From Chitinophagales bacterium (GTDB lineage: Bacteria; Bacteroidota; Bacteroidia; Chitinophagales; JADJOU01), in assembly GCA_030832185.1 (NCBI GenBank), contig JAURJQ010000013.1, forward strand, positions 1 to 64,000: a DNA stretch of 64,000 nucleotides, in the 5' to 3' direction. The notes below the pieces were generated by a model that made no database searches, was not told where the DNA came from, and was given only the letters and a program-made list of their open reading frames with translations. Below, one piece after another: positions 1 to 64,000 of the stretch; position 1 is the stretch's first letter; every line of letters starts with the position of its first letter. The translations under genes were made by a program, and so were the position numbers.

Positions 1-899
1 GCTCCTTGTTGCAAAGATTTAGATACTCCACTTTGACCATTGATTCGAGCATTATCCCCTATTTGAATATGACCAGCTAATCCCGCTTGTCCTCCTATCA
101 TCACCTGATTACCTATTTTTGTGCTACCAGATATGCCCGTCTGAGCAGCGATTACTGTGTTTTTCCCTATGACTACATTGTGCGCTATTTGCACTAAGTT
201 GTCTAATTTAGTACCAGTATGTATAAGTGTAGACCCCATGGTCGCTCTATCTACTACTGTATTCGCTCCTATTTCTATTTTATCTTCCAATATGACATTG
301 CCGATTTGAGGTATTTTTGTAAAGCTGCCATCGGCAGATGGCGCAAATCCAAATCCATCGCTCCCAATAACTACTCCAGAATGCAAAATGCAATCGTCTC
401 CTATGACACAGTTTTCATATATTTTTACCCCAGAATGTAAAATGGTATTTTTTCCTATGGTTACATTTTTTCCAATAAATACATGTGGAAAGATCTTAGA
501 CCCATCGCCTAGTTTTACATTCTCAGATAGATAGGAAAAACTTGCTATATATACTTGAGATCCTAAACTAGCTGATTCATGAATAAATGATTGAGGTTCT
601 ATGCCAGTCTGACTGATTTTAGTTTGATAGTATTCCAAAAGCTTGGCAGTAGCTTCGTAAGGGTTAGTACAGTGAATCAATGTGGTGGTGGGCGGTACAC
701 AATAATTAAATTCATGCGTTACTAATATTACAGAAGCCTTTGTCTTTTCTAGATAAGGAGCATATTTTTCATTAGCGAAAAAACAAAGACTTTTTTCGGT
801 GGCTTCTTCGATTTTATTAAATGTGTTGACCTCAGCATTTTCATTACCTACTACACGCCCACCAACAAGCTGGGCTATATCTTTTGCTTTAAAAATCAT
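1..899 (-). CDS. lpxD: UDP-3-O-acylglucosamine N-acyltransferase LpxD (3' end outside window)
   Basis: LpxD adds the second N-linked 3-hydroxyacyl chain to UDP-3-O-acylglucosamine in lipid A synthesis, in the cytoplasm. The frame is open from an ATG at 899 down to base 1, so the C-terminus is cut off by the window edge. About 100 N-terminal residues are followed by a long run of hexapeptide (left-handed beta-helix) repeats, with the LpxD-type [10 protein letters not shown] stretch. The AHNVVIG motif near residue 239 carries the histidine expected to be catalytic. A TAnnTTTG promoter match lies about 50 bases upstream. It is divergent from the crotonase gene. Confidence is high from motif order; only the C-terminal helical domain cannot be checked. 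Confidence 0.93.
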
Positions 900-947
900 G
901 TGTTTAGTTTATTATGATTTGGACAATAATTTATTATATTTTTTGCT

Positions 948-955
948 CAAATTTA
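948..955 (-). promoter_or_regulatory. -7 promoter element for lpxD
   Basis: Reads TAAATTTG on the minus strand, matching the Bacteroidota TAnnTTTG -7 consensus, about 49 bases before the lpxD ATG. Consensus match only; no start site data. Confidence 0.5.
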
Positions 956-1018
956 TACAATTTATATTGATTCTTTTAGTCTAATACCATTTAGGTAGTA
1001 AAAATATAGCGCTCAATT

Positions 1019-1052
1019 TTTGGGATAATCTAGTTGGAAACAATTAGGTTTG
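1019..1052 (+). promoter_or_regulatory. Bacteroidota promoter (-33 TTTG and -7 TAGGTTTG) for the crotonase gene
   Basis: TTTG at 1019-1022 and TAGGTTTG at 1045-1052 are separated by 22 bases, close to the -33/-7 spacing of the Bacteroidota housekeeping promoter. The ATG follows 20 bases downstream. This is the only promoter in the window where I see both elements. Confidence 0.6.
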
Positions 1053-1071
1053 TGTATTAAATCAATTTTTT

Positions 1072-1839
1072 ATGTTATATCAGGAGGTGAAAAATAGAAT
1101 AGGCTATCTTATTCTCAATAGACTGGAAAAGAAGAATGCCTTAAATTATGAGTACATTAAAGCGATAAAGACTACACTGGATGAGATGGCGCAAAATATC
1201 GAGGTGAAAGTATTGGTCATAAAATCGAATAGCGATGTCTTTTGTGCGGGAGCAGATTTGGAATACTTAATATCATTGAAGGAGAACAGCTTTGAGGATA
1301 ATTTAAATGACACTAAACATATAGCTGAACTTTTTGATAAAATTTACAATTTTCCTAAACTCACTATAGCCCAGGTGGAAGGTCATGCCATTGCTGGTGG
1401 CTGTGGAATAGCTACCGCTGCTGATTTTTGCTATGCTACACCTGATGCTAAATTTGGATATTCTGAGGTAAAAATAGGCTTTATTCCAGCGTTAGTTTCG
1501 GTCTACTTAATAAAGAAAATAGGGGAGACCAAGGCCAGAGAACTTCTACTAACTGGCAAGCTGGTCGCTGGAGCGGAGGCAGAAAAGTTGGGTCTAATAA
1601 CTGGAATAGTCCCTAAAGCAGAGATGACAGAGTATATAGATGCTATCGCTGGTCAGTTAGTCGCATCCACAAGTGAAATTTCAATAAGAGAAACAAAAAA
1701 ACTGCTCGTACAGCTCTACGATAAGTCGTGGCTTGAGTCTATCCATTTGGCCACCGAAGCTAATGCTAAAATGCGTGAAACCCTAGACTTCAAAAAAGGA
1801 CTTCAATCATTTATAGATAAGGAAAAATTGAGTTGGTAA
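1072..1839 (+). CDS. Enoyl-CoA hydratase/isomerase (crotonase) family protein
   Basis: A 255-residue crotonase-fold protein, normal length for the family, acting on acyl-CoA thioesters in the cytoplasm. The oxyanion-hole segments are visible: VFCAGADLEYL near residues 56-66 and IAGGCGIATAADF near 103-116. The second catalytic glutamate of hydratases is present (YSEVKIGF, near 130). The first (GGGCEL in rat mitochondrial hydratase) is glycine here, as in some methylglutaconyl-CoA-hydratase-like members. The exact reaction (hydratase, isomerase or methylglutaconyl-CoA hydratase) therefore cannot be fixed. It stands alone with its own promoter, and the TPP riboswitch of the next gene starts 48 bases after its stop. 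Confidence 0.85.
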   Translation: MLYQEVKNRIGYLILNRLEKKNALNYEYIKAIKTTLDEMAQNIEVKVLVIKSNSDVFCAGADLEYLISLKENSFEDNLNDTKHIAELFDKIYNFPKLTIAQVEGHAIAGGCGIATAADFCYATPDAKFGYSEVKIGFIPALVSVYLIKKIGETKARELLLTGKLVAGAEAEKLGLITGIVPKAEMTEYIDAIAGQLVASTSEISIRETKKLLVQLYDKSWLESIHLATEANAKMRETLDFKKGLQSFIDKEKLSW

Positions 1840-1870
1840 TATTTAATCTCGCTAATTATTAATTTAGTTT

Positions 1871-1878
1871 TATCTTTG
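1871..1878 (+). promoter_or_regulatory. -7 promoter element ahead of the TPP riboswitch
   Basis: TATCTTTG matches TAnnTTTG exactly and ends 9 bases before the first stem of the riboswitch, where an RNA that begins with the aptamer would need to start. Confidence 0.6.
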
Positions 1879-1886
1879 CAACACTA

Positions 1887-1969
1887 GCTTGCTAGGGGTG
1901 TTCCACTTGTGGGACTGAGATTATACCCTATTCACCTGATCCAGATAATACTGGCGTAGGAAAGGAAGC
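1887..1969 (+). promoter_or_regulatory. TPP (THI-box) riboswitch
   Basis: The conserved TPP-aptamer blocks are present in order: GGGGTG (1895-1900), CTGAGA (1915-1920), an ACCC block (1924-1927), then ACCTGATCCAGATAATACTG continuing into GCGTAGGAAAGG up to about 1965. GCTT at 1887-1890 can pair with AAGC at 1966-1969 to close the outer stem. Aptamers of this class bind thiamine pyrophosphate and usually lower expression of thiamine synthesis or uptake genes. The only gene downstream is the TonB-dependent receptor starting at 2054. A possible switch partner is AATCTC at 2005-2010, which could pair with GAGATT at 1917-1922. Confidence 0.93.
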
Positions 1970-2053
1970 AGAGAGTTTCAGTGATTATTTTTATTGGACC
2001 TTTCAATCTCCCCTTTAGTTTGCTTATTTTATTAATAACTAAAAAAATTAATC

Positions 2054-4252
2054 ATGAGCAATTGTACATTTACTTTATTCATCATCTCTTTGGTTCAATT
2101 AGGATCATCATTATTAGCGCAAAAAGATAGCACCAAAATACTGGGAGAAGTCCATATTAAAGCGATTCGATCTAATTCGCAAATGGCTACATCGTCTAGT
2201 ATTATTAAAACTGAGGAATTACAGCACTTGAATCTAGGTCAGGATATTCCTACTTTGATTCAGCAGCTACCTGCACTCCAATTGTCTACCGATGCGGGAA
2301 ATGGAATAGGTTATTCCTATCTCTATATTCGTGGTATGGATGCTCAACGCATTCAGGTCAATATCAATGGGGTGCCCTATAATGATGCTGAATCTCAAGA
2401 AGTTTATTGGGTCAATATACCTGACCTATTCAGCAGTGCTGATGATATTCAGGTGCAGCGAGGTATTGGTTTCTCCGCCATGGGTGGCACTGGCTTAGGC
2501 GGTTCTATTTCTATTAAAACTACCAAGCGTCATCTCAAGCCATTCCTAACTTATCAGACCAGTTTCGGAAGTTTTAATACCTTTAAAAATACACTTCAAG
2601 CATCTACTGGAGTGCTCCCCGATGGATGGCAAATCACCTCACGGGGCTCATGGATACAGAGCGAGGGCTTTGTAGATCGCGCATGGAGTCGTTTGGGCTC
2701 GTTTTATCTTGATGTATCAAAGTACGGAGATCGATATACATCACATATCATCGCCAGTCATGGCAGGGAGCGCACCTATCAATCTTGGTATGGGCTAAGT
2801 GAGGAAGATTATCGAGCGGGCGACCGCCAAAAAAATATAGCGGGCACTGACTATGGTTCCAAGGCAGGGGAGCCCTTCGCCAATCAGATAGACAACTATC
2901 ATCAAACGCACCTGCAGTGGATTCAAAATTTTCTTTGGAAAAATGGACAGCAGTCTTCTCTTACTGCTTATATGACAAGAGGATTAGGGTATTACGAAGA
3001 TTATAAAGCCAATCAAGATTTTGCAAATTATGGTAATGGGCTTGCTGGCTTTGGAGATCTGACTCGGCAACTATGGCTCGACAATTATCTCTATGGGGTC
3101 AATGCATCGCATAAGATAGAAAAAGCTCAATTTTCTAATACAAGTGCTATTTCCTTTTCCTATTATATGGGAGATCATTTCGGCAGAGTCAATGAGTTTT
3201 TCACCCCACCTGCTGGAAACGCTTTGGATAGATTCTATCTCAACGATGCTAAAAAAACAGACCTGACGGCATTTAATAAGTTAGTCTATCAAGCTAATAA
3301 GTCAAGCTTTGTTTTAGACCTTCAGCTCAGACAGGTAAATTATTATTCGGCTGGTAGTTTAAGAAATCAATCCATCTTTTCCTTCGATAAAAACTTCACC
3401 TTTTTCAATCCTAAACTAGGTTGGAGCTATACAGTCGATGCTAAAAGTAAATTCTACTCCTTCCTAGGACTAAGTCATAGAGAGCCTGTTCGCAGTGATT
3501 TTCTAGATGAAGATGCACTCAGTCAGCCTCGTCCCGAAAAGGTATATAATCTAGAATTGGGATATGAGAAAAAATGGACATCGAGCGAACTCAAAGTTAA
3601 TGTATTCGCCATGTACTTTATAGATCAGCTGGTACCTACTGGAAATATCAATACAGTAGGCGCCCCTATTCGTCAGAACGTAGATAAGAGTTATAGAGCA
3701 GGTGCAGAATTGGAATGGAATTATTGTTTTTCTAAAAAACTCTCTTTTTATATGAATCAATATCTGGCAGCGAATAGAATTCTAGATTATACAAACTACC
3801 TCATCGCCTACAACGAATCAGATTATAGTGTAAATGCCAGTGCGTCAGAACAAATAAATTATACCTCTACTTCTATTGCATTTTCACCTTCGTGGATTTC
3901 CTATGCCGAACTGAAATATAGTCCATGGAGCCATACCCATCTCCGTCTGATGAATAAAATAGTAAGCGCACAGTTTTTAGACAATACCTCTAGTGTAGCT
4001 AAATCAATTCCCCTTTATTCGTTTACAAATCTATCACTGTCTCATTCCTTAAAGCTGAGAGGCAAACAAGAAATTGAACTCAACTTGTTATTAAACAATT
4101 TGTTCAATGCAGACTATATTACGCGAGGATATACTTATCATAGTGGCCATACCGTAAGCCCTGCAGGCAATGTCACACGTGGTAGTGATTATAATTTTTA
4201 CTTTCCGCAGGCTGGGTTCAATTTCTTATTAGGCGTGGGTTGGAAGATATGA
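2054..4252 (+). CDS. TonB-dependent outer-membrane receptor under TPP riboswitch control
   Basis: A 732-residue outer-membrane receptor. It has a signal peptide (residues 1-22, cleaved before QKDST) and a TonB-box-like segment around GEVHIKAI. The plug domain covers about residues 50-155 and includes IQQLPALQLS, LYIRGMDAQRIQVNINGVP and GGTGLGGSISIKT; the rest looks like beta-barrel. There is no carboxypeptidase-like N-terminal domain. Such receptors import scarce ligands with energy from TonB-ExbBD. The TPP riboswitch 85 bases upstream makes thiamine or a precursor the most likely ligand; TPP-controlled TonB receptors are known in this phylum. No thiamine transporter or salvage gene is adjacent, so substrate is inferred from regulation only. 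Confidence 0.9.
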   Translation: MSNCTFTLFIISLVQLGSSLLAQKDSTKILGEVHIKAIRSNSQMATSSSIIKTEELQHLNLGQDIPTLIQQLPALQLSTDAGNGIGYSYLYIRGMDAQRIQVNINGVPYNDAESQEVYWVNIPDLFSSADDIQVQRGIGFSAMGGTGLGGSISIKTTKRHLKPFLTYQTSFGSFNTFKNTLQASTGVLPDGWQITSRGSWIQSEGFVDRAWSRLGSFYLDVSKYGDRYTSHIIASHGRERTYQSWYGLSEEDYRAGDRQKNIAGTDYGSKAGEPFANQIDNYHQTHLQWIQNFLWKNGQQSSLTAYMTRGLGYYEDYKANQDFANYGNGLAGFGDLTRQLWLDNYLYGVNASHKIEKAQFSNTSAISFSYYMGDHFGRVNEFFTPPAGNALDRFYLNDAKKTDLTAFNKLVYQANKSSFVLDLQLRQVNYYSAGSLRNQSIFSFDKNFTFFNPKLGWSYTVDAKSKFYSFLGLSHREPVRSDFLDEDALSQPRPEKVYNLELGYEKKWTSSELKVNVFAMYFIDQLVPTGNINTVGAPIRQNVDKSYRAGAELEWNYCFSKKLSFYMNQYLAANRILDYTNYLIAYNESDYSVNASASEQINYTSTSIAFSPSWISYAELKYSPWSHTHLRLMNKIVSAQFLDNTSSVAKSIPLYSFTNLSLSHSLKLRGKQEIELNLLLNNLFNADYITRGYTYHSGHTVSPAGNVTRGSDYNFYFPQAGFNFLLGVGWKI

Positions 4253-4279
4253 TTTAAATAATATTTTCCAACAAAATCC

Positions 4280-5125
4280 TTACTTCTTATTCTTGTCCGC
4301 CCATCCGAAAACGTCTTGTAAAACAGATCCTACACGCTGTGCAGGGTTCTCTCTTATTTTACCTTCTTCTATAGCTACCATCAGGAATATACCGTCGGTG
4401 GCTTTCTGAGTGACATATTGCGAGAGATTTGGATTCATCTTTTGTACAAATGGCACCGCATTATAGGCTTTTATGGCATCTGTCCAGTATTTGGTAGCAT
4501 TGGCTTTCTGCAGGTTGGATTGTATGATAGGTTCAAATTTTGTAATAAGTACTTGACCACTTGTGCGCTGTAAATATTGTGTTGCAGCATCTTTATCGCC
4601 AGTCAAGATATTGATAGCTTCTGCGATCGTCATTTGCTTGATAGCTTCTACAAATATTGGTTTGGCTTCTACCACAGCGGCTTCTGCTGCCCGATTGACT
4701 GATGTTATCACTTGATCACATAAAGAACCCATTCCCAAAGAACGAAGAGTGGATTCTATTTTTCGTGCCTCTGGGGGAAACAATATCTTAACTGCGGCGT
4801 TAGCCAAAAATCCGTCAATCTGTCCTAAATTATTCGCAGCTAAATCAGTTCCTACGCTCAGGGCTTGTTTCAATCCATTCGCTGCCAATTCATTGGTCAT
4901 AGAGCCAGTGCTAGAAGAACTACCCCCAAGCAATCCACCTAAGGACTCTATGACATTACCCATAGTAGAACTTGAGTCAGTGCTTTGAGAATAACTGCTC
5001 TTAATGGTGGTTTTACTAGTTTCTGAAATTACAGTGGTCCTTTTCGTTTTTCTCCAAGATTGTGCTTCTATAGAATTAAGCAGTAAAATAGAAAAAATGA
5101 ATGATACTACACGGGATAGATTCAT
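4280..5125 (-). CDS. DUF4197 domain protein, secreted
   Basis: A 281-residue protein with an N-terminal signal peptide (to about residue 22) and a Ser/Thr-rich, low-complexity stretch up to about residue 75. The DUF4197 domain fills the rest; family hallmarks are visible such as GLKQALSVGTDLAANNLGQ, GFLANAAVKILFP, AAEAAVVEAKPIFVEAIKQM and YVTQKATDGIFLMVA. The biochemical role of DUF4197 is unknown; the signal peptide suggests the periplasm. It lies 30 bases downstream of the TlpA-like gene on the same strand, so the two probably share a transcript. It converges with the TonB receptor with 27 bases between the stops. Confidence 0.85.
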   Translation of the reverse strand: MNLSRVVSFIFSILLLNSIEAQSWRKTKRTTVISETSKTTIKSSYSQSTDSSSTMGNVIESLGGLLGGSSSSTGSMTNELAANGLKQALSVGTDLAANNLGQIDGFLANAAVKILFPPEARKIESTLRSLGMGSLCDQVITSVNRAAEAAVVEAKPIFVEAIKQMTIAEAINILTGDKDAATQYLQRTSGQVLITKFEPIIQSNLQKANATKYWTDAIKAYNAVPFVQKMNPNLSQYVTQKATDGIFLMVAIEEGKIRENPAQRVGSVLQDVFGWADKNKK

Positions 5126-5155
5126 TAATTTTTGATTTAAAATTATAAAAAGTAG

Positions 5156-5668
5156 TTACTTGGTAATCATAGTACTCAACTTATTCTCTATTTCGAACTC
5201 ATCACCCTCCACATAAGAATTATGAGTGTATACAATTTTCCCTTCTCCATTGACAATTAGCGTAAAAGGAATTTGCTGTATACCTAGAGAGCGCATCAAG
5301 TCCTGATTCATATCTAGTAAGACAGTGAATGGCCAATCTTCGCCTGTGACATATGTTTTCACTTTTGATTTAGCACGACTGTCATCCGTAGATACAGCTA
5401 TAATTTCGGTATTGAGTTTTTCTTTCCACTTAGGCGCTAGATCTACCATATTGCTCAGTTCTTTCTTACAAGGAACACACCACGTAGCCCAAAAGGAGAT
5501 TACATAGATTTTTCCTGGCTTAAGTAAGGATTTAAAATCTACTTTCTGACCACTCAAGTCCTCTACCATAGCTGTAGGCATATCCTTAGCGTCTCCGCCG
5601 CCTGCCCAGGCATTTCCGATATAAGCAAAACTGAGTAAGAACAGGGATACGATTAATTTATTTTTCAT
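5156..5668 (-). CDS. TlpA-like periplasmic thiol-disulfide protein
   Basis: A 170-residue thioredoxin-fold protein of the TlpA/ResA type with a signal peptide (1-22). The active site is WCVPC, cysteines 64 and 67, preceded by VISFWAT. The cis-proline region is QIPFTLIVN near residue 135. Family members reduce or exchange disulfides in exported proteins or in cytochrome c maturation. It is the first gene of a likely two-gene unit with the DUF4197 gene, preceded by TAAATTTG at 5689-5696 (minus). The partner protein is not evident. Confidence 0.9.
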   Translation of the reverse strand: MKNKLIVSLFLLSFAYIGNAWAGGGDAKDMPTAMVEDLSGQKVDFKSLLKPGKIYVISFWATWCVPCKKELSNMVDLAPKWKEKLNTEIIAVSTDDSRAKSKVKTYVTGEDWPFTVLLDMNQDLMRSLGIQQIPFTLIVNGEGKIVYTHNSYVEGDEFEIENKLSTMITK

Positions 5669-5688
5669 TTTTTTATTTAGTGTTTTGA

Positions 5689-5696
5689 CAAATTTA
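5689..5696 (-). promoter_or_regulatory. -7 promoter element for the TlpA-like gene
   Basis: Minus strand TAAATTTG, 20 bases before the ATG at 5668. It faces away from the plus-strand element at 5727-5734, so two divergent promoters share about 45 bases. Confidence 0.5.
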
Positions 5697-5726
5697 AATT
5701 AATCCATTTAATTTTCTGATTAAAAT

Positions 5727-5734
5727 TAACTTTG
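5727..5734 (+). promoter_or_regulatory. -7 promoter element for the DUF6029 gene
   Basis: TAACTTTG matches TAnnTTTG. It overlaps an in-frame TTG at 5732 that could otherwise be taken for a start. A transcript from here would begin after that TTG, which supports the ATG at 5759. Confidence 0.55.
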
Positions 5735-5758
5735 TCTTTTTTATTTATTAGTAAGATA

Positions 5759-7393
5759 ATGCATAAGTCCACTTGGTTTACACTCGCAGTGTTATTTAAC
5801 AATTTTTTATTTTCTCAAGGTACCATTACCGGCAACTATCGTCTCAACCTAGATATGTACGATCGAGATAGTGCAATCGCTGCCGTAGGCCCAAACTATG
5901 AAGTGAATAAAAATTCTGCGAATGCTTGGTTTGAACTGCGATATGCGGATATGAACAAAGGCATAGAAGCTGGAGTTCGATTTGATGGTAATTACAATTC
6001 TATTTTGCAGAATCCACCTATTCCTGTTTCTTTCTATGGTATTGGGAACTGGTTTATCAAGAAAAAAGTGGAAAATTTAGAACTTACTGCTGGTTTTATC
6101 TATGAGCAGTATGGCAGCGGAGTAGCACTGCGTACCTTTGAGGAAAGGAATTTAGGCATAGATAATGCTATTTTTGGAGTCAAAGCGAAGTATACCCTCA
6201 ACGAAAATTTTATGATAAGAGGTATAGCAGGTACACAAAAATATAGACTAGATTATTTTGGAGCTTTTGTCAAAGGAATTAATTTGGAAGGAAATTTACC
6301 ATTTGCTTCTAAGAAATACAATTACAATTTTGGCGTAGCTATTGTCAGTCGGACGCTGACTGAAAAGGATAGAGAGACGGTGAATAATGCCGTATCTTCT
6401 TATAGTTTCGCAGATTATTTTGCGGTACCTTATAATAATTATGTAGGAAATTACTACCATACTGTGCAGCTTGGAAAATTCTCGTGGGGTACAGATGCGG
6501 CTCTTAAAACCTCAGGTGCGGTCTTCAATCAATTTAATAATAAGTATGTAGATAAGATGGGTATTTCGTTTATGAATACTTTGTCTTATAGTAAAAAAGG
6601 CATAGGAATCACCTTACAAAATCGCTACTTAGATCATTTTCAATTTCAGTCCACTGCTGAAGGTGCTGTAGCAGATTTTAATCTAAATAACAATAGAAGA
6701 TTGTCTTTTTTAGCGCCTATCAATAGACAAAACTCACTTCGATTGCCTGCTCGCTTCCAGATAGCACCGATAGAGCTTAGTGAGTTCGCTACTTCATTAG
6801 ATATTACATATTCTCCGAGTAAAAAAACACATATCAATCTAAATATTAGTGTTATAGACTCTAGTGTAGGTTTTAAAACTCCCTATTATCGCGAGGCATA
6901 CCTCGATATTGAGCGAAAGAAATTGCTCAATGGGAAACTAGACCTTCATGGAGGATTTCAGTATGTATTTTACAATCAGAGAAAATACCTAGTAGGCAAT
7001 GAGCCAACGGATATTCAATCCTATACAGTTTTTATCGAACCTACATTTAGGATTGACCGTAAAAACTCCATTCGCTTTGAGTTTCAATATCAGCATGCAG
7101 CTAAAGAATTGGGACAGTCTGTATTTGCCCTTATAGAATTTAACGCAGCACCTAACTGGTCGATATCGGTTTCTGATTTATGGAATTTCTCTCCGAATAA
7201 AAATTATGAGGTAGTGAAACAATATCAAACCCCGCATCATTTTTATTCAATTTTTACCTCTTATACTAAAGGTGCTACTCGATTTACATTAGCTTATGCT
7301 AAGCAGCTAGCAGGCATTATCTGTACCGGCGGTGTATGCAGGTTTGAACCAGCCTTTAGTGGATTGAGATTTCAGTTGACCTCTAGTTTCTAA
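5759..7393 (+). CDS. DUF6029 family protein, probable outer-membrane barrel
   Basis: A 544-residue protein starting at the ATG at 5759 (MHKSTW...) with a signal peptide ending at about NNFLFSQG. The body alternates hydrophobic and polar residues, typical of beta-barrels, and contains NAWFELRY, AGVRFDGNYNS, GNWFIKKK and YEQYGSGVALRTFEERNLG. These fit the Bacteroidota DUF6029 family as I remember it. Family function is unknown. The reading frame extends 27 bases upstream to a TTG, but that lies inside the promoter element. Its 3' end overlaps the convergent TMTC-like gene by 11 bases. Confidence 0.8.
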   Translation: MHKSTWFTLAVLFNNFLFSQGTITGNYRLNLDMYDRDSAIAAVGPNYEVNKNSANAWFELRYADMNKGIEAGVRFDGNYNSILQNPPIPVSFYGIGNWFIKKKVENLELTAGFIYEQYGSGVALRTFEERNLGIDNAIFGVKAKYTLNENFMIRGIAGTQKYRLDYFGAFVKGINLEGNLPFASKKYNYNFGVAIVSRTLTEKDRETVNNAVSSYSFADYFAVPYNNYVGNYYHTVQLGKFSWGTDAALKTSGAVFNQFNNKYVDKMGISFMNTLSYSKKGIGITLQNRYLDHFQFQSTAEGAVADFNLNNNRRLSFLAPINRQNSLRLPARFQIAPIELSEFATSLDITYSPSKKTHINLNISVIDSSVGFKTPYYREAYLDIERKKLLNGKLDLHGGFQYVFYNQRKYLVGNEPTDIQSYTVFIEPTFRIDRKNSIRFEFQYQHAAKELGQSVFALIEFNAAPNWSISVSDLWNFSPNKNYEVVKQYQTPHHFYSIFTSYTKGATRFTLAYAKQLAGIICTGGVCRFEPAFSGLRFQLTSSF

Positions 7394-9602
7394 GGCTTTG
7401 TTTTTGTTTCGCGAGATTTAAATAGTAAGATGCTTTTTTCGTATCTCCTAGTAGGTTATAGGTAGTTGCTAGATTTTGATAGCCAGCGGCATCGTTGGGT
7501 CTCAGAGCTATGACCTTTTCCAATAGTGGGATTGTTTTCTGCACTTGACCGCTCATACCATAGGCCACAGCTAGGTCTTCCATCCAATAGCCATTTTTAT
7601 CGTTGAGGCGTACGGCTTTTTCTAAAAATGGAATGCCGTCTAGAAGCCGATTCATATATCTAGAATAGCAGATTCCTATAGCAAAATTCGCTTTTGGGTC
7701 CTCTGGGTTTTGGGCGATAGCTTTCTGTGCGATAGCCAGTGCTTCTTGATAGTTCGATCCATTGATAGCTTCTATAGCTAGCTCCGCTAAGCTTCCAGAT
7801 TGTCCGCCAGTGAGTGCCATGGCTTCTTGAGTTCTACCCAGTTTTGCATAGATCTTCCCAAGAGTTTCACGTACTTCTCGATGATCTGCATTGACAGCCA
7901 ACGCTTGTCGAAGGTAGCGTTCTGCAGAGTCTTCTTCCTTCATATTAAAGTTTAAAATACCTATATTATAGAGTGCATCGAAATAGTTTTGTCTTAAGGT
8001 TAGGCAATGTTTATAAATCGGAATAGCTTTCTGAGCGTCTCTCGTTTTAGCATAAATGGCATTGCCATAGAGCAGCCATGCCTGACTATTTTCTGGATAT
8101 ATTTTTATTGAATGCTCCAAGACTTTAATACTAGAATCAATATAAAAACGAGCTAAGCTGCTATCTATTTTTAGCTGACTATTTGAGAGTTCCATTAAAG
8201 ATCCGCCATAAGCAGTGGCTACTTTAGCGCTATTATTGCTATTGTAAAAGTCCGCTCTAAACAACGCATCATTATCTTTCCAATCCAAATTGCGGGTATA
8301 GGTCTTATAGCTATAAAAGGAGAGAAGGATAAAGAGTGCAGAGCATAGCGCCCATTTATTTTTTGCTAACTTTAATAGAAGCCAAGCGACTAAAATAGCA
8401 AAACTAAGAGATGAGACGAAGACAAAACGCTCATTCATAATTATACCTACGGTAAATAGAACATTGGAAACAATAGAAAAGGTAAATAGAAAGAACAATA
8501 TCGAAAATATGATTTCATTTCGTTTTTTTAGATTTTTGATGAGCCAGTAGGTTAATACAATTAGCCCAAAGAGGATAGCTAAGACTACAGGGTCCGAAAG
8601 TTTTCTATACGGAATTTGGTTGAAATAATAATCATGTGAAAGAGTCCAAGGAAAAATGAGCAACTTTATATACTGATAAAATGAAAAAACAATCGTACCC
8701 CATTTTTCAGACGCAGTAGCCCGCACAAAAGGATTGTTGAGTATTTCCTCTGTATGGGCTGTAAGACTTGCTTTTGTGCTAATGGCTCGCAGGACGAGAT
8801 AAGCTGACGCAGCTAAGATGACAGAAGCATAAGGCTTCAGAAAATTAGCGTTGAAGATACTTTTATTTTTTACGAAGGCTACCAAAGGGAAAATAGCCAA
8901 AAATGTGATGGCATTTTCTTTGCTCAATAAAGCCAAAAGATATATTAAAAAAAGAAGTAAAAAATCTTGCCATCGATGCTTGAAAAACTGGAAAAAATAG
9001 ACGATGGCCATTAGCCCAAATAGAAAGCCGAATAGTTCATCTCTACCTTTTATATTGGCTACTACCTCTGTATGAATAGGATGCAGGGCATAGATGATGC
9101 TCGCTAGAAAGGCTATGCTTAAGAAGAGATTTTGGGTTGAATTTTCTTCTTTTTTTTTTGGATGAAATAGCCACACTAAAAAAATATAGATGAGAATGCA
9201 GAGCAAGGCATAAGTTAAGACGTTAAATAAATGTCCGATGAATGGATTTTTTCCAAAAAATTCCCATTCTATAGCGAAGACGACAAATGTTAGTGGTCTA
9301 TATCGTCCTCCAGAGATTAACTTACTGCCTCTCTCACCGAAAAATCCTTCAAAAGCATCGCTCGTCATAATTTTACCGATACTATCCACTCCAGCGGTTA
9401 CAAATTTATTTTCATATATGACCATCTGATCATCCAGAGCATAGTCATGCCATAGCGTATTGGCATATACTCCTACGGAAATGATAAATAAGCAAAGTAT
9501 AGGTAAGAGTTGCTTTTTCCACTCTATGGCTTCTGATTCCTGAGGAAATTCCATCGTCTGATTTGCTTTTATGGGGGCGGCTTTAGCTCTATTGGAAGAC
9601 AT
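7383..9602 (-). CDS. TMTC-like GT-C membrane protein with C-terminal TPR repeats
   Basis: A 739-residue protein. About 11 hydrophobic segments fill residues 30-440 and tetratricopeptide repeats follow from about 460 to the end. The first loop has an acidic pair (YALDDQM, residues 57-58), as in GT-C glycosyltransferases that use lipid-linked sugars. The segment IFPWTLSHDYYFNQIPY resembles the DUF1736 region of eukaryotic TMTC O-mannosyltransferases, which share this membrane-plus-TPR layout. A role in exported-protein glycosylation is therefore possible but inferred; donor and acceptor are unknown. The promoter match TAGATTTG lies at 9635-9642 (minus). It converges with and overlaps the DUF6029 gene by 11 bases. 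Confidence 0.75.
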   Translation of the reverse strand: MSSNRAKAAPIKANQTMEFPQESEAIEWKKQLLPILCLFIISVGVYANTLWHDYALDDQMVIYENKFVTAGVDSIGKIMTSDAFEGFFGERGSKLISGGRYRPLTFVVFAIEWEFFGKNPFIGHLFNVLTYALLCILIYIFLVWLFHPKKKEENSTQNLFLSIAFLASIIYALHPIHTEVVANIKGRDELFGFLFGLMAIVYFFQFFKHRWQDFLLLFLIYLLALLSKENAITFLAIFPLVAFVKNKSIFNANFLKPYASVILAASAYLVLRAISTKASLTAHTEEILNNPFVRATASEKWGTIVFSFYQYIKLLIFPWTLSHDYYFNQIPYRKLSDPVVLAILFGLIVLTYWLIKNLKKRNEIIFSILFFLFTFSIVSNVLFTVGIIMNERFVFVSSLSFAILVAWLLLKLAKNKWALCSALFILLSFYSYKTYTRNLDWKDNDALFRADFYNSNNSAKVATAYGGSLMELSNSQLKIDSSLARFYIDSSIKVLEHSIKIYPENSQAWLLYGNAIYAKTRDAQKAIPIYKHCLTLRQNYFDALYNIGILNFNMKEEDSAERYLRQALAVNADHREVRETLGKIYAKLGRTQEAMALTGGQSGSLAELAIEAINGSNYQEALAIAQKAIAQNPEDPKANFAIGICYSRYMNRLLDGIPFLEKAVRLNDKNGYWMEDLAVAYGMSGQVQKTIPLLEKVIALRPNDAAGYQNLATTYNLLGDTKKASYYLNLAKQKQSLRN

Positions 9603-9634
9603 ACTATTGATCTATCGTTGAATAATTTTTATCA

Positions 9635-9642
9635 CAAATCTA
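9635..9642 (-). promoter_or_regulatory. -7 promoter element for the TMTC-like gene
   Basis: Minus strand TAGATTTG, 32 bases before the start at 9602. Confidence 0.5.
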
Positions 9643-9898
9643 GGATATCTAGTATCAATAATGGAGTAAAAAAATTACGCTATTTCTCTAGAGAGCTATG
9701 TTGATCAATGAATTTAAGTTGCAAAAATTGGCTGAATGTAAGCGATGAGTAATTTATACTGAGCCATCGAATCCTAATATATTGATCTGAATTAGGTTTA
9801 ATGTATAAATATATGGTGATTTAACAGCAAAAATGTTAAAATGTGAAGCAAATTGAAATGTTTTTAAGTGCCTCATGGGAAATAAAAAATATTTAGCT

Positions 9899-9906
9899 TA
9901 TATTTG
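9899..9906 (+). promoter_or_regulatory. -7 promoter element for the SPOR protein gene
   Basis: TATATTTG, an exact TAnnTTTG match, ends 27 bases before the ATG at 9934. Confidence 0.55.
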
Positions 9907-9933
9907 TAATGTAAGGTTATAAATTGTTCTAGT

Positions 9934-11040
9934 ATGAAAAAAATGTTAGTAGTGATTTTACCACTATTATCTTTAATTTCTTGCCCACTAATAGCTCAAA
10001 ATAGAGAGTATCGTGAGGAAGAGGTAAGGAAATTATTGGATAAATATATAGAAAACCCCAGGCTTTATTTTGATAAAATTAAAGCGCTTAATGAGCGTGC
10101 TGAAAAGGCAAATGAAAATACACTAAAGGTTTCTGAGGAGTATTTATCCTTGCTAGATAAGAAGGATAGTTTAATAAAAATATACAAACAAAAGGCTGTG
10201 ATGGCTAGCAAAGTAGCTCCTACGCCAGCAGTGGGAACGGTCCTCAATGCAGGTTCTGCTGCTAAGCCTTCTCAGCAAACTGCCACTATGATGACCAAGG
10301 TCAAAGGAAAGACAGAGTATACGCCCTATAGAGTTCAGTTGGCTGCCTATTTTAGAGAGGATTTTGAAAAATTCTTCGGCGATTTTAATAAGACATTGGG
10401 TATTCAGAAATTGAATAACAGAAATGTAATTGAAGTTCAAGGATTTAAGGATGAGGCTGAAGCATCAGAGTTTTCACAAAAAATTAAACAGTTAGGTTTT
10501 CCCCAAGCTTTTGTGACTAAATACGATGAGAATGGTGAGAGACAAGAAGGTTTTGCTTCTAAAGAGGATACTAAATTGTTCTCGGGAGGAGCTACGACGA
10601 GTGCCACTTCATCAAAGCCTTTGAAAATAAGTAAATCGATTCAATATCCAGATTATATACCAGTGGGATATAAAGAGTATATGAATAATAAAGGCAATCC
10701 TCCAGTTATTGCAAAAGCGCCTGTAGGTCCTAATTCTAGTGCATATTCTGCTGCATCTTCTGCAATGCCAATGGCTAAAGACGCGCAGCCTATGAAACTG
10801 AGAGCGCCAACTATCCGACAAGATGCGACTCTCTCTTCTAATCCTCCACCACCCCCGGTCCCTGCTGTGAGACCAAGAGCCTATAACAGTGTTGCTCCAA
10901 TACCTAATGCTGCAGAAAGTGCAGCTAAACCAGTTAGCTCTCCTCCGGTTCCTAAGCCCGGCGAAACCCCACCTCCTGTTAATAAAAATACAAGAGATGA
11001 CCAATTAAATACTACTTTTGATCAGCTATTCAAGAGATAG
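9934..11040 (+). CDS. SPOR-domain protein with coiled coil and proline-rich tail
   Basis: A 368-residue exported protein. The signal peptide (1-22) is followed by a charged, helical, probably coiled-coil region (about 25-95). A SPOR domain covers about 125-200 (YRVQLAAYF ... NRNVIEVQGFKDEAEASEFS ... GFPQAFVTKYDENGER). The tail from about 255 is rich in Pro, Ala and Ser. SPOR domains bind denuded peptidoglycan glycans, often at the septum, so a wall-associated role is likely. The tail may span the periplasm, by inference. Its stop overlaps the convergent gltX gene by 19 bases. Confidence 0.82.
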   Translation: MKKMLVVILPLLSLISCPLIAQNREYREEEVRKLLDKYIENPRLYFDKIKALNERAEKANENTLKVSEEYLSLLDKKDSLIKIYKQKAVMASKVAPTPAVGTVLNAGSAAKPSQQTATMMTKVKGKTEYTPYRVQLAAYFREDFEKFFGDFNKTLGIQKLNNRNVIEVQGFKDEAEASEFSQKIKQLGFPQAFVTKYDENGERQEGFASKEDTKLFSGGATTSATSSKPLKISKSIQYPDYIPVGYKEYMNNKGNPPVIAKAPVGPNSSAYSAASSAMPMAKDAQPMKLRAPTIRQDATLSSNPPPPPVPAVRPRAYNSVAPIPNAAESAAKPVSSPPVPKPGETPPPVNKNTRDDQLNTTFDQLFKR

Positions 11041-12545
11041 TTCAATTTTTTAATTCTTTCCATACTTTTATCTTTTCCTAATAAAAGTATGGTTTCAAAA
11101 ATAGATGGTCCTTTCATGGTGCCAGTTAAAAGAATTCTTAAAACGGGCAATATATTACCCATCCCTAGTTGATGCTGCTCTATTAATTTTTTAGTTTCTA
11201 TTTCTATTTCATTAGCCGATACTAAACTATTGCTAGCTAGCAGTTCATTAAAGTTCAGCATAAAATTCTCAGCTTCGGGCTTCCATTTTTTCTTCAATGT
11301 ATCCAAATCATACTGCTCAATATCGCTGTATAAATAGCTGCCGACTTTAACCAATTCATACTTAAAGTCTATTCGATCTCTAAAAAGCTCTACATACTTT
11401 GAGATGAAATGTTTGTCCAGATTTGAATGGAGCTTTGTCAGCTCATCATAGCATGCATGAACTAATTCTTCATTTGAAAGATGTCTCACATACTGCTGAT
11501 TAAACCAAACCGCTTTCTCAAAATTAAATTTTGCGCCTGCTTTATGCACGCGTTCTAACGAAAAATGGTCGATTAAGGCCTTCATATCAAAGAGTTCTCT
11601 CTCCGTACCATCATTCCAACCCAGCATAGCTATAAAGTTGACAAAGGCATCACGTTCAAAGCCTTTTTCTCTAAATCCTTCTGTGATTTCTCCCGTATCA
11701 GGGTTTTTAAATTGGGTACAGAATACCGGAAATCCAAGTCTGTCACCATCCCGTTTACTCAGTTTTCCCTTGCCATCAGGCTTGAGGAATAGAGGTAAAT
11801 GAGCAAAGACAGGAGCTTTCCAATCAAAGGCTTTGTAAAGGAGAATATGATGTGGTGTAGAGGCTAACCATTCCTCCCCTCTTATGACGTGCGATATTTC
11901 CATGAGGTGGTCATCTACTACATTGGCTAAATGATAAGTAGGCATGCCATCGGACTTTAAAAGAACACGATCATCTAGCTGACTACTATCAAATCGGACA
12001 TCATCTCTTATCATATCATGAAAACTCACATGGTCACTAGGGTCTACTTTGAGGCGAATGACATAAGGTGTTTTATCTTCTTTGAGTCTTGCTATATCTT
12101 TCTCTGATAATGTCAATGAATTTTTCATCTGACTTCGCGTGCTATAATTGTAGGCAGCAGAAATTCCTTTATTATCGGCAGCTGATTTTTCTCTCCATGC
12201 TTTGATGTCTTCTTCTGAATCAAACGCTAAATAGGCCTTGCCATTATTAAGGAGTTGTTCTGCGTATTGTAGATATATGGATTTTCTCTCAGACTGCCTA
12301 TAGGGCGCATGGGGGCCTCCTTGCGTTATACCTTCGTCTGGAATGATACCACACCAGTTGAGCGATTCATTGATGACATCTTCAGAGCCTTTTACTGTTC
12401 TGGCCGTATCTGTATCTTCTATACGCAATAGAAAATCTCCTCCATGTTTTTTAGCAAAAAGATAAGAATACAAGGCAGTGCGGACGCCACCTATATGGAG
12501 CGGCCCTGTCGGAGAAGGAGCAAAACGAGTTCTAACGCGGGTCAT
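11022..12545 (-). CDS. gltX: Glutamate--tRNA ligase
   Basis: GltX charges tRNA-Glu with glutamate in the cytoplasm. The 507-residue length fits the Bacteroidota form. The class I signature is visible as PSPTGPLHIGG (HIGG at residues 17-20) and KLSKR at 261-265. The glutamate-recognition RIEDTD is at 41-46 and the HVIRGEEWLASTPHH block is near 219-233. It has its own promoter match (12565-12572, minus) and appears to be a single-gene unit. Confidence 0.97.
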   Translation of the reverse strand: MTRVRTRFAPSPTGPLHIGGVRTALYSYLFAKKHGGDFLLRIEDTDTARTVKGSEDVINESLNWCGIIPDEGITQGGPHAPYRQSERKSIYLQYAEQLLNNGKAYLAFDSEEDIKAWREKSAADNKGISAAYNYSTRSQMKNSLTLSEKDIARLKEDKTPYVIRLKVDPSDHVSFHDMIRDDVRFDSSQLDDRVLLKSDGMPTYHLANVVDDHLMEISHVIRGEEWLASTPHHILLYKAFDWKAPVFAHLPLFLKPDGKGKLSKRDGDRLGFPVFCTQFKNPDTGEITEGFREKGFERDAFVNFIAMLGWNDGTERELFDMKALIDHFSLERVHKAGAKFNFEKAVWFNQQYVRHLSNEELVHACYDELTKLHSNLDKHFISKYVELFRDRIDFKYELVKVGSYLYSDIEQYDLDTLKKKWKPEAENFMLNFNELLASNSLVSANEIEIETKKLIEQHQLGMGNILPVLRILLTGTMKGPSIFETILLLGKDKSMERIKKLNYLLNS

Positions 12546-12914
12546 GAGTTTCTAATTAAAAATCCAAAAATAACGAATACCAATTATATATTATCCTATA
12601 TTGTTTAAAAAGTTTATTGTATATATTAAGTATAAAAAAAGAGGCTGTCATCTTTGGCATTTTCTGAGATTGAAGATTTGAATAGAAAAATTATACAATT
12701 TATGAAGTAAAGAAGCATTCAGTATAGGTATAAAAACTGAATTTTTTAGTAACCGTTTGATTATCCATTTCTAAATGGACTATGAGAAAAACCAACAGCA
12801 GCCAAAAACTAGAAAATATAGCTTCAAATAGAAGAAAATCCCTAGTTTTATCCGAAAATAGGCCTTTTTTTAGGCCCTTGTTTTATAGCAAAATCTATTT
12901 TTAAATAAAGAAAA
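12546..12914. other. Divergent intergenic region with no supported gene
   Basis: About 370 AT-rich bases. They include the gltX promoter match (12565-12572), an inverted pair AAAACTAG/CTAGTTTT (about 12806-12876), and a short GGCC-T-run-GGCC motif near 12863. A 40-codon plus-strand frame (12782-12904) exists but has no promoter or family support. Confidence 0.5.
12565..12572 (-). promoter_or_regulatory. -7 promoter element for gltX
   Basis: Minus strand TATTTTTG, 19 bases before the gltX ATG. Confidence 0.5.
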
Positions 12915-13289
12915 TTGAAAAAAGATATTTATATCCCTACCCCGTCAGGGTTTCATCTTGCTATTCTACCATTAGAGGAGAACTGCTGGGATTTGTACCT
13001 GATTAATCGCAATGAACACTCCTTGCAAAATATACTAGTGGTCACTGAGGCACAGAGCGAAGAGAAACTATCCTCGAAACTGCGGTATTTTCTCGAATCG
13101 ATCCCCCCAGTTTCATATATTAAATTTGAAACGGTTTATGGTGAAGTGGCTCATCTCGAAAACTTTATCACCGTGACCTATTATGTTGGCCTAGATATTT
13201 ATGAGAAAAATTTTAGTTTTCAGGCTAGTCAGTTAGAGGGCAGTCGTCCAATTCCCTTTCTAGATGTCGAGGGTTTCCTTCTAGATTAA
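12915..13289 (+). CDS. Conserved Bacteroidota protein of unknown function (TTG start)
   Basis: A 124-residue cytoplasmic protein with no signal peptide or membrane segment. It resembles a small Bacteroidota family often mislabelled as phenylalanyl-tRNA synthetase alpha subunit; the MKKDI opening, the DLYLIN block, the SRPIPFLDVEGFLLD ending and the length agree. There is no sequence sign of tRNA-synthetase motifs. The start is TTG: the frame has a stop at 12906-12908 and the protein has no internal methionine. The next gene follows after 2 bases, so they are probably co-transcribed. Confidence 0.75.
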   Translation: MKKDIYIPTPSGFHLAILPLEENCWDLYLINRNEHSLQNILVVTEAQSEEKLSSKLRYFLESIPPVSYIKFETVYGEVAHLENFITVTYYVGLDIYEKNFSFQASQLEGSRPIPFLDVEGFLLD

Positions 13290-13291
13290 TT

Positions 13292-14059
13292 ATGCCTAGT
13301 ATATTGAAAAATCGACTAGATCGTGCATACGAATTCTATGCTCAGTCTAGCTTTATAGAGAATGACCCCATAGCTATACCTCATAGTTTCTCCCAAATCC
13401 AAGATATAGAAATAGCTGGTTTTTTTGCGGCTATATTTTCGTGGGGACGAAGAGACATCATACTATCCAAATCGAAAGAACTCATGGATATTATGAACCA
13501 TCAACCTTTTGAGTTTGTCGCTAATTATTCAAGTAATGATCGAAAGAAAATAAACCATTTCAAGCATCGTACGTTCAATGCCTCTGATTTAGATTTTTAC
13601 ATCCGAGCCTTTCAGCAGCATTATAAGAAACACAAGAGCCTAGAGATAGCATTTCTTCCTGAAATTCCGACTAAGGAAAAAACAATAGAAGCTAACTTAG
13701 TATATTTTTATAATTATTTATCTGGGCTCGTATCTCACGAAAAGCGCAATCTCAAACATATATCTACCCCGGCAAGCGGAGCAGCCTGCAAACGCCTCTG
13801 TATGTATCTGAGATGGATGGTACGAAAGGATGAGGTAGACATGGGCTGGTGGAAGACCATACGTCCTAGTCAGCTTATCATGCCACTGGACGTGCATGTG
13901 ATAAGACTGGCTATAGAGCTAGGCTTGATAGAAGAGAACGACAAACCATCCTGGAAAACAGCTTTGAAATTAACAGAAAAACTCAGAAAACTCGAACCAA
14001 AAGATCCCGTAAAATATGATTTGGCTATATTTAGTTTAGGGGTGGATAAGAAATCTTAA
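13292..14059 (+). CDS. TIGR02757 family protein
   Basis: A 255-residue cytoplasmic protein of the TIGR02757/DUF2400 family, almost the full family length. Typical stretches are ENDPIAIPHSF, GFFAAIFSWGRRD, KRLCMYLRWMVRKDEVDMGWW and PLDVHVIRLAIELGL, with the ending AIFSLGV. Members have a helix-hairpin-helix look reminiscent of DNA glycosylases, but I know of no proven activity. It follows the previous gene by 2 bases and ends exactly where the histidine kinase gene ends on the other strand (stops abut at 14059/14060). Confidence 0.88.
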   Translation: MPSILKNRLDRAYEFYAQSSFIENDPIAIPHSFSQIQDIEIAGFFAAIFSWGRRDIILSKSKELMDIMNHQPFEFVANYSSNDRKKINHFKHRTFNASDLDFYIRAFQQHYKKHKSLEIAFLPEIPTKEKTIEANLVYFYNYLSGLVSHEKRNLKHISTPASGAACKRLCMYLRWMVRKDEVDMGWWKTIRPSQLIMPLDVHVIRLAIELGLIEENDKPSWKTALKLTEKLRKLEPKDPVKYDLAIFSLGVDKKS

Positions 14060-15091
14060 TTACCCCTTCTTCAATCCAAATCTAAATCTCGTACCTTTAT
14101 TTACCTGACTATCTGCCTGAATGGTATAGCCATGGGTTTCAATGATTCTTTTGACAATACTGAGGCCTAGACCAGACCCTCCTTTGGCGCGGCTTCTATT
14201 CGGATCTACACGGTAAAAGCGCTCGAATATTCTAGTCAAGTGTTCTGGGGCGATACCATGTCCATTATCTGACACTTCGATCATGACGGTATGTTCTAAA
14301 TCGAAAAATCGAACGGCTATTTTTGTCTCTTCAGGACAATAGAAAATAGCGTTTTCTATCAGATTATACAATACTTGATATATTTTTTGTCTGTCGGCCA
14401 CTACTTGGTAGGAAATATGTTTGAGGTCACGGACTTCTACCTTAGTCCCTTTAGCTTTGGCCATATCGTCCAAAGCTTCAATAACTTCTAGTAGCAATTC
14501 ATAAATATGAAATCGCTCTAAATTAAGTTGAAGTTCATTGCTCTCGGCCTGAGTGATGAGGGTCAAGTCTTGTACTATATCGATTAATCTATCTGAGTTG
14601 TTCGCTATTTTTTGAAGATACTTAACTTCGGCTGGCTTTCCGCTCTGTGCCTCGTCCATCAATATTTCAACAAAGCCTTGTATGGAAGTGAGAGGCGTTT
14701 TCAGTTCGTGAGATACATTCCCAATAAATTCACGTCTAAATTTTTCATTCTCTTTGAGTGCCTCTATTTCTATGGTTTTTTCATCTCTAAATAGTTGAAC
14801 CTGTTCCCTCAGATTTTCAAACAATTCGGGATCTTTGAGGGAGGGCTTTTCCATTTTTTTCCCCATACCACCGATAGTGCGATAAAGAATTTTTACTTTT
14901 CGTAGTATGAAATATTCTATTAGGACAATAATAAGAAAATAGATGAGAAGCGAAGCTAATAATGGAATAACAAATAAATACGGAGGGAACACCCCAACAG
15001 TATAGTGTATGACCACCATGGCAGTCCATTGACCAAATAGTATAGTCAGAGAAATGATTAAAGCGATCTTTCCTTGTGTGAGTCCATTCAA
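14060..15091 (-). CDS. PhoR-like membrane sensor histidine kinase
   Basis: A 343-residue kinase with two membrane segments (about 9-30 and 37-62) and only a very short periplasmic loop, so it may sense the membrane or a partner rather than a soluble ligand. HisKA has the phospho-acceptor His128 in VSHELKTP. The ATPase domain shows the N box (NLIENAIFYC), G1 (DNGHGIAPE) and G2 (GGSGLGLSIVKRI). The start is TTG, overlapping the response-regulator stop as TTGA; an ATG 4 bases further on is out of frame. The ATPase, HisKA and gene order match PhoR-type kinases; no phosphate genes are nearby, so the signal is unknown. Confidence 0.9.
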   Translation of the reverse strand: MNGLTQGKIALIISLTILFGQWTAMVVIHYTVGVFPPYLFVIPLLASLLIYFLIIVLIEYFILRKVKILYRTIGGMGKKMEKPSLKDPELFENLREQVQLFRDEKTIEIEALKENEKFRREFIGNVSHELKTPLTSIQGFVEILMDEAQSGKPAEVKYLQKIANNSDRLIDIVQDLTLITQAESNELQLNLERFHIYELLLEVIEALDDMAKAKGTKVEVRDLKHISYQVVADRQKIYQVLYNLIENAIFYCPEETKIAVRFFDLEHTVMIEVSDNGHGIAPEHLTRIFERFYRVDPNRSRAKGGSGLGLSIVKRIIETHGYTIQADSQVNKGTRFRFGLKKG

Positions 15092-15777
15092 AACGCCACA
15101 AATTTATAGCCTATTCCTTTTATTGTTTTAAAATAATCGTCGCCAATTTTTTCTCTAATTTTTCGGATATGGACATCGATGGTTCTATCGCCAATATAAA
15201 TGTCTTTTCCCCATACAGTTTCTAGAATTTCTTCTCTGCGGAAAACCTGTTCTGGCTGAGACATGAGAAGGTATAGCAGTTCAAACTCCTTTTTAGGCAA
15301 TGCAATCTCCTTGTCCTGGAGGTGTACGATAAATTTGGTTCGGTCTATTTTTATATGCTTATATTCTATAATAGCTGGTTTAGCAAGTTCTAGGCTTTTC
15401 ATTTGCCTGAGTTGGGATTTGATTTTTGAGATCAGAAGGTTAGACTTGATAGGCTTCACTAGGTAGTCATCCGCGCCTAAATCTAGCCCTTCTATCTGAC
15501 TCTCTACATCTGAAATAGCTGAAAGCATGACGATTTTCGTCTTTCGAAGTTCATCTATTTTTTTGATTTCCGAGCAGGCTTTGACTCCGTCCATGACAGG
15601 CATCATTTTATCGAGGATAATCAAGTTTGGTTTATGCCTAATGGCCAAATCAATAGCTTCTTGACCATTTTTTCCAGTTATTACCTTGGCCCCAGCCTTA
15701 GTTAGAACGTGCTCTAAAAATTCTCGAATATCTTCCTCGTCATCTACAAGTAATATTTTAGCTCCTGCAAGTTCCAT
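15088..15777 (-). CDS. OmpR/PhoB-family response regulator
   Basis: A 229-residue regulator. The receiver domain (residues 5-120) has acidic Asp12 and Asp13, phospho-acceptor Asp56 in LIILDKMMP and Lys108 in YLVKPI. The C-terminal winged helix (about 130-229) contains LPKKEFELLYLLMSQPEQVF and the DVHIRKIREKIG recognition segment. It overlaps the kinase gene by 4 bases, so the kinase is its near-certain partner. TACATTTG at 15797-15804 (minus) is the likely operon promoter. Target genes are unknown. Confidence 0.93.
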   Translation of the reverse strand: MELAGAKILLVDDEEDIREFLEHVLTKAGAKVITGKNGQEAIDLAIRHKPNLIILDKMMPVMDGVKACSEIKKIDELRKTKIVMLSAISDVESQIEGLDLGADDYLVKPIKSNLLISKIKSQLRQMKSLELAKPAIIEYKHIKIDRTKFIVHLQDKEIALPKKEFELLYLLMSQPEQVFRREEILETVWGKDIYIGDRTIDVHIRKIREKIGDDYFKTIKGIGYKFVAF

Positions 15778-15796
15778 TTTTTTCGATTTAATGCTA

Positions 15797-15804
15797 CAAA
15801 TGTA
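15797..15804 (-). promoter_or_regulatory. -7 promoter element for the two-component operon
   Basis: Minus strand TACATTTG, 19 bases before the response regulator ATG. Confidence 0.5.
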
Positions 15805-15932
15805 AATAAAAGATAAAGGGAAGGCAAAGCATAGGGCTATAATTTACAATAAGATAATATGGTATGGAGTTTAAAATATAGAGATAAAAGTTTAATGCTA
15901 GGAAATCTAACGTTCAACTTTTGAGCTGGCCT

Positions 15933-16922
15933 TTATATAAATTTACTAAATACGATATATTCCGCTATCTGCACAGCATTAGTAGCTGCACCTTTGCGCA
16001 GATTATCTGATACTATCCAGAGATTGATAGCATTTTCTGCACTATCATCTTTACGTATTCTCCCGACCCATACATAGTCATTGTCATGGGCTGTTATCGG
16101 CATAGGATAGAGAGCTTCGCTTGGATTGTCTAGTACTTTTATACCATCAAATTTAGCTAAGGAGGAATATACATCTGCTAAGCTTACTTGATTTTTAAAC
16201 TGGATATTGACGGATTCACTATGACCTCCAAATACAGGAACGCGCACAGTCGTTGTTGTGATTTTGAGGTCCGGCAATCCTAAAATTTTTTTTGTTTCAT
16301 CGATGATTTTTTGTTCTTCTTTGGTATATCCATTATCTAAAAATACATCTATCTGAGGAATCAGATTCATATCGATTGGATACTTATAAGCCATATCTCC
16401 TTGAATTCCATTCCGTTCATTTTCCATTTGAGTGACGGCTTTGACACCTGTCCCAGTAACAGATTGATAGGTACTCACCACCACCCGAATCATAGGATTT
16501 ATATCATTTAGGGGCTTCAGAGCTACCACCAGTTGAATCGTTGAGCAATTGGGATTAGCGATGATTTTATCATCCTTAGTTAAGGCTTGCGCATTCACCT
16601 CTGGTACTATCAGTTTTTTGTCTGGATGCATTCGCCAGGCAGAGCTATTATCAATGACCGTCGTACCTACTTCAGCGAATTTGGGAGCCCATTCCAGAGA
16701 GGTATTCCCTCCAGCAGAGAATAGGGCTATCTGAGGCTTCAAATTAATGGCATTCTGGATAGATACGATGGGATATTTCTTTCCATTATATGATATTTCC
16801 TTACCTACACTTTTTTCTGAGGCTACTGGAATAAGTTCTGTAATTGGAAAATTTCTCTCAGCTAAAACTTGAAGCATTTTCTGACCTACCAAGCCGGTAG
16901 CACCTACAACCGCAATACGCAT
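15933..16922 (-). CDS. asd: Aspartate-semialdehyde dehydrogenase
   Basis: Asd makes L-aspartate-4-semialdehyde from aspartyl phosphate with NADPH, the branch point to diaminopimelate (wall), lysine, threonine and methionine. From the ATG at 16922 the protein is 329 residues and opens MRIAVVGATGLVGQKML, the usual N-terminus with its nucleotide-binding loop. The catalytic cysteine is Cys126 in NPNCSTIQ, and the GGHSESVNI segment holds the active-site histidine. The frame runs upstream to 16946, but that start lies inside the promoter match at 16944-16951, so the internal ATG is preferred. Single-gene unit. Confidence 0.95.
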   Translation of the reverse strand: MRIAVVGATGLVGQKMLQVLAERNFPITELIPVASEKSVGKEISYNGKKYPIVSIQNAINLKPQIALFSAGGNTSLEWAPKFAEVGTTVIDNSSAWRMHPDKKLIVPEVNAQALTKDDKIIANPNCSTIQLVVALKPLNDINPMIRVVVSTYQSVTGTGVKAVTQMENERNGIQGDMAYKYPIDMNLIPQIDVFLDNGYTKEEQKIIDETKKILGLPDLKITTTTVRVPVFGGHSESVNIQFKNQVSLADVYSSLAKFDGIKVLDNPSEALYPMPITAHDNDYVWVGRIRKDDSAENAINLWIVSDNLRKGAATNAVQIAEYIVFSKFI

Positions 16923-16943
16923 ATTTCTTAAATGATTAGCAAG

Positions 16944-16951
16944 CAAATGTA
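16944..16951 (-). promoter_or_regulatory. -7 promoter element for asd
   Basis: Minus strand TACATTTG, 21 bases before the ATG at 16922. The same 8-mer precedes the response regulator gene and scoA. Confidence 0.5.
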
Positions 16952-17017
16952 CATTAAAATTTGTATAAATAAACTATTACATCATATCAAATATTAAAAA
17001 GTTGGGCTCTTTTGTAT

Positions 17018-17025
17018 TATATTTG
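17018..17025 (+). promoter_or_regulatory. -7 promoter element for the DoxX-like gene
   Basis: TATATTTG, 24 bases before the ATG at 17050. Confidence 0.55.
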
Positions 17026-17049
17026 TAAGTAACCAAAAAAATTAAGTAT

Positions 17050-17418
17050 ATGAGCACATTTGTATCATCAAAAATAGCTAAGTATATCTTTGCTGCTGTT
17101 ATGGCTACTTTCGGTATTATGCATTTTGTATTTGGAGCCGATATGACAAGTATGGTGCCCAAATGGCTGCCATTTCCGCCTATTTATTGGGTTTATTTAA
17201 CAGGTCTAGCTTTAATTGCCTATGGCCTAGCCCTTTTGATTAATCACAAGTATCAGAAAATTGCGGGATATCTCTTAGCAGCGATGTTTTTTCTATTTAT
17301 CATATTAGTGCATATGCCTTCTATGAACGTAAACCCTATGGCATTGCCGCTGATGTTAAAAGATTTAGCGATGGCATTTGCGGCTATATTTATAGCCAAT
17401 AGTGTAGAAGAAGACTGA
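17050..17418 (+). CDS. DoxX-like small membrane protein
   Basis: A 122-residue inner-membrane protein with four hydrophobic segments (about 10-28, 45-64, 70-88, 97-117). The GIMHFVFGADMTSMVPKWLP stretch after the first helix and the overall layout match DoxX/DUF417-type proteins. The family has been linked to redox and membrane functions but the role here is unknown. Monocistronic by position. Confidence 0.75.
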   Translation: MSTFVSSKIAKYIFAAVMATFGIMHFVFGADMTSMVPKWLPFPPIYWVYLTGLALIAYGLALLINHKYQKIAGYLLAAMFFLFIILVHMPSMNVNPMALPLMLKDLAMAFAAIFIANSVEED

Positions 17419-17460
17419 ACTCAAGCCTCTCATCAAAGAATTTAAAACTCTAAAAACATC

Positions 17461-17577
17461 CTAATTTTTAGGCTTTGGCTTATTTGAGCCTGAGCCTATA
17501 CCTGAATCCGGTCCAGGTTGAATACTAGTATCTGTTTTATTCATGATTTCATTAATTGGGTTCATAATCTTTTGCAT
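17461..17577 (-). CDS. Possible 38-residue small protein
   Basis: An ATG-started frame on the minus strand coding 38 residues. It opens MQKIMNPINEIMNK, then has a Gly/Ser/Pro-rich half (GPDSGIGSGSNKPKPKN). It lies 111 bases downstream of the YdjM-like gene on the same strand and 42 bases past the DoxX stop. A helical, Met/Ile-rich front and a Gly/Ser tail is unlike random translation here, but I see no promoter match and no known family. It could be a short peptide gene or chance. Confidence 0.3.
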   Translation of the reverse strand: MQKIMNPINEIMNKTDTSIQPGPDSGIGSGSNKPKPKN

Positions 17578-17688
17578 TTAATGTTCAAGTTTATGACTTC
17601 AATATTAGAGTATTTGTTTCAAAAAAATGTGGTGATTTAATTAAAAATTGTTGCAGTTTGTTGAAAATCTAAAAATGTAGATTAGTTA

Positions 17689-18705
17689 TTAATCCCATAT
17701 TCTTCTCCAAAGCATCCCAAGTAGATCGCTAAACTTTGTATCTTTAAAATCCGGCTCTATCATGGTGGCTTTTATTCCATTCTTCGATTTTGTGAATTGA
17801 GAATAGAATACCATACTTTCTTTCGGTTCTGTTTTGGCAAAATTGGCTCTGCCCCATTTTGCATTAAAGAAAAGTAAGCTATCTTCAGACGGTCGAACTA
17901 CAAAAAATTTGTCTTGGGCAAACCATTTTATAGTTTGGAGCTCTTTACATTCAAAATCCTGCATATCATTTTGATTTCGCTGATAACTTGTAAATTTGAT
18001 TTCTTTATCTTTTTGAAAAATGGAATACTCTGATAAATAAATAAAGCTATCTGTAGCAGCAATGCCTGACCAGAGAACTGAATTGAAAAGGGTTGGAGAG
18101 GTATATAAATAATTGTATTTTATGTGCTGAGATTGGAGTGCCGAATCCAACTGACTATGAACCCTAAACTTAAAACCAAAGGTCATTAGCATATAGGCGC
18201 TCGACACATAGAAACTCCAAAGAGCTATCTTAAATCTCTTGGGATTTTCTTTTTTATAAAACATTGCCCATATCAGTATACCCATAAAGGGCAAGGTATA
18301 GAGTGGGTCAACGACCGAAATGTTATTGAGCCCAATAAGATAGTTGGAGAAGGGCAAAAATAGCTGTGTACCGTAAGTGGTAAAACCATCGAGTATTGCG
18401 TGAGTAGTAAAGCCGAGGAACCACAACCAATAAAAACTCATAAAATTATGTTTTTTCTTGACTAAGCAAAAGCACAAATAGGCAAATGGGATAGCTAAAA
18501 AAATATGAACAAATAATGCATGAGAATAACCTCTATGAATTTCCAGGTTGGCTATAGGGTCGTTAATTATAGAAGTGGCTATGACATCGAGATCGGGTAC
18601 CGTGCCTGCAATAGCGCCAAGCAGAATGGCTTTATTGCCAATCTTTCGACCCATGACGAGTTCGCCTATACCAGCTCCGAGTACAATTTGAGTTAATGAA
18701 TCCAA
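17689..18705 (-). CDS. YdjM-like membrane-bound metal-dependent hydrolase (DUF457)
   Basis: A 338-residue protein that starts MDSLTQIVLGAGIGELVMG, the standard opening of the YdjM/DUF457 family. The start codon is TTG (18705), chosen because the conserved MDSLTQ follows directly. Likely metal ligands appear in VPDLDV, HRGYSHALFVH and FTTHAILDGFTTYG. About five membrane segments fill the first 200 residues, then a soluble C-terminal domain of about 140 residues follows. The family includes LexA-regulated E. coli YdjM; the substrate is unknown. Confidence 0.85.
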   Translation of the reverse strand: MDSLTQIVLGAGIGELVMGRKIGNKAILLGAIAGTVPDLDVIATSIINDPIANLEIHRGYSHALFVHIFLAIPFAYLCFCLVKKKHNFMSFYWLWFLGFTTHAILDGFTTYGTQLFLPFSNYLIGLNNISVVDPLYTLPFMGILIWAMFYKKENPKRFKIALWSFYVSSAYMLMTFGFKFRVHSQLDSALQSQHIKYNYLYTSPTLFNSVLWSGIAATDSFIYLSEYSIFQKDKEIKFTSYQRNQNDMQDFECKELQTIKWFAQDKFFVVRPSEDSLLFFNAKWGRANFAKTEPKESMVFYSQFTKSKNGIKATMIEPDFKDTKFSDLLGMLWRRIWD

Positions 18706-18849
18706 AATAATTTTTTACTATTATGAGCTATTAAAGCTAGTAAATATCGTATTATTAAGTTCTATTGTGTCAGAAAATATTTTCTGATTAAATGAAAATA
18801 ATATCCATCTTCAAACTAATTTTTCGGAGTCAGTTAAACTTTAAAACTA

Positions 18850-19239
18850 CTATCTACCTCTCCAGCGTCTAGATCCCCAGCCGTGACCATATCCATAACT
18901 TCGATATGGATTGTATCTGTATGGTCTGTAATAGACAGGTCGCATGGGTGCGATAACTATAGGTGCATAAAAGCTAGGTTGTGGAGTTACTATGACCACA
19001 TTTCTTCTGCATGGTGGCGGCGACGGAGTGCAGCCTCTGTAGGCCGTCGGATAATCATTCGGATCTTGATAAGGATTGTAATCATATCCATTACCTTGCT
19101 GCCAGCCTTGGTTAGGATTATTCCATTGACGATTGTTATCATTGTTTTGATGAGAATAATCATTATCATCCCAATTTTGTGCGTTGAGGCTTATCGTAAA
19201 TGCCCCACTGAAAAATAATAAGGTAAATAAGCGGTTCAT
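18850..19239 (-). CDS. Secreted Asn/Gln/Tyr-rich low-complexity protein
   Basis: A 129-residue protein with a signal peptide (1-20, ending LNAQ). It has an Asn/Gln/Asp-rich segment (about 22-62), a middle part with two cysteines (CTPSPPPC, near 70-77) and a Tyr/Arg/Gly-rich end (PYRYNPYRSYGYGHGWG). I do not recognise a family. The composition suggests an unfolded or surface-associated protein; the two cysteines could form a disulfide. No promoter match seen. Confidence 0.7.
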   Translation of the reverse strand: MNRLFTLLFFSGAFTISLNAQNWDDNDYSHQNNDNNRQWNNPNQGWQQGNGYDYNPYQDPNDYPTAYRGCTPSPPPCRRNVVIVTPQPSFYAPIVIAPMRPVYYRPYRYNPYRSYGYGHGWGSRRWRGR

Positions 19240-19416
19240 ATTTATATAGTTTAAAGGTGAGTAATCAATTTTTAATTTTAGAATGTACTTTGTTATAATT
19301 TTTAGAGAAATATGAAGACATCACGTTTAACTGATTAACGAAAAATAACAATTCAACCTTTTTGCAAAATTGGATAACTCTTGCCTTGTTTCCAAAGGGT
19401 ATTTCTAAATCATTCT

Positions 19417-19424
19417 TATCTTTG
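19417..19424 (+). promoter_or_regulatory. -7 promoter element abutting the purD start
   Basis: TATCTTTG ends only 4 bases before the purD ATG (19429). A transcript from here would begin at or next to the A of the ATG, which suggests a leaderless mRNA. Confidence 0.6.
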
Positions 19425-19428
19425 CCTT

Positions 19429-20706
19429 ATGAATGTCTTATTATTAGGTTCGGGTGGACGAGAATGCGCTCTGGCGCGAAAACTGCGTCAATCCCAATCA
19501 CTATCAAATCTTTATATCGCTCCTGGAAATGGGGGCACATTGGAATACGGGAAAAATCGAGCCATTGCAGCGACTGATTTTACTGCTATTGAAAATTTTT
19601 GTCTAGAAAATGCAATTGACATACTAATCTGTGGACCAGAGCAGCCGGCAGTAGCGGGTATTTGGGATTATTTTCAAAAAGAAGAGTTGAAGCATATTCA
19701 AGTCGTAGCTCCTTCTCAAAAATCCGCTATGCTAGAAGGCAGTAAGGCGTTTGCCAAAGAGTTTATGACTAAGAATAATATACCTACTGCACAATATCTA
19801 GAAATAACTCAAGACAATTTAGCACATGCCTATCAGTGGTTTGATGAGAAAAGTCCACCCTACGTTATAAAAGCTGATGGCTTAGCAGAGGGAAAAGGAG
19901 TCGTGCTTCCAGAATCAAAGGAAGAAGCCACAAAACTGATCGATGAGTTTATTCTCGATAGAAAATTTGGAGCATCTAGTGCCAAAGTTGTGTTAGAAGA
20001 ATTCCTAGACGGTCTGGAGTTCTCCGTATTTATTTATACCAACGGTCAGCAATATGTCATGCTCCCAAATGCGAAGGACTATAAGAGAAGATTTGAGGGA
20101 AATAAAGGTTTAAACACGGGTGGGATGGGTTGTATTTCGCCAGTGCCTTTTGTAGATAAGGCTCTAATGGAGCAAGTAGAAAGTCAAGTAATCAAGCCAA
20201 CAATAAATGGTCTACAAAAGGATTCAATGCCTTACACAGGATTTATTTATTTCGGATTGATTCTCTGTCAAGGTCAAGCCAAGGTGATAGAATATAATTG
20301 TAGACTAGGTGACCCAGAGACAGAGGTCATTCTCCCACGAATGGATTGTGATTTACTAGCACTTTTTCAGGCTGGATTTTCTAATCAACTCGAATCGTTC
20401 AATCCAGAAATATCCCATCAATCAGCTAGTACGGTTATGCTAGTGTCGGAGGGTTATCCGGAAGCTTATGAAAAAGGGTTCCCTATCACTGGGATAGAGA
20501 ATGTGCATCAGGCTAACGTTTTTCATGCGGGTACTACTATCAAAGATTTTCAGCTCGTAACTAATGGGGGTAGAGTTCTAGCCGTGACAGGACTTGGAGA
20601 GAATTTAAAAGAGGCTCTTTTTAACTCCTATGATGCTATAGAGCGAATTCGATTTAAAGGAATGAAATTCAGGTCGGATATTGGATTTGAATTTGAAGGG
20701 GATTAG
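19429..20706 (+). CDS. purD: Phosphoribosylamine--glycine ligase
   Basis: PurD (GAR synthetase) joins glycine to phosphoribosylamine using ATP, the second step of purine synthesis. From the ATG at 19429 the protein is 425 residues and begins MNVLLLGSGGRECAL, the normal N-terminus. The ATP-grasp core is clear: PPYVIKADGLAEGKGVVLP, VVLEEFLDGLEFS, NTGGMGCISPVP, and EYNCRLGDPETEVILPR. The frame runs upstream to a TTG at 19381, but the promoter element at 19417-19424 lies inside that extension. It stands alone, not in a pur operon. Confidence 0.97.
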   Translation: MNVLLLGSGGRECALARKLRQSQSLSNLYIAPGNGGTLEYGKNRAIAATDFTAIENFCLENAIDILICGPEQPAVAGIWDYFQKEELKHIQVVAPSQKSAMLEGSKAFAKEFMTKNNIPTAQYLEITQDNLAHAYQWFDEKSPPYVIKADGLAEGKGVVLPESKEEATKLIDEFILDRKFGASSAKVVLEEFLDGLEFSVFIYTNGQQYVMLPNAKDYKRRFEGNKGLNTGGMGCISPVPFVDKALMEQVESQVIKPTINGLQKDSMPYTGFIYFGLILCQGQAKVIEYNCRLGDPETEVILPRMDCDLLALFQAGFSNQLESFNPEISHQSASTVMLVSEGYPEAYEKGFPITGIENVHQANVFHAGTTIKDFQLVTNGGRVLAVTGLGENLKEALFNSYDAIERIRFKGMKFRSDIGFEFEGD

Positions 20707-21063
20707 AAAATCTTTCTTTTCTGAAATAGCGGTAACATGATACAGGTAAAAATTTATGTAAACTTTTAGAGTTCTTAATATCCAATATTAAGTTAACTCA
20801 TAGTAAGATTGAATCATATACATAATTTTTTTATTTATTGCGCGGGTAGCAATTTTTCTCTTATTGATAAATCACCTGTGCTTATTAAGCTTATCTGCTA
20901 GATTTACATGAATCTCAGTTCAAATGGTGCAATCAGGAGGATATTCAAATCAAATCCTCTATATCAAATGCTAAGTTATATTTGCTGAAAAATGAGATGG
21001 AATATTTGAATAAGAAAAAAAAGAGAGGAAGGGAATTTAATATATTTGCCTCAAATTATTATT
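20707..21063. other. Intergenic region upstream of the 36-codon gene
   Basis: About 357 AT-rich bases with no supported ORF. It contains a weak TTGC/GCAA hairpin near 20839 followed by T residues, which may end purD transcription, and the promoter match at 21041-21048. Confidence 0.5.
21041..21048 (+). promoter_or_regulatory. -7 promoter element for the 36-codon gene
   Basis: TATATTTG, exact TAnnTTTG match, 15 bases before the ATG at 21064. Confidence 0.6.
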
Positions 21064-21174
21064 ATGGCCATCAATTGGGAATCGCAAAAACACTATAAAG
21101 AAAACCAACCAAAAAGACAACCGAAAGGTATACTGGAGAAAATAGTCACTTGGTTAAAATCTTTATTTAGCTAA
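21064..21174 (+). CDS. 36-residue basic peptide with amphipathic C-terminal helix
   Basis: An ATG-started 36-codon frame. The first half is polar and basic (MAINWESQKHYKENQPKRQP). The second half, KGILEKIVTWLKSLFS, would form an amphipathic helix with Ile/Leu/Val/Trp/Phe on one face and Lys on the other, a typical membrane-surface binding pattern. It has no signal peptide. A perfect -7 promoter element lies 15 bases upstream, and an 8-bp stem with a T-tract overlaps its stop codon, so it is a complete stand-alone transcription unit. Family and function unknown; membrane association is inferred. Confidence 0.6.
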   Translation: MAINWESQKHYKENQPKRQPKGILEKIVTWLKSLFS

Positions 21175-21207
21175 GGATTTCTTAGCGGCACTTAGCTATA
21201 TTTTTTT
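21168..21207 (+). terminator. Intrinsic terminator overlapping the stop of the 36-codon gene
   Basis: TAGCTAAG (21168-21175) pairs with CTTAGCTA (21191-21198), followed by a run of T to 21207. The TAA stop codon (21172-21174) is inside the first arm. A second copy of CTTAGC at 21181-21186 offers a tighter alternative hairpin with a 5-base loop. Confidence 0.7.
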
Positions 21208-21334
21208 GCCTTCTTGGTGGAACTTTGTACAACAACCTAAATATTCATAACAATATCACAAAGGTGCAATCATACTATTTATGTCCTTAGTGACTTTAAA
21301 TTTTAATGTGCTCAAAATGAAAATAATAATAAGG

Positions 21335-21790
21335 CTATGACCTCAGAATATCCAATATCTGTTTAGCGGCGTTTTTTGTATCTACTTTTTCAATTAGATG
21401 GGATACAATTCCATTTTCATCAATGATAAATGTAGCGCGATTCGTGCCCATATATTCTCTCCCCATGAACTTCTTCTTACCCCAAACGCCAAACGCCTCT
21501 ACCAAAGTCCTCTCTTCGTCGGAGATCAGTGGAAAAGGAAGTTGATGATTATCTATAAATTTGAGATGCGACTTGATGCTATCTATACTTGCGCCATAGA
21601 GCTCATATCCTAATTTCTTTATAGTTTGGTATTCATCTCTGATACTGCATGCCTCAGCAGTACAGCCAGGAGTATTGTCTTTAGGATAGAAGAATAGTAT
21701 ATATTTCTTTCCCTTTTCAGGTATGGCGATTTCTGAGTTGTCCTGAATTTTTACCTTTAATGGACTTAGTTTTTCTCCAACTGTGAGCAT
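21335..21790 (-). CDS. bcp: Thioredoxin-dependent thiol peroxidase (Bcp/PrxQ)
   Basis: A 151-residue cytoplasmic peroxiredoxin that reduces hydrogen and organic peroxides. The peroxidatic cysteine is Cys43 in DNTPGCTAEAC and the PrxQ-type resolving cysteine is Cys48 in the same helix. YPKDNTPGCT and GTNRATFIIDENGIV are family landmarks. It is codirectional with ftsZ but separated from it by a strong terminator, so it is a separate unit. Confidence 0.95.
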   Translation of the reverse strand: MLTVGEKLSPLKVKIQDNSEIAIPEKGKKYILFFYPKDNTPGCTAEACSIRDEYQTIKKLGYELYGASIDSIKSHLKFIDNHQLPFPLISDEERTLVEAFGVWGKKKFMGREYMGTNRATFIIDENGIVSHLIEKVDTKNAAKQILDILRS

Positions 21791-21842
21791 ATATGATTGA
21801 TTTATGTGCTTACAACAAAATAAACTTTAAAATAATTCCAAG

Positions 21843-21873
21843 AAAAAGGCATCCTCTAAATGGATGCCTTTTT
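21843..21873 (-). terminator. Terminator at the end of the dcw cluster (after ftsZ)
   Basis: A perfect 12-bp stem, AAAAAGGCATCC (21843-21854) with GGATGCCTTTTT (21862-21873), around a 7-base loop. With T-runs on both sides it can act in both directions. It lies 25 bases past the ftsZ stop and 53 bases before the bcp ATG. Confidence 0.92.
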
Positions 21874-21897
21874 GTGCTCTTAAACATAAATTCTGGA

Positions 21898-23343
21898 CTA
21901 GTCCAAATTCGTATTGAATTTATTATTGTCTTTGAATAGATTAAAGTTATCCGTAATCAAGGTCTTAGATTTATCTGAAAGATTCTCTAATCCTAATTCT
22001 AAATGATCTGTGCTTTTCAAAGGGGAGTTTATATCAAAGCTAATTTTACTTAGCATTCTGCGTCTTTTCTCTTCATCCGTTTCTTGCACAAATCGTCCCA
22101 TCTGATCTACAAAGGTGGTCTCTTCGGCATCTGTTATAGATATAGATATTTCATCTGGCTCGGAGTTGGTGTCATTGCTAAATAACGAATCATTAGAATT
22201 GTATCCATCTCTCTCAGAGCTCGTTTGATGCATAACTGAAGTGCCGAAGTCAATTAAGATTTGTTTTTCAGTTTCTACTACTATGACATCATTATTATCT
22301 TCATTTGACTGAACTGGCTGGTCTACCGAAATAACTTCAGCCTTCGGTGCTTGCAATTCTTTTTTAATAGTTTTGTCTTTGTTGAAGCCCGTCACTACTA
22401 CTGTTACTGCTAGTTCGTCTTCTAGTGTGTTATCTACAGAAGTACCATGGATGATTTCGATATCATTTTGAGCTGATTCATTGACAGCTTCTATAATCTC
22501 ACCAATCTCATCTAGCGTGCATTCATATTCTTCAGAATAAGAAATATTTACGAGTGCTTTCTGCGCACCCGTGATATCATAATCACTGAGTAGCGGCGAT
22601 CTCAGTGCATTCATAACGGCCTCCTTAGCTCTTGTCTCACCTCTAGCATGACCTATACCCATTATAGTCATCCCACCATCTTTCAGTACATTTCTTACAT
22701 CATTAAAGTCTGTATTGTGTATTCCTGCGCCAGTTATGATTTCGGCTATCCCTTTAGCTGCGTTAGCTAGGATGTCATCTGCCATAGCAAAGGCCTCCGA
22801 GCCTTTTAATTTCCCATAGACATCAATGATTTTGTCATTAGCGACTACGATAAGGGCGTCTACATTTTCTTTTAACCGCTCGATTCCATCTTCAGCTTTT
22901 CTAACAGCAGATTTACCAAGCATAGAGAATGGTGTAGTGACTATAGCTACAGTTAAGATGCCCATTTCTTTTGCTATCTTAGCAATGACTGGTGAGCCGC
23001 CAGTGCCCGTACCTTTTCCCATACCAGCGGCTATAAAGAGCATACGGGTTCCATGCCCTAATTCTTCTTTTATCTGCGCAATAGATTCTTCTGTAGCTCG
23101 CTTGCCTATTTCTGGATCGGCACCTGTTCCAAAACCTTTGGTCAATTCTGGACCTAAAAGTATTTTCGTTTTTATCGGCGATAAATTCAAATGCTGATCA
23201 TCCGTATTTGCAATAATGAAATTAACGCCTTTAATTCCTTTTTGATACATGTGGTTCAAAGCATTACTGCCAGCCCCACCTACTCCTATTACTTTTATAA
23301 TTGACGACTTTTCTTTTGGCAAATCAAATTCTAAATTATTCAT
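21898..23343 (-). CDS. ftsZ: Cell division protein FtsZ
   Basis: FtsZ is the GTP-binding tubulin homologue that forms the division ring. Of 481 residues, the core (about 12-325) shows GVGGAGSNALNHM, the tubulin signature GMGKGTGTGG (107-116), and the T7 loop NTDFNDV (210-216) that completes the GTPase site. After the core comes an acidic, disordered linker of about 130 residues. The last residues, FNLFKDNNKFNTNLD, resemble the NNSFLHDNVD-type end I remember from other Bacteroidota and probably form the FtsA-binding tail. Last gene of the dcw cluster, 47 bases after ftsA, followed by a strong terminator. Confidence 0.98.
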   Translation of the reverse strand: MNNLEFDLPKEKSSIIKVIGVGGAGSNALNHMYQKGIKGVNFIIANTDDQHLNLSPIKTKILLGPELTKGFGTGADPEIGKRATEESIAQIKEELGHGTRMLFIAAGMGKGTGTGGSPVIAKIAKEMGILTVAIVTTPFSMLGKSAVRKAEDGIERLKENVDALIVVANDKIIDVYGKLKGSEAFAMADDILANAAKGIAEIITGAGIHNTDFNDVRNVLKDGGMTIMGIGHARGETRAKEAVMNALRSPLLSDYDITGAQKALVNISYSEEYECTLDEIGEIIEAVNESAQNDIEIIHGTSVDNTLEDELAVTVVVTGFNKDKTIKKELQAPKAEVISVDQPVQSNEDNNDVIVVETEKQILIDFGTSVMHQTSSERDGYNSNDSLFSNDTNSEPDEISISITDAEETTFVDQMGRFVQETDEEKRRRMLSKISFDINSPLKSTDHLELGLENLSDKSKTLITDNFNLFKDNNKFNTNLD

Positions 23344-23390
23344 ATTTTTTAGTTTATTTCTTTCAGTTTTATTATTTAAATTTTCTATGT

Positions 23391-24743
23391 TTAATTATCT
23401 TCAAATTCTTTTATACTAGCTTCATCTAGCAGAAATGAACCAATTTTTGTCTGAATTTTGTCCAGCCAACTTAGATTTTTAGTTTTAGTCTCTATCGGTT
23501 GTTCATATTCTTTAGTTTCTTGCTGGTCTATTGCTTTTGTATTAGTCTCCATCTTTTCTAGTTTTTCATAGATATAATCTTCTGAGTTATCAGCGGCTAA
23601 TAAGGCAAGGCCAATACTGGTAGCATATATGGTTTGAGCATAAGACTTATCTTGAAGATTGGATAATCTACTTATAGGTAAGCCTATCTGTGCATGGTAT
23701 CCAGTAAATTGCTCAACATAGTTCTTCAAATTAGGAATCATAGCTCCACCGCCAGTGACTACAATACCAGCATTCAATTTATTTTTATAGTAGGAAGAAG
23801 CTATCTCATTTTTAACTTGATTGAATATTTGTTCTAGACAGGCATTAACTAATCTGCAGTAGTATCTTTGTTGAATCTGCACTGGTGGTAATCCTGTCAG
23901 ATTATTTACTGTCAAAATTTTATTTTCAGGTATGTGCTGAAAAAGTGCACTTGTAGCATTTGAATTCTCTTTGAGTTTTTTGGCAGATTCATAGCGCAGT
24001 TTCAGTTTACTCTGTATCATCTGTGTGATATATTCTCCGGCATAGGGAAAAATAGCGGTATGACGAATAATACCTTTCGTGAAAATAGCTATATCGGTAG
24101 TTCCACCACCTATGTCAATAAGGCATACACCTTCTTCCATTTGTTCATTGGTAAGCACTGCAGAGGCAGAAGCTAAAGGCTCTAAGTCGAAATCTATCAA
24201 TTCTAGACCAGCCATCTCTACACTCATCTCTATACTGCGCGTTGAACTCACATTGCCAGTAATTACGTGCCAGCTAGCCTCTAGACGATTGCCCATTACA
24301 CCTATAGGATTATTTTTTATTGGCACTTTCTGGTCTACATAAAACTCTTGTGCTTGATAGCTTATGATTTGTTCACCAGGTTCATTATTTAGATTTTTCA
24401 CCTGCTCTTCCAGTTGTTTTACATCTTCTAAGTCTATGAGTTTAGAAGAGTTTGATCTTGTGTATCCTAGTTTATATACATTAGATTTCACATGGGCACC
24501 AGCTATTCCGACGAATACTTTTTTAATTTCTACTCCAGTTTTAGCAGATGCCTTAGCACAGGCAGCTTGAATATCCTCTGCCGTATCACGAATATTTCGA
24601 ACTTCGCCATCTTGCACTCCTCTCGATGGCACAACTCCTGAGCCGAGAATCTCAATTTTCTTACCCTCAACTTTTTGCGCTACTATGCAGCAGATTTTGG
24701 TGGTACCGATGTCCAGTCCTACTATAATTTTTCCTTTATTCAT
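23391..24743 (-). CDS. ftsA: Cell division protein FtsA
   Basis: FtsA is the actin-like ATPase that ties FtsZ to the inner membrane. The 450-residue protein has the phosphate-binding loop GLDIGTTKICCIVA (near 10-23), the second phosphate loop VCLIDIGGGTTDIAIF (near 205-220), and the adenosine segment VVTGGGAMIPNL (near 350). The SHS2/1C subdomain lies between about 85 and 165. The C-terminal tail (WLDKIQTKIGSFL) could be the amphipathic membrane-targeting helix, though about 15 residues follow it. It sits 35 bases after ftsQ in the dcw cluster. Confidence 0.97.
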   Translation of the reverse strand: MNKGKIIVGLDIGTTKICCIVAQKVEGKKIEILGSGVVPSRGVQDGEVRNIRDTAEDIQAACAKASAKTGVEIKKVFVGIAGAHVKSNVYKLGYTRSNSSKLIDLEDVKQLEEQVKNLNNEPGEQIISYQAQEFYVDQKVPIKNNPIGVMGNRLEASWHVITGNVSSTRSIEMSVEMAGLELIDFDLEPLASASAVLTNEQMEEGVCLIDIGGGTTDIAIFTKGIIRHTAIFPYAGEYITQMIQSKLKLRYESAKKLKENSNATSALFQHIPENKILTVNNLTGLPPVQIQQRYYCRLVNACLEQIFNQVKNEIASSYYKNKLNAGIVVTGGGAMIPNLKNYVEQFTGYHAQIGLPISRLSNLQDKSYAQTIYATSIGLALLAADNSEDYIYEKLEKMETNTKAIDQQETKEYEQPIETKTKNLSWLDKIQTKIGSFLLDEASIKEFEDN

Positions 24744-24778
24744 TTTTCTTATGTGCTTTTATATTCAATTTTTTCCCC

Positions 24779-25555
24779 TTACATTTTTTTCCTTGCTACT
24801 ACTTGCTGGCTATACTGAAAATCCAATTCAGAATAACTAGCTAAATCATGACACCGAACTATAGTCTTAAAAAAGGCGTTTACTTTATTCATTTTTTGTT
24901 CGAACTTATCATCTACATATCCTATTTTTATTATGGGTTCACTAAAGAGAAAAACCAAATCAATTTTCCCATTTTCGTTTATGTATATCTGCTCAGTAGC
25001 ATCTTTCCATACTGAATTTTTTTCCAAGTAGTTCAGTAGTTTTGTGAGCGACTGTTTCACAAAACTGTCCATTTTGGATTCTGGTTGGGTTATATTCCGG
25101 ACTCTACCAGACACATGAACTATTCGCTTAGAGCATTTATTACTCAGAGACATTTTATCCCAATCCTTAGATAGGTAGTAAGCTCCAGTTTCACAATTTA
25201 TCCTAGCAATTGGCTTTTTTGGCTCTAGTACCACATTTATATTATCTTGGTTATCTAGATATAGTTCTGCCTTTTCTACATATTCATTTTGTCGTACACC
25301 ATTTTCTATGAGATTAAATTTTATATTGGAAAGTTTTTGACCCTGCCAGGCAGGATCTGCTTGATTCACTTCCTTCATTACATCTCTAGAATCTATAAAA
25401 CCTAGATTTTGATCATTCTTAAATCTAATTTTTATGTTTTGGCATCGTGCAGTATTCCTCTTTTCTATACCTGCTATCGATATCACAAAAAATAAAGCAA
25501 TCATACCTCCCCATGATGCTAATTTTAGACTAAGAAGAAGCTTCGTTCTGTTCAT
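24779..25555 (-). CDS. ftsQ: Cell division protein FtsQ
   Basis: FtsQ recruits and holds FtsL and partners at the divisome. The 258-residue protein has a short basic cytoplasmic start, one membrane helix (about 9-28), a POTRA-like region (about 40-110) and an FtsQ-type beta domain. Sequence is weakly conserved in this family; the call rests on topology, length and its place between murC and ftsA. Its ATG overlaps the murC stop by 4 bases, which suggests coupled translation. Confidence 0.9.
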   Translation of the reverse strand: MNRTKLLLSLKLASWGGMIALFFVISIAGIEKRNTARCQNIKIRFKNDQNLGFIDSRDVMKEVNQADPAWQGQKLSNIKFNLIENGVRQNEYVEKAELYLDNQDNINVVLEPKKPIARINCETGAYYLSKDWDKMSLSNKCSKRIVHVSGRVRNITQPESKMDSFVKQSLTKLLNYLEKNSVWKDATEQIYINENGKIDLVFLFSEPIIKIGYVDDKFEQKMNKVNAFFKTIVRCHDLASYSELDFQYSQQVVARKKM

Positions 25556-26889
25556 TTCGTACTCAGATAATTTTTAATATCAGAAATACAGCCGCTTATA
25601 TCACCTGCTCCTATTGTTAAAATTACGTCAAAATTACAGCCATTTATAGTAGTGATAAGGTCTGTTTTATCCACAACTTTCACGTTAGTTTTCATCTTTT
25701 CAGACACTATATGGGAGGTGACTCCATTAATTGGTAATTCTCTAGCTGGATAGAGGGGAAGTAAAATGACTTCATCTGATAGATCAAGGGAGCGGGCAAA
25801 GTCAACGCATAAATCCTTTGTTCTAGAGTATAAATGTGGCTGAAATATGCTTAGTATTCTTTTGTCTGGAAAGATCTCTTTCACGCTAGATACAAGGGCT
25901 TCAATCTCTGCAGGATGATGAGCATAGTCATCTATATATACATATTTTTCATTCTGAAATATGACCTCGAATCTACGCTTTATCCCTTTAAATTTTTCTA
26001 TAGCACTGACCATTTTATCTAAAGATATTCCCATTGTTAAACCTACTGAAATAGCAGCCAATGCGTTCTCAATATTGTGCCTACCATTGTAGTTTAATTT
26101 GAACACTTCCTCGCTATCATTAATAGAAAAGGTTGAATGTGTAGGATAAATTTTAAGTCCAGTAGCTTTATAGTCGCCTTTCTGGAAGCCATATATTTTT
26201 TTCTTTCCTCTAATTAATATTTCATCAATGACTTTTTCGTTATGAATTAGAATACCTATATCATCTAATTTTTTTAAAAATTCAAGAAAAGAAATCACTA
26301 TATTTTCTCTTGTACCATATATATCTAGGTGGTCTGTGTCAATGGATGTAAGTACAATTATATTCGGAGATAAGGTCATAAATGAACGATCAAATTCATC
26401 CGCTTCTACCACAACTACATCACTTTTACCTTGCACATAATTACTATTAAAATTAACTGATACTCCACCTAAGAAAGCACTACAATCAATTCCACACTCT
26501 TTGAGTAAGAAAGCTATCATGGAACTGACAGTTGTCTTTCCGTGTGAACCAGATACAGCTATTGTGAAATTGTTTTCTGTTATCAGTCCAAGTGCTTGTG
26601 AACGTTTCATTAGTGGAATAGTACTCTGTTGAAAATAGTTCAAAAGAAAACTATCTTTAGGCATAGCAGGTGTATAGACGACGAGGTCAAAGGCATTTTC
26701 TATGCACTTAGCATTGTCGATAAAAGTGATTTTAGCACCTAAATCAGTCAAAGCAGCTGTCATGTCAGATGGTGTTTTATCATAACCATACACGTTTATT
26801 CCTTTTGCTATAAAGTATTTAGCCAAAGCAGACATACCAATACCACCAATCCCTAAAAATAAAATAGATTTTATATTATTCAGATTCAT
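25552..26889 (-). CDS. murC: UDP-N-acetylmuramate--L-alanine ligase
   Basis: MurC adds L-alanine to UDP-MurNAc with ATP, the first step of the peptide stem. The 445-residue protein has the N-terminal Rossmann loop GIGGIGMSALA (12-22), the ATP loop GSHGKTT (114-120), VVEADEFDRSF, and DDYAHHPAEI, all hallmarks of MurC. It overlaps both neighbours by 4 bases (murG upstream, ftsQ downstream), so it is tightly packed in the dcw operon. Confidence 0.97.
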   Translation of the reverse strand: MNLNNIKSILFLGIGGIGMSALAKYFIAKGINVYGYDKTPSDMTAALTDLGAKITFIDNAKCIENAFDLVVYTPAMPKDSFLLNYFQQSTIPLMKRSQALGLITENNFTIAVSGSHGKTTVSSMIAFLLKECGIDCSAFLGGVSVNFNSNYVQGKSDVVVVEADEFDRSFMTLSPNIIVLTSIDTDHLDIYGTRENIVISFLEFLKKLDDIGILIHNEKVIDEILIRGKKKIYGFQKGDYKATGLKIYPTHSTFSINDSEEVFKLNYNGRHNIENALAAISVGLTMGISLDKMVSAIEKFKGIKRRFEVIFQNEKYVYIDDYAHHPAEIEALVSSVKEIFPDKRILSIFQPHLYSRTKDLCVDFARSLDLSDEVILLPLYPARELPINGVTSHIVSEKMKTNVKVVDKTDLITTINGCNFDVILTIGAGDISGCISDIKNYLSTK

Positions 26890-27998
26890 GATATGGTGTA
26901 TTCTAGTTTAGATAATATTGTTTTAGCTATTTCAGAAGCGGCATGAGGCTTTGCTAACTTCAACATTTCTCTGCTCATCGCTTTCATTCGCTCTTCATCC
27001 TTGATAAGTTCGATTATGCTGTGCACTAGTTTCTCTTTACTTTCATCATCTTTGAGCATTATAGCAGCATTTCTTTTTACTAAGGCTTCTGCATTAGGTG
27101 TCTGATGGTCATCGGCTACATAAGGAGAGGGAATAACTATCGCAGGCTTTGCCATCATAAATAATTCGAATAAAACTCCGCCTGCTCTCGTCACTACTAG
27201 GTCGCAAACAGCATAGACCATTTTCATTTCATATATAAAATCATGAACTTTACAACGGTCATTTTCATAGTGCTTATAGTTCTCATAATGCGTTTTACCG
27301 GTATGCCATATAATTTGTATATCTTCGGCTAATAATAATTCTATTTTATCTGCAATAGCATCATTGATAGCTTTGGCTCCAAGACTGCCTCCAGTGATAA
27401 AGATGGTTTTTTTATTGGGATTTAATTTGAAAAAACGAAACGCTTCTTCACGAGATACTATATTTTCTAAAAAAGATTCTCTTATTGCATTTCCAGTATA
27501 AATGACATCTGAGTGGGTAAAGTATTTTTTGGACTCTTCATAGGATACAAAGATAGACTTAGCTGCGGAACTTAAAAATAAATTTGTTTTACCAGGTAGA
27601 GCATTTTGTTCTTGTATAAACGTAGGAATACCCATCCATTGAGCCATTTTCAATGTAGGAGCACTAGCATATCCACCTGTGCCTATGGCAGCATCAGGCT
27701 TAAATTTATTAATGATGCCCATGACTCTTATAAGACTTCTTAGAACCTTGAATGGCAATTGAATATTTTTTATGAAACTAGAAAGTGTAAAACCTCTTTG
27801 AAAACCAGCTATAGGGAGTCCAATAATTTCGTAGCCACAAGCAGGCACTTTTTCCATATCCATTCTGCCTTCAGCTCCCACAAATAGCACTTTTATATCC
27901 GCCTTCTTTTTAAGTGCTTCTATTATAGCGATAGCCGGGAATATGTGTCCGCCGGTGCCACCACCAGATACTAAAATTTTTAATTTTTTATTTCCCAT
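26886..27998 (-). CDS. murG: UDP-GlcNAc--lipid I GlcNAc transferase MurG
   Basis: MurG is the peripheral inner-membrane glycosyltransferase that turns lipid I into lipid II. From the ATG at 27998 it has 370 residues. It shows the N-terminal GGGTGGHIFPAIAI loop, AIGTGGYASAPTLKMA, the donor-site TGGSLGAKAIN and RAGGVLFELFMMAKPAIVIP. The frame extends 4 codons upstream to a GTG (28010), but the ATG gives the usual N-terminus. A 160-base gap with a palindrome and an octamer array separates it from ftsW. Confidence 0.96.
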   Translation of the reverse strand: MGNKKLKILVSGGGTGGHIFPAIAIIEALKKKADIKVLFVGAEGRMDMEKVPACGYEIIGLPIAGFQRGFTLSSFIKNIQLPFKVLRSLIRVMGIINKFKPDAAIGTGGYASAPTLKMAQWMGIPTFIQEQNALPGKTNLFLSSAAKSIFVSYEESKKYFTHSDVIYTGNAIRESFLENIVSREEAFRFFKLNPNKKTIFITGGSLGAKAINDAIADKIELLLAEDIQIIWHTGKTHYENYKHYENDRCKVHDFIYEMKMVYAVCDLVVTRAGGVLFELFMMAKPAIVIPSPYVADDHQTPNAEALVKRNAAIMLKDDESKEKLVHSIIELIKDEERMKAMSREMLKLAKPHAASEIAKTILSKLEYTIS

Positions 27999-28100
27999 TT
28001 TATATGCCACTAATTCACAAATAATTTTTATATCCCACTAAGACATAAAATTTCAATTGCCTCAACTCATTTTTGTAGACTTTCAATAATCTCACTCTCA

Positions 28101-28120
28101 ATCCCGATAGCTATCGGGAT
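28101..28120. repeat. Perfect 20-bp palindrome between ftsW and murG
   Basis: ATCCCGATAGCTATCGGGAT reads the same on both strands. It is GC-richer than its surroundings and lies in the only sizeable gap inside the murE-ftsZ part of the cluster. I recall similar CCCGATAGCTATCGGG words between genes of other Bacteroidota. No second copy in this window. It could be a protein site or an RNA hairpin; no T-tract follows. Confidence 0.8.
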
Positions 28121-28126
28121 AAATTG

Positions 28127-28174
28127 TTCCATTTTCAAATTTATCATCATATCATCTTATTATCACATCAAATT
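28127..28174. repeat. Octamer-phased intergenic array touching the ftsW stop
   Basis: Six consecutive 8-base words: TTCCATTT, TCAAATTT, ATCATCAT, ATCATCTT, ATTATCAC, ATCAAATT. The array ends on the last bases of ftsW. The first two words nearly repeat at 59145-59160 (TCTCATTT, TCAAATTG), so the two arrays look related. Confidence 0.55.
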
Positions 28175-29390
28175 ACACCACTCCTTTCAATTCCAATTCT
28201 AAGTTATCTATATAATTTTCTCTGCTAGGGCTTTTACCTAGTCCATCTTCTTGTACACTTCGGCTAACACTTAGTATAATACCTAGCGCCATAGCTATAA
28301 AAATAATACTGCTCCCTCCCATGCTTACTAGCGGTAAAGTGACTCCTGTAGCAGGCAATAATCCTATAGTGACTCCAATATTAAAAAAAGCTTGTATGAC
28401 AATACTCAATCCTAAGCCTAATGCTAATAGAGCGCCAAACGTATATGGACTTTTCATTACTAAAACAATCACTCTAAACATCAATGCGAGATATAAAAAA
28501 ATAAGAAATAGCCCTCCAAATAGACTCCACTCTTCTACCACTATCGCAAACACATAATCTGAAAATGCATTTGGTAAAAAATTTTTCTGGGTACTATTTC
28601 CTGGTCCTTTTGGCAGCCAGCCGCCTCTAGCTATAGCTATATTTGCTTGTTTTACCTGATAGGAAACATCTTTATAAGATTTTTTGGCGTCTGCAAAAGA
28701 TGTAATGCGTGATTTAGCTGTACTTAATCTCTTTATTAGAAATTCATCAGGGGCTTTGAGAACGAATAAGACTCCAAGGGCGATAAATACAAGACCAATA
28801 ATTATAGTCCCAAAAAAATGTAGATAGCGAACTCTACCGAGAAACATCATAACCAAGGCTGTGACCATTATCATGATAGAGGTAGAGATGTTATCTATAA
28901 ATACTAAAAATGCAATCAGTAATGTAACGCTCAGTGCAGGCAAAAATCCTTTTTTGAAATCACTGATTTCATTTTGATGCTTGCTGAGGTGTCTAGCTAG
29001 AAAAAGAATAAGTCCCAAACGCGCCAGATCGGATGCTTGGAAGGTCTGATTGATAAATGGAATTTGTATCCATCTACCTGCATCATTTACTTTAACTCCC
29101 ATAAAAGACGCATAGAGCAGGGCAAGAATACCAAGAGGTAGCATTACCTTGTAGAGTCCAGAGTAGTACTGGTAGGATATTTGATGCATGAACCACATGA
29201 ACCCATATGCGGCAATAATGAGCGCTAAATGCTTAAAGAGATAGACATGAATATCTTTATTATCCTTTACTGCCAGCAGAGAGGTGCTGCTATAAACTGT
29301 CATGATACTGAATAGCGTCAATAGGGTAACTATAATCCAAATGGATCGATCACCCTGAAATGTTTTTCCTATTTGACGGATGTAGCTCAT
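28173..29390 (-). CDS. ftsW: Lipid II polymerase FtsW (SEDS family)
   Basis: FtsW is the septal peptidoglycan glycosyltransferase that works with FtsI. The 405-residue protein has about ten membrane segments. SEDS landmarks include YSSTSLLAV near residue 33, GLYKVMLPLG, NDAGRWIQIPFINQTFQASDLARLGLILF, and VEEWSLFGGLFL near residue 283, followed by the GVTIGLLPATGVTLPLVSMGGSSI block. Position between murD and murG identifies it as FtsW rather than RodA. The C-terminus ends soon after the last helix. Confidence 0.95.
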   Translation of the reverse strand: MSYIRQIGKTFQGDRSIWIIVTLLTLFSIMTVYSSTSLLAVKDNKDIHVYLFKHLALIIAAYGFMWFMHQISYQYYSGLYKVMLPLGILALLYASFMGVKVNDAGRWIQIPFINQTFQASDLARLGLILFLARHLSKHQNEISDFKKGFLPALSVTLLIAFLVFIDNISTSIMIMVTALVMMFLGRVRYLHFFGTIIIGLVFIALGVLFVLKAPDEFLIKRLSTAKSRITSFADAKKSYKDVSYQVKQANIAIARGGWLPKGPGNSTQKNFLPNAFSDYVFAIVVEEWSLFGGLFLIFLYLALMFRVIVLVMKSPYTFGALLALGLGLSIVIQAFFNIGVTIGLLPATGVTLPLVSMGGSSIIFIAMALGIILSVSRSVQEDGLGKSPSRENYIDNLELELKGVV

Positions 29391-29411
29391 AACTATGTAA
29401 AGGATATAGAA

Positions 29412-30755
29412 TTATAAAAGTCTTACGTTCTCTTTAAATTGATCTCCTCTATCCTCATAGTTTTGAAATAAATCAAAGCTAGCGCAGCATGGCGAGAGTA
29501 AAACAGCATCCCCTTTCTCAGCCAGTTGTGATGCGGAACGCACGGCATCCCTCATATTGTCTGTACTGATGATTACATCTATTACTCCGCTGAATGCAGA
29601 TTGCAATTTCAGATTATCCTCTCCTAGACATACAAGAGCTTTTACTCGTTTTTTCACTAAAGACATTAGGACTTCATAGTCATTACCTTTGTCTACACCT
29701 CCGGCTATCCATATCACATCTTTCTCCATACTCTCTAGAGCATACCAGACAGAGTTGATATTTGTGGCCTTACTATCATTAATGTATTCTACTCCTTGAA
29801 TAGTGAGTACAGATTCCAATCTATGCGGGATAGATTTAAATGTCATGAATGCTTCTCGCAATACCTCGTCGCGAATTTCTTCATGTCTAGCGGCTAATCC
29901 TGCAGCTAGAGAATTGTACTGATTGTGTTTTCCTTTGATAGTTAATTCGTTTGAAAGCATACTGAAGGTGGTTTGTAAAATGTTTATGAATAATTTATTT
30001 TCTTTTGAGTAGGCGCCTTCCTCCGGTTCTTTTTGGAGAGAAAACGCAAATTTTCGCGCGAGTATTTCTGATGAATGAGTATCCATATATTTCATGGTTT
30101 CCTCGTCATCTGCACAGTAAATAAAAGCATCTGTGGCTGTTAAGTTTTTGGCAATCTTAAACTTTGAAGCTACATAGTTCTTCATTTCATAATTATATCT
30201 ATCTAAGTGGTCTGGAGTAATATTGAGTAGAATAGCAATATCACATTTGAATTCGTCTATATCATCTAATTGGAAACTACTAATCTCTAGAATGTAATAG
30301 TCCTTTGGATCTGTAGCTATCATGTAGGCGAAACTGATGCCTATATTCCCAGCCATTCCTACATTATGACTAGCAGATTTAAATATGTGATAGATTAGAT
30401 TTGTGGTAGTTGTTTTACCATTGCTTCCTGTTATCCCAATTATTTTCCCATCGCAATAAGGATAGGCAAATTCGATCTCGGAAACTATCTTAATCCCTTT
30501 GTTTCGTATTTTTTTTATGATGTCAGCACTATTAGATATACCAGGACTTTTCATAATCACATCTGCTGATAGTATGATATCTTCAGAGTGTTGATTTTGC
30601 TCATAAGATATGTGATAGTCTTTAAGCATAGTTTCATACTTAGTGGATATAGAACCAAAGTCTGACACAAAGACTTCGTATCCTTTTTGTAAAGCTAGTA
30701 TAGCACTGCCTACACCACTCTCTCCAGCTCCTAATATGACTATTTTCTTTTTCAC
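29412..30755 (-). CDS. murD: UDP-N-acetylmuramoylalanine--D-glutamate ligase
   Basis: MurD adds D-glutamate to UDP-MurNAc-L-Ala with ATP. The 447-residue protein shows the N-terminal VILGAGESGVGSAIL loop, the ATP-binding GITGSNGKTTTTNL (107-120), LNITPDHLDRY, YINDSKATNINSV and WIAGGVDKGNDY, all standard MurD motifs, plus LLSPCCASFDLFQNYEDRGD at the end. It lies between mraY (23 bases) and ftsW (21 bases). Confidence 0.97.
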   Translation of the reverse strand: MKKKIVILGAGESGVGSAILALQKGYEVFVSDFGSISTKYETMLKDYHISYEQNQHSEDIILSADVIMKSPGISNSADIIKKIRNKGIKIVSEIEFAYPYCDGKIIGITGSNGKTTTTNLIYHIFKSASHNVGMAGNIGISFAYMIATDPKDYYILEISSFQLDDIDEFKCDIAILLNITPDHLDRYNYEMKNYVASKFKIAKNLTATDAFIYCADDEETMKYMDTHSSEILARKFAFSLQKEPEEGAYSKENKLFINILQTTFSMLSNELTIKGKHNQYNSLAAGLAARHEEIRDEVLREAFMTFKSIPHRLESVLTIQGVEYINDSKATNINSVWYALESMEKDVIWIAGGVDKGNDYEVLMSLVKKRVKALVCLGEDNLKLQSAFSGVIDVIISTDNMRDAVRSASQLAEKGDAVLLSPCCASFDLFQNYEDRGDQFKENVRLL

Positions 30756-30778
30756 TTAGTTCTATGTTTCAATTAATT

Positions 30779-32074
30779 CTATCTAACTTTTAGCAATACA
30801 ATGGTGAGAATAGAGAGTAAAATTCCAATAATCCAAAATCTAGAAACAATTTTAGCTTCATGCATTCCTAGTTTTTGAAAGTGGTGGTGCAGAGGAGACA
30901 TTAAGAATATTCTTCTTCCTTCACCATATTTTTTCCGACTATATTTGAAGTAGGCTACTTGTATCACGACCGATAGATTTTCTATGAGAAATACACCACA
31001 CAGGATAGGAATTATTAACTCTTTACGAATAATGATGCAGATCGTAGCTATAATGCCACCAAGTGCTAGACTGCCAGTATCGCCCATGAATATTTGTGCT
31101 GGGTAAGAATTCCACCAAAGGAATCCTATACAGGCTGCCACAAAGGCTGATACGAAAATAACAAGCTCCCCTATGTTAGGTATATAGAGGATATTGAGGT
31201 AATCGGAGAAGATAATATTTCCCGTAAGGTAAGTTAGAATAGCTATGGTGACTCCTGTGATAGCAGATATACCGGTGCATAAACCGTCTATGCCGTCTGT
31301 AATGTTAGCTCCATTCGATACCGCAGTGATAATAAATATAAGTATAATAGAAAATGGAATGAAATAGTATAGTGGGTGGAAACCTAAAAACTCAAATACC
31401 TTGTCATAATTGAAATCATTTCCTTTAAGAAAAGGCATATTTGTCAATAGGGATTTGCTGTCATGTGAGTACCATAGGCCATTTCTTTCTTCTCCCTTGC
31501 CCTTGATGACCGAGTCTGCTATTTCTATTTTTACTGGATTGTATTGGTCATGAATTTTGCCATCGCTCAATGTGTAAACATATACTTTAGTTAAATCTCT
31601 TACCTTTATATCTGGATGAAAATACATCATAAGTGAGACAAAAATTCCAACCCCTATTTGACCTATTATTTTGAATCGACCAGAGAGCCCTTCTTTATTT
31701 TTTTTGAATACTTTAATATAATCATCTATAAACCCTATTCCTCCTAACCAGACAGAAACGATTAAAAGCATCCAGATATAAACGTTGGTTAGGTTGGCGA
31801 AGAGTAATGTAGGAATCACAATAGAGGCTAGAATTAAAATTCCTCCCATAGTAGGAGTTCCTTTTTTTTCTATCTGTCCATTTAGGCCTAAGTCCCGCAC
31901 AGTCTCACCAATTTGCTTCCTGCGAAGGAAATCTATAAATCGTTGACCATTGAAAATCATAAGGACAATACTGAGCAGCACCGCCATACTAGCGCGAAAA
32001 GACAAATACTGAAATAGATTCGCTCCAGGAACTTTCCAGTGTTCATTTAAATAAGTGAATAGATGGTATAACAT
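30779..32074 (-). CDS. mraY: Phospho-N-acetylmuramoyl-pentapeptide-transferase MraY
   Basis: MraY transfers phospho-MurNAc-pentapeptide to undecaprenyl phosphate, giving lipid I in the inner membrane. Motifs include [49 protein letters not shown] and the [15 protein letters not shown] loop, with about ten helices. At 431 residues it is about 70 longer than E. coli MraY. The excess is a loop of about 80 residues (roughly 160-240, including [20 protein letters not shown]), an insertion I associate with Bacteroidota MraY. It sits between murE (11 bases) and murD. Confidence 0.97.
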
Positions 32075-32085
32075 ATATTACTAGT

Positions 32086-33555
32086 TTATTCTTCTGTGAT
32101 GAGTTCTAAATTTTCTTTTAAGCATAACTTATCATCAAAAGGAAATTTCTCTCCCTTTATCTCTTGATATTTCTCATGTCCTTTTCCTACTAGAGCTATT
32201 ACATCTTCGCCAGAGGCTAATAAACATGCTGTTTTGACTGCCTCTGCTCTATCTATGACGACTAGTGTCTTTTTTATATCAGTGATATTCAATCCAGATT
32301 TCATTTCATCAATAATATCTTTTGGATTTTCATTGCGTGGATTGTCGGAAGTTAAAATGACTCTATCGCTATATTTTGCAGCTAATTTGGCCATAATTGG
32401 ACGCTTTTCCTTGTCTCTATTTCCTCCACAGCCTATTACGGTAATTAGTTTTCCTTCTTTATTGATTTTGCCTATTTCTACCAGCAATTTTTCTACAGCA
32501 TCAGGTGTATGAGCGTAGTCTACGATACCCTTTACTTTCGTATTTTTTACTAATACTAAATCTATTCGACCTTCTATTGGATCTAACTTTGAGAGTTGTA
32601 GCAATGCATCTTCTTTATTTATTCCCAATTCAATAGCTACTGCATAGCTGGTTAAAGCATTGTATGCATTGAATTCTCCGACTACCTTTAGGTGTATATC
32701 ATGATTTCCGATTTTCACAAGCATATGCTTCATACTTGCCTCTATGATTTTTATGGTATAATCCGCCATGTTATGCATGGCCATCGTCTTTCGTTTTGCT
32801 TTGGTATTTTGCTGCATCACTTTTCCGTTCTTATCATCTATATTAGAGATGGTAAATGCAGTATTTGGTAGGTTATCGAAAAATTTTTTCTTGGCTTGCA
32901 GGTAGTTTTGGAAAGTGAGGTGGTAATCAAGATGATCGTGGGTAATGTTGGTAAAAATTCCTCCTCGAAACTGAATACCCGCTATGCGGTCTTGATCTAT
33001 TGCATGGCTGCTAACCTCCATAAAGCAATAGCTACAACCTTTCTCTACCATATACTGCATCGATTTCTGAATAGAAACTGCATCTGGTGTGGTGTGGGTA
33101 GCCTGAATGATTTCTTCTCCTATTCGAATCTGTATAGTAGATAATAATCCAACCTTATAACCCAAACCAGTAAATAAATTAAATAGCATCGTAGCACAGG
33201 ATGTTTTTCCATTCGTACCTGTGATGCCAATTACTTGCAATTTTTCTGAAGGACGATCGTAGAAATTAGAAGCCATTTTCCCTAATGCATACTGACTATT
33301 CCTCACTTCTATATAAATAACTTCCTCCAACCTCACTTCAGGAATATGTTCGCATATAATAGTCTTAGCACCCATTTCTATGGCGGTATCGATGTATTTA
33401 TGCCCATCTACTTGCGTGCCTCTTGTAGCTACGAATAATGCATCGGGAACTACTGTTCGAGAATCGAAAACGATAGAGTTTACATATATATGGTCTAAGA
33501 TACCATTGCTTTTTAGTATTTCAAGACCTTCAATTATATCTGTTAGTTTTTTCAT
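32086..33555 (-). CDS. murE: UDP-MurNAc-L-Ala-D-Glu--meso-diaminopimelate ligase
   Basis: MurE adds the third stem residue. The 489-residue protein has the N-terminal SIVFDSRTVVPDALFVA block, ATP loop GITGTNGKTSC (110-120), FMEVSSHAIDQDRI, FTNITHDHLDYH and VDYAHTPDAVEKLL. The DNPR sequence (SDNPRNENP, near residue 405) is the motif of the diaminopimelate-specific enzymes rather than lysine ones, in line with asd in this window. It follows ftsI by 9 bases. Confidence 0.97.
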   Translation of the reverse strand: MKKLTDIIEGLEILKSNGILDHIYVNSIVFDSRTVVPDALFVATRGTQVDGHKYIDTAIEMGAKTIICEHIPEVRLEEVIYIEVRNSQYALGKMASNFYDRPSEKLQVIGITGTNGKTSCATMLFNLFTGLGYKVGLLSTIQIRIGEEIIQATHTTPDAVSIQKSMQYMVEKGCSYCFMEVSSHAIDQDRIAGIQFRGGIFTNITHDHLDYHLTFQNYLQAKKKFFDNLPNTAFTISNIDDKNGKVMQQNTKAKRKTMAMHNMADYTIKIIEASMKHMLVKIGNHDIHLKVVGEFNAYNALTSYAVAIELGINKEDALLQLSKLDPIEGRIDLVLVKNTKVKGIVDYAHTPDAVEKLLVEIGKINKEGKLITVIGCGGNRDKEKRPIMAKLAAKYSDRVILTSDNPRNENPKDIIDEMKSGLNITDIKKTLVVIDRAEAVKTACLLASGEDVIALVGKGHEKYQEIKGEKFPFDDKLCLKENLELITEE

Positions 33556-33564
33556 TTAGTTTTT

Positions 33565-35661
33565 TTAGCCTAATGAAATTTTAACCTCTACACCTTTCCA
33601 TACGCGCTCTCCTGGTTGAACTGATTGTGTTTTTACTCTACCTTTACCTTCTACGACTACTCTCAATCCCATAGATTCCAGTAGGTATACTGCATCGCGA
33701 ACATTAAGTTGAACTACGCTAGGCATGATAGATTTAGCAGAGTAGTAATTAGGCTTAACAACGAGTTTGTTTTTTGAAGCTATGGCTGTCACCATATCAG
33801 TATTGATATTATTGGAAAGTATGTCCCAGTCAAAATAGTTAGAGATTCTGTCAATTTCTGACTTTAGGCCTTTCATGGGCGATAGAAACAAGGAATTCCT
33901 ATTTGATTTCAACGAAGGATGTATAGTCTCATCAGTTGAGTATAATCTATCCGCAATATCTTTAAAGACAGGAGCTGCTACGTTACTGCCATAGTAGCCT
34001 GTACTTATATCTGGTTTATTTACTACCACTATACAGGCATAGACAGGATTTTGAGCTGGGAAATAGCCAACAAAACTTGCTTGATATTTTTTCTCCCGAA
34101 AACCTTTATTATCATCAGCTATAAGATTAGTCCCTGTTTTCCCCGCTATTTTATAGTATTGGTTGCGTATATTGCTAGCAGTGCCTGAATCCACTACGCC
34201 TTCTAGCATTTTTCTTACAGCGGCTATTGTAGCTGGCTTTGCTATTTGTTTATTCAAAACTTTTGGTTCATACTTTTCTATTACCTTGTCATTATCTCGG
34301 ATTTCTTTAATAATATGAGGCTGCATAAGTTTTCCATTATTAGCTACAGCGGCATATAGTCCTAAAACCTGCAGAGGAGTCATTCGAATCTCATATCCTA
34401 TAGACAAAAAAGGCAGGGTGACCCCAGACCATTCTTTGACTGGACTCAGGATAGGTGCAGATTCTCCTTTAATGCCTAGTCCATAAGGCTTAGTTAAATG
34501 AAACTGCTCCAGTTTTTCATAGAAGTCTTCTTTATTTTTATGAAAATGTTTGTATACCGGCTTGGATATTCCTACATTGGATGATATCTCTAAAGCCTTA
34601 GCTAGAGTCACTGAGCCACTTACTTTGTGGTCATCTTTCAGCGTCACATCATAGTATTTGTGCTCTCCATTCTCTAAATCTACCAATGTATTCTCATCGC
34701 AATATCCCTCATCTATAAGAGCCATAACTGAGGCTAATTTCATTACAGAGCCTGGCGCGTTCAGTTCATTGATAGCATAATTTTTTATCTCTTTGTATTG
34801 ACCATCTTTAGTCCGCCCTATGTTGGCTATCGCTTTTATTTCACCTGTTTTTACGTTCATGAGTATGGCGCTCCCATGATCCGCTTTATGATTAACTACG
34901 GACTTATATAATGAAATCTCTGCAATATCCTGCAAGTTGACATCGATAGTGGTATAGACATCTAGGCCAGGTTTGGAGCCAAACTCACTGTTATCATTCA
35001 CTGGCATGTAGACACCACCAGCTACTTTTTGCATCAAAACCTCTCTATTTTCTCCAGATAGTTCTTCATTCAGCATGCCTTCTATGCCTATCATTGTTTT
35101 GCTATTTGAAGACACATAGCCGATAGAGCGCTTAGCCAATTCCCCGAAAGGTAATTTCCTTGAATTACTCTGAATTGTAATAAAGCCAGATTTATTTTTA
35201 CCCAATTTAAATAGAGGTATCTCTCTTATTTTTTTGAAATCTTGAAACATGACATTCTTCGCTAGGAGTAGATGTCGTGCATTCGTATTTCTAGCTTGTC
35301 CCAAATAACTTTTCCATTCTGCATTCGATTTTTCTGGTATATAATAAGAGAGTAGAAGACATAGACTATCTATATGGCGCTTCCATACGGTGTCTGTAAG
35401 CCCTTTCGCTTTGGTATCCATTCGTAATTCAAACGTGGGTATAGTAGTTGCTAAAATTCGAGAGTCTTCTGTAAAAATATTTCCACGTTCAGCCTCAATT
35501 TTCACCTGAAAGAGTGTGAGATCTTCGCCTAGCTTTTTCCAATAGCCATCATGTGCTGTCTGCAATTGCAGTATTTTGTATATAAACGATCCCGATATAA
35601 AAATCAGAATGGCAAATACAAAATAAGCCCGACTTACTAAGTTAATCTTGTCGTTGATAAT
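33565..35661 (-). CDS. ftsI: Septal penicillin-binding protein 3 (FtsI) with PASTA domain; start codon unclear
   Basis: FtsI is the divisome transpeptidase. Active-site motifs are GSVMKL (SxxK), SSN (SxN) and GKTGTN; the pedestal opens with AERGNIFTEDSRILATT, and a PASTA domain closes the protein (VQLNVRDAVYLLESMGLRVV). The only ordinary start, TTG at 35565, would leave out the membrane anchor. Reading the same frame upstream gives SRAYFVFAILIFISGSFIYK, a normal anchor, back to a TAA at 35671-35673, with no ATG, GTG or TTG. Candidate starts are ATT (35659-35661), ATC (35656-35658), or ATT (35644-35646) overlapping the ftsL stop. I extend to 35661, which fits family length (698 residues). Confidence 0.9.
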   Translation of the reverse strand: MINDKINLVSRAYFVFAILIFISGSFIYKILQLQTAHDGYWKKLGEDLTLFQVKIEAERGNIFTEDSRILATTIPTFELRMDTKAKGLTDTVWKRHIDSLCLLLSYYIPEKSNAEWKSYLGQARNTNARHLLLAKNVMFQDFKKIREIPLFKLGKNKSGFITIQSNSRKLPFGELAKRSIGYVSSNSKTMIGIEGMLNEELSGENREVLMQKVAGGVYMPVNDNSEFGSKPGLDVYTTIDVNLQDIAEISLYKSVVNHKADHGSAILMNVKTGEIKAIANIGRTKDGQYKEIKNYAINELNAPGSVMKLASVMALIDEGYCDENTLVDLENGEHKYYDVTLKDDHKVSGSVTLAKALEISSNVGISKPVYKHFHKNKEDFYEKLEQFHLTKPYGLGIKGESAPILSPVKEWSGVTLPFLSIGYEIRMTPLQVLGLYAAVANNGKLMQPHIIKEIRDNDKVIEKYEPKVLNKQIAKPATIAAVRKMLEGVVDSGTASNIRNQYYKIAGKTGTNLIADDNKGFREKKYQASFVGYFPAQNPVYACIVVVNKPDISTGYYGSNVAAPVFKDIADRLYSTDETIHPSLKSNRNSLFLSPMKGLKSEIDRISNYFDWDILSNNINTDMVTAIASKNKLVVKPNYYSAKSIMPSVVQLNVRDAVYLLESMGLRVVVEGKGRVKTQSVQPGERVWKGVEVKISLG

Positions 35662-35980
35662 CTTTCTTTTTTATGGTCATTTTATAAGGTGGCATATCGA
35701 GTTCTTGCAGTCCCATTATATTCGCTCTAGGGAGTACCTCGGTTAATTTACTATCGTACATGAGATCTGATTTTATCGTCAGATAATCCCATCTTAGTTC
35801 TTTTAATTCTTTAGCTTTTTTATTTATATCTCTCACGAGCTGCTGTGCCATATGACTATTCCATATATAAATCATGCATAACAGAAAGCAGAAAAATAGA
35901 AATTGAATATTCTTAGATATTTTCTCAAATACCCTCTGAACCAATTCTTCTAAACTTAAATTTTTCTCTATTGTTGACAC
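35642..35980 (-). CDS. ftsL: FtsL-like divisome protein
   Basis: A 112-residue bitopic protein: about 27 cytoplasmic residues, one membrane helix (about 28-45), then a charged, leucine-heptad-like helical region (VRDINKKAKELKELRWDYLTIKS split by no proline) fitting the FtsL coiled coil. FtsL scaffolds FtsQ and FtsI-FtsW. Sequence identity in this family is low, so the call rests on size, topology and position between rsmH and ftsI. Its stop overlaps the coding frame of ftsI. A 172-base gap with no recognised element separates it from rsmH. Confidence 0.85.
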   Translation of the reverse strand: MSTIEKNLSLEELVQRVFEKISKNIQFLFFCFLLCMIYIWNSHMAQQLVRDINKKAKELKELRWDYLTIKSDLMYDSKLTEVLPRANIMGLQELDMPPYKMTIKKKDYQRQD

Positions 35981-36152
35981 GAATTCACGGATTAATTTTC
36001 ACTTTATCTTTTTCATATACCTCAAAGACACAATGACGATAGGTATACTTAAATGGGTTATATTTCAAATTTTCTTTTTTAAAGCTGAAGCGAAACAAAT
36101 TCAGAGTTTAAATATTATATTTTTGCTGACTCAATTATCCATTTTTAAATTA

Positions 36153-37055
36153 TCAGCCCACTCTTTGCATTATTCTCAACTTAGCGCTTCTGCTGCGTGG
36201 ATTTATTTTTAGCTCTTCATCTGATGGTCCTATAGGCTTTTTATTATATAATTTCCATGGCCATACTGATCTTTTTCCGAATATATCTGTAGTAGGTTCA
36301 TCATTGAATTCTCCAAACTTCATAAAATTTTTTACTGCTCTATCTTCGAGCGAATGGAATGTAATGATGGACATTCTTCCGCCTACTTTGATATGTTTAG
36401 AACTAGCCTCAAGCATGCGCTCCAGCGCAGGTAGTTCCTGATTTACCTCCATTCTTAGTGCCTGATATATAGGTGCCGCATAACTTTCAAAGGTTCCAAA
36501 CTGTATACTTCTTAATACTTCGTTGAGGTCATTGCTCTTCTGAAATTTCTGAGTCTGCCTTAGTTCTACTATTTTTTGAGACAGTGTTTTAGCATTTCGC
36601 ACCTCCCCATATCGCTGGAATATTTTTTGTAGCATTTCTTCGGAATAGCTATTGAGAACATCCTTAGCTGAAGTGGTCATGGATTTATCCATTCGCATAT
36701 CTAAGTCTATTTCTGGTCGATAACTAAATCCACTCGCATCATTATTAAGCTGAAATGAGGATACTCCTAAATCAGCCAATACGCCATCGACCTCTTGAAT
36801 ACCTATAGCTAAAAGATAATCACAGGCATGTTCAAAATTCTGATGTATAAGCATAAGGCGATCATCATCTATACGATTTTGGAGCGCATTCTCGTCTTGA
36901 TCAAATGCATATAGCCTGCCTTCTGGTCCTAGCTTATCCAAAATCAACTTTGAATGCCCGCCACCACCATAGGTCATGTCTACATAGACGCCGTTTGGTC
37001 GAATATGGAGCCCATCTATCGATTCATTTAAAAGAACACTTTTGTGATATCCCAT
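36153..37055 (-). CDS. rsmH: 16S rRNA (cytosine1402-N4)-methyltransferase RsmH
   Basis: RsmH (MraW) methylates N4 of C1402 in 16S rRNA with SAM. The 300-residue protein starts MGYHKSVLLNESIDGL and has the SAM motif DMTYGGGGHSKLILDKL (26-42). Further family blocks are ADLGVSSFQL, DLDMRMDKS, ALRMEVNQELPALERML and IITFHSLEDRAVKNFM, ending with NPRSRSAKLR. It is 4 bases after mraZ in the dcw cluster. Confidence 0.97.
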   Translation of the reverse strand: MGYHKSVLLNESIDGLHIRPNGVYVDMTYGGGGHSKLILDKLGPEGRLYAFDQDENALQNRIDDDRLMLIHQNFEHACDYLLAIGIQEVDGVLADLGVSSFQLNNDASGFSYRPEIDLDMRMDKSMTTSAKDVLNSYSEEMLQKIFQRYGEVRNAKTLSQKIVELRQTQKFQKSNDLNEVLRSIQFGTFESYAAPIYQALRMEVNQELPALERMLEASSKHIKVGGRMSIITFHSLEDRAVKNFMKFGEFNDEPTTDIFGKRSVWPWKLYNKKPIGPSDEELKINPRSRSAKLRIMQRVG

Positions 37056-37059
37056 TTTA

Positions 37060-37524
37060 TCACGGATCTATAGTTTCTTCATTGTCTCCCATGACGCGCT
37101 CTGCCAATTCTTCGAATGAAGAACTATCTGAGAGACTGATCATGCTGTTATATTTTTTCTGATCCCACAATTCGTAATAGTCTTTGACCGGTGTGAGGAT
37201 AATGTCCTTTTTCATATCAGCAAACTCAAGTAATTGATTCGGGATATTAATACGGTCACTTGCATCTAAAGAGCAGATGGTAGCTCCACTATAAAATTTC
37301 CTTACAAATTCTCGCTTCTCTCTATTGAAGGTGTTGAGTTTATCGACTTTGGCTTTAACCACTTCCCATACATCATATGGATAGAGGGTAAGGCAGTTTT
37401 CAAAACCTCGATTGACTACGAATCGATGTGCGGCACTATCCGACATAGCCTCTTTAAGGGCAGTAGGAATTCTCATCCTGCCTTTCTCATCGAGTTTGAT
37501 TACTATTTCACCTAAAAACGCCAT
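37060..37524 (-). CDS. mraZ: Transcriptional regulator MraZ
   Basis: MraZ is the SpoVT-AbrB-type DNA-binding protein that in E. coli represses its own dcw operon. The 154-residue protein has two MraZ domains. The first includes KLDEKGRMRIPTALKEA (about 10-26); the second contains SLDASDRINIPNQLLEFA (about 89-106), each with the DxxGR-like/DxxxRI turn. First gene of the cluster, followed after 4 bases by rsmH. A -7 element and TGGG repeats lie directly upstream. Confidence 0.96.
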   Translation of the reverse strand: MAFLGEIVIKLDEKGRMRIPTALKEAMSDSAAHRFVVNRGFENCLTLYPYDVWEVVKAKVDKLNTFNREKREFVRKFYSGATICSLDASDRINIPNQLLEFADMKKDIILTPVKDYYELWDQKKYNSMISLSDSSSFEELAERVMGDNEETIDP

Positions 37525-37543
37525 TTCAATTCTAAAATCTCCA

Positions 37544-37551
37544 CAAAACTA
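37544..37551 (-). promoter_or_regulatory. -7 promoter element for the dcw cluster
   Basis: Minus strand TAGTTTTG, 19 bases before the mraZ ATG. Confidence 0.6.
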
Positions 37552-37570
37552 CACTTAATTTTTATTTAGC

Positions 37571-37596
37571 CCCACATTTTCCCACTAATTTTCCCA
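37571..37596 (-). promoter_or_regulatory. Candidate MraZ operator
   Basis: On the minus strand TGGG occurs three times, starting at 37596, 37584 and 37574. Spacing is 12 then 10 bases. E. coli MraZ binds TGGGN direct repeats with 10-base period. The site lies about 20 bases upstream of the -7 element, over the -33 region, so binding could block the promoter. Confidence 0.55.
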
Positions 37597-37744
37597 TAAA
37601 AATTTGCACATAATTAATAATTTATGTGGATTTAATGTTGATTATCTCTAAAACTATTATAAATAAAGAAACTAAAATATGGATAACTTAACTAATATTT
37701 TCAGAGTCAGTGGATAATTTCTAGGCTATCGACAAACAAAGAAG

Positions 37745-37758
37745 TGGGAATTGGTGGG
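37745..37758 (+). promoter_or_regulatory. TGGG direct repeat at the ArsC-like promoter
   Basis: TGGG at 37745-37748 and 37755-37758, exactly 10 bases apart, ends 10 bases before the -7 element of the ArsC-like gene. Same spacing as in the candidate MraZ operator. Confidence 0.35.
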
Positions 37759-37768
37759 TAAAATTTGA

Positions 37769-37776
37769 TAGTTTTG
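37769..37776 (+). promoter_or_regulatory. -7 promoter element for the ArsC-like gene
   Basis: TAGTTTTG, 24 bases before the ATG at 37801. It overlaps the upstream extension of that frame (TTG at 37765), which supports the ATG as start. Confidence 0.55.
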
Positions 37777-37800
37777 TACTCCACCCACAAAATATCAAGA

Positions 37801-38154
37801 ATGAAACTCATTATCTGGCATAATAATGTCTGCTCCACCAGTCGAAAAGCGCTCGATTACCTGCAGAACCAAGGACACGAAGTCAGCGTTCGCAACTATT
37901 TAATTGAACCTCCTTCAATAGGTGAGCTCCAACAGGTATTAGAAAAGCTACATCACGAGGCTCCATACATTTTAAGAAAAAAAGACAAGGAGTTTCAGGA
38001 AAAATTTGCAGATAAAACACTCTCAAATCCAGAGTGGATTCAAGCTATGCATGAAAATCCTTCCATCATAGAAAGACCTATAGTCATTTCGGATGAGAAA
38101 GCCTGGCTAGCTAGACCATTTGAACAATGGGAGAAAGAGTTTAGTTCTATTTAG
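37801..38154 (+). CDS. ArsC/Spx-family glutaredoxin-like protein
   Basis: A 117-residue protein of the ArsC/YffB/Spx thioredoxin-fold group. The single N-terminal active-site cysteine is Cys11 in HNNVCSTSRKAL. The usual family blocks follow: YLIEPPSIGELQQVLEKL, the FADKTLSNPEWIQAMHENP region, and ERPIVISDEKAWLARP near the end, with the arginine-containing RP element. Glutaredoxin-coupled arsenate reduction is the classical activity, but no ars genes are nearby and general thiol or stress roles are possible. Its last 4 bases overlap the convergent YheT-like gene. Confidence 0.85.
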   Translation: MKLIIWHNNVCSTSRKALDYLQNQGHEVSVRNYLIEPPSIGELQQVLEKLHHEAPYILRKKDKEFQEKFADKTLSNPEWIQAMHENPSIIERPIVISDEKAWLARPFEQWEKEFSSI

Positions 38155-39170
38155 TAGATTTTTAGAAATTCCCAAGCTCTCTTTTCAGTCCAGAAGACTG
38201 AGCCCCATGACCAGAATCCAACATGCCCTCCAGAAACTGGCGCTTCCAAATGAATCAGAGTGCTTTTCTCAGCTAGCTCGTAAGGAAAACAAGTAGGCGA
38301 TAGGAAACTATCATTTTGCGCATTGACTATGAGCACAGGAACTTTGATATGTTCCAAATAGTATAACGAAGAGGATTTTTTCCAATAGTCAAAGGCGTCA
38401 CGAAAACCGTGGATAGGAGCTGTAAACTGATTGTCGAATCCTTTAAAACTTTTAATGGTATCAAAATTTTCTAAACTGAGTTTGTCAGGATATTGTAAAA
38501 CTTTTGCTTCTACTTTTTTTCTCAAACTTTTTAGAAAGCGACGCATATAAAATCGATTCCACCATTTGGATAACAAACGCGAACTGCCTATCAAATCAAG
38601 GGGCACGGAAAAAGTCACTGCCGCTTTTATTCTTGAATCTAGGACTTCACCTTTTTCCCCTAAATACTTGAGCGATATATTTCCACCCATAGAAAATCCG
38701 ATGAGATAGATGGAATCAAAAAGAGATTTAGATAGCGCGTAGCGCACTATGGTGTCTATGTCCTCCGTATCGCCAGAATGATAAAATCGAAGTTGTTGAT
38801 TTATCCTGGTGCCGCAGGACCTGTAGTTCCATGCGAGCACATTATATCCATTGCTATGCATATATTTAGCCATTCCCTTCATATACCTTCGTCTAGAATT
38901 TCCTTCTAGTCCATGAGAGAGGATGACTAGTTTGCGACTATCTTTGACATCATACCAGTCCAATTCTAAAAAATCATCATCGGGAGTTTCAATTTCTTCT
39001 CGTCTTGGTTTATGGAGATCTACTCTTCGCAGAATATTGGGCAGTATAGTCTGGAGATGACCATTTTTTATAAATGAATCATAAGATGAGGTCAGGACAG
39101 GCATAGATGGAGCGTAGTATTTGAATGTATAACGATTGTAAAGGTAAAAAAGTTTTTTCGATAGCTTCAT
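38151..39170 (-). CDS. YheT-like alpha/beta hydrolase
   Basis: A 339-residue alpha/beta hydrolase of the YheT/ABHD1-3 type. The opening region has the family NGHLQTILPNILRR block (36-49). The oxyanion segment is LSHGLEGNS (84-92), and the nucleophile elbow GFSMGGN puts Ser160 at the active site. PVLIVNAQNDSFLSP supplies the probable acid and SGGHVGFWSWG the histidine. Substrate is unknown; eukaryotic relatives act on lipids. Convergent 4-base overlap with the ArsC-like gene. Confidence 0.9.
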   Translation of the reverse strand: MKLSKKLFYLYNRYTFKYYAPSMPVLTSSYDSFIKNGHLQTILPNILRRVDLHKPRREEIETPDDDFLELDWYDVKDSRKLVILSHGLEGNSRRRYMKGMAKYMHSNGYNVLAWNYRSCGTRINQQLRFYHSGDTEDIDTIVRYALSKSLFDSIYLIGFSMGGNISLKYLGEKGEVLDSRIKAAVTFSVPLDLIGSSRLLSKWWNRFYMRRFLKSLRKKVEAKVLQYPDKLSLENFDTIKSFKGFDNQFTAPIHGFRDAFDYWKKSSSLYYLEHIKVPVLIVNAQNDSFLSPTCFPYELAEKSTLIHLEAPVSGGHVGFWSWGSVFWTEKRAWEFLKIY

Positions 39171-39249
39171 ATACTCGTAATTTCTAAAAATATATAAGAA
39201 TAGGTCGGATTATGCATTTTGATTTATTATTGCTTCAGAATTAAATAAA

Positions 39250-40332
39250 ATGATAAGTCAAGAAAGTGTATTGATAGCACTCAGTAGAGTTTCTGAGCCT
39301 GATTTGAAAAAAGATTTAGTCACCCTGAATATGATTCAGGATATAGCCATCGATGGCCAAAAGATTTCTTTTACCATCGTGCTGACTACGCCTGCCTGTC
39401 CGCTGAAGGAGCTTATTCATAATAATTGTGTCAAGGAACTCAAGGCAGACTTCGGCGACGATATCGATGTTCAAATTAACATGACATCTAATGTCTCTTC
39501 CACGAGGAATAATGGTATTAATATTCTACCGAATGTGAAGAATATAGTCTGTATATCTTCAGGAAAAGGAGGTGTAGGAAAATCAACTGTATCGGTTCAG
39601 CTAGCGCTAGCATTAAGTAAAATGGGTGCCAAAGTAGGCATTCTAGATGCTGATATTCACGGACCCTCTATCCCTATTATGCTAGGGCTGAAAAATAAAA
39701 AGCCGCTGACAAGAGAAATAAAAGAGAAAATTTATATCTTACCTGTAGAGTATAATGATAATCTAAAAGTACTTTCCATAGGTTTTCTTATAGATGAGCG
39801 ACAAGCTATCGTATGGCGTGGACCTATGGTCACCTCTGCGCTCAAGCAATTTATCAATGATGTTTTATGGGGAGACTTAGACTATCTCATTCTCGATATG
39901 CCTCCAGGAACGGGAGATGTTCAGCTGACTATAGCTCAGACGCTCAAGGTCACCTGTGCTGTGATCGTTTCTACACCACAAAAAGTAGCTATAGCCGATG
40001 CACGCAAAGCCCTCTCGATGTACCGAGTGCAAGGAGTAGAAATCCCTGTAGCGGGAGTGATAGAAAATATGGCTTATTTCACACCGGAAGATATGCCTGA
40101 AAAGAAATATTATATCTTCGGCACAGGCGGAGCTAAAAATTTAGCTGCTGAATACGAAGTAGCTTTCCTAGGCGAAGTACCACTCACTGAAAACTTGCGT
40201 GAATGCGCAGACAACGGTCAAGAACTCTCCGCTGATAACCAAATAGTTTTAGATAGTTTCAGCACTATAGCTCAGAATTTGGCTAGGGAGATATCTGTAT
40301 TGAATAGCAAACAACCTAGTCCAAGCCTTTAG
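39250..40332 (+). CDS. apbC: Mrp/NBP35-family iron-sulfur carrier ATPase
   Basis: A 360-residue P-loop ATPase thought to bind and deliver Fe-S clusters. An N-terminal DUF59/MIP18-like domain (1-80, with TTPACPLKELI) precedes the deviant Walker A SSGKGGVGKST (103-113), then LDADIHGPSIPIMLG and DMPPGTGDVQLTIAQ. The C-terminal CxxC pair of many Mrp proteins is absent: the segment reads VIENMAYFTPEDMPEKKYY. That form is, as I recall, usual in Bacteroidota. Cluster binding there must use other residues, or the role differs. Its end overlaps the next convergent gene by 17 bases. Confidence 0.93.
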   Translation: MISQESVLIALSRVSEPDLKKDLVTLNMIQDIAIDGQKISFTIVLTTPACPLKELIHNNCVKELKADFGDDIDVQINMTSNVSSTRNNGINILPNVKNIVCISSGKGGVGKSTVSVQLALALSKMGAKVGILDADIHGPSIPIMLGLKNKKPLTREIKEKIYILPVEYNDNLKVLSIGFLIDERQAIVWRGPMVTSALKQFINDVLWGDLDYLILDMPPGTGDVQLTIAQTLKVTCAVIVSTPQKVAIADARKALSMYRVQGVEIPVAGVIENMAYFTPEDMPEKKYYIFGTGGAKNLAAEYEVAFLGEVPLTENLRECADNGQELSADNQIVLDSFSTIAQNLAREISVLNSKQPSPSL

Positions 40333-40585
40333 AGTCGGCCTTTTCTTTTTCCTTTCGCTCGATATACTTCCGCTCGAAGTGCTTAATAAGGGCTATTGGT
40401 ATGGTAATTATGATGGAATATACAAGAGCATCATTTAAATACTTGATAGAATCCGAATGCTGATCTCTCCAAGCATGAAAATAAGCGTAAATAAAGGCTC
40501 CAAAAACAATAAGCAATATCCAGAATAGAATATTCTTTATCCTTTCATTTGTTTTTCCTTCAAATCTAAAGTAGTAGTTTCTCAT
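40316..40585 (-). CDS. Small two-helix membrane protein, unknown
   Basis: An 89-residue protein with two membrane segments (about 18-37 and 47-65), a short basic N-terminus (MRNYYFRFEGKTNERIKN) and a charged C-terminal helix (HFERKYIERKEKEKADSK). No family recognised. It overlaps the end of apbC on the other strand. Both termini are probably cytoplasmic by the positive-inside rule. Confidence 0.6.
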   Translation of the reverse strand: MRNYYFRFEGKTNERIKNILFWILLIVFGAFIYAYFHAWRDQHSDSIKYLNDALVYSIIITIPIALIKHFERKYIERKEKEKADSKGLD

Positions 40586-40641
40586 CTTGATAAATCCTTT
40601 GAATTAAAAATTCATAGTGCATTATAATTAAAATTTCTACA

Positions 40642-41994
40642 CTAACTTTCCTTATCCAAATATATGATGTTTTTCTTCCAATCCATCTTATAAAAATAGA
40701 TGCAACAAAAGACAAGTAAGAAAATCCAATATTCTATTTCGGCAAGCCATGCCACAAACAAGCTTAATTTCATGACATGGATGAATATAAACATATAAAG
40801 CAGGTAAAAGAAGAGATTGATGGTCTCGATATAGAGAGGTATTCTAGTGCTACCTAAAGCTGAAATACTATTGAATATAACATTGGAAGCTGGTATGACG
40901 AGGTAGGCTAATAGCAGTGCGATGAGTGGCATCGATATCTGCTCTATGACTTGAGCATCGGTGGTAAATAGCGCCACAATAGGATATCTGAAGACAAAGG
41001 TCAGCAATGCCAGACTGAGTAAAATGGCGTAATTCAATTTTATGACCTTTAGCACAGATGGCAAAATGAGGTCTATTTTTCTACTGCCTACCAATTGTCC
41101 TACTATAGTATTGGCAGTGCTAGCTAGGCAGAAACCTGGAATGGTAATAGCTGTAAAAATTTGCTTGAGCACCATGGATATAGCCAATTCTTTCTCACCC
41201 ATTTTCTCTATAAGGGAGAAAAAATAGACCCATGATCCGAGACTAAAGGCATGCAATACGACCATAGGCATAGCCAACCTCATGACTTCACGAATCAGAT
41301 AAAATTGAAGTTTTTTGCGAATGAGCAGTTCATATTTTTGTATCAATCCGGATTGATAGCCAAGGTAGACAAGTAATACAACCAAAGCGACAACCTCCGA
41401 GAGAACCGTAGCCATAGCACTACCTTTATACCCCATGGAAGGAGCTCCCAGTTTGCCGAATACCAGTATGTAGTTTAAGATAATATTGGTCAAAGCAGCT
41501 AGTCCTTGAGAATAAAACAACACCTTGGTCTGTCCTAGCCCAGTAAAAAAGCCTGAAAACACCAGTGTCAGCATGACTATAGGCATCCCTAGTGCACGAA
41601 TAGAGCATATCTCAGAGGCTATCGCATAAATAGATTGGTTTTCGATAATATAACTGAGAAATAATCCATTAAACAGATAGAGTAATAGCATAAGTGCGAT
41701 ACCTACAGGAAATAAGACGACAATAGCATGCTGCACTATTGCACCGATATTTGAATAATTCGCAGCACCGAAATTTTGAGAAACCAAAATTTGTACACTT
41801 CTGGAAAAGCTCCATCCGATCATAATGATGACTAGTAAGAAAATATTAGCCATACCCATGCCATCCATGACTAAAGTCCCTATACTTCCCATGAAAGCGG
41901 TATCTACAATGGCTGAAATAGACTCACTTATGCCTCCTACCATGATAGGGATAGCTATACGGAAAATTTCTTTATAACTTGGTATTCTTTCCAT
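40642..41994 (-). CDS. MATE-family efflux transporter
   Basis: A 450-residue inner-membrane exporter with about twelve hydrophobic segments in two repeats of six (MATE/DinF/NorM type). Landmarks are IPIMVGGISESISAIVDTAFMGSIGT in the first helices, IMIGWSFSRSVQILVSQNFGA, and the second-repeat counterpart GFCLASTANTIVGQLVGS. It probably exports cationic or other organic compounds by Na+ or H+ antiport; the substrate is unknown. The ATG at 41994 is chosen; the frame runs 17 codons further to 42045, but a hydrophobic extension is unlike the family and would cross the divergent promoter. Confidence 0.9.
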   Translation of the reverse strand: MERIPSYKEIFRIAIPIMVGGISESISAIVDTAFMGSIGTLVMDGMGMANIFLLVIIMIGWSFSRSVQILVSQNFGAANYSNIGAIVQHAIVVLFPVGIALMLLLYLFNGLFLSYIIENQSIYAIASEICSIRALGMPIVMLTLVFSGFFTGLGQTKVLFYSQGLAALTNIILNYILVFGKLGAPSMGYKGSAMATVLSEVVALVVLLVYLGYQSGLIQKYELLIRKKLQFYLIREVMRLAMPMVVLHAFSLGSWVYFFSLIEKMGEKELAISMVLKQIFTAITIPGFCLASTANTIVGQLVGSRKIDLILPSVLKVIKLNYAILLSLALLTFVFRYPIVALFTTDAQVIEQISMPLIALLLAYLVIPASNVIFNSISALGSTRIPLYIETINLFFYLLYMFIFIHVMKLSLFVAWLAEIEYWIFLLVFCCIYFYKMDWKKNIIYLDKES

Positions 41995-42001
41995 AACTTT
42001 G
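41994..42001 (+). promoter_or_regulatory. -7 promoter element for the DUF3822-rsmD pair
   Basis: TAACTTTG, 56 bases before the ATG at 42058. Its first base is the first base of the divergent MATE start codon. Confidence 0.5.
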
Positions 42002-42057
42002 CAAAATAAGACAATATATAATATAATACACGTTTTTAATATCAACTCAAATCACCC

Positions 42058-42882
42058 ATGGAGAATAAATTATTAAAAGTACTGCATGCATATCATCCTA
42101 GTGAGGAGATAAATTTTGAAAAAGCAGATATTCTTGTCTATCGTGATGCACTTATTCTTACTGGTTACGAAAAAATAGGTCAGCCTATGAGTGCTTTTGT
42201 ACATTATCAGTTCAAAGACTTAAATATCCCTGGGGTATACTCTACCCAGATTCAGCTAGCGCTCGATCAAATCCCCGCTGCGTATAGATCGGCCGTGATA
42301 AAAAATGTATTTCACTGTGAGTCTACCTTCGTTCTTGTGCCTCAGACCGAACTTACTGGAATAGATAGCTATTCCGCATATAGAAGTGTCTATAATGATT
42401 CTGCAGAAAAACTCATAATAGACGATTTAGATTCTATCCGTTCAAGAGAATTTTACAATTATCCTTTTCGAGTCTATAATGATTTGTTTTTCACTTTTGA
42501 AAATGCACAGTTTTTTTCCTGTCATAGACCTATCTTCGAAGTACTAAAGAGAAAGTCTCAAGGAAAAGATTTAGTCTTGGTTTCCATAAAGTCTAAGTTC
42601 TTAGAATTTATACTATTTAGAAATGGCGAACTGGTGCAGTGCAATACCTTTGATGCTAGTTCGAGAGACTATTCAAGCATCATTTCAAGAAATATGAAAG
42701 AGTTCAATGTAGACTCAGGTTCTCATCAGATATTCATCACCAGCGTACGAAAAGAAGAAAACCAGCATATTTTCGCTAATTTAAGAGTTCATTTTCCTTT
42801 CTTTAATTCGAAAGCAGAAGATACCTTTGGATTCCCTCTTTCTTTCTGGGAGATATATGGCGATTTAATTCTTTGTAGCTAA
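42058..42882 (+). CDS. DUF3822 family protein
   Basis: A 274-residue cytoplasmic protein with no signal peptide. It fits the Bacteroidota DUF3822 family, which commonly lies next to rsmD. It looks like an actin-fold (ASKHA) relative: DLVLVSIKSKFLEFILFRNGELVQCNTFD reads like the second phosphate strand pair of that fold, but no ATP-loop glycines are evident. Function unknown. rsmD follows after 76 bases that hold a hairpin element. Confidence 0.75.
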   Translation: MENKLLKVLHAYHPSEEINFEKADILVYRDALILTGYEKIGQPMSAFVHYQFKDLNIPGVYSTQIQLALDQIPAAYRSAVIKNVFHCESTFVLVPQTELTGIDSYSAYRSVYNDSAEKLIIDDLDSIRSREFYNYPFRVYNDLFFTFENAQFFSCHRPIFEVLKRKSQGKDLVLVSIKSKFLEFILFRNGELVQCNTFDASSRDYSSIISRNMKEFNVDSGSHQIFITSVRKEENQHIFANLRVHFPFFNSKAEDTFGFPLSFWEIYGDLILCS

Positions 42883-42897
42883 AATAGAGCTGAAAGC

Positions 42898-42949
42898 AAA
42901 AAGTATAAAGACTATTAAAATTTTTCACTTTGAACTTTATACTTTTCAC
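42898..42949. repeat. Heptamer-built hairpin before rsmD
   Basis: AAAAGTATAAAG (42899-42910) and CTTTATACTTTT (42935-42946) are perfect 12-bp inverted repeats with a 24-base loop. The right half is made of 7-base words in register: TTTTCAC, TTTGAAC, TTTATAC, TTTTCAC (42922-42949). It ends 9 bases before the rsmD ATG. Confidence 0.75.
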
Positions 42950-42958
42950 TTGGAATAT

Positions 42959-43504
42959 ATGCGTATAATAGGAGGATTACATAAAGGCTACAGACTTCAT
43001 CAGCCCATGCTGGAGCCCACGCGTCCTACGACTGATTTGGCTAAAGAAGCTTTGTTTAATATTATTGACAACTATTTCAATTTTGATAACATACGGTTTC
43101 TTGATTTATTCGGTGGTACGGGAAATATAAGTCTAGAATTTGGGTCAAGGGGTTGTACAGATATCACCACAGTAGAATTGCATACAGAGGCAATTAAATT
43201 TATCAATAAAACATCAGAAAAACTTCAATTAACAGGGCATCGTATTTTACAAATGGATGTATTTGATTACATAGAGAATTGTAGAGAATCATTTGATATC
43301 ATATTCGCTGGACCTCCGTATAAGCTCCCAAATCTGGCTATGATCCCTGACCTAATTATCCAAAAAGGAATGATAGAAGGAGAAGGCTGGCTTATCATGG
43401 AGCATGACCCTAAATACAATTTTGATACTCACCCTCATCTTTGGAAAAGGCGCAATTATGGCCAGACTAATTTTAGTATATTCACGAATACTGCGCATAA
43501 ATAA
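42959..43504 (+). CDS. rsmD: 16S rRNA (guanine966-N2)-methyltransferase RsmD
   Basis: RsmD methylates G966 of 16S rRNA using SAM. From the ATG at 42959 the 181-residue protein starts MRIIGGLHKG and has EPTRPTTDLAKEALFNII (19-36), SAM motif FLDLFGGTGNISLE (47-60), and the acidic ribose-binding VEL (72-74). The catalytic motif IV reads AGPPY (117-121) instead of the usual DPPY, with glycine for the aspartate. The frame reaches a TTG at 42950, but the ATG gives the family N-terminus. A DUF3822 gene precedes it. Confidence 0.92.
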   Translation: MRIIGGLHKGYRLHQPMLEPTRPTTDLAKEALFNIIDNYFNFDNIRFLDLFGGTGNISLEFGSRGCTDITTVELHTEAIKFINKTSEKLQLTGHRILQMDVFDYIENCRESFDIIFAGPPYKLPNLAMIPDLIIQKGMIEGEGWLIMEHDPKYNFDTHPHLWKRRNYGQTNFSIFTNTAHK

Positions 43505-43558
43505 CTAGTGGATTGTTAGTTGGGTCTAAATATTTTATCGGTATAAATAAATTAGTAT

Positions 43559-44263
43559 ATGAATATTATAGTCACTGGTGCTAGCCGAGGTATAGGTCTA
43601 GCCATATTAGAAAAATATGCAAGAGCAGGTTGGAATTTAGCTTTTTGTAGCAAAAATCCAGAAAGTGTAGCCAAGGCGAAAGAAAAGCTTCAAAGTATAA
43701 ATTCTTCTATTAAAATTTATGCAGAAGCTTTTGATATAGCAGATAAACTACCTGTTATGAATTTTGCCTCTAATTGTATAAAGGAATTTGGAAAAATTGA
43801 TATTCTGGTTAATAATGCAGGTCTATTCAAGCAAGGTGGACTTTCTGATAGTGCCTTCGACGATGATTTAGAATATTTGATGCAAGTTAATGTTTATAGC
43901 GCCTACTGGATGGGCAAGGTAGTGATACCTGCGATGACAGAATTAGGAGCTGGTCATATCATTAATATTTCATCTATCGCTGGACTAAGAGATTATGACA
44001 AAGGAGGTGGATATACTGTAGCTAAATTTGCACTCACAGGCTATACTAAACAACTGAGAAACGAATTGAAATCTAAAAATGTACGTATCACAGGAATCTA
44101 TCCAGGAGCTGTATTGACAGATAGTTGGGCGGGAGTTGATTTGCCGCCAAGTCGTTTTATTCAGCCTCGTGATATAGCGGAATTAGTATATACGACAGCG
44201 CAATTATCTCCTAGCGCTTGTGTAGAGGATATAATTTTAAGGCCTCAGGAAGGGGATATATAA
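43559..44263 (+). CDS. Short-chain dehydrogenase/reductase
   Basis: A 234-residue classical SDR. The cofactor loop is TGASRGIG (6-13), NNAG is at 85-88, and the catalytic residues are Ser138 or Ser139 (INISSIAG), Tyr152 and Lys156 (YTVAK). The C-terminal half has IYPGAVLTDSWAG. Substrate and cofactor preference are not evident; the residue after the second beta strand (CSKNPE) gives no clear acidic NAD selector, so NADP is possible. It stands alone, 54 bases after rsmD. Confidence 0.9.
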   Translation: MNIIVTGASRGIGLAILEKYARAGWNLAFCSKNPESVAKAKEKLQSINSSIKIYAEAFDIADKLPVMNFASNCIKEFGKIDILVNNAGLFKQGGLSDSAFDDDLEYLMQVNVYSAYWMGKVVIPAMTELGAGHIINISSIAGLRDYDKGGGYTVAKFALTGYTKQLRNELKSKNVRITGIYPGAVLTDSWAGVDLPPSRFIQPRDIAELVYTTAQLSPSACVEDIILRPQEGDI

Positions 44264-44292
44264 GTTTTTAAACTTTTCAATTTTCTCCAATC

Positions 44293-44770
44293 CTAAGGAG
44301 CTATAGCTTTGGAATCACTCCATAGTCCAACCTTATATTTTCTAGCTTCTTGTTCTAAATTATGATAAATGGTATCTCGAGAATATTTTTTAAAATGCCA
44401 AGCCAATCCATTTTTGACGAGATCTTTATTTAGACATCTTTGATTCCAAAAAATCTTTCCAATGATTCGACCATTTCGATTTTTTTTACCAACACTTATG
44501 ATGATGACTTGCTTTCCAAAATAAAAGTCAGAGCCAATTTTTTGCTAGTTGAGCATAGGCTTGCTTCTTCTCGGGACAATCTATATGAGCTAATCGGATA
44601 GTTATTGAAGATTTATCTATTAGTATTACATAAGTATCCTCATCTTTAACACCGATGATTTTACCTTCTAAGCGTTCAGTTTTTTTTACTTTAGCATGAA
44701 AGCATAAGCATACAAGACCTATGAATAAAAGACATATCCTGAAACAATGATTCTGTCTATATCTTTTCAT
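44293..44770 (-). pseudogene. Staphylococcal-nuclease-like protein, split by a frameshift
   Basis: The frame from the ATG at 44770 codes a hydrophobic N-terminal segment, then GKIIGVKDEDTYVILI, IRLAHIDCPEKKQAYAQLAK, and stops at a TGA (44528-44530). The remaining SNase domain continues one frame over: SDFYFGKQVIIISVGKK, NRNGRIIGKIFW, NKDLVKNGLAWHFKKYS, and KVGLWSD, ending at the TAG at 44293-44295. Removing one base from the A6 run (T6 on the plus strand, 44538-44543) joins them as AQLAKIGSDFYFGK. Family members are secreted or membrane-anchored Ca-dependent nucleases; RLAHIDCPE aligns with the active-site RLIGIDTPE. This is either a true frameshift or a homopolymer error. Confidence 0.85.
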
Positions 44771-44773
44771 TCT

Positions 44774-45643
44774 TTATAGAATTACTCGTCCGCAGACACC
44801 TAGGGGCAATTTTTTATCCTGGCCATAGGGGATAAATTGCTCTATACAATGGGAAGCATCGGACCATAGACCAGCTTCTTTAAGAATATTTTCTAATAAA
44901 AGTGGGGTGATATTGAGTGAATATAGATTGATGATGAGAAAAGAATCTTTTTCGGATAATAGTTGCTTACATAGACTCAAGAGGTGAAATAACTCTTTTT
45001 CTAAAACCCATTTCTCGCCATTAGGACCACGACCATAGGCAGGCGGATCTAATAGAATAGCGGTATATTTTTTTCCTCGCGTGATTTCTCGCTTTAAATA
45101 CTTGATGGCATCTTCTACCACCCAGGAAATGTTCGGGTCCATCTTCGAGAGTTCTCTATTTTCATTGGCCCAGTTGACCACTTGCTTTACAGCATCTATA
45201 TGGGTTACTTTGAGTCCAGCAATGCTACCTACTAAGCTAGCTATTCCTGTATAAGCAAATAGATTGAGCATGCCACCTGAAAGCTTTTGCGCGATAGTTT
45301 GTTTATAAATAAACTGCCAATTATCGTACTGTTCTGGAAATATACCTACATGTTTAAATGCGGTCAGAGCCAGTTTGACTTTGATTTCTTTATCTCTAAA
45401 GCTATCACAGTGAATGACCCAGTTATTGGGCATCTTCGAATTCAAAATCCAATTTCCGCTATCTTCTTTATTAGTTCTTACGTCCTCTTTTTTACGCTCA
45501 TAAAAGGCATCTACTTCATTTCGCCAGTTTTCCAGTGGCCTCTCCATATCCCATAATGCCTGAGGCTCTGGGCGAGCCAATGTATACGAACCGAATCGTT
45601 CTATTTTATAAAAATCTCCACAATCTAAAAGTTGGTAGTCCAT
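44774..45643 (-). CDS. RlmI-like class I SAM-dependent methyltransferase
   Basis: A 289-residue methyltransferase of the COG1092 (RlmI/RlmK) type without the N-terminal PUA domain. SAM motif I is MLNLFAYTGIASL, followed by VTHIDAVKQVVNWANEN. The catalytic-loop motif IV is ILLDPPAYGRGPNGEKW, and the end is KLPLGVCGRVIL. Substrate is probably an rRNA base, but this is inferred. The SNase start codon lies 3 bases past its stop, and a heptamer array fills the gap to the M42 gene. Confidence 0.85.
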   Translation of the reverse strand: MDYQLLDCGDFYKIERFGSYTLARPEPQALWDMERPLENWRNEVDAFYERKKEDVRTNKEDSGNWILNSKMPNNWVIHCDSFRDKEIKVKLALTAFKHVGIFPEQYDNWQFIYKQTIAQKLSGGMLNLFAYTGIASLVGSIAGLKVTHIDAVKQVVNWANENRELSKMDPNISWVVEDAIKYLKREITRGKKYTAILLDPPAYGRGPNGEKWVLEKELFHLLSLCKQLLSEKDSFLIINLYSLNITPLLLENILKEAGLWSDASHCIEQFIPYGQDKKLPLGVCGRVIL

Positions 45644-45648
45644 TTTTC

Positions 45649-45718
45649 TTAGATATTAGATTTTAGATGTTAGATATGAGAAAAATCTAACTTCTCACAT
45701 CTAAGATCTCACATCTAT
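45649..45718. repeat. Array of ten 7-base words with inverted symmetry
   Basis: In strict 7-base register: TTAGATA, TTAGATT, TTAGATG, TTAGATA, TGAGAAA, then the reverse-complement type AATCTAA, CTTCTCA, CATCTAA, GATCTCA, CATCTAT. It fills the whole gap between two minus-strand genes and includes the M42 stop codon (45715-45717). Bases 45670-45682 pair with 45692-45704 at 12 of 13 positions with a 9-base loop. Confidence 0.85.
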
Positions 45719-46821
45719 TTAAAACTCCAGTCGAATTTATCCAAACCTTCTATACATAATGCCAATAAATCAATACTCAATTGAATATCTTCTTTATGAC
45801 AGGTCTCAATAGTTTGGTGGATATGACGTGTAGGAATAGACACCGCTCCACAGATAGCTCCATTTTTAGCCATACGCTGAATAGCTCCGGTGTCTGTGCC
45901 GCCTGCAGTGAGGATTTCCATTTGATGCTTCACTTTGTTTTTAGTGGCTATCTCTTTCATATACTCTACCATACGATAGTCACAGATAACAGAGCCATCC
46001 ATGATTTTTATGGCGGTACCATCGCCGAGTTTAGTTATTTTATCAAAATCTCTATTTCCAGGCACATCAAAGGCTATGGTAGTATCTAGGCAGATACCAA
46101 AGTCTGGATCTAAATAGTGTGCTGCCGTGGTAGCGCCTCTTAGTCCTACTTCTTCCTGAACGGTGAATACCCCATAAAAATCATAAGGTAGTTTTTTCCC
46201 TTTTAATTTTCTCAATGTCTCTATCAAAATAAAAACAGACACTCGATTATCCAAGGATTTACAATTGACACAATCTCCCATTTCCACCAAGGCACGCTCT
46301 CGTGTAATAGAGTCTCCTATAGCTATATGCTTGATAACCTCTTCTTTTTTCATACCAAGATCAATAAAATAGTCCTGAATCTGTGGTGTCTTACCTCGCT
46401 CTTCAGCTGTCATGACGTGGATAGGTTTAGATCCCATGACTCCTAGAAGTGTTTTATTTTTACCGTGAATCAAAACCCTTTGAGAAGTCAAAGTCTTAGG
46501 GTCGAATCCGCCGAGAGTATGAAAGCGAACGAATCCATCGTTATCAATATGAGTGACGATAAAGCCTATCTCATCCATATGGGCAGGCACCATTACTTTT
46601 TTACTACTATCCTTGCCTCGCTGAATTGCTAGGATATTTCCCAATGGGTCTACTGTAATTTCGTCTGCTAGGCCTTGAATTGATTTTAGGATAAGCTCTC
46701 TGATAGGCTGCTCAAAACCAGGTGCACCTGGTCGCTCGCATATACTAGCTAATAAAGGTATATTTAAATTTGAATTAGTTGGCGCCTTTTTTGCAGGAGT
46801 TTTTTTCGTTGTTTTTGCCAT
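45715..46821 (-). CDS. M42 family glutamyl aminopeptidase-like metallopeptidase
   Basis: A 368-residue cytoplasmic peptidase with two metal ions. The N-terminus is Lys/Ala/Thr-rich (MAKTTKKTPAKKAPT), then ICERPGAPGFEQPIREL. Metal ligands and catalytic residues show in VPAHMDEIGFI, SLDNRVSVFIL, FTVQEEVGLRGA (paired glutamates), CLDTTIAFD and the His near the end (IPTRHIHQTIE). Family members form large tetrahedral assemblies and trim peptides. Its stop codon lies inside the heptamer array. Confidence 0.93.
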   Translation of the reverse strand: MAKTTKKTPAKKAPTNSNLNIPLLASICERPGAPGFEQPIRELILKSIQGLADEITVDPLGNILAIQRGKDSSKKVMVPAHMDEIGFIVTHIDNDGFVRFHTLGGFDPKTLTSQRVLIHGKNKTLLGVMGSKPIHVMTAEERGKTPQIQDYFIDLGMKKEEVIKHIAIGDSITRERALVEMGDCVNCKSLDNRVSVFILIETLRKLKGKKLPYDFYGVFTVQEEVGLRGATTAAHYLDPDFGICLDTTIAFDVPGNRDFDKITKLGDGTAIKIMDGSVICDYRMVEYMKEIATKNKVKHQMEILTAGGTDTGAIQRMAKNGAICGAVSIPTRHIHQTIETCHKEDIQLSIDLLALCIEGLDKFDWSFK

Positions 46822-46871
46822 GAAATTTAATATTAAGTTTAAGTGTTGAATTTATTTTTAATTGAACGTGC

Positions 46872-47243
46872 CTATCTCAATCGGCTAGACTCTTCTACTA
46901 GTTTAATATCTTTCCGTGTGAAATAATTTGCAATTAGATTCAAGATAACACCAGTTGCTAGAAGGCAAATTGTAAGTATGTTGGCAGTACCAGGTGCGCT
47001 TTGATTGTGGACGGTGATATAGGCAAGCAGACTCAGTATACCGGTCATAGCAACATATGAAAGCACTAACTGTTTTCGCCTGTTTTTAAACGAAAGAATT
47101 GCGAATAGATTAAATAAGCCGACAAATACAGCTAAAGAAAAGGTGTAAAGACTAGACTCTGGACTATGCTTAAATAGGAAAATAAATAGGCTAATTAGAA
47201 TGATGGAACCCAGCCAGAAAATAGTTTGTATACGTTGGATCAT
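46872..47243 (-). CDS. DUF4293 family membrane protein
   Basis: A 123-residue protein with four membrane helices, starting MIQRIQTIFWL and ending RKDIKLVEESSRLR, both characteristic of the Bacteroidota DUF4293 family. Function unknown. The ATG at 47243 is chosen over the frame start at 47291, because the family begins MIQRIQ and the longer frame would overlap the fumarylacetoacetase gene. It follows that gene by 10 bases, so it is likely co-transcribed. Confidence 0.85.
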   Translation of the reverse strand: MIQRIQTIFWLGSIILISLFIFLFKHSPESSLYTFSLAVFVGLFNLFAILSFKNRRKQLVLSYVAMTGILSLLAYITVHNQSAPGTANILTICLLATGVILNLIANYFTRKDIKLVEESSRLR

Positions 47244-47253
47244 GAAATAGAAT

Positions 47254-48504
47254 TTATATCGCTGGCAATAATTTTGATACACATTCACCAAATCCGATTT
47301 TCACGCCATCCTTCTCTGCAAATCCTTTTATGGTGCAGGTATCATTATCATTCATAAATACGCGAGTAGAGCCATCTTTTAAGGTGATAGGTTCTGTGCC
47401 CTTCCACGCGAGCTCCAGCATAGAGCCAAATTCATGTTTCTCAGGTCCAGATATGGTGCCTGAAGCCATCATGTCACCCACACGCACATTACATCCATTG
47501 ACTGTATGATGGGCTAACTGCTGGCACATATTCCAATACATATATTTAAAATTGGATTGGGATATTATGGTAGTCTCCCCATTTTCAGGAGTCAGGCTTA
47601 CTTCCAATTTTATATCATAATTCTTTTTCCCTTCATATTCTAGGTAAGACATCACCTTCGGGTCTTGAATCTCACCGCCTACTCTGAAAGCATCCAATGC
47701 TTCAATCGTCACAATCCACGGAGATATCACTGAACAGAAGTTCTTAGCAAGAAAAGGACCAAGGGGGACATATTCCCACTGTTGGATATCACGGGCGGAT
47801 AAATCATTAAATAAAACAAGTCCGAAAATATGATCTTCAGCATCCTTTGTAGAAATACTCTGTCCTAATGTAGTTTCTTTACCTATAACAAAACCTACTT
47901 CCAATTCAAAGTCCACTCTCTTTGAAGGACCATATACAGGTGGTTCGGTTTCTACAGGCTTAGTTTGGCCTTTAGGTCTGTGATAGTTTGTTCCTGAAAC
48001 CACGATAGAGGAAGCTCTACCATGATAGCCTACAGGCAGGTGAAGCCAGTTAGGCAGGAGGGCATTGGCTGGATCTCGAAACATTTTGCCGACATTTGTC
48101 GCATGATCGCGAGAAGAATAAAAGTCTGTGTAGTCGCCTATTTGAATCGGCATATACATAGTAGCATCCTGCATAGCATCAAAAAACTGACTCAAATCAG
48201 CTCTTTTGGAAAAGGCTTCATTTTTTACATCTATTAGATGTGCTAGATCTACTCGAACTTGATTGGTTACCTTCTTTCCAAGGGCTATAAAATCATTTAA
48301 ATATAGAGAATTCAGCACATCTGCCGGCACATGGATATGTCCAGCCTTAGCTAAGCTAGCTAAATCAATAATTTGAGAACCAATGGCTACTCCTATTCTT
48401 CTAGATTTACTGGAGGTGCTGTAGATGCCAAATGGTAAATTCTGAATAGGAAACTCAGAACTATCTGCGCCTGGCACCCAACTTTTTCTTCTAAAATCAA
48501 TCAT
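47254..48504 (-). CDS. fahA: Fumarylacetoacetase
   Basis: FAH cleaves fumarylacetoacetate to fumarate and acetoacetate, the last step of tyrosine breakdown. The full two-domain form is present (416 residues). The N-terminal domain opens SWVPGADSSEFPIQNLPFG. The catalytic domain has SRDHATNVGKMFRDP with the active-site His, LPVGYHGRASSIVVSG, VDFELEVGFVIGKE (metal ligands) and NDLSARDIQQWEYVPLGPFL. No other tyrosine-degradation gene (hmgA, hpd) is in the window, but acetoacetate could feed the CoA transferase encoded at 59174. Confidence 0.95.
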   Translation of the reverse strand: MIDFRRKSWVPGADSSEFPIQNLPFGIYSTSSKSRRIGVAIGSQIIDLASLAKAGHIHVPADVLNSLYLNDFIALGKKVTNQVRVDLAHLIDVKNEAFSKRADLSQFFDAMQDATMYMPIQIGDYTDFYSSRDHATNVGKMFRDPANALLPNWLHLPVGYHGRASSIVVSGTNYHRPKGQTKPVETEPPVYGPSKRVDFELEVGFVIGKETTLGQSISTKDAEDHIFGLVLFNDLSARDIQQWEYVPLGPFLAKNFCSVISPWIVTIEALDAFRVGGEIQDPKVMSYLEYEGKKNYDIKLEVSLTPENGETTIISQSNFKYMYWNMCQQLAHHTVNGCNVRVGDMMASGTISGPEKHEFGSMLELAWKGTEPITLKDGSTRVFMNDNDTCTIKGFAEKDGVKIGFGECVSKLLPAI

Positions 48505-48525
48505 TTTTATAGTTTTTTTCTTTTC

Positions 48526-48669
48526 TTAAAACAGCTTAGCTTTCTTTCGTTTTCCTTTTATTTTATATTCTTCTTTTTGATTCTCTTGATACGCAGGGCA
48601 GGTCTTCTTTTTACAAGAAAAACTTCCAGCAAAACATATCATTATAAAAATAATCAGTATAAGTTTCAT
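48526..48669 (-). CDS. Tiny lipoprotein, 47 residues, overlapping the flavodoxin stop
   Basis: A 47-residue frame with a lipoprotein signal (MKLILIIFIMICFAGSFSC, cysteine at 19), then KKKTCPAYQENQ and a very basic end (YKIKGKRKKAKLF). It begins with an ATGA overlap with the flavodoxin stop, the classical coupled-translation junction. Small Bacteroidota lipoproteins with a CPAY/CPAF motif and a lysine-rich end exist as far as I recall. The mature peptide would be about 28 residues and membrane-anchored. Role unknown; possible link to flavodoxin or iron state is only by position. Confidence 0.65.
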   Translation of the reverse strand: MKLILIIFIMICFAGSFSCKKKTCPAYQENQKEEYKIKGKRKKAKLF

Positions 48670-49196
48670 ATCAATCCAAACTCACCCAAAACTTGTGGTA
48701 TCCATTTGTCTAGTCTAGCCTCTGTCATGTCATCTTGATTATCTAAATCTAAACATAATCCTACTAGAACACCATCTATCTCAGCTTTGCATGCGTCGTA
48801 TTCATATCCTTCAGTAGACCATTTTCCACAGACGGTCGCTCCATTTTTCAGCGCTATCTGATAGAATATACCAAGCGCATCACAGAAATAAAATGAATAG
48901 CCGTACTGATCTCCCAGTCCGAAAAAAGCTAATTTTTTATTCGAAAAATCTACTGCTTCAAATTTGGGAAGAAAAGTTTCCCAGTCTCCTTGAAGTTCTC
49001 CATCATACCATGTAGGCATTCCTACGATCACATATTGATAAGGAGCAAAAGCCTCAGCTTCTTTTTTATATATCTCTATTAAATCTACAGTGTCGGCTCC
49101 TATTATACCATCTATTTTTTCTTTAATCTTATTAGAAACGGTTTCGGTGTTTCCAGTATCTGTACCGAAGAATAATCCTATCTTTATCTGACTCAT
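48666..49196 (-). CDS. fldA: Flavodoxin
   Basis: A 176-residue long-chain flavodoxin, a FMN-binding electron carrier that replaces ferredoxin. The phosphate loop GTDTGNTETV (11-20) binds FMN phosphate. The FMN-stacking loops are PTWYDGELQGDW (about 62-73) and GLGDQYGYSFYFCDALG (about 96-112), which includes the long-chain insertion. Iron-limited expression is common for this family. The -7 match TAAATTTG (49204-49211, minus) sits only 7 bases before the ATG. A tiny lipoprotein gene overlaps its stop. Confidence 0.95.
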   Translation of the reverse strand: MSQIKIGLFFGTDTGNTETVSNKIKEKIDGIIGADTVDLIEIYKKEAEAFAPYQYVIVGMPTWYDGELQGDWETFLPKFEAVDFSNKKLAFFGLGDQYGYSFYFCDALGIFYQIALKNGATVCGKWSTEGYEYDACKAEIDGVLVGLCLDLDNQDDMTEARLDKWIPQVLGEFGLI

Positions 49197-49203
49197 ATTG
49201 TGG

Positions 49204-49211
49204 CAAATTTA
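49204..49211 (-). promoter_or_regulatory. -7 promoter element next to the flavodoxin start
   Basis: Minus strand TAAATTTG, 7 bases before the fldA ATG, overlapping the stop region of the S41 gene. It would give a leaderless or nearly leaderless mRNA. Confidence 0.5.
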
Positions 49212-50840
49212 TTCATTTCTCACCTTATATTTAGAAAAATTCTCACGAGATAGAATTAAGGCTTTTTTGACCATAGGGTCTATTTCCATAATGACTTTAT
49301 AAAATGCTTGTGAATTATACAAATAGCGCGCAATATTGGCTTTGAGAACTACTTTAAAAAGTCTCATTGATTTCTGATAACTAGAGTCTTCACGCGAAAT
49401 TTCTTCTCTGATACCTTTAGCTATGAGAGAATCCAGTGTTTCTTTATTTACTTCAAATTTATTGACGTAATAGTCTTCATTTGGAAATTCTTTTAAGAGC
49501 TTAGCTTTATTTGCAGATACATAATTCTGCGCAAAGTTAAATAGAATTCCTTTTCGTAAAAACTTAAAATAATAATCGGTATTCATGCTGGTATCTATAG
49601 GTACAAAGATGTCAGGGGTCACTCCTCCAGCTCCATATACCTTACGTCCTTTTGAGGTATACTTAATTTCAGTTTCCGATATCTTAATCGTGGTATCCTT
49701 GCCATCTTTTTTAATTTTCATCGTGCCATCTTTAGCCAATGTTTCAAATTCATCATTGGTTAACTCTCCAGACTGCATTCTATTCCATATATCTGCTCTG
49801 TATTCTTTTCTATTTTCTGTGTATGGTTTTTGAATGCACCGACCCGAAGGAGTGAAATACTTGGCCGTAGTCAATCTGACTTGTGCATTGTCATTGAGTG
49901 TAAATGGGCGCTGCACAAGTCCTTTCCCAAAAGTTCTGCGACCTACTATAATACCTCTATCCCAGTCCTGTATGGCTCCCGATACAATCTCACTAGCGCT
50001 AGCAGAGCTTTCATTGACTAGGACAATGAGCTTTCCATCTTTAAAATTACCACTATTGTCTGTTCTATATTCTGTTTTAGGACTTTTGACTCCTTCAGTA
50101 TAAACCACCAATTTGTCGGGCTCCAAAAACTCATTGCTTAGCGCTACGGACGCATTGAGAAGACCTCCACCATTATTCTGTAGATCTAAAACAAGTGTTT
50201 TCATTCCTTGTGATTTCAATTTTCGTATGGCAGTATCTATTTCATATGGGGTGGTATGTGCGAATTTATTCAGTTTAATATATCCTACTTCTTTATCTAT
50301 CATAAAAGATGCATCGACGCTATAGAGCGGAATGACATCGCGGGTGATGTTAAAATTAATAACATCTTTATTGCGCAGAATGCAGACCTTCACTTGGGTT
50401 CCTTTTTTACCTCGGAGTCTACTTACATAATCATCAGCTTTCATAGTAGGTTTCCCAGCCCATAATGTGTCATTAATTTTGAGCATTTTATCACCAGACA
50501 TTAGGCCAATTTTCTCACTAGGACCTCCGGCGATAACATCTCCTATCGTCAGAGTATCACGGATAATATTGTATGAAATACCTATTCCTTCAAAACTACC
50601 CTGCAATCTATCATTCTCGCTCGAGGCTTCCTTAGGCGGCAGATATGCAGAATGTGGGTCTAAAGTTTCCAATGACTTCATAATAGATGTTTCTACTATT
50701 TTATTAAAGTCTACGGTGTCTACATAGAAGCTGTATAATAGAGAATAAAACTGTTTAAACTTTTCAAATGATTTTTCAGCTTTATCTTGAGCATCTAACT
50801 GAAAGGAAAAAGAGCAAAGTAGAAATATTATTTTTTTCAT
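49209..50840 (-). CDS. S41 family C-terminal processing peptidase
   Basis: A 543-residue periplasmic Ser-Lys protease (CtpA/Prc type). It has a signal peptide (1-17), an N-terminal helical region, a PDZ domain (about 75-150, IGDVIAGGPSEKIGLMSGDKML) and the S41 core. The core shows LVLDLQNNGGGLLN, VLVNESSASASEIVSGAIQD (nucleophile serine) and RRTFGKGLVQ (catalytic lysine). The last 150 residues are charged and helical. Family members trim exported proteins and murein hydrolases. It lies 12 bases upstream of fldA, which has its own promoter match. Confidence 0.93.
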   Translation of the reverse strand: MKKIIFLLCSFSFQLDAQDKAEKSFEKFKQFYSLLYSFYVDTVDFNKIVETSIMKSLETLDPHSAYLPPKEASSENDRLQGSFEGIGISYNIIRDTLTIGDVIAGGPSEKIGLMSGDKMLKINDTLWAGKPTMKADDYVSRLRGKKGTQVKVCILRNKDVINFNITRDVIPLYSVDASFMIDKEVGYIKLNKFAHTTPYEIDTAIRKLKSQGMKTLVLDLQNNGGGLLNASVALSNEFLEPDKLVVYTEGVKSPKTEYRTDNSGNFKDGKLIVLVNESSASASEIVSGAIQDWDRGIIVGRRTFGKGLVQRPFTLNDNAQVRLTTAKYFTPSGRCIQKPYTENRKEYRADIWNRMQSGELTNDEFETLAKDGTMKIKKDGKDTTIKISETEIKYTSKGRKVYGAGGVTPDIFVPIDTSMNTDYYFKFLRKGILFNFAQNYVSANKAKLLKEFPNEDYYVNKFEVNKETLDSLIAKGIREEISREDSSYQKSMRLFKVVLKANIARYLYNSQAFYKVIMEIDPMVKKALILSRENFSKYKVRNE

Positions 50841-50950
50841 AAGGCAGTCGACTTATCTTTTATGAGGCTTTTGTCAAGCAATTATAGCCTAAATCCAGCC
50901 AATAAGGCATTAAAATACATTAAATATAAGAAAAGATATAGCAGAGTGAA

Positions 50951-51928
50951 TTACTCTCTAGGAGGAATTTTCTCTCTATTATTTAGTGGTGCTGGTCTAA
51001 ATTCTCCATTCGTCTCTTTATCGGCTAGCTTTACATATTCTACCCATACCCATTTGTCCTTTGTCCATTGGAGTCCTTCGTAGGTGCCATCAGGAACTTT
51101 AATGAATCCAATATCTTTATTTTTACCATCCATAGGTGGAGTATGATCGTGGGTAATTAAATCCTTTGATTTATCATATTTGATTGAAACACTCGAGCCT
51201 TTTCTATATTCCAAAACATAGCGGTAATATATTTTTGTCTTAACTATGGGTGGCTCAGGTCGAGCAGGAGCATCCCCAAATTTCGATGGTCGTGATGGGA
51301 TAATTTCTGTGGTGGTTTTTTCAAATATGGGCATACCAAATTTAGCAATGGAATCTTTTTCTATCCACATAGCTTCTATATATTTTTTGTCAGCTAGAAT
51401 ATCATTTTGATCAAATCCAAATAGAAAATAAATTGGCTTGTCGTTAACTTTTTTAGTTATTATTCGATAATAAACGGCTCCTAGCCAGTTTTTATTAGTA
51501 ATTGTAAATTGAGGTGTAGTAGGGAAAGTGTCGGAGAAATCTCGCAATGGAATTAGCTTAATGTTTTTTCTATTGAGCTGAATAGCTCCATAATGGCGGA
51601 ATGTAATATTCTGTAAGACTATCTGAAATGTAAAAATACGAAAACTGCTATCCTCAGGCATTATAGTAGCTAAGTATGGCAAACTGTCAAACTTGTATTG
51701 AAATGAATTTTCAATTTTGAGGGCTTCAACCAATAATTTTATGAACTCGCGTGTTCCCTTCAATCTAATCTCTTGATTAGAATCCGCTAAAAATTGAGCA
51801 CCAATTCGTTGCATTTTCTTTTCGATCAGCATGATTTCACCTCGCTGTGAAGAGCTCAACTTAGTGCTTCGCTGGGCTATGGAGCTTAAGCTTATGAAAC
51901 AAACGAAGATGAAAATTAGTGTACGCAT
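50951..51928 (-). CDS. Secreted protein of unknown function
   Basis: A 325-residue protein from the ATG at 51928, with a signal peptide ending SSIAQ (about residue 18). The frame runs 10 codons further to a TTG at 51958, but the ATG gives the clean signal peptide. Recognisable stretches such as WLGAVYYRIITKK, YFLFGFDQND, FGMPIF and VPDGTYEGLQW suggest a folded periplasmic or outer-membrane-facing domain, then a proline-rich C-terminus. I do not recognise a family. No operon partner: 110 bases to the S41 gene, divergent from recG. Confidence 0.7.
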   Translation of the reverse strand: MRTLIFIFVCFISLSSIAQRSTKLSSSQRGEIMLIEKKMQRIGAQFLADSNQEIRLKGTREFIKLLVEALKIENSFQYKFDSLPYLATIMPEDSSFRIFTFQIVLQNITFRHYGAIQLNRKNIKLIPLRDFSDTFPTTPQFTITNKNWLGAVYYRIITKKVNDKPIYFLFGFDQNDILADKKYIEAMWIEKDSIAKFGMPIFEKTTTEIIPSRPSKFGDAPARPEPPIVKTKIYYRYVLEYRKGSSVSIKYDKSKDLITHDHTPPMDGKNKDIGFIKVPDGTYEGLQWTKDKWVWVEYVKLADKETNGEFRPAPLNNREKIPPRE

Positions 51929-52038
51929 GGCTTCTTTACTATAAAACTGTTTCTTCAAAAAATAATTGTCCTAGAATTAATGGTAAATCTAAGGTCTTGT
52001 GCTCTTTCTTCTTTCAAAAGATTTCCACCGAAAATTTA

Positions 52039-52046
52039 TACCTTTG
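52039..52046 (+). promoter_or_regulatory. -7 promoter element for recG
   Basis: TACCTTTG, 18 bases before the ATG at 52065. Confidence 0.55.
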
Positions 52047-52064
52047 CCTATTAGAGTTTAATTT

Positions 52065-54176
52065 ATGGCTGCGCGTTTAAAACTTTCTTCTCCGATAGAG
52101 TTCATAACAGGACTAGCAACAGCTAAGTGTGAATTGCTGAAGAAAAACTTTCAGATATTCACTGTATATGATTTACTACATCACTACCCGTTTCGATACA
52201 TAGATAAATCTAAAGTCTATCAGGTAGAAGAAGTGGATGAAAATTTGCAATACATACAGCTCTATGGCACTATTTCACAGTTTCAAATGATAGGAGAAGG
52301 AGCTAAGCGCAGGCTCACCGCCAAATTGAGAGATGCTTCAGGTGAAATAGAATTGGTTTGGTTTCAAGGAATTCAATATTATCAAAAAGGTATCTTGCCT
52401 ACAGATCACTATCTTCTATTCGGGAAACCGCAGAAATTTGGCAATAAATATACGATAGCGCATCCAGAGATACGAAAGGCCCTGCCGGAAGATATTTCGA
52501 AATTGTCAGGATTTCAACCACTCTACCCCTCTTCTGAGGCTATGAAAAAAAAAGGCTTGGATAGCCAGGGGGTTTTTAAAATCATGAAACAGGCTTACGC
52601 CGATTTAGAAGAAAATGAAATTTACGAATTTCTTCCTCAAGATATTTTAAAAGAGTATCAGTTGATTTCTTTTCCTGAGGCCATCTACCAAATTCATTTC
52701 CCAAAAACCAATCTTCAAATACTCCATGCGACTCGGCGTATAAAGTTTGACGAATTTTTCCAAATTCAGATTCAATTAAAAAAACTGATGGCGCAAAGGG
52801 TTACCGCACAGCATGGTTATTTGTTTGCTAGTGTCGATAATTGTTTTGATCAATTCTATCATCATCATTTGCCCTTTCCGCTGACCAATGCTCAAAAAAA
52901 AGTATTGAAAGAAATACGTCGCGATACCATGCAGGGAAGACAAATGAATCGATTGCTGCAAGGCGATGTAGGTAGTGGGAAAACGATTGTGGCATTTATG
53001 ACTATGCTCATGGCGGTCGATAATGGATTTCAAGCGAGTATCATGGCCCCTACGGAAATCTTAGCGCGTCAGCATTACGAGCATATTCATGCTTATGCTG
53101 AAAAAATTAGTATCAAGGTGGACATACTCACTGGCACCACCAAGGCGAAAGAAAAAAAACGAATTCTAGATGAACTAGAACATGGCAAAATTGACATTCT
53201 GATAGGCACACATTCGTTAATAGAGCCCTCTGTAGTTTATAAAAATTTAGGACTTGTGGTCATAGATGAGCAGCATCGATTTGGGGTGGCTCAGCGTGCA
53301 GCTCTATGGAAAAAAAATGAGCTTCCTCCGCATATCTTAGTTATGACAGCTACGCCTATTCCTCGTACATTAGCTATGACATTATATGGAGATTTAGATT
53401 ATTCAGTGATAGATGAATTGCCTCCAGGACGTAAACCAATCAGCACCAAGCATTTTTTCTATACGCACAAAGAGAGATGCTACGAATTTATAAAAGGGGA
53501 AATAGACAAAGGTCGGCAGGTCTATATTGTATATCCATTGATAGAGGAAAGCGCCAAGATAGATTTGAAAAATCTTATAGATGGCTATAAAGAATTAATG
53601 AAGGTATTTCCAGAACCTAAATTTACCATGACCATGGTGCATGGTAAGATGAAGAATGAAGAAAAATCAGTCAACATGGATTTATTCGTGACCGGCAAGG
53701 TTCAGATACTGGTGTCGACCACAGTTATAGAAGTGGGAGTTAATGTTCCTAATGCCTCTATCATGCTAATAGAAAATGCGGATCGTTTTGGTTTGTCTCA
53801 GCTCCATCAGTTAAGAGGAAGAGTTGGGAGAGGAGCAGATCAGTCCTATTGCCTTTTGATGACGGAGTTTCAGCTATCTCTAGAAGCGCGTAAGCGGATG
53901 CAAGTGATGGTCGAGAGTACCGATGGATTTTATATAGCCGAAGAAGACCTCAAGTTACGAGGACCAGGCGACCTCGGCGGAACCCGGCAGAGTGGCGACA
54001 TTCAGCTCAAGCTTGCCAGTATATCCAAGGATGCAGACTTATTGCAACTTGCTAATCAAGTCGCTCAAGAAATTATTGATGAAGACTCCGAACTACAATC
54101 TGAAAAGTATAAGCCACTAAAGCACTATATTCATAAAATGAATAAAGAGGTGAAGCAGTGGGGTAAAGTAAGTTAA
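52065..54176 (+). CDS. recG: ATP-dependent DNA helicase RecG
   Basis: RecG remodels stalled forks and branched DNA. The 703-residue protein has the N-terminal wedge/OB domain (about 10-190, DLLHHYPFRYIDKS). The helicase motor shows GDVGSGKTIVAF (Walker A, about 305), APTEILARQHY, DEQHRFGVAQR (DExH), MTATPIPRTLAMTLYGDLD, VEVGVNVPNAS, and LHQLRGRVGRG. The RecG C-terminal LKLRGPGDLGGTRQSG is present. A strong terminator follows 18 bases past the stop. Single-gene unit. Confidence 0.97.
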   Translation: MAARLKLSSPIEFITGLATAKCELLKKNFQIFTVYDLLHHYPFRYIDKSKVYQVEEVDENLQYIQLYGTISQFQMIGEGAKRRLTAKLRDASGEIELVWFQGIQYYQKGILPTDHYLLFGKPQKFGNKYTIAHPEIRKALPEDISKLSGFQPLYPSSEAMKKKGLDSQGVFKIMKQAYADLEENEIYEFLPQDILKEYQLISFPEAIYQIHFPKTNLQILHATRRIKFDEFFQIQIQLKKLMAQRVTAQHGYLFASVDNCFDQFYHHHLPFPLTNAQKKVLKEIRRDTMQGRQMNRLLQGDVGSGKTIVAFMTMLMAVDNGFQASIMAPTEILARQHYEHIHAYAEKISIKVDILTGTTKAKEKKRILDELEHGKIDILIGTHSLIEPSVVYKNLGLVVIDEQHRFGVAQRAALWKKNELPPHILVMTATPIPRTLAMTLYGDLDYSVIDELPPGRKPISTKHFFYTHKERCYEFIKGEIDKGRQVYIVYPLIEESAKIDLKNLIDGYKELMKVFPEPKFTMTMVHGKMKNEEKSVNMDLFVTGKVQILVSTTVIEVGVNVPNASIMLIENADRFGLSQLHQLRGRVGRGADQSYCLLMTEFQLSLEARKRMQVMVESTDGFYIAEEDLKLRGPGDLGGTRQSGDIQLKLASISKDADLLQLANQVAQEIIDEDSELQSEKYKPLKHYIHKMNKEVKQWGKVS

Positions 54177-54194
54177 GATTAATTTTAAAACAAA

Positions 54195-54220
54195 AAAACC
54201 CGAGCCTTGGCTCGGGTTTT
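54195..54220. terminator. Bidirectional terminator between recG and the convergent PPIase gene
   Basis: AAAACCCGAGCC (54195-54206) pairs with GGCTCGGGTTTT (54209-54220), a perfect 12-bp stem around TT (in RNA the innermost pair would open). A-run and T-run flanks serve both strands: recG (+) and the PPIase gene (-). Confidence 0.93.
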
Positions 54221-54238
54221 AATCTATCAAATTTTGAA

Positions 54239-55402
54239 TTATTTTATATCGACCATTTCTGTATCGAAGATCAAAGTAGATTTTGCTGGAATCACGGGTG
54301 CTCTTCCATCTACTCCATAAGCTAACCAATAAGGGATGATTAATTTAGCCTTAGCTCCTTTATTTAATAAAGCGATTCCTTCTTCCCAGCCCGGTATGAC
54401 CATACCCTGACCCAATTGGAATGTAATAGGCTCATTTCTATCATAAGATGCATCGAATTTACTGCCATTGGTGAAAGCACCGTGGTAATGAACGCTTACT
54501 GTATTGCCCGCTTTAGCGCGTTCACCAGTTCCCTGCTTTTCAATGATATAAGCTAATCCTGAGGCTGTAAATGTAGCCGTAGGATATAGTTTTTTCATTT
54601 CTGCTCTAAACGCAGGTTCATCAGTTTTAGCTGCTTCTTGATTCTTTCTTTGCATTTCTTTCATCATTTCTTCCATTTTAGCACGCTCTAGTTTTTGCAT
54701 TTCTTCCATTTTCGATTGTGCCTTCACTTTATAACCTTCAAAGCTAGCTTTATCTACTTTGAACGCCTGTGCCTCAGCTCCTACTCTTTCTATTCTCACT
54801 TTTTTCATCATATCGTTCGTCTTAAGACTATTGACCACATCCATACCTGCGACTACTCTTCCGAATACAGTGTGCTTGCCATCTAACCATGGCGTTGGCA
54901 CTACTGTGATGAAAAATTGGGAACCATTAGTTCCAGGACCAGAATTGGCCATAGATATAATTCCTGGTACATCATGTTTTAGACTTGGATCTATTTCATC
55001 TGGGAAGCTGTAGCCAGGGCCACTTGTTCCTGTTCCGGTAGGGTCTCCACCTTGTACCATAAAGTCCTGTGGATCTCCATTGCCTTTGGTTATGACTCTG
55101 TGAAATTTGATACTATCATAATATGGCACACCAAGAGGCTTAGCCGTATTTTCCATTTTACCTTCTGCTAGTCCTACAAAGTTAGCCACTGTCATTGGAA
55201 CCTTTTTGTGATCAAATAGAATGACGATGTTACCTTTTTCTGTCTCAATAGTGGCGTAAATGCCTGGTTGTTTTTGATTGCTCATTTTTGATTTAATTGT
55301 TGTTTTTGTTGCTTTTCCTTTGGCGGCAGGAGTCGTTTTTTTCTGCGCTATAGCCATAGTGCCTATAAGGCAAAGCATGATGAATAAATTGATTTTTCTC
55401 AT
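54239..55402 (-). CDS. Cyclophilin-FKBP fusion peptidyl-prolyl isomerase 1
   Basis: A 387-residue exported protein with two unrelated proline isomerase domains. Signal peptide 1-19, basic linker to about 45, then a cyclophilin domain (about 48-215: [68 protein letters not shown]). A Met/Lys/Glu-rich helix (about 225-270) follows, and an FKBP domain ends the protein ([46 protein letters not shown]). The active-site arginine (FHRV) and FKBP aromatic residues are kept. It probably folds or quality-controls periplasmic proteins. A related gene lies 21 bases upstream. Confidence 0.93.
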
Positions 55403-55423
55403 TTGATATAGTTTAAATTTTGA

Positions 55424-56509
55424 TTATTGAAAGTCTACTAACTGCACCTCAAAAACTAATGGTTCATTCGGCCCTATAGCACCCTGCACTCCTTTTTCTC
55501 CATAGGCCAAGTAGCTAGGTATAATTAAAACGGCTTTTTCTCCTTTTCTTAATAGCGCTATGCCTTCGTCCCATCCTGGAATGACATTGCCAGCGCCTAA
55601 AGGAAATTGGATAGGTTCTTTGCGTGAATAGGATTCATCGAAAACCTTACCACTGGTTAGCATTCCCTTGTAATGCACTTTGACTAAATTTCCTGGGACT
55701 ACTTGCGCTTCCTCAGTAGTAGTGGTCTTGAGAAAATATAGACCTGAAGCGGTTTTGCTAGCCTGCGGATATACTTTCTTTACATAGTCCTCAAACGCTT
55801 TGTAAATAGGAGAAGCTAAATGATGTTCGTACTTGGTTTTGAGCTCAGCAATAGCTTTTTGCTGTATGATATCTTTTTGTGCATTAAATACTTTGACGGC
55901 ATCGAAATTCTGGGCCTCACTCGTATTGCGTATAATGCGAATACTATCTATAATATCATTCATTTCTATTTTATTCACCACATCTTGACCTTCTATGACT
56001 CGTCCGAATATCGTATGCACGCCATTGAGCCATTCTGTCTTCATATGGGTAATAAAAAACTGCGAGCCATTTGTATTTTTTCCAGAGTTCGCCATAGAAA
56101 GTATGCCTGGTCCGTCATGACTGAGTTCTTCATGAAATTCATCTGCAAACATATATCCAGGATTCCCCGTACCATTTCCGAGTGGATCTCCTGTTTGAAC
56201 CATAAAGTTCTCCACCATACGGTGGAATTTCAATCCATCATAGAATGGTTTGCCCAATGGCTTATGTTTATTAGGCATTTTGCCCTCTGCTAGCGCTATA
56301 AAATTAGCTACAGTCATAGGTGTTCGGAGATATTCCAGACCCAGTTTTATCAATCCCTTATTGGTGTAGACCATAGCTATCATATCCTGATTAGCTTTAA
56401 ACGGTTTCACCCCTGAGGCGATAGCCTGAGTATCTGAATTGGCTGTTTTTTCTTTGCAGGCAGAGATGCTAAATAGAATAATGCCGCATAGTATAAAATA
56501 TTTATTCAC
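55424..56509 (-). CDS. Cyclophilin-FKBP fusion peptidyl-prolyl isomerase 2, lipoprotein
   Basis: A 361-residue paralogue of the next gene. It carries a lipoprotein signal (IILFSISACKEK, cysteine at about 18), so it is membrane-anchored while the other is soluble. The cyclophilin domain shows [59 protein letters not shown] and FGRVIEGQDVV. The FKBP domain shows LVKVHYKGMLTSGKVFDESY and GWDEGIALLRKGEKAVLIIP. Order is the same: cyclophilin, helical spacer, FKBP. The thioredoxin-like gene lies 30 bases upstream, so the three form a probable periplasmic folding operon. Confidence 0.93.
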   Translation of the reverse strand: MNKYFILCGIILFSISACKEKTANSDTQAIASGVKPFKANQDMIAMVYTNKGLIKLGLEYLRTPMTVANFIALAEGKMPNKHKPLGKPFYDGLKFHRMVENFMVQTGDPLGNGTGNPGYMFADEFHEELSHDGPGILSMANSGKNTNGSQFFITHMKTEWLNGVHTIFGRVIEGQDVVNKIEMNDIIDSIRIIRNTSEAQNFDAVKVFNAQKDIIQQKAIAELKTKYEHHLASPIYKAFEDYVKKVYPQASKTASGLYFLKTTTTEEAQVVPGNLVKVHYKGMLTSGKVFDESYSRKEPIQFPLGAGNVIPGWDEGIALLRKGEKAVLIIPSYLAYGEKGVQGAIGPNEPLVFEVQLVDFQ

Positions 56510-56539
56510 GTACTATTTATTAGTTTTAAAGTGAGTTGA

Positions 56540-57181
56540 TTAATTTTTTGGATTGGTTTCCAATTGTTTGAAGTCATCGTAGGACATACTTAAATACTTA
56601 TTTTCTCCAAAGAATTTTAATATCATGGTCATTTCATCTGCTTGTATATAGCCTGGTATATTCGTCAGCAGGTCATGATCCATTCCTAAAAAGCTAGTAG
56701 TTGGATAACCCATTTTACCACTTAAAATGTGGATAGCAAATTCATGCGTACTTCTTATACCTTGTGCTTTCATAGTGTAAGGAACACCTCTGTAGTTTAC
56801 AGAGTCTTCTCGCTCGGCATTAAATTTCACAGGTAAAAAATAGCGATTCAACGCTTCGATCACTTGTGGATCTTCATAAGTGGTTTTATCCATGCGCTTG
56901 CACCAGCCACACCAGTCAGTGAAAAAATCTATCAGTATCTTTTTTTTAGAGGCTTTAGATTGAGCTAAGGCATCTTTTAACGGCAACCAGGTAATAGTTT
57001 TGGCTACAGTTGCTTGGGTGGTTTCTGACCCTTTATTGAGGGAGCTAATCATTTTAGCCTCTTGTTTTTTTCTTGATTCTACTTTCGCTGGAGCTGCAGC
57101 TTTGGTCTTTTTTTTACTAGGTTGAGCATAGCTTATTTTACTGCCCACTATGAGAACTAATAATAGTATTATTTTATTCAT
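56540..57181 (-). CDS. Thioredoxin-fold exported protein
   Basis: A 213-residue protein: signal peptide (1-19), Lys/Ala-rich linker to about 60, then a thioredoxin-like domain of the DUF255/thioredoxin_7 type. The active site is DWCGWCKRMD with Cys91 and Cys94, followed by the YEDPQVIEALNRYFLPVKFN strand and the cis-proline segment GYPTTSFLGMD. It probably acts on disulfides of exported proteins. First gene of the group with the two prolyl isomerases, which fits a protein-folding role. Confidence 0.9.
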   Translation of the reverse strand: MNKIILLLVLIVGSKISYAQPSKKKTKAAAPAKVESRKKQEAKMISSLNKGSETTQATVAKTITWLPLKDALAQSKASKKKILIDFFTDWCGWCKRMDKTTYEDPQVIEALNRYFLPVKFNAEREDSVNYRGVPYTMKAQGIRSTHEFAIHILSGKMGYPTTSFLGMDHDLLTNIPGYIQADEMTMILKFFGENKYLSMSYDDFKQLETNPKN

Positions 57182-57279
57182 ATTTTCCTGTTTAAATTTA
57201 ACGTATAGACTGCATAAAATCTTAGTTGTTTAAATTTTTTATAAGTTTTTAATTTCTAAAAATAAAAATAAGGAAAAAT

Positions 57280-57735
57280 CTAGTTCGTAATTGTTAATAA
57301 TTCTTTTACAATCCTAGAAATAAGCCCTCCATCGGCCTGGCCAGCTAGTTTTTTATTGGCTGCGCCTATGACCCTACCCATTTCCTTCATGTCTGTGACT
57401 CCCATTTCTGCTATGAGTCCTGCTATGATAGGCTTTACTTCGTTTTCTGATAATTGCACAGGTAGAAACTTTTCCAAAACATCTAACTCTTCTTTTTCCT
57501 TAGCAGCCAGATCGGTCATGCCTTGGCCTTGGTAGATTTCAAAACTCTCCTTGCGCTGCTTGGCTAGTTTCTGAATCAGCTGCAATTCTTTTTCAGGCGT
57601 CATTTCACCCGCATTTTTTTCTGTCTTGGCTACTAGGATAGCCCCTTTGATAGCTCTCAGCGTTCTCAATGCAGCTTCATCTTTTGCCTTCATAGCTTCT
57701 TTGAGCATGTCCATGACTTTCTTTTCCAGTTCCAC
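57280..57735 (-). CDS. GatB/YqeY domain protein
   Basis: A 151-residue cytoplasmic protein of the YqeY family (helical domain also found at the end of GatB). The opening KVMDMLKEAMKAKDEAALRTLRAIKGAI, the middle LAKQRKESFEIY and DVLEKFLPVQLSENEV, and the ending MGRVIGAANKKLAGQADGGLISRIVKELL all fit. It may bind tRNA, but its role is not established. In many Bacteroidota this gene follows ftsZ; here it is about 34 kb away. Single-gene unit. Confidence 0.93.
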   Translation of the reverse strand: MELEKKVMDMLKEAMKAKDEAALRTLRAIKGAILVAKTEKNAGEMTPEKELQLIQKLAKQRKESFEIYQGQGMTDLAAKEKEELDVLEKFLPVQLSENEVKPIIAGLIAEMGVTDMKEMGRVIGAANKKLAGQADGGLISRIVKELLTITN

Positions 57736-57881
57736 TTTATTATATTTTTAGTATGAGGTATAGAAGATAAATTTCTTCTATTGTATAGTAGTGTGCAAAA
57801 TTAAGGTATTGGGATTAATTGTGGACAAAGAATTGGGAGATTTCATACTATAATATTGTTGTGAATTATAATTTCTCATGG

Positions 57882-58988
57882 CTAGTCAATTAAATTCACC
57901 TCTCCCTCATAAGCCTCTAGAACCACCTTCTTCTGATATCCCTTAATCATTTTCTCCCTACCCATCTTGCCCATTTCGAGTCTTTTCTCCACAGCTAAGC
58001 TATACAATTGAGTCATTTTCCCTGCAAGCGATTCTGGGTTTCTGACTTCGCAGAGATAGCCTGTTTCGCCATCGTTTATAAGATTTCGGCATCCGGTGAC
58101 ATCGCTGGCTATCAGGGGTTTGGACATGGAGGCGCCTTGCATGAGCACATTGGCGCAGCCCTCGCGGTAGGAGGGTAGCACTATGCAGTCTGCATCGGCT
58201 ATATATGGTCGCACATCGAGCGTATAACCCAGATAATCAAGTGTGCCTTGGCTTATCCATTTACTTACTTCCGCCTCAGAAATTGTATTTTTAGCTGTAC
58301 TTTGCTTCCAGTAAGGTCCTAAAAGTTGAAACTTCATATCTGGATAGTTCTTTTTCACTAGTTCTGCTGCATATGCATAGTCTAAGACTCCTTTATCTTT
58401 TATCAGACGACTTATCATTAAAAAAACAAACTCATTTTTTGTCTTAGGTCTCGGAGAATAGTATTCTGTATCAACCCCACTGCCAGGAAGTAGTATGGCC
58501 TTATTGGGTCTTACATAGTTATTTAGTAAGAAGAAGTTGTAGTCATCTTCATTTTGGAAAAATACGCGTTGATTTCTTAGAAAGGCAAACTTATATGCCA
58601 AGCGAATCAAACGATAGACGAAACCATTATCTTTAGTCAAGGGCCCTGTCCCGGTCACATTGCTCACGATAGGCAGTCCTAGCAGCCTAGCTGCTATACT
58701 GCCAAAGAGATTGGGGCGAATGGTAAAAGAGAAAATAATGTCGGGTTGAATCTGTTTGATTTCTCGAATTAGTTTTAAAAAAAACTGAACTGCTTTGATA
58801 GGGTTTAGAACGACTGTTCCTACGGGTATGCAATGAAAACCTTGTTTTTCCAGAATTTCTATGTCGTTCTTTTCTGCTTTGGATAATACATAAATCTCAT
58901 ATCCCTTATCCTTGAAATGACGCAAAATTTCCATCCTCAGGGAGAGCACGGTATAGTAAGTGTTTTCGAGAATGATGATTTTTTTCAT
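57882..58988 (-). CDS. Family 1/4 glycosyltransferase
   Basis: A 368-residue GT-B glycosyltransferase, close to PglA/EpsD-type enzymes. The ATG at 58988 (MKKIIILENTYYTVLSLRME) is chosen over 59018. N-terminal domain: IIFSFTIRPNLFGSIAARLLGLPIVSNVTGTGPL. C-terminal donor domain: FLMISRLIKDKGVLDYAYAAELV, then LPSYREGCANVLMQGASMSKPLIASDVTGCRNLI, where the glutamate of the EGxxxxxxE-like motif binds nucleotide. Likely adds a sugar to lipid-linked or surface glycan; no other glycan genes are adjacent. Confidence 0.9.
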   Translation of the reverse strand: MKKIIILENTYYTVLSLRMEILRHFKDKGYEIYVLSKAEKNDIEILEKQGFHCIPVGTVVLNPIKAVQFFLKLIREIKQIQPDIIFSFTIRPNLFGSIAARLLGLPIVSNVTGTGPLTKDNGFVYRLIRLAYKFAFLRNQRVFFQNEDDYNFFLLNNYVRPNKAILLPGSGVDTEYYSPRPKTKNEFVFLMISRLIKDKGVLDYAYAAELVKKNYPDMKFQLLGPYWKQSTAKNTISEAEVSKWISQGTLDYLGYTLDVRPYIADADCIVLPSYREGCANVLMQGASMSKPLIASDVTGCRNLINDGETGYLCEVRNPESLAGKMTQLYSLAVEKRLEMGKMGREKMIKGYQKKVVLEAYEGEVNLID

Positions 58989-59070
58989 ATGGTTAGCTAC
59001 GAACTTGTCTGTTGACAAAGAGGTTCACGAATTAAATTCTAAAAGTAAGGTTACATTTGCTGTAGTTTGT

Positions 59071-59110
59071 GACACAGTGGCACACAAAGAAGACACAGAG
59101 AACCACCAAG
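59071..59110. repeat. Degenerate CACARAG-type simple repeat
   Basis: CACAGTGG, CACAAAG, CACAGAG and CACCAAG-like words recur every 7 to 11 bases. Such words between genes are common in Bacteroidota as far as I recall. No coding value. Confidence 0.5.
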
Positions 59111-59128
59111 TTTTTTTCACTATGATAA

Positions 59129-59176
59129 ATCAATTGTCAAATCGTCTCATTTTCAAATTGACTAGTTGTCATATCA
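59129..59176. repeat. Octamer-phased intergenic array touching the scoA stop
   Basis: Six 8-base words in register: ATCAATTG, TCAAATCG, TCTCATTT, TCAAATTG, ACTAGTTG, TCATATCA. It ends on the stop codon of scoA (59174-59176). Two words match the array at 28127-28142. Confidence 0.55.
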
Positions 59177-59878
59177 ATTTGCTTTTCTCACCGTTCTTTG
59201 CTCTATGCGTTTTTCAAATTTCTCACCTTGGAATATCCTATGAATATAAATCCCTGGAGTGTGAATTTGGTTAGGGTCTAGCTCCCCCGCTGGCACCAGT
59301 TCTTCTACCTCGGCTATAGTGATTTTACCTCCTATGGCCATAGCTGGATTGAAATTTCTAGCAGTGGATTTATAAATTAAATTTCCCATCGTATCACCTT
59401 TCCATGCCTTGACTATGGCGAAGTCTGCTTCGAAAGCGTATTCTAGGAGATACTCTTTCCCATTAAAAACCCGTGTTTCCTTGCCTTCGGCTACTTCGGT
59501 GCCTACACCAGCAGGTGTCCAGATGGCAGGCATACCATAGCCAGCGGCCATACAGCGAGTGGCGAGAGTTCCTTGAGGTACGAGTTCTACTTCTAGCTCA
59601 CCGGATAGCATTTGCCTTTCAAACTCTGCGTTTTCTCCTACATAGCTAGATATCATCTTTTTGATTTGCTTGGTTTGAAGCAGGAGTCCCAGACCGAAAT
59701 CATCTACGCCAGCATTATTGGAAATACAGGTGAGGTTTCTGGTGTTTTTGCGAACTAATGCTGCTATGCTATTTTCTGGTATACCACATAGACCAAAACC
59801 TCCGAGCATGAGCGTCATACCATCATTTATCCCCTCTAAGGCTTCGTCAGCCGTTTTATATACTTTGTTAAATCCCAT
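59174..59878 (-). CDS. scoA: 3-oxoacid CoA-transferase subunit A
   Basis: The A subunit of succinyl-CoA:3-oxoacid (acetoacetate) CoA-transferase, 234 residues. Landmarks are GMTLMLGGFGLCGIPENSI (coenzyme-A binding glycine turn, about 20-38), SNNAGVDDFGLGLLL, ELVPQGTLATRCMAAGYGMPA, FEADFAIVKAWKGDTMGN and FNPAMA. The catalytic glutamate lies in subunit B, which is not within this window on either side. A TACATTTG promoter match lies 27 bases upstream. With fumarylacetoacetase it may handle acetoacetate. Confidence 0.93.
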   Translation of the reverse strand: MGFNKVYKTADEALEGINDGMTLMLGGFGLCGIPENSIAALVRKNTRNLTCISNNAGVDDFGLGLLLQTKQIKKMISSYVGENAEFERQMLSGELEVELVPQGTLATRCMAAGYGMPAIWTPAGVGTEVAEGKETRVFNGKEYLLEYAFEADFAIVKAWKGDTMGNLIYKSTARNFNPAMAIGGKITIAEVEELVPAGELDPNQIHTPGIYIHRIFQGEKFEKRIEQRTVRKAN

Positions 59879-59904
59879 GGAATTGGTTTTTTATTTAATC
59901 CAAG

Positions 59905-59912
59905 CAAATGTA
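59905..59912 (-). promoter_or_regulatory. -7 promoter element for scoA
   Basis: Minus strand TACATTTG, 26 bases before the ATG at 59878. Confidence 0.5.
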
Positions 59913-60060
59913 CATGAAAATTTTTTATTTTGAATGTTCACGCATTTGAGAGTAAGACCAAGATTTACTTTTTTTTGCATTCTAAACGAAATAGGACATT
60001 TTTTCTTCTTATAATGTGGAAGAAGGGAAAATTAATTATTACATCTACATACTCTATTTC

Positions 60061-60068
60061 TATTTTTG
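60061..60068 (+). promoter_or_regulatory. -7 promoter element abutting the GH3 gene start
   Basis: TATTTTTG ends 5 bases before the ATG at 60074, giving a probably leaderless mRNA. It lies inside the longer frame that reaches TTG at 59930, which argues against that start. Confidence 0.5.
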
Positions 60069-60073
60069 TCGTC

Positions 60074-62989
60074 ATGCCTAGATTCATCATATTCATTTTT
60101 TGCACTTTAATCGTATCAATTAGTATCCAAGCGCAGCCACCTTTATTTTCTAGGTCAGATTCAGCATGGGCGAAAAAGATATTATCCAAACTCAGCACAA
60201 AGCAGAAGATCGCTCAGCTTTTCATGACAGAAATTTCTCCTAAACCTGAAAATAAAGATCAGAATAAGAAAGTAATGCAGCTAGTGAAAAAAAATCATGT
60301 GGGTGGGATTATTATTATGAAGGGAGACTATGCATTAACTGGAGAGTGGATTAGAGATTTTCAAAAAAATAGTGATGTCCCCCTTCTGGTATCGATTGAT
60401 GGTGAATGGGGCATCAATATGCGAATAGGAAATACAACAAAATTTCCTTATCAACTTACGATGGGTGCTTTGACAGAAGACAGCATGATCTACGAAATGG
60501 GCAAAGCCATAGCAAGAGACTGTCGAAGAATTGGAATTCATGTAAACTTTGCGCCTGTAGCCGATGTTAATATCAATCCGAAAAATCCAGTAATCAATTA
60601 TCGATCTTTCGGAGAGAATAAATTTAGAGTGACTGACAAAGCATTAAATTATGCTTTAGGTATGCAGTCAGAGAATGTTATGGCCTGCGCTAAGCATTTC
60701 CCTGGTCATGGCGACACCGATATAGATAGCCATTTAGATTTGCCGTTAATTAATAAGCCTAAAGAAAAGTTAGAAGACATAGAGCTCTACCCTTTTGAGA
60801 AAATGGCGGAGGAGAATGTATGGGCCACTATGATAGCTCACCTCAAAGTACCAAGTCTAGACTCGAATAAAACGACATCCCTTTCCTATGATGTTGTGAC
60901 CAATTTATTGAAAAGGGATATGGGTTTTCAAGGTTTGGTATTTACCGATGCGCTTAATATGAGCGGAGCTACTAAAAGTTCAGAACCAGGCACCTTAGAA
61001 TTGGAGGCATATATGGCAGGCAATGACATTTTACTTATGTCACAGAATATCGAGTCAGGAATACAAAAAATAGAGGAGTATATTTTATACAGTTCAGACT
61101 ATAGAGTGACAGAAGATTTGAATACTCGGGTATTAAAAATTTTACTTTTCAAGCACAAGCTGAAAACTTTTCAAATTCCCCCTGTAGAAAATGCGCCTGA
61201 TGAATTCATTAATAAGGAAATTACGGAGAAAATTTATCAGGATGCCATTACCTTTATTTCTCAGGAAAAAGCAGAAGGAGTAGTTATTTTGGATAAATTA
61301 AAATCAACTTTGCTTATTTCTTTTGCAGATAAGACAACGACTTTCCATAGTGCAATGCAAGCCTATAAGGATTTTTCTCAAATAAGAATTTCAAAAAATG
61401 CATCTGATAAGGAATATGCTAACGTCTTAGAAGCTACTAAAAATTATGAACAAGTGATTATAGCTTATCATGATTTATCTCAGCACAGTGCCAATAGCTA
61501 TGGACTATTGCCTAAGCAGATAAATTTTATTGAGACGGTAAGTTCTCTCCCAAATGTTCTACATGTATGGTTTGGGAATCCATATGCCTTAGCATATTTT
61601 CAAAAAGCAAAAAATGTCATAGTCTCCTATGAAGAAAATGAAAATACACAGTTAGCCACCTTCCGAAAACTGTATCAAGGGGATTTATTTACTGGATCTC
61701 TTCCGGTCACTGTGGGCATTTATAAAGAGGGGAAACGTTATAATATTTATCAAAAACAAATTCCTGAACAGAAGGATTTGGCTGCCGATACATCTTTTGT
61801 AGACGAAGCCTATCTGAGCCACATTAATAAGGCAGATGCCTTGGCAAGAATAGAAGGCTTGTGTCAAGAAATTATGACTAATGGTGTGGCTCCTGGAGGT
61901 CAGCTTTATGTTATGCATAAGGGAAGAGAGATTTATAAAAAATCATTTGGAAAGCACACATATTCTGGTCCAGCAAAAAAGGTAAAAAATTCAGATATTT
62001 ATGATTTAGCCTCCTTGTCAAAAATTTTGGGAACAACTATTGCTTTTATGAAATTGAAGGATGCGGGATTGATAAATTTAACGGATAGGGTAGGGGACTT
62101 TTTAACTCTAGGAGAGTTCAATACGGTATCTAATATTACATTGGCTCAGTTACTGACACATGAAGCAGGACTTACCCCATTTATTCCATTTTATGAGCGA
62201 TTCAATGATAGCAATTTTTTCAACTATTTTAGAACGAAATCGGAGGAAAACTTCACTGCCGAAGTAGCTAAAGATCTATTTATAAGAGATGACTTTAAAG
62301 ACACAATGTGGTATGAAACGACGCATAGAGAGCGAAAAGCAATAGGGAGTTATAAATATTCCGATTTGAGTATGTATCTACTCCAGAGAGTGCTTGAAGC
62401 CAAGGCTGGTATGTCGCTCGATAAATATCTATATTCTCAGTTTTATAAACCCATGGATCTCGAGCTATGCTATAATCCTACCAGTAAGTTTAAATTGGAG
62501 CGAATTGTTCCTACAGAGTATGACATTAAATTTAGACTGCAACAAGTGCATGGCTATGTGCATGATCAGGGTTGTGCACTATACGGTGGTGTCTGTGGTC
62601 ACGCTGGCTTATTTGGAAACGCAGAGGATGTAGCGCAAATTATGCAAATGCTCATTCAAGGCGGAAAGTATAAAGATAGACAGTATTTAAAACCAGAAAC
62701 GATTTCATTATTTACTAGTCAGCAAAATCCTAATTCTCGTCGCGGACTGGGTTTTGATAAACCCAATGTAGAAAATTTATCTTCTAGCCCTACTTCGCCT
62801 TTAGCTTCATTTGCTACCTTTGGACATACTGGATATACTGGTACATGTGCTTGGGCAGACCCTTTTAATGAATTGGTCTTTGTATTTCTTTCTAATAGAG
62901 TTTATCCAGATGCCAGTAATAAAAAATTGGCACATGGAAAATATCGTGAGCGTTTACACTCCTTATTTTATCTTTATACTAAAGACTAA
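60074..62989 (+). CDS. Exported GH3 beta-N-acetylglucosaminidase / serine hydrolase fusion
   Basis: A 971-residue protein from the ATG at 60074, with a signal peptide ending SISIQAQ. The GH3 domain (about 30-380) has LLVSIDGEWG, CAKHFPGHGDTDIDSH (His-Asp element of NagZ, about 206) and the nucleophile Asp near 290 in FTDALNMSGA. A GH3 C-terminal/linker region follows. From about 590 to the end lies a class C beta-lactamase-like serine hydrolase with ASLSK (SxxK, near 648), YSD (near 761) and GHTGYTG (near 916). NagZ-type glycosidase plus peptidase-like domain suggests combined peptidoglycan turnover; the fusion is common in Bacteroidota. yqgE follows after 6 bases. Confidence 0.93.
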   Translation: MPRFIIFIFCTLIVSISIQAQPPLFSRSDSAWAKKILSKLSTKQKIAQLFMTEISPKPENKDQNKKVMQLVKKNHVGGIIIMKGDYALTGEWIRDFQKNSDVPLLVSIDGEWGINMRIGNTTKFPYQLTMGALTEDSMIYEMGKAIARDCRRIGIHVNFAPVADVNINPKNPVINYRSFGENKFRVTDKALNYALGMQSENVMACAKHFPGHGDTDIDSHLDLPLINKPKEKLEDIELYPFEKMAEENVWATMIAHLKVPSLDSNKTTSLSYDVVTNLLKRDMGFQGLVFTDALNMSGATKSSEPGTLELEAYMAGNDILLMSQNIESGIQKIEEYILYSSDYRVTEDLNTRVLKILLFKHKLKTFQIPPVENAPDEFINKEITEKIYQDAITFISQEKAEGVVILDKLKSTLLISFADKTTTFHSAMQAYKDFSQIRISKNASDKEYANVLEATKNYEQVIIAYHDLSQHSANSYGLLPKQINFIETVSSLPNVLHVWFGNPYALAYFQKAKNVIVSYEENENTQLATFRKLYQGDLFTGSLPVTVGIYKEGKRYNIYQKQIPEQKDLAADTSFVDEAYLSHINKADALARIEGLCQEIMTNGVAPGGQLYVMHKGREIYKKSFGKHTYSGPAKKVKNSDIYDLASLSKILGTTIAFMKLKDAGLINLTDRVGDFLTLGEFNTVSNITLAQLLTHEAGLTPFIPFYERFNDSNFFNYFRTKSEENFTAEVAKDLFIRDDFKDTMWYETTHRERKAIGSYKYSDLSMYLLQRVLEAKAGMSLDKYLYSQFYKPMDLELCYNPTSKFKLERIVPTEYDIKFRLQQVHGYVHDQGCALYGGVCGHAGLFGNAEDVAQIMQMLIQGGKYKDRQYLKPETISLFTSQQNPNSRRGLGFDKPNVENLSSSPTSPLASFATFGHTGYTGTCAWADPFNELVFVFLSNRVYPDASNKKLAHGKYRERLHSLFYLYTKD

Positions 62990-62995
62990 ATACCA

Positions 62996-63544
62996 TTGAA
63001 GTTAGAGCGCGGAAATTTACTAATTAGCTACCCTTATTTAGAAGACGATTATTTCTATCGATCCGTAATTTGTATGATCGAACACAATAATGAAGGCTCA
63101 TTCGGGCTTATTATAAATAAAAAAATGCCTCATAAAATAGGGGAGGTGCTGCCTATATTAGCGCATTTAGATAATCCAATATATATGGGAGGTCCAGTAG
63201 ATACGCAGTCTATTTTTTTCTTTCATCCCTATAAGGATTTGAAAGATGCCCTATATGTATCTGATGGTCTATATATGAATGGGGATAGCACTGAACTCAA
63301 AGATATGTTGGAATTGGATTTTGCAAAACCTCAGGAGCTTCGATTTTATCTAGGTTATGCAGGGTGGTCTGCAGGTCAGCTAGAAATTGAAATTAAGGAA
63401 AAATCTTGGCTCATAGGTGCATCAAATTCTGTTTTGGTTTTCGATGATAGTCCCAACGATATGGTGTGGAGAAAATCTGTAGAAATGCTTGGAGGCGAAT
63501 TTAAGGACTTAGCTCATTTTCCTATAGACCCGCAGATGAATTAG
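62996..63544 (+). CDS. YqgE/AlgH family protein
   Basis: A 182-residue cytoplasmic protein starting at a TTG (62996), as KLERGNLLISYPYLEDDYFYRSV is the family N-terminus and no ATG precedes it. The blocks VICMIEHNNEGSFGLIINKKM, YMGGPVDTQSIFFFH and FYLGYAGWSAGQLEIEIKEKSWLI are diagnostic of UPF0301. Fold is known, function is not. Probably co-transcribed with the GH3 fusion gene, 6 bases upstream. Confidence 0.93.
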   Translation: MKLERGNLLISYPYLEDDYFYRSVICMIEHNNEGSFGLIINKKMPHKIGEVLPILAHLDNPIYMGGPVDTQSIFFFHPYKDLKDALYVSDGLYMNGDSTELKDMLELDFAKPQELRFYLGYAGWSAGQLEIEIKEKSWLIGASNSVLVFDDSPNDMVWRKSVEMLGGEFKDLAHFPIDPQMN

Positions 63545-63587
63545 TTATTACATCCTTCTTTTTTTATAGATTTTTAGTCATTTCTGC

Positions 63588-63595
63588 TATCTTTG
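63588..63595 (+). promoter_or_regulatory. -7 promoter element for the last gene
   Basis: TATCTTTG, 53 bases before the GTG at 63649. Same 8-mer as at purD and the TPP riboswitch. Confidence 0.5.
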
Positions 63596-63648
63596 TGGTA
63601 AGGGAGATTTTAAATTTTCTAGACACCTACTATAAAATATAAAGTGAA

Positions 63649-64000
63649 GTGAAAAAGTCATTGCATATAATTATGGTGATTTTTATGACTGCAGTTCAAT
63701 TATCTGAATTGCGAGCAGATCACTTTATGGGTGGTCAACTAAGCTATGAAACTATAGATCTAGACACTTTGCGAGGAGTATACAGAGTGGTACTTAAGCT
63801 GGAGCGTCCATGTAATGCTTTTAATACCTTCCATAAAGAATACTCTATTAAGGTACTAGAATATAGTGCCAAGAGGTCTCCTGGATACAGTCTCAGCGTA
63901 TATTCTGCTAAGATTTTTGACTCTAGTTATATATACTATCCTTGCACTTCTCCTACTGCTACCTGTGCTAATTCGGGGGGTCAAGTCATAGAAATTCGCT
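63649..64000 (+). CDS. Secreted surface protein, N-terminal part (cut by window edge)
   Basis: A frame open to the window end, 117 codons seen. The start is GTG at 63649: an in-frame stop lies at 63640-63642, and the GTG adds KKSLHIIM to make a full signal peptide ending near LSELRA. After cleavage it reads DHFMGGQLSYETIDLDTLRG, then a beta-rich domain with CNAFNTFHKEYS and YYPCTSPTATCANSGGQ. Many very large Bacteroidota surface proteins begin in this way (GGxxxYExx, then a paired-cysteine beta domain), often with T9SS C-terminal signals; the rest is outside the window. Confidence 0.75.
   Translation, partial: MKKSLHIIMVIFMTAVQLSELRADHFMGGQLSYETIDLDTLRGVYRVVLKLERPCNAFNTFHKEYSIKVLEYSAKRSPGYSLSVYSAKIFDSSYIYYPCTSPTATCANSGGQVIEIR

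Follow-up and report, generated by a model that had tools for sequence, protein, structure and literature searches.

Tandem arrays of 7-nucleotide (nt) words abut gene edges in a Chitinophagales genome, its genus, and other members of its class, and their polarity nearly always follows the edge that they touch: outward from that edge the array strand is G bearing and C poor, at a stop codon and at a start codon alike. The array at 45649-45718 of the window (the whole stretch of DNA that was analyzed, 64,000 nt of contig JAURJQ010000013.1) is an intergenic tandem 7-nt simple-sequence repeat and not a product of chance. The initial annotation of this DNA described the array, but polarity relative to gene edges, the main regularity, is absent from it.

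A heptad array between two genes and its kin

The array consists of ten heptads, five TKAGANN words followed by five words of the reverse-complement form NNTCTMA (Table 1). Its lag-7 identity was 43/63, compared with a mean of 18.8 and a maximum of 34 in 20,000 dinucleotide shuffles, and its 35-base halves, compared with each other as reverse complements, agreed at 25/35 positions (shuffles: mean, 10.5; maximum, 21); none of the 20,000 shuffles attained either score, and 7 was by a wide margin the best of the lags from 3 to 21. The ten words in register that the initial annotation had reported are therefore real, but its term "mirror symmetry" was wrong, as the array is an inverted repeat, and where it saw free variation at single positions, three word positions (2, 6, and 7) vary. 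It had also held that the array fills the gap between the two genes. This is so at one end, where the array reaches the TAG stop codon of the M42 gene (minus strand, 45715-45717), which sits within the last plus-strand word, the first word of the post-stop arm as read on the coding strand; at the other end the array stops 5 nt short of the RlmI-like start codon, from which the pre-start arm is separated by TTTTC.

Table 1. Coordinates of the array, its arms, the flanking genes, and the second heptad array in the window
Feature	Position	Strand	Description
First five words of the array	from 45649	+	TTAGATA TTAGATT TTAGATG TTAGATA TGAGAAA
Last five words of the array	from 45684	+	AATCTAA CTTCTCA CATCTAA GATCTCA CATCTAT
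Pre-start arm	45649..45683	-	Five NNTCTMA words on the coding strand; C type, G poor
Post-stop arm	45684..45718	-	Coding strand ATAGATG TGAGATC TTAGATG TGAGAAG TTAGATT; G type, C poor
Intercistronic gap, 71 nt	45644..45714	-	Between two co-directional genes
Upstream gene, M42 glutamyl aminopeptidase family	45715..46821	-	PF05343, 308.8 bits
Downstream gene, RlmI-like SAM-dependent methyltransferase	44774..45643	-	PF10672, 30.9 bits; cutoff of 27 barely exceeded
Second heptad array of the window	42922..42951	+	TTTTCAC TTTGAAC TTTATAC TTTTCAC; C type

The own genome (G000) was sampled through pattern searches plus stretches chosen blind to arrays. The mean autocorrelation over gaps genome-wide gave a signal too diluted for use. 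The check for further 7-phased gaps was positive, with many more arrays in the own genome and the genus: in the blindly chosen stretches (673,603 bp), 22 segments passed the period-7 threshold, whereas the other periods between 4 and 20 gave 0 to 6 segments each, which argues against the single chance repeat that the initial annotation had set against its own reading. No period-7 segments were found in 100 kb of E. coli. The words of the own-genome arrays varied (ACTTTNN, ACTGACC, ATTCAAN, TTTTGAN, AATAACT, and others). Three consecutive TKAGANN words were matched 11, 23, 77, and 6 times in the four genus members (G000 and its relatives G001, G002, and G003), compared with 0 to 1 matches for the reversed pattern. 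Across the class, threefold TTAGANN arrays occurred in 24 of 149 genomes and threefold ACTTTNN arrays ending in a nonword in 35 of the 149; the reversed control was frequent too in several class genomes, probably because other heptad words are abundant there.

Several G002 contigs (C19, C48, C74, and C100; L167, L156, L159, and L161, respectively) start or end in or near long TKAGANN arrays, so that the longest arrays are probably undercounted in draft genomes. In G000 (L147:5112-5131) as in G001 (L149:6000-6019), heptads of the word TGAGAGT form an array within a large open reading frame (ORF) of about 1.9 kb; the flanking sequences look similar, so that one gene, shared by the two genomes, is probably involved. 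The form in which two arms bracket a gap is clearest in G103, a genome from another family of the class, where, in at least 10 co-directional gaps, four to five TGAGATN words followed the first gene and their reverse complement preceded the second (L238 to L264, around locus positions 1400 to 1700). The centers of these gaps were unrelated and measured 19 to 87 nt; the outer word of the arms was often TTAGATN-like, and several of the inner-end words were TGAGACA.

Polarity at gene edges

The polarity rule can be restated without reference to genes: read along either strand, gaps are G type at their left end and C type at their right end, whatever the gene orientation. The TKAGANN arrays of the genus place TKAGANN after the upstream stop codon, often starting within it, and NNTCTMA before the next start codon. 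We took arrays of any word, chosen blind to sequence, and compared the sign of their GC skew with the nearest ORF edge, where edges came from our own ORF caller rather than from annotation and the cutoffs (45 nt and a skew of 0.3) were set after the first examples. In the genus set, stop edges carried 24 G-type and 3 C-type arrays and start edges 3 and 26, respectively (p = 2.6e-9); in independent class and phylum genomes, the corresponding counts were 19 and 3 at stop edges and 0 and 15 at start edges (p = 8.7e-8). Over all loci, many of them fetched by the TKAGA pattern and the related genomes among them not independent, 84 of the 93 arrays obeyed the rule (72/79 in co-directional, 8/10 in convergent, and 4/4 in divergent gaps). 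The unselected stretches alone gave 29/32 obeying arrays, and in them 34 of 49 arrays lay no more than 10 nt from an ORF edge, where 16.6 were expected. Arms with no partner in their gap obeyed as well (41/47; 26/29 at stops and 15/18 at starts). The second array of the window lies directly 5' of the gene that comes next on the plus strand, and its C type agrees with the rule.

Since G-free arrays cannot hold an ATG, the ORF caller is biased toward placing a start beside them, a bias that leaves the stop-side half of the test unaffected. No such rule was seen at the control periods 5, 6, 9, 10, 11, and 13, and period 8 also followed it (14/15 arrays). The word-independent polarity rule looks general. 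Period-8 arrays, ATCACATC and ATCATATC, lie in the pre-start regions of L055 and L154, in positions like those of heptad arrays.

In the TKAGANN arrays of G000 to G003, C was nearly absent from the free positions 2, 6, and 7 (4, 3, and 4 of 140, respectively). This scarcity far exceeds what neutral mutation should give, since transitions from T should be common. The class genome G186 does carry C at word positions 6 and 7.

Turnover, folding, and origin of the arrays

The M42/RlmI-like gene pair is kept in G000 to G003, and a two-armed heptad array is present in the orthologous gap of all three relatives, the gap measuring 71, 72, 68, and 58 nt in G000, G001, G002, and G003, respectively. The arms are made of TKAGANN and NNTCTMA in G000, G002, and G003, with differing words and word counts: the post-stop arm contains TGAGATC TTAGATG TGAGAAG TTAGATT in G000 versus TGAGAAT TTAGATT in G003, and the M42 proteins of the two are 98% identical. 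G001 carries other words in both arms (TTTAAAG TAGAAAA TGTAAAA, later CTTTNNA-type words). Another conserved gap is 106 nt long in G001, compared with 162 nt in G002, a difference of 56, or 8 x 7. The array before its start codon comprises about four words in the former genome and about twelve in the latter, and a 28-nt higher-order unit is repeated there. Copy number changes in whole units among relatives, with some other changes at the M42 gap, whose lengths differ by 13, 3, and 1 nt too and not solely by multiples of 7. Such word and block differences at orthologous gaps are the turnover that slippage or unequal recombination would give, and they support the growth by slippage that the initial annotation had suggested. 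The inversion that it had added found no support as a recent event, because the free positions of facing arms do not correspond (282.8 observed in fifteen two-armed gaps versus 285 +/- 5.7 permuted), which argues against a recent inverted duplication and against selection on those pairs.

The sense RNA of the 71-nt gap is predicted to form one hairpin (-25 kcal/mol; z, about -4.5), which has a core of 14 bp, a loop of 7 nt, and an outer stem that starts at the UAG stop codon; the initial annotation had proposed a near-perfect hairpin of 13 bases per arm. Each of the four orthologous gaps has a predicted hairpin (z, -4.4 in G000, -2.4 in G001, -2.7 in G002, and -3.3 in G003), the outer pairs of which begin at the stop codon or next to it, despite the changed word of G001. 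As a general property of the arrays, however, the hairpin was rejected: array gaps folded no better than control gaps in the own genome and in G001, and within-gap arm complementarity was not above that of permuted gaps in G000; it was above in G001 and in a mixed set, where nonarray gaps contribute to it. Most arrays lack a strong partner arm and fold in no unusual way, so the structural need that the initial annotation had considered finds no support as a general one. The array gap is not a known structured RNA in Rfam, whose covariance models gave no family above the gathering score and merely subthreshold chance matches to microRNA models.

We favor, with moderate confidence, the explanation that the array is a slippage-grown intergenic repeat attached to gene edges, the polarity of which is kept by selection on gene ends. 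Replication slippage, which would be the engine, or recombination would let an array gain, lose, and switch words in units of about 7 nt, and purifying selection on the untranslated ends of genes would keep the polarity. Such selection might act, for example, through upstream start codons, of which a leader that lacks G is necessarily free. Because both edges of the M42 gap carry the same word family, the spacer of the bicistronic mRNA can fold over its whole length, from the stop codon almost to the start codon, into a hairpin, and we suppose that hairpins are mostly a by-product of two facing arms and not the purpose of the arrays. Ordinary nonarray leaders, sampled in divergent gaps, showed almost no excess of C over G, so a filter on leader composition is weak as the sole cause; moreover, a rule that is symmetrical at starts and stops and is obeyed by single arms is not predicted by a leader-only or simple translation argument. 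Somewhat more tentatively than this, we suggest a law of layout by which the heptad arrays of Bacteroidia, and by published description those of Xanthomonas, abut gene edges with the G strand outward at starts and stops, such that some process senses the border between gene and gap, not the direction of transcription, and makes or keeps the arrays, hairpins being a consequence.

A functional intercistronic RNA hairpin, the paired arms of which would bring the stop codon beside the next start codon, thereby coupling translation or shielding the end of the upstream mRNA, is the alternative that we take most seriously, although we think it unlikely. It would fit the folding predicted from the stop codon in 4/4 orthologous gaps even though the G001 words differ in both arms, the 10 or more co-directional G103 gaps bracketed by arms around unrelated centers, and the position of 79 of the 93 scored arrays in co-directional gaps. 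What weighs against it, besides the unexceptional folding of array gaps in the own genome and G001 and the unexceptional arm complementarity in G000, is that the free positions do not covary and that about half of the scored arms are partnerless and still obey the polarity rule. Fused telomeres show head-to-head junctions of a G arm and a C arm. By analogy, strand breaks in gaps might be healed when self-templated heptads extend the 3' ends and the two ends are then joined head to head, which would account for polarity by gap side rather than by gene orientation, for the obedience of single arms, and for the frequent sharing of words between the arms of a gap; yet such outward synthesis has no candidate enzyme, words vary among the gaps of one genome, and the free positions of one arm are not copied in the other, and we regard it as improbable.

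Slightly more improbable still is a dispersed palindrome like REP/BIME elements or MITEs that enters the space between genes and then decays until single arms are left. The outer TTAGATN and inner TGAGACA words that G103 arms often share, the intergenic position, and the co-directional preference would suit such an element, but its centers should not be unrelated, nor its words so different among gaps and changed at one orthologous gap, and neither target duplications nor a shared core was seen. The initial annotation had raised a role as a terminator, and a strong hairpin is indeed predicted in the gap; an intrinsic transcription terminator, possibly bidirectional, was nevertheless rejected at 45649-45718, where neither strand has a U tract after the stem and a terminator scan of the gap gave no match, and convergent gaps show no excess of arrays, so that we consider this reading very improbable. 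We give least credence of all to a cassette of stop codons in all frames, with one stop per heptad and the frames rotated by 7 mod 3 = 1. TTAGA, TGAGA, and TAAGA each contain a stop codon and TCAGA is rare, as such a cassette would have it, but C is rare at all free positions, including those where no stop would be lost, and the post-stop arrays hold 9.8 stop triplets versus 10.4 reversed triplets per 100 bases; this avoidance of C and the reversed-triplet control largely refute the idea. The terminator, stop-codon, and chance readings of the array are disfavored.

Comparison with known heptamer repeats

Heptamer repeats have been the subject of scattered bacterial reports over decades, with no agreed role. 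According to Mrazek 2007 (as cited in PMC4679880 and PMC4692102), heptamers are the commonest class of long simple repeats in most bacterial genomes, and a link was proposed with how long a stretch of DNA the polymerase holds. The initial annotation knew of no named element like the array; intergenic heptamer repeats have in fact been published for cyanobacteria, Beggiatoaceae, and a few Bacteroidetes (PMC4679880) and for Xanthomonas and Nostoc (PMC4692102).

The GGGANTN/GGGAATC repeats of Xanthomonas are words of 7 nt in which some positions are fixed and others free, chiefly intergenic, and the GGGANTN repeats lie chiefly between co-directional ORFs and most rarely between divergent ones, with an ORF close on the 5' side of the G strand (average, 28 nt versus 160 nt), 70 to 75 convergent inverted pairs per genome, and lengths that vary widely among related species (PMC4692102). 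The arrays described here resemble them in that the G strand is directed away from the nearest ORF and in their convergent inverted pairs. In contrast, TKAGANN has no run of three or more G's and is not capable of forming G-quadruplexes, the terms in which the Xanthomonas layout was discussed (PMC4692102); Xanthomonas, one of the Gammaproteobacteria, uses one G-rich word, whereas the Bacteroidota arrays use many A/T-rich words and extend to the stop or start codon. The same geometry in A/T-rich words incapable of quadruplexes separates the geometry from quadruplex chemistry.

TAACTGA direct repeats occur in Beggiatoaceae, some cyanobacteria, and five Bacteroidetes; in a Beggiatoaceae genome they lie directly 5' of start codons, one array of Flexibacter is reversed and sits directly after a stop codon, and the same study found 7-nt indels among close strains and other heptamers in Bacteroidetes (PMC4679880). 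Ours are likewise intergenic heptamers a few nucleotides from start codons, with 7-nt indels. TAACTGA is, however, a single fixed word, present mostly as 2 to 6 perfect copies in the main genome and absent from 45649-45718, and its description states no word-independent polarity rule and does not make paired inverted arms a theme.

REP/BIME elements are intergenic palindromes that are common between co-directional genes. The array at 45649-45718 is like them in this respect but, unlike them or MITEs, is built of 7-nt words and has no conserved palindrome sequence and no defined ends. The short tandemly repeated repetitive (STRR) heptamers of heterocystous cyanobacteria (Calothrix) are tandem heptanucleotides (cited in PMC4692102). 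They comprise several words per genome and share both features with the present arrays.

Intergenic heptamers are thus already known, and what is added here is the use of many A/T-rich words, another phylum, arrays attached to the edges of genes, and a polarity that does not depend on the word. The polarity rule is simple enough to be checked in thousands of annotated genomes, and if it is true of both starts and stops, no ordinary signal for translation or termination can account for it.
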